A stretch of DNA of 20,031 bases, taken from positions 1-20,031 of IMG/VR virus record IMGVR_UViG_3300045999_004969. One strand, given 5' to 3'. Positions 1 to 20,031 of this stretch are shown here, piece by piece. The notes beneath the pieces were generated by a model that worked only from the letters and a program-made list of their open reading frames with translations, was not told the origin of the DNA and made no database searches. Source of the DNA: a virus. The translations under genes and the position numbers were made by a program. The first letter of the stretch is position 1. Each line of letters begins with the position of its first letter.

Positions 1-26
1 AAGATATCAATCACTTACATAATCTT

Positions 27-89
27 AAATAACAACAAGGAACAATATTACTCACAATATCGAGGGTTAAAAGTTCCTTGCTGTTGTTT
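27..89. repeat. Long imperfect inverted repeat beyond the leftward gene
   Basis: Arms 27-43 and 73-89 pair over 17 positions with one A-C mismatch and one G-U wobble, enclosing a 29-nt spacer. Neither side is followed by a T-run, so it does not look like an intrinsic terminator. It lies just past the terminator of the 117-residue gene and could be an RNA processing or 3'-protective stem, or an operator for whatever lies to the left of the window. The pairing is seen directly; the function is unknown. Confidence 0.5.
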
Positions 90-98
90 AAAAATATA

Positions 99-131
99 TA
101 AAAAAGATTGGAAGGTTATACCTTCCAATCT
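99..131 (-). terminator. Intrinsic terminator of the 117-residue leftward gene
   Basis: A perfect 12-bp stem (105-116 with 120-131) has a 3-nt loop and, on the minus strand, is followed by a run of six T and then further T/A. The upstream arm of the stem codes for the last residues of the minus-strand protein, and its TAA stop (116-118) sits at the loop. Translation to the stop would therefore cover the arm, so coding and termination signals are merged. Confidence 0.88.
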
Positions 132-469
132 ATACAAGTGGCGTCAGCCATGGCAACTGGTATAAGCCAAGCGGAGCTGGCTGGCACCAGTTTGCCATCT
201 TTCTCCACTTCATAGGTTGAGATACTTACCTTGAAAAGGTCAGTATCCAACTCTATTTCTTTGCCTTCGGCAAATTTAGTGGCTTTATTAGCTTTCTTTG
301 ATGCCCATTTGGCATCATCATCAAACAAAATCCACCAACTTCTTTTGTTGGATTTTGTTGCCATTTCACCACCAAACTCAAAATCTCCACTACTCCCAGT
401 GGAAAGTTTAAACTTTCTAAACCCTTGTTTAGAAACTTCATTTTTCAAGATTTTTACTTTAATTCTCAT
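116..469 (-). CDS. Conserved-looking hypothetical protein, 117 aa
   Basis: I do not recognise this family. It is a small soluble protein without signal peptide or membrane segment. It begins MRIKVKILKNEV, has a Gly/Ser-rich turn at about residues 25-34, and a middle stretch rich in Lys, Asp and Trp (SWWILFDDDAKW). Its C-terminal half alternates hydrophobic and polar residues, suggesting beta strands. A small beta-barrel, possibly nucleic-acid binding, would fit but is only a guess. The start at 469 follows an A/T-rich leader (AATAAAAT just before ATG) typical of Bacteroidota phages, with no Shine-Dalgarno. It is transcribed away from the structural genes and ends in a strong terminator whose stem overlaps its last codons. 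A hairpin (491-508) lies in its presumed leader. Longer ORFs on the opposite strand here have no support and were treated as shadows. Confidence 0.72.
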   Translation of the reverse strand: MRIKVKILKNEVSKQGFRKFKLSTGSSGDFEFGGEMATKSNKRSWWILFDDDAKWASKKANKATKFAEGKEIELDTDLFKVSISTYEVEKDGKLVPASSAWLIPVAMADATCIDWKV

Positions 470-490
470 ATTTTATTTAATTAATTGTGC

Positions 491-508
491 AAAGCCCGGT
501 AGGGCTTT
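491..508 (-). promoter_or_regulatory. Hairpin in the leader of the 117-residue gene
   Basis: A perfect 7-bp stem (491-497 AAAGCCC with 502-508 GGGCTTT) and a 4-nt loop lie 22 nt upstream of the start codon at 469. Its shape resembles an intrinsic terminator, but no clear T-run follows on the minus strand. It may attenuate or protect the mRNA, or end transcription coming from the right. Confidence 0.45.
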
Positions 509-517
509 GTTAGGAGG

Positions 518-554
518 GTGGGGGACTTTTGATTTGGCTATCCATTCCCCCCAC
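518..554. repeat. G-tract/C-tract stem-loop
   Basis: GTGGGGG at 518-524 pairs perfectly with CCCCCAC at 548-554 across a 23-nt loop. Such a G/C block is conspicuous in this AT-rich genome and stands directly beside the A/T tracts at 558-587. Possible roles are a transcription start architecture, a replication signal or an RNA structure; nothing here decides between them. Confidence 0.4.
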
Positions 555-557
555 ACA

Positions 558-587
558 TTAAAAAAATTTTTTAAAAAATTTTAAAAA
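558..587. promoter_or_regulatory. Alternating A/T tracts
   Basis: Runs of A7, T6, A6, T4 and A5 follow one another without interruption. Phased A/T tracts bend or melt easily, so this may be an UP-like element for the leftward 117-residue gene or a DNA-unwinding element. Only the sequence pattern is seen; the role is inferred. Confidence 0.35.
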
Positions 588-614
588 GTGTAAAGTAAAA
601 TACTACTTTTCTGT

Positions 615-645
615 AAAATAAAAAGGTAGTAACTAAGTTACTACC
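615..645 (-). terminator. Intrinsic terminator downstream of the 65/44-residue gene pair
   Basis: A perfect 9-bp stem (625-633 with 637-645) has a 3-nt loop and is followed on the minus strand by TTTTTATTTT (624-615). It would end the leftward transcript that carries the 65- and 44-residue genes, about 150 nt past the last stop codon. Confidence 0.8.
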
Positions 646-718
646 CCTGATTGCATATGCTATACAATGCCTCTTAGATTCTATTTTATTGTACCTAACT
701 TATTGAGGTAATGAAACT

Positions 719-730
719 TACCTATAGGTA
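719..730. promoter_or_regulatory. 12-bp perfect palindrome, possible operator
   Basis: TACCTATAGGTA reads the same on both strands. A further AGGTA copy stands at 706-710, so the same pentamer occurs three times within 25 bp in alternating orientation. This is compatible with a binding site for a dimeric regulator or with alternative RNA pairings. It is a weak call because short palindromes are common in AT-rich DNA. Confidence 0.25.
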
Positions 731-796
731 TATGAATACTTAAATTTATAATTAAGTTATTTAATTAATTATACGAAAAATAAATGATATTATATT

Positions 797-931
797 TTAT
801 CTACCCTGTCCAGCATAAGGTTTCTTATACCTCTTACTCCCCTTAGCCAAGCTATCTTTCTTAGCATGTCTACCAAGAGAAACTTTAGGCTTCCTCTTGA
901 AGGTGTTCTCCGTTACTTTGTTCTTTGCCAT
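797..931 (-). CDS. Small very basic protein, 44 aa
   Basis: This short ORF reads MAKNKVTENTFKRKPKVSLG at its start and ends KKPYAGQGR. Sixteen of 44 residues are Lys or Arg (plus one His) against three acidic ones, with the pattern GRHAKK...SKRYKKPYAGQGR in the second half. From memory, similar short Lys/Arg-rich proteins with a GRHAK...YxGQGR-like tail occur in crAss-like and other Bacteroidota phages; I cannot verify this here. Such composition suggests nucleic-acid or ribosome binding, but no function is established. Its start lies inside the end of the 65-residue gene, with an out-of-frame overlap of 47 nt, so the two are probably translated from one mRNA. No signal peptide or membrane segment is present. 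Confidence 0.7.
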   Translation of the reverse strand: MAKNKVTENTFKRKPKVSLGRHAKKDSLAKGSKRYKKPYAGQGR

Positions 932-1082
932 AATTATCTAGTAATTCTTTTATTCTTTGTAATGCTTGTTGAGATCCTTGATCTCCCTTTATTGCATCTA
1001 GAAAATTCTTATTCTTTTTAACAAAAAGATCATACTCTTTCTTTTGCAATTTTTCCATTTTTCTCCTGTATTGTCTATTCAT
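885..1082 (-). CDS. Small hypothetical protein, 65 aa
   Basis: This is a short, charged, probably all-helical protein. Residues 1-30 (MNRQYRRKMEKLQKKEYDLF and on) are strongly basic, followed by helices rich in Lys, Glu, Leu and Gln. I do not recognise it. A longer reading that starts further upstream is unlikely because it would run through the divergent promoter into the opposite gene. Two in-frame starts are possible: ATG at 1082, and ATG at 1058, which is preceded by AGGAGA, an unusually good Shine-Dalgarno for this genome. The MNRxYRRK opening looks like a natural N-terminus, so 1082 is preferred. It is the first gene of a leftward unit with the 44-residue gene. Confidence 0.66.
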   Translation of the reverse strand: MNRQYRRKMEKLQKKEYDLFVKKNKNFLDAIKGDQGSQQALQRIKELLDNYGKEQSNGEHLQEEA

Positions 1083-1112
1083 AAATATTTTATATATATT
1101 TGCAAGTATAAT
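1070..1112 (+). promoter_or_regulatory. Bacteroidota-type promoter of the rightward operon
   Basis: TATATTTG at 1095-1102 matches the Bacteroides -7 consensus TAnnTTTG. ATTG at 1070-1073 stands 21 nt upstream, the usual distance of the -33 TTTG element. A TATAAT sequence follows at 1107-1112. The first rightward gene starts at 1123. The 40-bp region also separates divergent genes, so a leftward promoter is expected here too, but I see no clear minus-strand match. Confidence 0.55.
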
Positions 1113-1122
1113 ACGAATAAAT

Positions 1123-1521
1123 ATGAAAACAATAAAATTAAAATTACTAGTATTTGAGGATTCACTAAAAGATTCTAAGGGAAAGAGCATAACACATGAT
1201 ATTGCAGATATGCTAAGAGAGATTGGAGAAGAAGTTATAGAGGGAGAAAAACTTTCTTATAAGGATATTGTATTTGCCTTTAATAGCTTACCTCCTTTTA
1301 TCCTTATTGGTAACCAAACTTCCCCCTTAACTGAGCATACTTTTACTATTATGCAGGGCTTAACTGAGGATATTATGTTTAACTTCCTAGAAACTCCTGA
1401 GGAAATAATGGCCCTCATTAATGAAGCTGAGGAAAAACACCTTTTTCAAGAACTTAACTCTATACAACTTAAGATACCTTTTAATAATGGAGAAACAGAG
1501 ACTAATAGCAGTGAGGGGTGA
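1123..1521 (+). CDS. Hypothetical protein, 132 aa, first gene of the structural operon
   Basis: The family is not recognised. The protein is acidic overall and opens with a probable beta strand (MKTIKLKLLVFED). Then come helices with alternating Glu and Ile/Leu, a hydrophobic patch PPFILIGNQT at about residues 64-73, and a polar tail ending NSSEG. There is no signal peptide or membrane segment. It begins 15-20 nt after the proposed promoter and overlaps the next gene by 35 nt out of frame. Heading a run that leads to the terminase suggests a role in late expression or packaging, but that is from position only. The start follows an A-rich leader (GAATAAAT before ATG). Confidence 0.72.
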   Translation: MKTIKLKLLVFEDSLKDSKGKSITHDIADMLREIGEEVIEGEKLSYKDIVFAFNSLPPFILIGNQTSPLTEHTFTIMQGLTEDIMFNFLETPEEIMALINEAEEKHLFQELNSIQLKIPFNNGETETNSSEG

Positions 1522-1825
1522 TACCTACCTCAACTATATGAGGGTAATGTCACTAAACTTTAACCTTACTGAGACAGAAATAAGAGTTGCTGCAGAGCTA
1601 CTTAGAGAATATGAGGGGTTTCTTATACAAAGTACCCCAACTATTGCATGGGAATTGCTAAATTCTCCTAAAACTAACAAAAAAATTAAGGATAAACTCT
1701 CTCTTAAGGATGCTTCTTACAACAACATTAAGGCATCCCTTAAGAAAAAGGGTCTCTTAACTACTTCTGGCTTTAGAAATGGTATTTACCTAGCAGATAT
1801 TAAATTTATCTTTAGTGAAACTTAG
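1487..1825 (+). CDS. Small protein with helix-turn-helix-like character, 112 aa
   Basis: Residues 26-90 look helical and resemble a winged-helix or LuxR-like DNA-binding fold. A first helix LTETEIRVAAELL is followed, about 50 residues on, by DASYNNIKASLKKKGLL, which has the spacing of a recognition helix and a basic turn. A short beta segment (GIYLADIKFIF) ends it. Possible roles are a late-gene regulator or the small terminase subunit, since it lies three genes before terL. Neither is proven. The ATG at 1487 is chosen because an upstream in-frame ATG at 1421 would add residues that merely mirror the preceding gene. It overlaps the genes on both sides by 35 and 11 nt. Confidence 0.66.
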   Translation: MEKQRLIAVRGDTYLNYMRVMSLNFNLTETEIRVAAELLREYEGFLIQSTPTIAWELLNSPKTNKKIKDKLSLKDASYNNIKASLKKKGLLTTSGFRNGIYLADIKFIFSET

Positions 1826-2042
1826 TCTACTTATTAAAGAAGTTGCTGATAATCTTCAACTTCCGTACAAGGATGTTAATACTGCAATAAAATTTAGCTT
1901 CTTGACTACTGGAAAGGAGATGAAGGACTCTACTCCTAAGATAACTGTAAGATATCTTGGTACTTTTATTAAAAAAATGAATAAAAGAGAAACCTATAAA
2001 AACTACTTAAGAATAAAGAATGAGAATAATAGAGATAAATAA
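1815..2042 (+). CDS. Short HU/IHF-like protein, 75 aa
   Basis: The N-terminal half (LLIKEVADNLQLPYKDVNTA) resembles the helical half of HU/IHF family subunits. KITVRYLGTFIKK resembles the conserved strand before the DNA-binding arm (typically LGNFG or similar). The usual family length is about 90-100 residues, so this copy is short and seems to lack a full arm. crAss-like phages are reported to encode IHF-like proteins, which supports the call. It would bind and bend phage DNA, or act in packaging together with the terminase. The start is GTG at 1815, overlapping the previous stop; it overlaps the next gene by 23 nt. Fold assignment is by eye. Confidence 0.5.
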   Translation: MKLSLLIKEVADNLQLPYKDVNTAIKFSFLTTGKEMKDSTPKITVRYLGTFIKKMNKRETYKNYLRIKNENNRDK

Positions 2043-2538
2043 TGCTACTGTAACCCTGCATGAGGCTTGCCTCTTAGTACCAGAGTTTAAGGTAGTATAT
2101 GAGAAGTATAAAAAGGATAATGGTATTCAGGCTTTTAAATATATCTATCTATTTGCTGATTATAACTCTCCTTATAGAGCTTATGATGAGGAACAAAAGA
2201 TTGCAGCACTGGAGAAAGATCTAGAAATCTCTTTAACACCAGAACTTAAGAGTGCAATTGAGAAGTATAAAGAACTTAATTACACTTTTAATATGAGGTA
2301 CTTACAAGATGCACTTCATGCTGCCAATCAAACTAGGGCATACTTTAGAAATGTAGATTATGCTCTCCTAGACTCTAGAGGCAACCCTGTTTATAAGGTT
2401 AAGGAGGTTACAGATGCACTTAAGAATACTCTACAAGTAATTACAACCTTAGAGGGCTTAAAAGAAAAGGTAGAATCTGAGAATGTAGCACAGAATAAGG
2501 TTAGAGCAGGAGCAAAGATTAACAAATGGGAGCAATAA
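2020..2538 (+). CDS. Hypothetical protein directly before TerL, 172 aa
   Basis: The protein is predominantly helical and charged. It has an N-terminal segment HEACLLVPEFKVVYEKYKKD, a Tyr-rich region (YIYLFADYNSPYRAYDEEQK, around residues 41-60), and a C-terminal probable coiled coil (about residues 125-160) ending KINKWEQ. I do not recognise a named domain. Its place next to terL makes it a candidate small terminase subunit or packaging factor, which I cannot tell apart from an unrelated head-assembly protein. It starts inside the preceding gene (23-nt overlap) and its end overlaps the terL start by 13 nt, indicating translational coupling. Confidence 0.75.
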   Translation: MRIIEINNATVTLHEACLLVPEFKVVYEKYKKDNGIQAFKYIYLFADYNSPYRAYDEEQKIAALEKDLEISLTPELKSAIEKYKELNYTFNMRYLQDALHAANQTRAYFRNVDYALLDSRGNPVYKVKEVTDALKNTLQVITTLEGLKEKVESENVAQNKVRAGAKINKWEQ

Positions 2539-4574
2539 GAAATAAGAATGGTATATGGATTAATACTGAGCCCTTTAGAGAGGCCGGTAATAGATTTGTA
2601 ACTACTGGTAGATATACTGATGCTCTTCCTGGGACCCTAGAATTTGATAGATTTTGGGATCAGGAGTACACTAGATGTATGGAGGGGTATGAGGTATCTG
2701 GAGCTAAGATAACTGGTAAACATTACTTCTATCTAAATTACTGTCTCATTAATAAAGTAAATCTTACTGATGATAATAGAGGTAAAAGAAAAGTATCTAA
2801 GGGGTTTCTCCTTCCTGACTTTTGGGATGGGGACTTTGAGTACTTCTGGTTTCTAGAGATTGCAGAAAATGGTATAGACCCTTCCTTGATTCCAAGCTTA
2901 CACCTAAATAACAAGGTCTTATGGACAGAGGGAGGAAAGAGTATGATAGTAGGTAAGGCAAGAAGAAGAGGATTCTCTTATAAGAATGCTGCTACTATTG
3001 CTTGGGAATATACCTTCATTAAGAAATCCCTCACACTTGTAGCTGCTTATGATAAGAAGTATCTATTCTCTGAGATTGGTATCTTTACTAAGGTGATGGA
3101 TATGCTCAATCACCTCAACACCAATTGCCCAGCTTTTAAGAGAAGCAGGCTTGTTAATAAGATAGCTGATGGGCGCATTAAGAGTGGTTATATAGAATAT
3201 ACTGATGATGGTACAGAACTCTCTAAAGGACACCAAAGTGCTATTACTTGTGTATCCTTTATGAATAATCCTGATGCTGCAAGGGGAGCTGATGCTAGTA
3301 AAATTATTGTAGAAGAAGCAGGTACCTTCATTAATTGGAATGAGAGTTACTATGCTATGGAACCTTCTATTAAGGCTGGTGATTATTATACTGGAATGAT
3401 GATTGTCTTTGGTACTGGTGGTGATATGGAAGCTGGTACTATTGATTTTGCAGAAATGTATTATAACCCAGATAACTATAATATGATGCCTTTTGAGAAT
3501 GTATGGGATGAAGATGGATTACCTGAGAAGAGTACTGGTTTCTTTTTTCCTATGTATCAAAACTATGAGGGGGCTTATGATAAGGAAGGTAACTCTGATG
3601 TACCTAAGGCTAAAGAACTCTTAACAAAACTCAGAGAAAATAAGAAAGCTAAAGCTAAAAGTCCTGAGGAGTATCTTAGACATACTACTGAGTATGCTTG
3701 GTCTCCTGCAGAAGCCTTTCAAATTATCTCTAATAATGTATTTCCTACAGAAGACTTGCGTAAGCAGCTAGGCTTATGTCAAACTAAGGATGAGTATAAA
3801 GGTATCTGTGGTAGAATGTCTTATGATGAGAGGGGTAATCCAGAATTTATTCCCGATTTATCCCTCAGACCTTTAGAGTATAAAGATAAGAGCTTAGATA
3901 AAAGTGGTTGTATACAGATTTGGGAAAAACCAACCCCAGGTACATCGTACAACTTATATACTGGAGGACTAGATCCCTATGCTACAGATGAAGCTAACTA
4001 TAGTGAGTCTCTTGGTTCACTGTTTATCTTTAAAAGATATGCTATCGGGGAAGAAACCCATGATCTTCCAGTTGCAGAATATACAGGCAGGCCACAGAAT
4101 TTCAAAGAATTCTATGACCAATGTATTCTCCTAATTGAGTACTATAACGCAAGCTGTTTATATGAGAATAACATCAACAATTTCAAAACTCACTGTGAGA
4201 ATAAACATAAATTACATTTATTATCCAGAACTCCAAGCATTGTCAAGGCTGCATCTAACCAACACTCAAATACCTATGGAATCAGAGTTGTCGGCAATTC
4301 ATATTCATCTGTTAAGAATGAACTTATCACTTATGTAAATAACTGGTTAAGAGAGGAGTATGAAGATGGTAAGAGTAATGTATATAAAATTAAGTCTATA
4401 GGACTCTTACAAGAACTTATTACTTATAATAGTAGAGGTAACTTTGATAGATTTATATCTTTCTCTTTATCTCTTATTAGAAGTATAGAATTAACTAGAA
4501 TACAACCTGCTTTTAAAGACTCGTATAAGAGGAATGGCAGAGATTTCTTCTCATCCAAATTATTTAGTAACTAA
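2526..4574 (+). CDS. terL: Terminase large subunit (DNA packaging ATPase/nuclease)
   Basis: This is the motor that cuts concatemeric DNA and pumps it through the portal. Residues 140-151 (MIVGKARRRGFS) form the atypical Walker A-like loop used by many large terminases. KIIVEEAG at 259-266 is Walker B with the catalytic Glu pair, and VFGTGGD at 294-300 is the ATPase coupling motif. The RNase H-like nuclease shows Asp483 in GGLDPYATDE, Glu547 in CLYENN and a plausible third acid, Asp641, in NFDRFISFSL. At 682 residues it is within the range of phage terminases. It overlaps the upstream gene by 13 nt and the portal start by 1 nt (TAATG). Codon choice changes over about 4040-4330, in the nuclease domain. 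The identity is secure; nuclease residue assignment is by eye. Confidence 0.93.
   Translation: MGAIRNKNGIWINTEPFREAGNRFVTTGRYTDALPGTLEFDRFWDQEYTRCMEGYEVSGAKITGKHYFYLNYCLINKVNLTDDNRGKRKVSKGFLLPDFWDGDFEYFWFLEIAENGIDPSLIPSLHLNNKVLWTEGGKSMIVGKARRRGFSYKNAATIAWEYTFIKKSLTLVAAYDKKYLFSEIGIFTKVMDMLNHLNTNCPAFKRSRLVNKIADGRIKSGYIEYTDDGTELSKGHQSAITCVSFMNNPDAARGADASKIIVEEAGTFINWNESYYAMEPSIKAGDYYTGMMIVFGTGGDMEAGTIDFAEMYYNPDNYNMMPFENVWDEDGLPEKSTGFFFPMYQNYEGAYDKEGNSDVPKAKELLTKLRENKKAKAKSPEEYLRHTTEYAWSPAEAFQIISNNVFPTEDLRKQLGLCQTKDEYKGICGRMSYDERGNPEFIPDLSLRPLEYKDKSLDKSGCIQIWEKPTPGTSYNLYTGGLDPYATDEANYSESLGSLFIFKRYAIGEETHDLPVAEYTGRPQNFKEFYDQCILLIEYYNASCLYENNINNFKTHCENKHKLHLLSRTPSIVKAASNQHSNTYGIRVVGNSYSSVKNELITYVNNWLREEYEDGKSNVYKIKSIGLLQELITYNSRGNFDRFISFSLSLIRSIELTRIQPAFKDSYKRNGRDFFSSKLFSN
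4522..4528 (+). promoter_or_regulatory. CGTATAA element inside the end of terL
   Basis: CGTATAA stands 45 nt upstream of the portal start and is one of seven plus-strand copies in the window. Here it lies in coding sequence (ASer-Tyr-Lys in frame), so it could be chance. Confidence 0.2.
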
Positions 4575-6970
4575 TGATTCCACCACTCCCAGAACAACGA
4601 GTACCTCAGAAAACTAAGGAAACCTTAGATTGGCAGAAGAAATGCATTATTGCACTAGTAGGTAGAGCATACTCTAACCTATCTGGATCTCGCACTTCTA
4701 GAGAGGCTAAGCAAATTAATTATGATCTCTTCAACTCTATTGTTAATATAGAAGATTTCTCATATGTTACTAAGCCTTATGGTGTTGATATCCATGATAG
4801 TATAGGTAATCTTCCTGCTAACTTTCAAGATTATAATATTGTGCGCAGCTCTGTTCTGCAACTGGTGGGAGAAGAACTTAAGAGGCCATTCTCATACAAA
4901 GTAGTATCTGTAGCTGGTGAAGGTTTTAATCAGTATATTGCTGATAAAAAAGAAGCATTAGAGCATGCTTATATGTCTATCTTAAGACAAAAATTAGGAG
5001 AAGAAGTACAAGTAGAAGACCCTGCTGAGGTAGAAGAAAGATTTACAAACTCTTACATTAATAGTGTAGAAATTACTGCTAATAAATTACTTTCTCATTT
5101 GGAAAGATCTCTTAAACTTAAGAATCACTTTATTAGAGGTTTTCAGAATGCACTTACTTGTGCAGAGGAAGTATATTATGCAGGTATCTTTAATAATGAA
5201 CCAGTTCTAATTCCTTGGAACCCAATACACTTTGAGTGTGATAAAAATCAAGACTCTCTCTTTATTGAGGATTGTGATTGGGCAGTAGGTAGAATGTGGT
5301 TAGATAGAGGACAAATACTAGATTGGTTTGGAGACAGACTGACAGATAAAGATAAAGAAAACTTAAGAAGTGCAGAAATATTTAATGCTACAGCATCATA
5401 TGGACAATCTCCAGAAGTCATTACAACAACATACCCACATTACAATTACACAGGTACCAAAATTCTCATGCAACTTGTCACATGGAAAAGTGAGAAGAAG
5501 ATTGGGACTGCAACTTACCTTGATCAAAATAACCAAGTACAAAAGAAAGTTGTTGATGAAAGTTTCAAGATTCCTGAAGAACTTAAGGGGGAAATTACAG
5601 TTGAATGGAACTGGATTCCAAGAACATGGATTGGGGTGCAAGTTGGACCAACAATCTTCTTTGCTTACGAGAGTCCCTATCAATTCAACACAGTGGATAA
5701 CCCATACAAGTGTAAACTTCCATTTATTGGTAGAATCTACAACAACATCAACAGCAAACCAACCTCACTTGTTGATCTCATTAAGCCCTATCAATACCTC
5801 TACAACATCATCTGGTACAGACTAGAGTTGGAATTTGCTAAGGCAAAGGGCAAGAAGTTTGTAATGGATATTGCTCAAATCCCAAAGAGTAAGGGATGGA
5901 CAGTAGAGCAATGGATGTATTACTTTGATACTCTGGGTATTGCATTTGTAAACTCAGCTGAAGAAGGTAGAGAAGGAGATCCTACTTCTGTATCTAAATT
6001 TAACCAGTTTACTGGGATAGATATGACTCTCTCTAACTCTATTAATGGATACTTCTCAATGCTTTCTAAGATTGAAGATTCTGTTGAGAATATTACTGGT
6101 ATCTCTAGACAAAGAAAAGGACAAATTAATACCTCTGAGACAATGGGAGGTGTAGAAAGATCTATAGTACAGAGTAATGCTCTTACTGAGATATATTTCC
6201 ATGAACATTCTATGGTTAAGGAGAAAGTCTTAGAACATCTTTTAGAAATTGCTAAGATTGCATACTCTACTAGTGAACATGGAAAATTAGTATTTGATGA
6301 GTTTAGTAGAAATATCTTAAATACTAAATCTCTTATTAATACAGATTTTGGTTTATATGTTTCTGATAGTGTTAAAGATAATGGTATCTTAGAACAACTT
6401 AAAGGGCTTGCTAAAGAAGGTATTTCTTCTGGAACTCTACAATTCTCTAACCTTATTGCTCTTCTTAAAACTAACTCTATTGCTGAAGTTGAAGAATCAA
6501 TTAAGAAAGCTGAAGATAGAAAACAAAAAATTCAAGAACAGCAGAATGCTACTCAACAACAACAGATTGAGAGTAATGAAAGGATTGCTAGAGAAAGAAT
6601 GGATAGAGAAGAAAATCAAAAACAACTTGACAGGGAGGCAAGACTTAGGGAAGCTGAGATTAGAGCTCTTGGAACTGTTGGTATGAGTAATCCAGATATT
6701 AATCAAAATGCTATTCCTGATGTTATGGAACAAACTAAGGTAGCACTTCAACAATCTAAGCAACAGTTTGAGCAAGTTGAGAAAAAACAAAAGATGGAAC
6801 TTGAGAAAACTAGAATGCAGATAGAACAAGAAATGCAAGCTAGAGAGAATGAACAACAGAATAGAGTTCATGCTGATAGAATGAAACTTGAGAATAATAA
6901 ACTTGCTCTTAAGAAACAAGAAATTGATCTTAAGAAAAGAGCACTTAAGTATAAACCTAAAAGTAAATAG
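4574..6970 (+). CDS. Portal protein, 798 aa
   Basis: The portal forms the ring at the capsid vertex through which DNA enters and leaves. Recognised from its place directly after terL, its length, and a portal-like core. Residues about 190-265 contain RGFQNALTCAEEVYYAGIFN and WNPIHFE, typical of the wing region. Around 505-560, TGISRQRKGQ and the following helices fit the stem region. From about residue 635 to the end it is a long Gln/Glu/Lys/Arg-rich coiled coil, which would form the barrel or crown. The start ATG shares one base with the terL stop. A segment at about 5370-5850 uses clearly different codons (mostly CCA/CCC for Pro, AAC for Asn, ACA for Thr) while the protein stays in frame. 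It ends in TAG, so this stop is not reassigned. Confidence 0.88.
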   Translation: MIPPLPEQRVPQKTKETLDWQKKCIIALVGRAYSNLSGSRTSREAKQINYDLFNSIVNIEDFSYVTKPYGVDIHDSIGNLPANFQDYNIVRSSVLQLVGEELKRPFSYKVVSVAGEGFNQYIADKKEALEHAYMSILRQKLGEEVQVEDPAEVEERFTNSYINSVEITANKLLSHLERSLKLKNHFIRGFQNALTCAEEVYYAGIFNNEPVLIPWNPIHFECDKNQDSLFIEDCDWAVGRMWLDRGQILDWFGDRLTDKDKENLRSAEIFNATASYGQSPEVITTTYPHYNYTGTKILMQLVTWKSEKKIGTATYLDQNNQVQKKVVDESFKIPEELKGEITVEWNWIPRTWIGVQVGPTIFFAYESPYQFNTVDNPYKCKLPFIGRIYNNINSKPTSLVDLIKPYQYLYNIIWYRLELEFAKAKGKKFVMDIAQIPKSKGWTVEQWMYYFDTLGIAFVNSAEEGREGDPTSVSKFNQFTGIDMTLSNSINGYFSMLSKIEDSVENITGISRQRKGQINTSETMGGVERSIVQSNALTEIYFHEHSMVKEKVLEHLLEIAKIAYSTSEHGKLVFDEFSRNILNTKSLINTDFGLYVSDSVKDNGILEQLKGLAKEGISSGTLQFSNLIALLKTNSIAEVEESIKKAEDRKQKIQEQQNATQQQQIESNERIARERMDREENQKQLDREARLREAEIRALGTVGMSNPDINQNAIPDVMEQTKVALQQSKQQFEQVEKKQKMELEKTRMQIEQEMQARENEQQNRVHADRMKLENNKLALKKQEIDLKKRALKYKPKSK

Positions 6971-6977
6971 CGTATAA
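6971..6977 (+). promoter_or_regulatory. CGTATAA element before the 90-residue gene
   Basis: CGTATAA begins at the base after the portal stop codon and 26 nt before the next ATG, in non-coding sequence. The TATAA part could be a -10-like element; there is no obvious -33 box. Confidence 0.35.
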
Positions 6978-6996
6978 AAAATTAAATAAAAATATT

Positions 6997-7269
6997 ATGG
7001 CAAAATCAGTTAATACTCCTAAAGAAGAAGTTAAAGTAGAAACTCCTATTGTACCACAAGTTAAAGAGGAAACTATTATTCCTGTTCCTGTAGTAGAAGA
7101 AGTTGTAAATCCTGTTAAACCTTCAGTAAATAAGGAAGAAATTGTAGCTAAACTTGCAGAACTTGCTGGTATCTTTAGAACTATGTATGGAGAACAATTG
7201 AATCCTGTATTTGCAGAGATTCATAAATCTCTCTCTAATGCACAATATAAGATTATGCAAAACCTTTAA
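6997..7269 (+). CDS. Small hypothetical head-region protein, 90 aa
   Basis: The N-terminal half (residues 5-45) is low complexity, made of Val, Pro, Glu and Lys (PIVPQVKEETIIPVPVVEEV), and is likely unstructured. The C-terminal half is a probable amphipathic helical pair (KEEIVAKLAELAGIFRTMYG). The family is not recognised. Its position between portal and the candidate internal protein is typical of small capsid-associated or packaging-associated proteins. An A-rich leader and ATATT precede the ATG, with no Shine-Dalgarno. Six nt separate its stop from the next start. Confidence 0.7.
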   Translation: MAKSVNTPKEEVKVETPIVPQVKEETIIPVPVVEEVVNPVKPSVNKEEIVAKLAELAGIFRTMYGEQLNPVFAEIHKSLSNAQYKIMQNL

Positions 7270-7275
7270 AAAAAT

Positions 7276-8910
7276 ATGGCAAAGATTAAGAAATATGTTG
7301 GAGGTCTTGCAGCTGCAGCAAGTGGAGCTGGAGCTGCTGGAATGTCAAGTTTGACTGGAGGACAAGCATCTGGAGGATCCTCATTTGGAATGGGTTTAAA
7401 TAAATTTGGAACTCCTATATTAGCAGCAACTAGTACTATAGCTAACTTAATCAATGCTAATAAAAAACAAGATCCTACAGGAAGACCTTATAAAAATGGT
7501 ACTAATATAGTTAAAACTAAAAAAAGCAAATTGATTAAATATGAAGGAGGAGGAGAAAGTATTAAAACAACAACTAGAAATGATTCTATAGTATATAAAA
7601 ATGCAGCTGGAAATGAATTTAAAAGTGGTGCTACAGTATCTTTTAATAATGGTAAAGGTTCTCCTGTTTCTGTAAAAAAAGATACTCCTGCAACTGCCCC
7701 AATTATTACTACAACTCAAACTGCTCCAGATACTGCTCAACCAGGACTTTATGAAGGTTTGGGTTTAGGTAGAATGGGACAAACAGGTGCAGTTGGAGGA
7801 TTATCAGCACTTGGAGAATTTTTACCTGAAAGAGGAAAAGGTAGTTGGGCAAGAAAAATTTTAAAATATGGTCCAACTGCAGCAAGAGCTGTTTATGATC
7901 TTACTATGGGAAAACCTCTTTCAGAAATAGCTTTAAATCTTGGACAAGATATAGGAGCTGCTTCAACAGGAAGTGCTGTAACAAGATTTGGTAAAGCGGC
8001 TACTAAAGATGTAAAAGCACAAATTAAAAAAACTGCATCTGCAAAACCAGATGTTGAAGCACTTGATAAACCTTATAATCTTACACAAGCATTAACTTCT
8101 GGTTTAATTAACGCAGGTAAAAAATCAACAATTGCAGGCCTTCCAACAAAAAGTATTTTATGGATTAAGGAAACTGGTAAAGACTTAAAAAAAGCTAAAG
8201 AAAATGTACAAAGTTCTTTACAAAGAAGAAAAATGGCTGCTGAACTTGAGGCTTCTAATAAAGCTGCTACTACTTTAGCATCTACAAAAAAACATACTGG
8301 TCCAGCAAATACTCAAAAAGGAATTGGTGTAGAAGGTAAGTATTATATTAAAGGACAAGAAGTACCTAAAGAAAAATATACTGAATGGGAATCTAATGAA
8401 AAACCAAAAATAGTAGAAAAACAATTAGCCTCAGTAAATAAACAATTAGAAGCACTTGTTGGTAAAGGTTCTAACAAAAGAGATATTAATACTCTTACAC
8501 CAGAAGAACTTAAAAAATATAATAACTTGCAGAATAAGAAAAAACCTCTTACAAAATATCAAAGAGACAAAAATAAGGCAATTAAAGAAGCTGAAGCTGC
8601 TAAAGCAGCTGAAGCAGAAGCTGCAAGAATAGCAGCAGAAGAAGCAGCTAAAAAAAGTGAAAAAGCAGCACTTGCTAAAAAATTAAAAGAAGATAGAGAA
8701 AAAGCTGCTGCTGCTGGAAAAAAAACAACTACTAATAAGAAAACTTCTTCAACTACAGGTGGAAGAAAAAAGAAAAGTGCTCCTCCAGCTTCAGCTGCAG
8801 TAGATGATGATGATCCACCAGAAGATGTAGTAAATGCTATGGCATCAAAAATGGGTTTAACAGGTGGTAAAAAGAAAGCTAATGGAGCAAGATTAATTAA
8901 GTATAAATAA
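7276..8910 (+). CDS. Gly/Ala/Lys-rich candidate internal virion protein, 544 aa
   Basis: No named domain is recognised. Residues 8-40 are Gly/Ala/Ser rich and weakly hydrophobic, followed by a hydrophobic stretch at about 44-60. Residues 80-150 are Lys/Thr rich. Residues 155-225 contain Gly-rich segments and a probable helical hairpin. About 434-482 is an Ala/Glu/Lys helix, and the tail is basic and disordered with an acidic patch (DDDDPPED). A short motif recurs: IKKYVGG at 4-10, LIKYEGGG at 86-93 and LIKYK at the very end. Strong basicity, low complexity and a place in the head module fit a protein packaged with the DNA and ejected ('cargo'), or a capsid-interior factor. Lysines are overwhelmingly AAA and Gly/Ala codons end in A or T, unlike terL. 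The function is inferred from context only. Confidence 0.72.
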   Translation: MAKIKKYVGGLAAAASGAGAAGMSSLTGGQASGGSSFGMGLNKFGTPILAATSTIANLINANKKQDPTGRPYKNGTNIVKTKKSKLIKYEGGGESIKTTTRNDSIVYKNAAGNEFKSGATVSFNNGKGSPVSVKKDTPATAPIITTTQTAPDTAQPGLYEGLGLGRMGQTGAVGGLSALGEFLPERGKGSWARKILKYGPTAARAVYDLTMGKPLSEIALNLGQDIGAASTGSAVTRFGKAATKDVKAQIKKTASAKPDVEALDKPYNLTQALTSGLINAGKKSTIAGLPTKSILWIKETGKDLKKAKENVQSSLQRRKMAAELEASNKAATTLASTKKHTGPANTQKGIGVEGKYYIKGQEVPKEKYTEWESNEKPKIVEKQLASVNKQLEALVGKGSNKRDINTLTPEELKKYNNLQNKKKPLTKYQRDKNKAIKEAEAAKAAEAEAARIAAEEAAKKSEKAALAKKLKEDREKAAAAGKKTTTNKKTSSTTGGRKKKSAPPASAAVDDDDPPEDVVNAMASKMGLTGGKKKANGARLIKYK

Positions 8911-8936
8911 AAATTCTAATAAAAAATATTAGAGAG

Positions 8937-8955
8937 TATAATAATTTCCGTATAA
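8937..8955 (+). promoter_or_regulatory. Candidate promoter before the scaffold-like gene
   Basis: TATAAT at 8937-8942 is followed by CGTATAA at 8949-8955, 20 nt before the ATG at 8976, in a 65-nt intergenic gap. A weak 7-bp AT-only stem (8915-8921 with 8927-8933) precedes it. A start here would give the scaffold and major capsid genes their own transcript. Confidence 0.4.
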
Positions 8956-8975
8956 CAATTTAAAATTAGAACAAC

Positions 8976-9959
8976 ATGTTTGGTGACTTTGTAGAAAATG
9001 AAGAATTAGAAAATGAAAAACCTACAACTGGAGAGACAGATGTAGAGGAGGATGATCTTGAAGAAGATGATTCAGATGAATATAATTTCTCTGATGATGA
9101 TTCTGAAGATAGTGAAGAGGAGAGTGATGAAGATAAAACTCCTTACCAAATCCTTATGGAGGATTTAGTAGAAAGAGGAGTTTTATATGCAAATGAGGAA
9201 AAGGAGTATGATGTCAATGAAGATGGCATTGAAGAACTCCTTGAAGACACTGTAAATGCAAGACTTGCTGCTACATTCCAAGAGAATGATGAATTGGCAA
9301 TGCTGTATGATGTAGTACAGAATGGAGGTTCAATCCAAGATGTAATGCAAATTTATGGAGAAGTAAATTATAGTGAATTAGATATGTCTGATGCAGGAAC
9401 TCAAGAGCAAGTAGTAATTGATTACTATACTGCTAAAGGTCTCTCAGAAGATAAAATTGCTCGTCTTATTGATAGCTCTAAAGATGATGGAAGCTTTATA
9501 GAAGAAGTTCAAGAAGCTTACACAGCACTAGTAGGGTTTCAAAAAGCTCAAATGCAACAATATCTGCAATCTTTGGAACAAAGAAATATTGAAGAACAAG
9601 AGTATATCCAAGAACAAATGGTAACTCTTAGACAAACAATCAATAATATTGAAGAGATCCAAGGATTTAAGATGGATAAAAGAACTAGAGATGATTTCTT
9701 TAACTATATGACACAGCCTACTAAAAATGGCATGACTAGGTTACAGGAAGATGCTCAAGATTATGAGAAACAATTAGTAATGGCTTTTATGTACTATACT
9801 AACTTTAATAGTGAAGATATGGAAAAAAGAGTTACTACTAATGTTGCTGATAAACTAAGTAAAGCTTTAAAATCTCAGAAAGATGGTAATGTTCGCTCAG
9901 GTACCTCAGGTAGTAAGAGAAGCACAAATCTTGATGATTTTGATGATATTATTATATAA
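8976..9959 (+). CDS. Acidic scaffold-like head assembly protein, 327 aa
   Basis: The first 55 residues are extremely acidic (for example DVEEDDLEEDDSDEYNFSDD) and probably disordered. Residues 58-130 look helical. Residues 195-260 form a probable coiled coil rich in Gln and Glu (LEQRNIEEQEYIQEQM). The C-terminus is short, Ser/Lys rich, and closes with DDFDDIII. An acidic, coiled-coil, disordered-ended protein encoded immediately before the major capsid gene is the usual profile of a capsid scaffolding protein, which templates prohead assembly and is later removed. I do not see a protease domain. The start at 8976 follows an A-rich leader and a possible promoter. Scaffold identity is inferred from position and composition. 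Confidence 0.75.
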   Translation: MFGDFVENEELENEKPTTGETDVEEDDLEEDDSDEYNFSDDDSEDSEEESDEDKTPYQILMEDLVERGVLYANEEKEYDVNEDGIEELLEDTVNARLAATFQENDELAMLYDVVQNGGSIQDVMQIYGEVNYSELDMSDAGTQEQVVIDYYTAKGLSEDKIARLIDSSKDDGSFIEEVQEAYTALVGFQKAQMQQYLQSLEQRNIEEQEYIQEQMVTLRQTINNIEEIQGFKMDKRTRDDFFNYMTQPTKNGMTRLQEDAQDYEKQLVMAFMYYTNFNSEDMEKRVTTNVADKLSKALKSQKDGNVRSGTSGSKRSTNLDDFDDIII

Positions 9960-9991
9960 ATTGTAAAACCTTTTAAAACAAATAAAATAAA

Positions 9992-11452
9992 ATGGATGTT
10001 AATGTAAATTCCAGTAATCTCCCTAGACTCATTGATGCTAGGGCAGTCTCAGGGGCACTTACTGATAGCAATAAGCTTGATCAGTTGCTCCTTCGTAAGC
10101 CTTTCCAATTTGGACAGGTAGTATCTTACCTTCTTGGTAAGCAATATGGTCACTCTCTGCAATGTCTTACTGAGGCTCTTGGTAGGATTGAAGAGAAAGA
10201 AATTGATAGCAATATCTATCAGTGGGATGTAGCATATATGAATGATAGAACTATCAAGATTACTGCTGGTCCTTCTTCTGTAGTTGCTAATCAAGGTCTT
10301 AACTGTGCTCCTGTACAACTTACTCTTGAAGAGAAATGGTTCTCTGGTATTGATAAAGTAAGAACAGATTCTGGTGCTCTTGTAAACATCATTGCTGATC
10401 CTATTCAGACTGGTAATGGTTGGCTTTACACTTTCCAGTTCTCTGATCCTGCTCAGTACTTTGACCCTAATGATATTGTTGTAGGTGCTAAACTTAGTAG
10501 AGCTTACTCTCCTGTATCTGAGATGTCAGATAGAGGTGGATGGGTAGATTTCTTCTCTCCTGCTAAGTTTGAGAACTACTTTACTACTCACAGAATTGAG
10601 CATGCTATCTCTGCTGAAGCTATGAAGCAAAAGATTGCTATTGAGCTTACCAAATCTGATGGATCTAAGACTTTCTCTTGGATTGAAAAGGCTAAGTGGG
10701 AAGCTATGGCTCAACTTCTTAAGCGTGAAGAGATTGCTCTTATGTATGGAACTATGTCTAAGGGTAATGTTCTTGGACCTAATGGTAGACCTATCATTGA
10801 AGGTGCTGGTCTTCGTCAGCAAATCTCTAACAGAAATAAGCAGACCTATAACAGACTGTCTTATGATATGCTTCAGGATTACCTGATGAACCTCTCTTGG
10901 ATTGCCAATGGTCAATCTGGTGGTGACTTCAAGTTTGTAATGATGACTGGAAGACAGGGTATGATTGAGTTTGATAGAGCCATTCAAGAAAAAGTTAAGA
11001 ACCTCTCTATTAAAGTTTATGAAGGTGGACAGTTTGTATCTGGCACTGGAATGAATATGAGCTTTGGTTCTCAGTTTAAGACTTGTATGTTCCCTAATGG
11101 TCTTGAGGTAACTGTAGTACATTGTCCTCTGTATGATGATATCGTACTTAACAGACAGCTTGACCCTGCTACTGGATATCCTCTGGAATCCTCTCGTTTT
11201 ACTATCTTCAACATTGGTAACAATGCAAATGGTGCTAACCTTGTTAAAGTAACCTTGAAAGGTGCTCAGATGGGTTCAATCCAAATTGAAGGTATGACTG
11301 ACATCAATGGTAACTACAAGCAAGGATTTGCTCCTTCTAGTTCTGCCCTTGATGGTGCTCAAATCCACATGATTAGAAGGTCTGGTATCCTGTTGAAAGA
11401 TCCTCTTTCTGCCGGTGAACTGATTCCTGCTAAGATTGGTAAGTTTGTCTAA
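9992..11452 (+). CDS. Major capsid protein (HK97-like fold), 486 aa
   Basis: This is the main shell subunit. I recognise it from its length (about 490 residues in crAss-like phages), its position after the acidic scaffold-like gene, and its resemblance to crAss-like capsid proteins. It has an N-terminal arm (residues 1-45), YLLGKQYGHSLQCLTEALGR, a mid-protein helix KQKIAIELTKSDGSKTFSW (about 212-230), and a long C-terminal beta/loop domain. There is no obvious N-terminal propeptide cleavage site. Codon use differs from the neighbours in the way expected for a highly expressed gene: frequent CTT, GGT, GCT and TCT, and CGT for several arginines (near 10090, 10724, 10814, 11194), where other genes use AGA. 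It starts 32 nt after the scaffold-like gene and is followed by a long hairpin. Confidence 0.9.
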   Translation: MDVNVNSSNLPRLIDARAVSGALTDSNKLDQLLLRKPFQFGQVVSYLLGKQYGHSLQCLTEALGRIEEKEIDSNIYQWDVAYMNDRTIKITAGPSSVVANQGLNCAPVQLTLEEKWFSGIDKVRTDSGALVNIIADPIQTGNGWLYTFQFSDPAQYFDPNDIVVGAKLSRAYSPVSEMSDRGGWVDFFSPAKFENYFTTHRIEHAISAEAMKQKIAIELTKSDGSKTFSWIEKAKWEAMAQLLKREEIALMYGTMSKGNVLGPNGRPIIEGAGLRQQISNRNKQTYNRLSYDMLQDYLMNLSWIANGQSGGDFKFVMMTGRQGMIEFDRAIQEKVKNLSIKVYEGGQFVSGTGMNMSFGSQFKTCMFPNGLEVTVVHCPLYDDIVLNRQLDPATGYPLESSRFTIFNIGNNANGANLVKVTLKGAQMGSIQIEGMTDINGNYKQGFAPSSSALDGAQIHMIRRSGILLKDPLSAGELIPAKIGKFV

Positions 11453-11460
11453 TTTTTCTC

Positions 11461-11517
11461 ATGTTGTTGTAGGATAGGAGCAGGAATTTTTCCTGACTTC
11501 CTATCCTATTTCAACAT
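11461..11517 (+). terminator. Long hairpin after the major capsid gene
   Basis: The inner stem pairs 11471-11485 with 11491-11507: 9 bp of AGGATAGGA with TCCTATCCT, a small asymmetric bulge, then CAGGA with TCCTG around a 5-nt loop. An outer helix pairs ATGTTG (11461-11466) with CAACAT (11512-11517). Only a short ATTT follows the inner stem, so termination may be partial. The structure could instead protect the 3' end of the abundant capsid mRNA. Confidence 0.7.
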
Positions 11518-11524
11518 ATATTTG
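11517..11524 (+). promoter_or_regulatory. TATATTTG promoter element for the second structural unit
   Basis: TATATTTG matches the Bacteroides -7 consensus TAnnTTTG and shares the 12-mer ATATATTTGCAA with the proposed promoter near 1094-1105. It stands 26 nt before the ATG at 11551. No clear TTTG is visible at the -33 distance, where the hairpin lies instead. Confidence 0.45.
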
Positions 11525-11550
11525 CAACAACAAAGAAATTTAAAAATAAT

Positions 11551-12414
11551 ATGAAGTATAAATTAAGAAGTATCTCCAAAAGTTCTTGGGGATTTACAAA
11601 AGGAGGTAAAAAGTTTACCCAATTTGATAAGACTAAATATAGGATTGTGGCATACAAGGATATGTCTAATAACTTTATTACTGGTCTTACTAAAGAAGAT
11701 GAGAAGTATTTTGAGGAGAAACTAGGTAAGCCAATGGGCTATTTCTCTGCTAGAAGTAACTTTTGGTATGATAGTCCTATTGAGTGCTTTGGAGAAATGC
11801 ACAATGGTTTCTGGGTAGACTATGAAGTAAATCTGGATACTGAGGGGAAAGATACTGGTACAACTATTGAGACTGGTGAAGCTGATATTGAGGAAGTTTG
11901 GAACAATCTAAAAGTTAAGTTCCTAATTGCTAATCCCTCTATTGCTTATAATAATCCTAACCCCTCATCTTCAGCTATGCTAGAACTTACTTCTCTTGCA
12001 GAAGCATCTAAGCAGAAAGTTGAGAATAGAAGACATAAAGCTGAGGCTTATGCTAAGTATCTCACACTTACACCTGAGGATAAGAGAAAGTACTTTACAG
12101 TTATTACTGGTAAGAGTGCTAATAATCTTCTAGATGCTGCTATTGATGAGAGACTTACTGATTATATTGAGGGATCTCCTAAACAGGCAGATACCTTTGT
12201 AGCTCTAATGAGTGATCCTACTGTAGATGAGAAATATAAGTATAACCAACTTTTTCTCTCAGGAGGAATCATTAAAGATAATAATGGATACAAGTTTAAT
12301 GGAATCCAACTTGGCTTTACATTTGATGAAATTTATAAGTTCTTAAAAGATAAGAAAAATCAAGAACTTAAGGATCTTGTAGAGAAAGCTTATGATAAGA
12401 TTCTCACCGTATAA
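11551..12414 (+). CDS. Hypothetical structural-region protein, 287 aa
   Basis: The family is not recognised. Residues 1-60 are basic and open MKYKLRSISKSSWGFTKGGK. Residues 75-115 are aromatic rich (GYFSARSNFWYD, CFGEMHNGFWVDYE) and likely form a beta sandwich. Residues 145-200 are helical and charged. The C-terminal third is helical with ELKDLVEKAYDKILTV at the end. No signal peptide or membrane segment is seen. It is the first gene after the capsid terminator, and its last codon and stop lie within a CGTATAA element, 8 nt before the next start. From context it is probably a capsid-associated or head-completion protein. Confidence 0.75.
   Translation: MKYKLRSISKSSWGFTKGGKKFTQFDKTKYRIVAYKDMSNNFITGLTKEDEKYFEEKLGKPMGYFSARSNFWYDSPIECFGEMHNGFWVDYEVNLDTEGKDTGTTIETGEADIEEVWNNLKVKFLIANPSIAYNNPNPSSSAMLELTSLAEASKQKVENRRHKAEAYAKYLTLTPEDKRKYFTVITGKSANNLLDAAIDERLTDYIEGSPKQADTFVALMSDPTVDEKYKYNQLFLSGGIIKDNNGYKFNGIQLGFTFDEIYKFLKDKKNQELKDLVEKAYDKILTV
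12408..12414 (+). promoter_or_regulatory. CGTATAA element at the end of the 287-residue gene
   Basis: The element includes the TAA stop of the 287-residue gene and lies 8 nt before the ATG at 12423. If TATAA acts as a -10 box, the transcript would be leaderless or nearly so, so a translation-related or processing role is equally possible. Confidence 0.3.
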
Positions 12415-12422
12415 GTTATACT

Positions 12423-13073
12423 ATGGATATTGTAGGTTGGCATAAAGCATTCAAGGTACAACTAGACACTCTAGATACTGAGAGTGCTTTACGTCTTCAA
12501 CCTGAGGTAGTTGATGTATTCTTTAATAAAGCTATTAAGAAAATTGTACAAGAAGCTTATGAAGGATTTGAGGCTACACAGAAACTTTCTGATGTACTCT
12601 CTTCTCAAACTAAACTTATTAAGTATCCAAATAGTACATTTCCATTAACAGTAAATACTTTTGATGATAATCTTTATGGTTTTAATTTACCTGATGATTA
12701 TTATTTTCACTTGCAATCTAATGCTACTATTGAGATAAATGGTCAAAAAGGAAATGTAAGAACTGTAAGACATACTCTTGATACAGAGAGTAAAGTGATA
12801 AGTAATCCATTTGAGAGAAGTGATGATACTGAGATTGCAGTTTTCTTTAAATTGTCTCAAATTCAATTTTACTTACCTAAGGATTCAAACTTAATAGAAT
12901 TTGATATGGTTTATTTAAAGAAACCAGTTGAAGTCTCGTATAAACAAAATATAGACTCAGATTTACATCCTGCTCTACATGAGCAAGTAATAAATTTGGC
13001 TGTAATATATGCACTTGAGACATATGGTTCTGAAAGGACCCCATCAAAGGTGCAAATTAAAGATGTAACTTAA
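12423..13073 (+). CDS. Probable head-tail connector or ring protein, 216 aa
   Basis: The layout resembles phage connector or adaptor proteins. There is a helical N-terminus (residues 10-50, ALRLQPEVVDVFFNKAIKKI), a central beta region with NLPDDYYFHLQSNA at about 90-103, and a C-terminal helix DLHPALHEQVINLAVIYALE. That last pattern, where a terminal helix follows a 'P...H..iv..A...' motif, is common in ring proteins between portal and tail. Exact placement in the ring stack is not determined. Codon use shifts part way through, with AAA replacing AAG and more TTA in the second half. It begins 8 nt after the upstream stop and is followed by a 35-nt A-rich leader. Confidence 0.74.
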   Translation: MDIVGWHKAFKVQLDTLDTESALRLQPEVVDVFFNKAIKKIVQEAYEGFEATQKLSDVLSSQTKLIKYPNSTFPLTVNTFDDNLYGFNLPDDYYFHLQSNATIEINGQKGNVRTVRHTLDTESKVISNPFERSDDTEIAVFFKLSQIQFYLPKDSNLIEFDMVYLKKPVEVSYKQNIDSDLHPALHEQVINLAVIYALETYGSERTPSKVQIKDVT

Positions 13074-13108
13074 ATAAATTTTATAACTAAAACAAACAAT
13101 TTAAAAAA

Positions 13109-14401
13109 ATGGACTTGTTAAAAGTTTTCGTAGGTGATGCTTCTGGTGTTGCCGCAAGTGTTTCAGCAATGGTTCCTGGAGATCTTCTTCTCCTTGATGC
13201 TGCTACTTATACTCCTCTAGCTGCAAATACTAGTGGACTTACATCTAAAGATGTAATTATTGCTTCTTGTATTAGCAAGAATGGTGTAAACACTCCTGTG
13301 TTTTCTACACCAATTAAAAAAACTAATATTAAGTATATTACTGCAGTAAATGATAATGAAGCTTCATTTGCTGAAGGTACTTCTACTGCTACAGTAAGTA
13401 CTACTGCACTTGCAGCATCTAGTACTTACTCTATTGGAGTACAAATTAAGGAAGATTTAAGGATGGGTACTTACAATAAGAACACTGAAATCATTGGTGC
13501 TTATACAACCCCTGCTACTATTCCTTCAGATGGTTTTGTTAAAATGGAAATGGCCAGCACTATTGCTAAAGGTTTTGCTGCTAACCCTCTTACCTCTGCA
13601 GGAGCTCCTTCTCAGTTAGTAAATGTTACAAGAACCTTTTCAGCTTTACCAACAGGTAATACAAATACTGCAGCTACTTTTACAATGAAAAGAGGTAGTA
13701 GACAAGTTACTTGGGTTACTGGAACCGATACTCTTGCTGCAGGTGTTGTTGCAGGTGTTGTTCTTAGTTTAGCTGATAGTTGGTATCTTGTAGAAAGCGT
13801 TGATAGAACTAACGGTATTATTACCCTTGATACTGCTTATCAAGGAACTGCTACTACTGCTATTAAAAATGCTACAGTAGCTTTAACAACTGCATATTAT
13901 ACTGCTACTAATCCTACTACATTTAATTTTAAATTTACTGCAATTGCTCAAACTCAACAAAACAGATATGATCAATTTAGAGTAGTAGATTTTGTAGTAA
14001 TTACTCCTAAAGGTAATGATGCTGGATTAGTTACTATTGCTGCAACTGCTCCTGTATATCCAATTGGTTCTTATCGTCAAATTAGAGATCTTGAAGAGAA
14101 GTCTTATACTAACTCTAATCCTCTAATTAACTATAGAGAGTTTCCTTTTGAAACATTTCCTTTGAATGCTACTCCTGGAACTTTTTATTGTATTGTTACT
14201 GTGTCTTATGTTTCTGGATGGGGATATAATATGATGCAATCTAGTCAACCAGAGTTTTTACAAACTGCTGTTGTTGCTGCTCCTTTTGCTGCTGATGGAC
14301 AATTTGATGTAACCCCAACTACAACTAACGCAGGTTCATTTCTTGAAACTTGGTCTGCTTGGGCTGGTTCTCCAACTTCTGGTTCATATACTTTTTCTTA
14401 A
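13109..14401 (+). CDS. Probable auxiliary capsid (decoration) or head-fibre protein, 430 aa
   Basis: The protein is rich in Ala, Thr, Ser and Val, low in charge, and likely all-beta. The N-terminal region has VFVGDASGVAASVSAMVPGD. Residues 90-120 are Thr/Ala/Ser rich, 190-260 look like repeated beta strands, and the tail is Gly/Ser/Thr rich (WAGSPTSGSYTFS). Such composition is usual for capsid surface proteins made in many copies. crAss-like virions are known to carry auxiliary capsid and head-fibre proteins encoded downstream of the capsid gene. A strong terminator directly follows, fitting high-level expression. A tail-tube role is less likely for a short-tailed virion. There is no signal peptide. 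Which surface protein it is remains open. Confidence 0.72.
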   Translation: MDLLKVFVGDASGVAASVSAMVPGDLLLLDAATYTPLAANTSGLTSKDVIIASCISKNGVNTPVFSTPIKKTNIKYITAVNDNEASFAEGTSTATVSTTALAASSTYSIGVQIKEDLRMGTYNKNTEIIGAYTTPATIPSDGFVKMEMASTIAKGFAANPLTSAGAPSQLVNVTRTFSALPTGNTNTAATFTMKRGSRQVTWVTGTDTLAAGVVAGVVLSLADSWYLVESVDRTNGIITLDTAYQGTATTAIKNATVALTTAYYTATNPTTFNFKFTAIAQTQQNRYDQFRVVDFVVITPKGNDAGLVTIAATAPVYPIGSYRQIRDLEEKSYTNSNPLINYREFPFETFPLNATPGTFYCIVTVSYVSGWGYNMMQSSQPEFLQTAVVAAPFAADGQFDVTPTTTNAGSFLETWSAWAGSPTSGSYTFS

Positions 14402-14424
14402 GATATAACTTAAGATTACAATTT

Positions 14425-14457
14425 AAGAGGGAAGAGAAATCTTCCCTCTTTCTTTTT
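14425..14457 (+). terminator. Strong intrinsic terminator after the auxiliary capsid gene
   Basis: A perfect 11-bp stem (14425-14435 with 14440-14450) is capped by GAAA, a stable tetraloop, and followed by TCTTTTT. This is the clearest intrinsic terminator in the window and ends the second structural unit. Confidence 0.93.
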
Positions 14458-14466
14458 ATATACTTT

Positions 14467-14473
14467 CGTATAA
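14467..14473 (+). promoter_or_regulatory. CGTATAA element restarting transcription after the terminator
   Basis: The element lies between a strong terminator and the ATG at 14480, so some start signal is needed here. TACTTTCG (14461-14468), one base off TAnnTTTG, overlaps it. The gap to the ATG is only 6 nt. Confidence 0.45.
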
Positions 14474-14479
14474 AAACAT

Positions 14480-15136
14480 ATGTTACTATCTAAGATAATA
14501 TATACCATTCAAGAGCTTAGGAGTAAGTTCTCTCAATCAGATGATAACCCTCTCTCTGATAGACAAGTACTCTTTATCTTGAATTACTATAGATCTTTTC
14601 TTATTAGACAGGATATGGAGAAAGGTAGACCTCTATCTCCATTCATTATACAAGAGTTGACTTTAGATCTTGAGAAAGTAGATAAAGGTATTGGTTTTGA
14701 AACTAAAGATAAGATACTTAGAACTAAGATTGAGATTCCTAAACCTATAGAGGGGCATATGCATGATTACCTAACTTATGTAGGTAGAGCAGACTTTGAG
14801 GATAGATGGACACAATTAGACTTACAGTCTTTAAAATCAGTAAGCTATACTAGACACGCAGGTAGATTTCCTAGATGGTTTGCTAGAGAAAATTATATAT
14901 ATGTAAAGTTTCCTCCTACTTGTACAGTTAAGAAAATACTTGTTAGAGGAGTATTTGAGGAGCCAGAGTTGGTTGCAAAACTTGCAGGTAAAATACTTCC
15001 ATTTACAGGCATGGAATGGGATTACCCTATCTCTAATAATATGTTATCTATCATTATTAAGATGCTTGAGGAATCAGAATTTAGGTTTACATTTGCTATT
15101 CCTAAAGACCATGAAAATGACGGAAGTCAACAATAA
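14480..15136 (+). CDS. Probable ring/connector protein, 218 aa
   Basis: A helical N-terminal region includes NPLSDRQVLFILNYYRSFLI at about residues 24-43, followed by SPFIIQELTLDLEKVD. Beta-rich segments follow (about 75-150), with YIYVKFPPTCTVKKILVRGV, and a C-terminal helix. The pattern of a helix pair, then 'QE...L..VD', then a beta sandwich with a 'vrGVFE-P' strand, is typical of short-tailed phage connector proteins. It is therefore likely a ring between portal and tail nozzle. It is the first gene after a strong terminator and overlaps the next gene by 26 nt. Which ring it forms is not determined. Confidence 0.74.
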   Translation: MLLSKIIYTIQELRSKFSQSDDNPLSDRQVLFILNYYRSFLIRQDMEKGRPLSPFIIQELTLDLEKVDKGIGFETKDKILRTKIEIPKPIEGHMHDYLTYVGRADFEDRWTQLDLQSLKSVSYTRHAGRFPRWFARENYIYVKFPPTCTVKKILVRGVFEEPELVAKLAGKILPFTGMEWDYPISNNMLSIIIKMLEESEFRFTFAIPKDHENDGSQQ

Positions 15137-15578
15137 GGGAAATTTCCTTATTGCTTACCCACACTTAAAAGACTTACCTTATGAGAAAATTCTAAAAGAA
15201 TTTCAAAGGGTTCTTTATGCACATCTCTTTAAAGGAAAGACTATAGAAACTCCTATAGGAAACTTTGAGGTAATAAGGTTTAAACCTATAAGAAAGTTTA
15301 AGAATAAACCTATAGACTTTAAAGCTACAAGGGAAGAAGGGTTTACTATTAGACACTTAAATGAGCATACTAATGGTTATGCTTGTATGGTAAATTATAC
15401 TCCTAAAGGTGTTTATGAGAGATATAAGTTTAAGACAGTCAGAGTCTTAGCTAGGTCTCTAGCAGCCCATATACTTCAAAATAAAGACTCGTATAAGTTA
15501 TATTATGAAGTTAGCAAATATAAACACAGTAATATACAGGCTGGAACAACTGGTAGTGGAACCACTACCAATAGCTGA
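15111..15578 (+). CDS. Possible HU/IHF-like DNA-binding protein, 155 aa
   Basis: Residues 20-60 contain LPYEKILKEFQRVLYAHLFK followed by TPIGNFEVIRFKP. This matches the helix-helix-strand order and the GNF-type turn of HU/IHF subunits, here with a longer basic middle (KPIRKFKNKPIDFK) and an extra C-terminal domain. A low-complexity tail (AGTTGSGTTTNS) overlaps the next gene. crAss-like phages are reported to carry IHF-like proteins, and this one sits among tail genes, so a virion or tail-assembly role is possible. ATG at 15111 or 15117 is the start. An in-frame ATG at 14940 is rejected because it would lie deep within the preceding gene. Confidence 0.66.
   Translation: MKMTEVNNKGNFLIAYPHLKDLPYEKILKEFQRVLYAHLFKGKTIETPIGNFEVIRFKPIRKFKNKPIDFKATREEGFTIRHLNEHTNGYACMVNYTPKGVYERYKFKTVRVLARSLAAHILQNKDSYKLYYEVSKYKHSNIQAGTTGSGTTTNS
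15490..15496 (+). promoter_or_regulatory. CGTATAA element before the 269-residue gene
   Basis: The element is 8 nt before the ATG at 15505, within the coding end of the HU/IHF-like gene. The following GTTATATTATG closely resembles the sequence after the element at 12408 (GTTATACTATG), so the pair looks like a shared start signal. Confidence 0.4.
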
Positions 15579-16314
15579 TTGTTATGAATGGATAGCTGCT
15601 GCACTACAGCATATTGGTGGTGATTACCCACAAGTTCTAAAAGAGAAAACTCTTGAAATAGAAAACTATAGAGCAGAGATTCCCTGTGATATGGTTAACT
15701 TCCTAAGATGGCTTAAGGTAGAAACTCCTGATGGAACTCAAGAAACTTTTGTAGAAGAAACAAGATTACCTAATTATCTTGAGACCTCATACATCTATGC
15801 CAATAGAAGAGTAAACTTCTATGACCCTACACAACAATATAATCCCTTTAATAACTCCATCAGACACTCAGTTAATAACTGGTTGACTCCTGAGAATGAT
15901 TTGACTTGGAACTCAGTTCTTGATTATAGAATTGAGAATAATACTTTTCTCTTTAATCTTGAGAAAGGAACTATTACCTTGCAATACTGGGCAGTTCCTA
16001 CAGATGAGAATGAGTTGCCAATGATTCCAGATTTAGAAGCCTTTATAGAAGCTTGTATGTGGTATTGCTGTAAACAACTTGCTTATCAAGGATATAAGTT
16101 TAAGAATCCAGAGTTTAAGATGATGTTCTTTGAGCAGAAGTGGAATAGGTATTGTCTGCAAGCTAGAACAGAAGGTAGAATGCCAGATATCCATATGATG
16201 CAAAGAATGTCTAATGAGAATATGAGGCTTCTGCCTATTACTAATCATTACTACACCTCATTTAGGTATCTAGGTATTATGCAACAACAGAATAGACACG
16301 GAAGATTTAGATAA
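15505..16314 (+). CDS. Probable tail connector/ring protein, 269 aa
   Basis: The N-terminus contains DCYEWIAAALQHIGGDYPQV. Next come EIPCDMVNFLRWLKVE, a Tyr/Asn-rich central region (residues about 85-140), and a beta segment ending ITLQYWAVPTDENELPMIPD. After that, helices with EACMWYCCKQLAYQGYKFKN. The pattern 'G.i.LqYwa.PtDe...PmIpd...eA...y...' is characteristic of head-to-tail connector proteins of short-tailed phages, so I call it a ring protein just above the muzzle. It starts inside the preceding gene (74-nt out-of-frame overlap). No later Met lies before about residue 58, and that would remove the conserved-looking N-terminus. Six Met occur within the 21 residues ending MRMSNENM. Confidence 0.8.
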   Translation: MKLANINTVIYRLEQLVVEPLPIADCYEWIAAALQHIGGDYPQVLKEKTLEIENYRAEIPCDMVNFLRWLKVETPDGTQETFVEETRLPNYLETSYIYANRRVNFYDPTQQYNPFNNSIRHSVNNWLTPENDLTWNSVLDYRIENNTFLFNLEKGTITLQYWAVPTDENELPMIPDLEAFIEACMWYCCKQLAYQGYKFKNPEFKMMFFEQKWNRYCLQARTEGRMPDIHMMQRMSNENMRLLPITNHYYTSFRYLGIMQQQNRHGRFR

Positions 16315-16319
16315 GATAT

Positions 16320-19300
16320 ATGGAAGGTACTAATAGTTTTGATAAAGGACTGCATAGGAGTAATAGCCCTCATATGCAACCAGAGGGTAGCTATGTAGAT
16401 GCTTATAACTGGATTAGGAATGATAGTGGTAGATTAACTAATGAAGAGTTAGAACAAATTCTAGGAGCATTACCAACTACTCATACTTACTTAGGCTCAT
16501 GTCCAGTACAAGATGGTTTTATATGTTTCTTTAAGGAAGGAGTTAATAACTCTGAGATAGGTATATTTCAGAATGGAATATATACTGTTGTCTTTAATGA
16601 TTCATTAAGTAATCCTACAGCTCCTTATAAATTAAATTTTCAAAAGGAGATAGATGCTGTAGCTAGAATAAATGCTGCTCAAGAAATAGTTGTATACTTT
16701 GTAGAAGAAGATAATAAACCTAGAAGGTTTAATGTAACTCTATTTCAGAATACAACTAATCCATACTTAAGTGGATTATATGATAATATTGAGGATTGGA
16801 ATCTTCAATTAGATTATAAGATGCCTTATGCAAACTATCAAGTACAACCTGGTGGCACATTACCCTCAGGAACTTACTCATTTGCATTTAGATATGCTAC
16901 TAGTGAGAATAATAAAAGTACCTTTAATATACCATCAAGGTTTATAAATATAATTCCTAATGCAGAATATGATGGACAAGGTAATCCTATTTATGATGAT
17001 ACTACAGTTGGAGGATTACCACAAACTGCTAGTAATCAAAAGATAATTATATCTCTGCAAAATCTTGATTTAAATTATCCATACATTGAACCTGTTGTAA
17101 TTACATACCTTGGTCTTACTAATGTACTCTCAATAAAGAGTTTAGGTTTATTTGAGAATAGAAATAATTTAGAATTAATTTTTAGTACTGAGGATCAGTA
17201 TCTACAAGATGTTAGTGAGACTGCATTACTTGAGATACCATTATCTATAAGCAGTGCTAAATGTATAGAACAAAAAGATAATATACTTGTTCTATCTAAT
17301 ATAACTAGTAAAAGATTTGATAAAGACTTTCAACAAATTGCCAATCAAATTGAGTTACACTGGGAAATAGAAGAGAAGGAAATAGATACTAGAAGAAATA
17401 TAACTAGTGTTAGAAGCAATGACTACAATTTAAAATGGATTGTAGGTAATTGGGATACATTTAGTAGAAAATTTGGAGATATTTCTAGATCTGATGATCA
17501 AACATCTCCTGCAATTTCTAGAGATCAAAACTTTCAAGATACTAATGTATATCAAGACCCTTTACTTTTAAAAGGATTTCAGAGAGGAGAAGTATACTCA
17601 TTTTCTATTACTCCTATTTATAAAGATGGTAGTATAGGATTTGCTTATCATATTCCTGGAAACTTAACAGCTAATGGAACTCAATTAAAAGCTTGGGTAT
17701 CTGAAGAAAAATATACTGAAATATATCAAGAAATAGGTTTAATTGATGGAATAAGACATCATCAAATGCCTGATTATGATGAAACAGGATATGTTGGAAA
17801 TGAGGATTATATAAGAATACTTAGAGTAAGAGTTAAGAATATAAACTTTACTTCTGAGCAGTTACAAAATATTCAAGGATATATTATTGGCTTTCAACCT
17901 AGAAACAATGATGTAAATACTAGAGTTATTGATAATGGGTTCTCAAGACCATATCTTCAGAATGAGTATTTTAAAGATAAGTACATAACTAATTTATGGA
18001 CAGGTAGTGCAGTATATGTAGAAAAACTTGGAGAAGGCAATGATGAAAATTCCAGAGCTGCAAATACATGGTCTCCAAGTTGGTTTACTAATACAGATTA
18101 TGCTATGTATCACTCACCAGATACTCTTTTAGATAGACAAAAAATAAAAGCTGGTTATAAAATACAAAGAGTAGGTTATGGTAATAATTTAATTATACAT
18201 GCTGGTATTTCTGCAGAAGATAGTCCATATTTTGAATGGTATTTGACTAAAGGTCCTGATCCTTTTTATGTTAAAATGACACTTCCTGTATGTAGTAGTA
18301 GAGAAGGCAATGTTACATCTCAAGAACTTTATGCTAATTTTTTCTTTGAGTTTAATGATTTTGTTTCTAATAAAGGTAATTCAGTATTTATAAATAAAGC
18401 ACAATATGTACCTGCTATTGGAGCAGAAAACTCAATAATTATTGATAATAAAATTACTGTAAAATATTGTTCTGAGTATATACACTTAGGTACAAATGAT
18501 ACTCATTTTTTTGATAGTACCTCAGATGCACAAAGTAAATATTTTTTATCTGAACAATATTGGATTTCTCAAATAGAGGGGGGAGAAGCTATTGAAGATA
18601 GGTTTAGAATATTTGATCCTACATATTATTATAAAAATAATAATGATAATACACAAAGAATAGGTATTAACTTATGTAGAATTCTTAATGAGAATGATCA
18701 ACAATATGGTAAACTAGAGAATGGAGAATATACTCCTGCAGCTGTAGTATTAAATTTATCTGAGACACAACCTTTATTAGAGGGAGATATATACATCTCT
18801 AAGTATTTCTTTAATATGTTTGATAAGTTATATGGAAATACTAATGAGACTGTAGAAGGGCATTCTATGATGGGAGTATATGTAGAGTCTAAGAATAACT
18901 ACTCACTTAGACATACAGAAGATAATAAAGTTCCTTTCTACCCTAACTATAAATATTTTGTAAGTAATCAGGAACAGAATCCTGGAATGTTTAACTTAGA
19001 TTGGTATAAAGTAACTACTGGGTATAATAAACAATACTCTGCTATTACTAACCCTAAAGTAAATTTTCCTAAACCTCTTCTTTTTAAAGATATCTCAGAA
19101 TTTAGCAATAGGAGTGTATATTCCTCACAATCTTTTGAGAGTGAGTTAGTAGATCAGTATAGAATATTTCCTCCTAATAATTTTCATGATGTTCCTAGAC
19201 ATAGGGGAGTAATTAAGGATACATTTGTATTTAATAATAACTTCTTCCATCATACAGAATATGGGTTGTGGCTTTCTTTCTTTAATCCTAATACTACACA

Positions 19301-20031
19301 AGCAACTTCTCAAGGAGAAGTAGTACTTGGTAATGCAGGTGTCTTTAGATTACCCTCCAAACTTATACTTGATATTAAAGGTGGTTACATGGGAACTATG
19401 GATAAGAGTGGAACTAATACTCCATTTGGTAGAGTATTCTTAGATCATAAACAAGGTAAAGTATTTCTTTTTGATGGAGAAGCCCCTTCAGAAATTTCAG
19501 ACTTAGGTCTTTTCTCATTCTTTAGAGAGTTTGTAAATACTAATGATAAATATACAATGGGATATGATTGGGCTAATAAGAGATTACTTCTTAATAATAT
19601 AACTCAAGAAAAAGCTATCTCCTATTATCCTAAAACTCAGACATGGACATCTCTTCATGACTTTTCTCCAGATGTATACTTTACTATAAATGGTTCATCA
19701 TATGCTTGGAAAAATGTTGATAATAGTTTCTATAATCTTGATAATCCAAATGGAATTAGAAAGAACTCTTATATTACTCTAGTAGAAAATACTGCCCCTG
19801 ATGCATTTAAGAGATTTGATAGAATAGAAATGAATACTATGTCAGGTGGTAATGCTGGAGTAAATTCTCCAGGATTTGTAGAACCTAATAGTTATATCTT
19901 TAATAATGAATCTTTTACTAATATTCATTGTTGGACAGATAGACAAAACAGTACTGAGTTAACATTTGATTATCCTCAAGATTATAATGCTGCTTTTAAT
20001 AGTAGTTATAACTTTAATTTAGTACCTGTAA
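16320..20031 (+). CDS. Giant tail nozzle/'muzzle' type protein, N-terminal 1237 residues
   Basis: The frame is open from ATG at 16320 to the window edge, so the C-terminus is missing. The N-terminus (MEGTNSFDKGLHRSNSPHMQ) and the segment INAAQEIVVYFVEEDNKPRR (about residues 117-136) resemble nozzle proteins of short-tailed phages (P22 gp10/T7 gp12 class), where a beta-propeller carries a 'iYftD..N.PR' strand. The rest is beta rich, Asn/Tyr/Ser/Phe rich and without signal peptide or membrane segment. In crAss-like phages the gene after the last ring protein encodes the muzzle of the tail, which fits. It begins 5 nt after the upstream stop. Receptor binding is not shown. The length already exceeds those P22 and T7 proteins, consistent with the crAss-like form. 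Confidence 0.85.
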   Translation, partial: MEGTNSFDKGLHRSNSPHMQPEGSYVDAYNWIRNDSGRLTNEELEQILGALPTTHTYLGSCPVQDGFICFFKEGVNNSEIGIFQNGIYTVVFNDSLSNPTAPYKLNFQKEIDAVARINAAQEIVVYFVEEDNKPRRFNVTLFQNTTNPYLSGLYDNIEDWNLQLDYKMPYANYQVQPGGTLPSGTYSFAFRYATSENNKSTFNIPSRFINIIPNAEYDGQGNPIYDDTTVGGLPQTASNQKIIISLQNLDLNYPYIEPVVITYLGLTNVLSIKSLGLFENRNNLELIFSTEDQYLQDVSETALLEIPLSISSAKCIEQKDNILVLSNITSKRFDKDFQQIANQIELHWEIEEKEIDTRRNITSVRSNDYNLKWIVGNWDTFSRKFGDISRSDDQTSPAISRDQNFQDTNVYQDPLLLKGFQRGEVYSFSITPIYKDGSIGFAYHIPGNLTANGTQLKAWVSEEKYTEIYQEIGLIDGIRHHQMPDYDETGYVGNEDYIRILRVRVKNINFTSEQLQNIQGYIIGFQPRNNDVNTRVIDNGFSRPYLQNEYFKDKYITNLWTGSAVYVEKLGEGNDENSRAANTWSPSWFTNTDYAMYHSPDTLLDRQKIKAGYKIQRVGYGNNLIIHAGISAEDSPYFEWYLTKGPDPFYVKMTLPVCSSREGNVTSQELYANFFFEFNDFVSNKGNSVFINKAQYVPAIGAENSIIIDNKITVKYCSEYIHLGTNDTHFFDSTSDAQSKYFLSEQYWISQIEGGEAIEDRFRIFDPTYYYKNNNDNTQRIGINLCRILNENDQQYGKLENGEYTPAAVVLNLSETQPLLEGDIYISKYFFNMFDKLYGNTNETVEGHSMMGVYVESKNNYSLRHTEDNKVPFYPNYKYFVSNQEQNPGMFNLDWYKVTTGYNKQYSAITNPKVNFPKPLLFKDISEFSNRSVYSSQSFESELVDQYRIFPPNNFHDVPRHRGVIKDTFVFNNNFFHHTEYGLWLSFFNPNTTQATSQGEVVLGNAGVFRLPSKLILDIKGGYMGTMDKSGTNTPFGRVFLDHKQGKVFLFDGEAPSEISDLGLFSFFREFVNTNDKYTMGYDWANKRLLLNNITQEKAISYYPKTQTWTSLHDFSPDVYFTINGSSYAWKNVDNSFYNLDNPNGIRKNSYITLVENTAPDAFKRFDRIEMNTMSGGNAGVNSPGFVEPNSYIFNNESFTNIHCWTDRQNSTELTFDYPQDYNAAFNSSYNFNLVPV

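Follow-up and report, generated by a model that had tools for sequence, protein, structure and literature searches.

What does a phage keep in the one long stretch where it has no gene? The window considered here is a whole IMG/VR record of 20,031 bases (IMGVR_UViG_3300045999_004969) from a crAss-like phage, and exactly 327 nt of it (positions 470–796) lie free of genes between neighbours bounded at 469 and 797, a conspicuous gap beside the other main-ORF gaps of at most 98 nt. The original prediction, made from the letters, treated the interval as a single element holding two GC-rich stems, A/T tracts, a palindrome, a promoter-like element and a terminator, and offered an early promoter region, a replication signal or an RNA locus as its role. 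Comparison with 16 relatives instead splits it into two modules, R and L, each with its own neighbours and inserts. We hold, with moderate confidence, that R is probably a self-contained minus-strand small-RNA unit and L the fixed promoter or leader of a swappable gene.

Two modules beside a divergence of gene direction

The packaging and structural arm of the window comprises the rightward genes from 1123 on, and the other arm begins with leftward genes below about 1081. The large terminase (TerL) matches phrog_6681; by tblastn, 157 phage records match it, and Flavobacterium phages of Fipvunavirus rank first among them with 35% identity. A tRNA search of the window found none. A terminase scan returned 42 loci, 34 of them at 91–99% identity within the matched part, and 16 of these loci reach the interval (L003, L005, L006, L009, L010, L013, L015, L016, L019, L020 and L023–L028). 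L010 ends inside the terminator P5, and L006 and L016 end further left. The alignment of module R (A1) has 16 rows including the window, L016 being omitted because it duplicates L015 in R; that of module L (A2) has 14 rows without L016, with L003 shortened on its 5′ side and L028 on its 3′ side.

The contrast in gap length is one between arms, and the short-gene arm that starts at 470–796 is rich in gaps in relatives. In the 88-kb relative G001 this arm has 14 gaps of at least 30 nt, totalling 3407 nt, within 17.4 kb, and in Flavobacterium phage FPSV-S29 the corresponding arm has annotated gaps of about 400–1100 nt. Stretches of about 400–1700 nt without a current CDS occur in the short-gene arm of crAss-like phages at FPSV-S29 82000–91708 (L116) and phi14:2 1278–1984 and 2904–4602 (L125), those of phi14:2 containing withdrawn gene calls. 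In the same arm of G001, tRNA-like sequences were recognized by eye at 79200–79950 (L082), inside a gap about 0.9 kb long.

When the window was compared with its relatives by BLAST, similarity often broke at about 615–620 and about 797. Six relatives (L003, L015, L016, L019, L020 and L026) have an extra gene of 106–130 aa between R and L, L027 has a convergent gene between the two halves, and several relatives carry inserts to the right of 797. The BLAST breaks and the separate inserts on either side argue for two elements rather than one (Table 1). Fold energies lay below those of shuffled sequences in both, with z of −3.43 for 470–600 (0 of 200 shuffles as low) and −2.43 for 618–796 (1 of 200).

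Seven relatives have a second RNA-like unit between R and L, on the minus strand, that was not found in the window. It is laid out as a TAnnTTTG box, a short stretch and a terminator with a conserved loop, AGTC(T/A)TAC, on a varying stem.

Table 1 Features of the interval and its surroundings, in window positions unless another record is named
Feature	Position	Strand	Remarks
Module R	618–796	minus	Covariance model R1 from 16 sequences; one match per record in the window and 16 relatives; neighbours differ
28-nt near-invariant block	766–793	minus	ATAATATCATTTATTTTTCGTATAATTA in the window; putative start site (promoter) of R
AT-rich dyad TATAATTAA-N9-TTAATTATA	747–773	none	747–755/765–773, 9 bp
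Hairpin P4	650–668	minus	7 bp, 3-nt loop
Intrinsic terminator P5	622–648	minus	Stem 12 bp, loop 3, T-run
Module L	about 470–600	minus	In 15/15 records reaching it, including the window; L016 partial
44-aa basic protein gene	797–931	minus	Usual, not constant, right neighbour of R
117-aa gene	116–469	minus	Slot behind L; own terminator at 131–105
Second RNA-like unit	L003:1270–1447, L019:3385–3562, L020:3358–3535, L023:3901–4078, L024:3196–3373, L027:283–460, L028:1205–1382	minus	
FPSV-S29 repeat	91599, 91482, 91223, 90706 and 87568 of the FPSV-S29 record	minus	

Module R as a candidate small-RNA unit

All 17 records that extend over R contain it, once each. The covariance model has 22 matches, namely the window, the 16 relatives and five overlapping loci of the same records. 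A pattern scan of IMG/VR recovered 16 contigs, all from this group. The 17 stretches recovered with a second pattern came from the same group again, except for L096, located within a gene of an unrelated phage. Three pattern matches in bacterial genome contigs contained no R by the covariance model, and the model had no match in the distant crAss-like loci L036–L039 and L041–L043 or in the FPSV-S29 TerL region (L092). DNA searches of nine records returned the same R place in each, besides matches of 19–28 nt elsewhere. Judged from its sequence, R makes a good candidate for a new family of phage small RNAs, as far as seen confined to one genus-level group.

From its 5′ side R runs through the 28-nt block, the AT-rich dyad, a middle of variable length, P4, and P5 with its T-run. 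Within the block, CGTATAATTA is invariant (16/16). Mean pairwise identity over 27 block columns in 14 loci is 0.856, against 0.746 for TerL third positions, where 3 of 654 windows reach it; set against all TerL positions the block is unremarkable, with 1047 of 1474 windows as conserved (16-row value 0.853). In each of six sequences scanned with a weight matrix of the block (three partial records besides the window, G001 and G003), R was the top match by a wide margin. The block was rejected as a repeated phage promoter, a single further moderate site being found, in G003 (16.5 against 37.0 for R). This site, TGAAGGTTAAATATTTTTCGTATAATTG at 48293 on the minus strand (L086), lies directly ahead of a small gene.

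Behind the CG of the block come about 40 nt of almost pure A+T. The predicted palindrome is present here as the 9-bp dyad, and 9 of 300 shuffles had one as long; across sequences the dyad alone is modest, with 1–31 of 300 shuffles as long. Relatives keep it in two arrangements, and column pair 32–38 is A-U in seven sequences, C-G in five and U-A in four. The middle of R has an optional GGTAA/TTACC hairpin; between it and P4, 10 of 16 sequences have GAATCTAAGARGC. The terminator was also correctly recognized: at 648–622 on the minus strand it is P5, conserved in relatives. Positions 1–3000 of the window hold nine terminator-like sites against 1.4 expected.

The promoter-like element fared less well. 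TGGACA-N17-TATCAT does exist at 812–784 and is the best match among the sigma-70-like sites in the first 3 kb of the window, but their number, 15 against 10.9 ± 3.0 expected, is near chance, and the arrangement occurs in 1 of 16 sequences. Its TGGACA falls within the end of the 44-aa coding sequence. TAnnTTTG is the Bacteroidota host-type promoter consensus; it is absent from the R block (columns 1–31 of A1), in which no known promoter type is recognisable. With neither a conserved sigma-70-like site nor a TAnnTTTG box to mark it, the start of R is a predicted one.

TAnnTTTG boxes are found elsewhere in the arm, in 4 of 14 gaps (1.5 in shuffles) and in 6 of 20 gaps (2.2 in shuffles). The host-type box TATATATTTGC stands at the divergence of G001 and ahead of inserted genes in G001 (72213) and L026. 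No 9-mer recurs in at least four arm gaps of G001, and only AAACAAAAA does so in G003. At the divergence point, TATATATTTGCAA boxes lie at about 1092–1107 in the window and at 71322 in G001, and the G001 palindrome ATATTTGCAAATAT found there could serve both directions.

RNAalifold applied to A1 returned P4 and P5 only, with 15 pairs, seven of them changed on both sides. In each stem 100% of cells are paired, and three pairs of P4 and four of P5 have changed on both sides. For P4, P5 and the dyad together, 96.0% of 349 cells are paired (24–45% in slid controls), and eight pairs and 30 cells are changed on both sides; the values for paired cells, both-side pairs and both-side cells were reached by 0, 3 and 0 of 500 shuffles. 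Further pair types numbered 15 against 13.9, not above chance (176 of 500 shuffles as high). Dyad cells are only 87.5% paired because 7 of the 16 sequences use the other arrangement, in which a 9-bp dyad encloses a longer loop. P4 arms are of four types, in 12, 2, 1 and 1 sequences, and type-2 P4/P5 arms occur in 3 of 16 (L013, L023 and L027); with so few arm types, the both-side changes represent few events.

Every non-Watson-Crick cell on the minus strand is G-U, 13 in P4 and 10 in P5, with A-C in 0 of 23, and on the plus strand the same 23 cells would each be an A-C mismatch. P4 and P5 therefore read as hairpins of a leftward RNA, and we favour such an RNA over a DNA-level hairpin on the strength of the G-U bias and the T-run. 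The expectation that stems would be conserved in relatives is thus borne out in the right half of the interval and fails in the left half, which has no consensus fold. The idea of an RNA locus is supported for the right half by its conserved hairpins, compensatory changes, terminator and strand signal.

No reading frame in R is conserved among the 16 rows. Leader peptides were rejected both in the block, where a 9-codon frame has its ATG in only 8 of 16 rows, and in P4, where ATG is present in 12 of 16 rows and the frame ends after seven codons in the window. A search for antisense targets of R, using 12- and 13-mers with at least three G or C, revealed no target: it gave one perfect complement of 12–13 nt each in the window, G001 and G003, at different places.

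The genes beside R vary. To its right lies the 44-aa gene in most records, a 92/75-aa gene in L015, L016 and L020, and other leftward genes in L023, L024 and L027, L023 being without the 44-aa gene; in L013 a rightward 82-aa ORF lies directly upstream. To its left lies L itself, a gene of the 106–130-aa family, the other RNA-like unit or the convergent gene of L027. R could be the 3′ untranslated end and terminator of a leftward operon made up of the 44-aa gene and its neighbour, with P4 and P5 merely ending the transcript. P5 would serve as an ordinary terminator, and the 44-aa gene stops directly before R in the window and most relatives, and within the block in L028, where the two overlap at the stop codon. 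We nevertheless think this unlikely: a different gene precedes R in L015, L016, L020, L023, L024 and L027, similarity among relatives begins at the block and not at the stop codon, and the L013 ORF points away, so that read-through from a leftward gene upstream should not account for R there. Because the neighbours differ and a divergent gene precedes it in L013, R would be expected to carry its own promoter.

As a small-RNA unit, R would be transcribed from a start at or just behind the 28-nt block, across the dyad and the variable middle, to an end at P5. The product would be a structured non-coding RNA of roughly 130–170 nt in the window. Most likely it would have a regulatory role for the phage and be made where the short-gene, early-type arm begins. 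Transcription, 5′ end, timing and regulatory role are all predictions from sequence.

P5 might alternatively be an attenuator within a leader, stopping early transcription until overridden by a phage protein, antiterminator pairing or the packaged RNA polymerase so that the genes to the left are expressed. It does lie upstream of L, and of the inserted 106–130-aa family in six records, and when several relatives are folded singly, the block pairs with the 5′ arm of P4. That pairing, however, has slipped out of register in L013 and has largely disappeared in L023. Behind P5 the gene varies and in L027 it is convergent, and the inserted genes of G001 and L026 have their own host-type box. An attenuator strikes us as improbable.

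Module L and an exchangeable gene slot

Module L is made up of AT tracts at about 558–596, a core GGATA...AGTCCCCC and a leader with a hairpin at 490–509. The A/T tracts had been predicted and are present; relatives keep the AT-richness, and the tracts themselves vary. The core motif reads GGGGGACT at 520–527 on the plus strand and AGTCCCCC on the minus strand, and the latter is invariant in A2 (14 rows), together with a few other letters. L was detected by pattern in 14 records including the window, and by eye in L026. A scan with the L pattern returned 29 stretches, 8 of them from this group, and no R accompanies the other 21.

Both GC-rich stems of the original prediction exist in the window, GTGGGGG/CCCCCCAC at 518–524/547–554 and CAAAGCCC/GGGCTTTG at 490–497/502–509. 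The second is exact only in the window and L005. The long GGGGG/CCCCC stem was rejected as a conserved structure, a 5′ G-run of at least five being found in 5 of 14 sequences including the window. RNAalifold on the 14 sequences (L003 and L028 rows shortened) gave a consensus of 0 pairs, which speaks against L as a structured, riboswitch-like leader RNA.

Behind L, a small leftward ORF starts 34–72 nt after AGTCCCCC (from the inner ATG where there are two). The proteins of this slot in 14 records form seven families that BLAST did not join at 1e-4: window/L005; L009/L015/L026; L023/L024/L028 with L025; L003; L019; L020; and L013, which L027 resembles by eye, the L027 ORF ending with its contig. 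A hairpin and T-run follow the stop of the slot gene in 10 of 14 records, as seen by eye. The 13 slot genes measured have a G+C content of 0.37–0.48, against 0.30–0.34 in three 20-kb stretches.

Ten slot proteins had no Pfam family above cut-off, and among them two PHROGs of unknown function were matched below 1e-3 (L003 and L005). The structural model of the window protein is poor (pLDDT 42.1), and that of the L023 type reaches a pLDDT of 84.5. Among solved structures, single-stranded DNA-binding proteins (SSBs) came first for the L023-type model but weakly (best Foldseek E 0.23, TM 0.18), and a VIA comparison with an SSB (Z 4.4, rmsd 4.2, 76 aligned) was within the range of unrelated folds; the best viral match was a crAss-like protein (E 0.036, TM 0.63). 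PF00436 (SSB) had no match in the records of five relatives, three of them partial, a search that divergent SSBs could escape, and the annotated SSB of Fpv2 had no tblastn match in G001 or G003. An SSB in the slot is no more than suggested by the models.

The best reading of L is as the fixed 5′ control region of an exchangeable, probably early, small gene. It would hold a start site and act in the transcription or translation of whichever gene occupies the slot. L stays while the genes change; that it contains a start site and works on the slot gene we infer. L shows that a slot in the short-gene arm can swap genes under one fixed control region.

FPSV-S29 (L117/L118, MK764449) has five copies of CAAAACCC[TC]CACT[TC]ATT, and in four of them a 17-mer is identical. 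All five lie on the same strand, confined to the 4 kb of leftward genes next to the divergence. As this crAss-like phage is in culture, the repeat offers a candidate motif for early start sites or leaders there, and two copies occur in each examined part of FpV4 and Fpv2. L looks like the FPSV-S29 early motif (CAAAACCCTCACTTATT) by eye; the best of 14 alignments was equalled by 49 of 400 shuffles, and the kinship was dropped because alignment scores were not above shuffles. The arms of cr50_1, cr6_1, PhiCrAssBcn23, G001 and G003 contain no 14-mer or longer three times, four of these five have 11–12-mers three times, and phi14:2 has one 14-mer three times, with two copies adjacent.

Position in the genome and known systems

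In both 88-kb relatives the cumulative GC skew is lowest at the divergence (71317 in G001, 79016 in G003) and peaks at the convergence point. R lies 0.7–0.9 kb from the minimum in G001 and 0.3–0.5 kb in G003, and the two modules taken together lie 0.3–1.4 kb from it. By analogy, the short-gene arm appears to be early-type, and the suggested early promoter region is plausible for R and L, both of which stand at its start.

R could also be a replication origin or primer unit, with the block as start site, the dyad as unwinding region and the terminated RNA priming or shaping initiation. A single copy per genome, a place within 0.3–0.9 kb of the skew minimum in both 88-kb relatives and the almost pure A+T that follows the block's CG are consistent with this. 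The switch of gene direction at the same place could alone produce the skew, however, which for that reason cannot separate an origin from transcription, and the compensated G-U pairs of P4 and P5, some 80 nt or more from the dyad in the window, point to an RNA function. We consider an origin doubtful.

A bolder version of the small-RNA and leader reading, to which we give little credence at present, would make the block and dyad the sole entry signal of the packaged crAss-type RNA polymerase, with replication perhaps also primed there; the R RNA would precede all others in infection, and L would be another fixed start site, serving a swappable gene with an anti-host or DNA-binding function. 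For G003, a PHROGs search with two complete ORFs and the C-terminal 2640 residues of a third, of 4712 aa, gave Dda-like helicase/DprA-like and structural matches and no polymerase.

N4 virion-polymerase hairpin promoters stand in several copies at early start sites. That P4 is a promoter of this kind for the packaged polymerase, a parallel raised in the original prediction, is very improbable, since P4 resembles them in stem size (7 bp) and 3-nt loop but belongs to a single-copy module, lies directly upstream of the terminator (its stem follows after six columns) and keeps its G-U cells on one strand, as an RNA would; nor does any motif recur in four or more arm gaps of G001, and only AAACAAAAA does in G003.

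PMC10770324 describes AT-rich promoters for the virion RNA polymerase of Thermus phage P23-45, with a motif at 14 of 23 start sites, and compares P23-45 polymerases with gp66 of crAss-like phi14:2, for which it cites a solved structure (PDB 6VR4). R is like the P23-45 promoters in having an AT-rich conserved block that heads an early-type region, and unlike them in that its block is single copy whereas their motif recurs (PMC10770324). The word 'promoter' is absent from the available parts of PMC10136315 and PMC11054128. Among the matches listed, the open-access literature had no paper dealing with either non-coding RNAs or start-site motifs in crAss-like phages.

In the primary origin of T7, a promoter is followed by AT-rich DNA. 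R resembles it in having AT-rich DNA behind a presumed phage start site, close to where an early-type region begins, and differs in the covarying hairpin and terminator that follow. Phage-encoded small RNAs with intrinsic terminators are a known kind. A search of 4227 Rfam families gave no match at gathering over the window and none at E 1 for 380–900, which sets R apart from known small RNAs; it is like the phage small RNAs in being short, non-coding and structured, with its own predicted start region and a terminator at its end.
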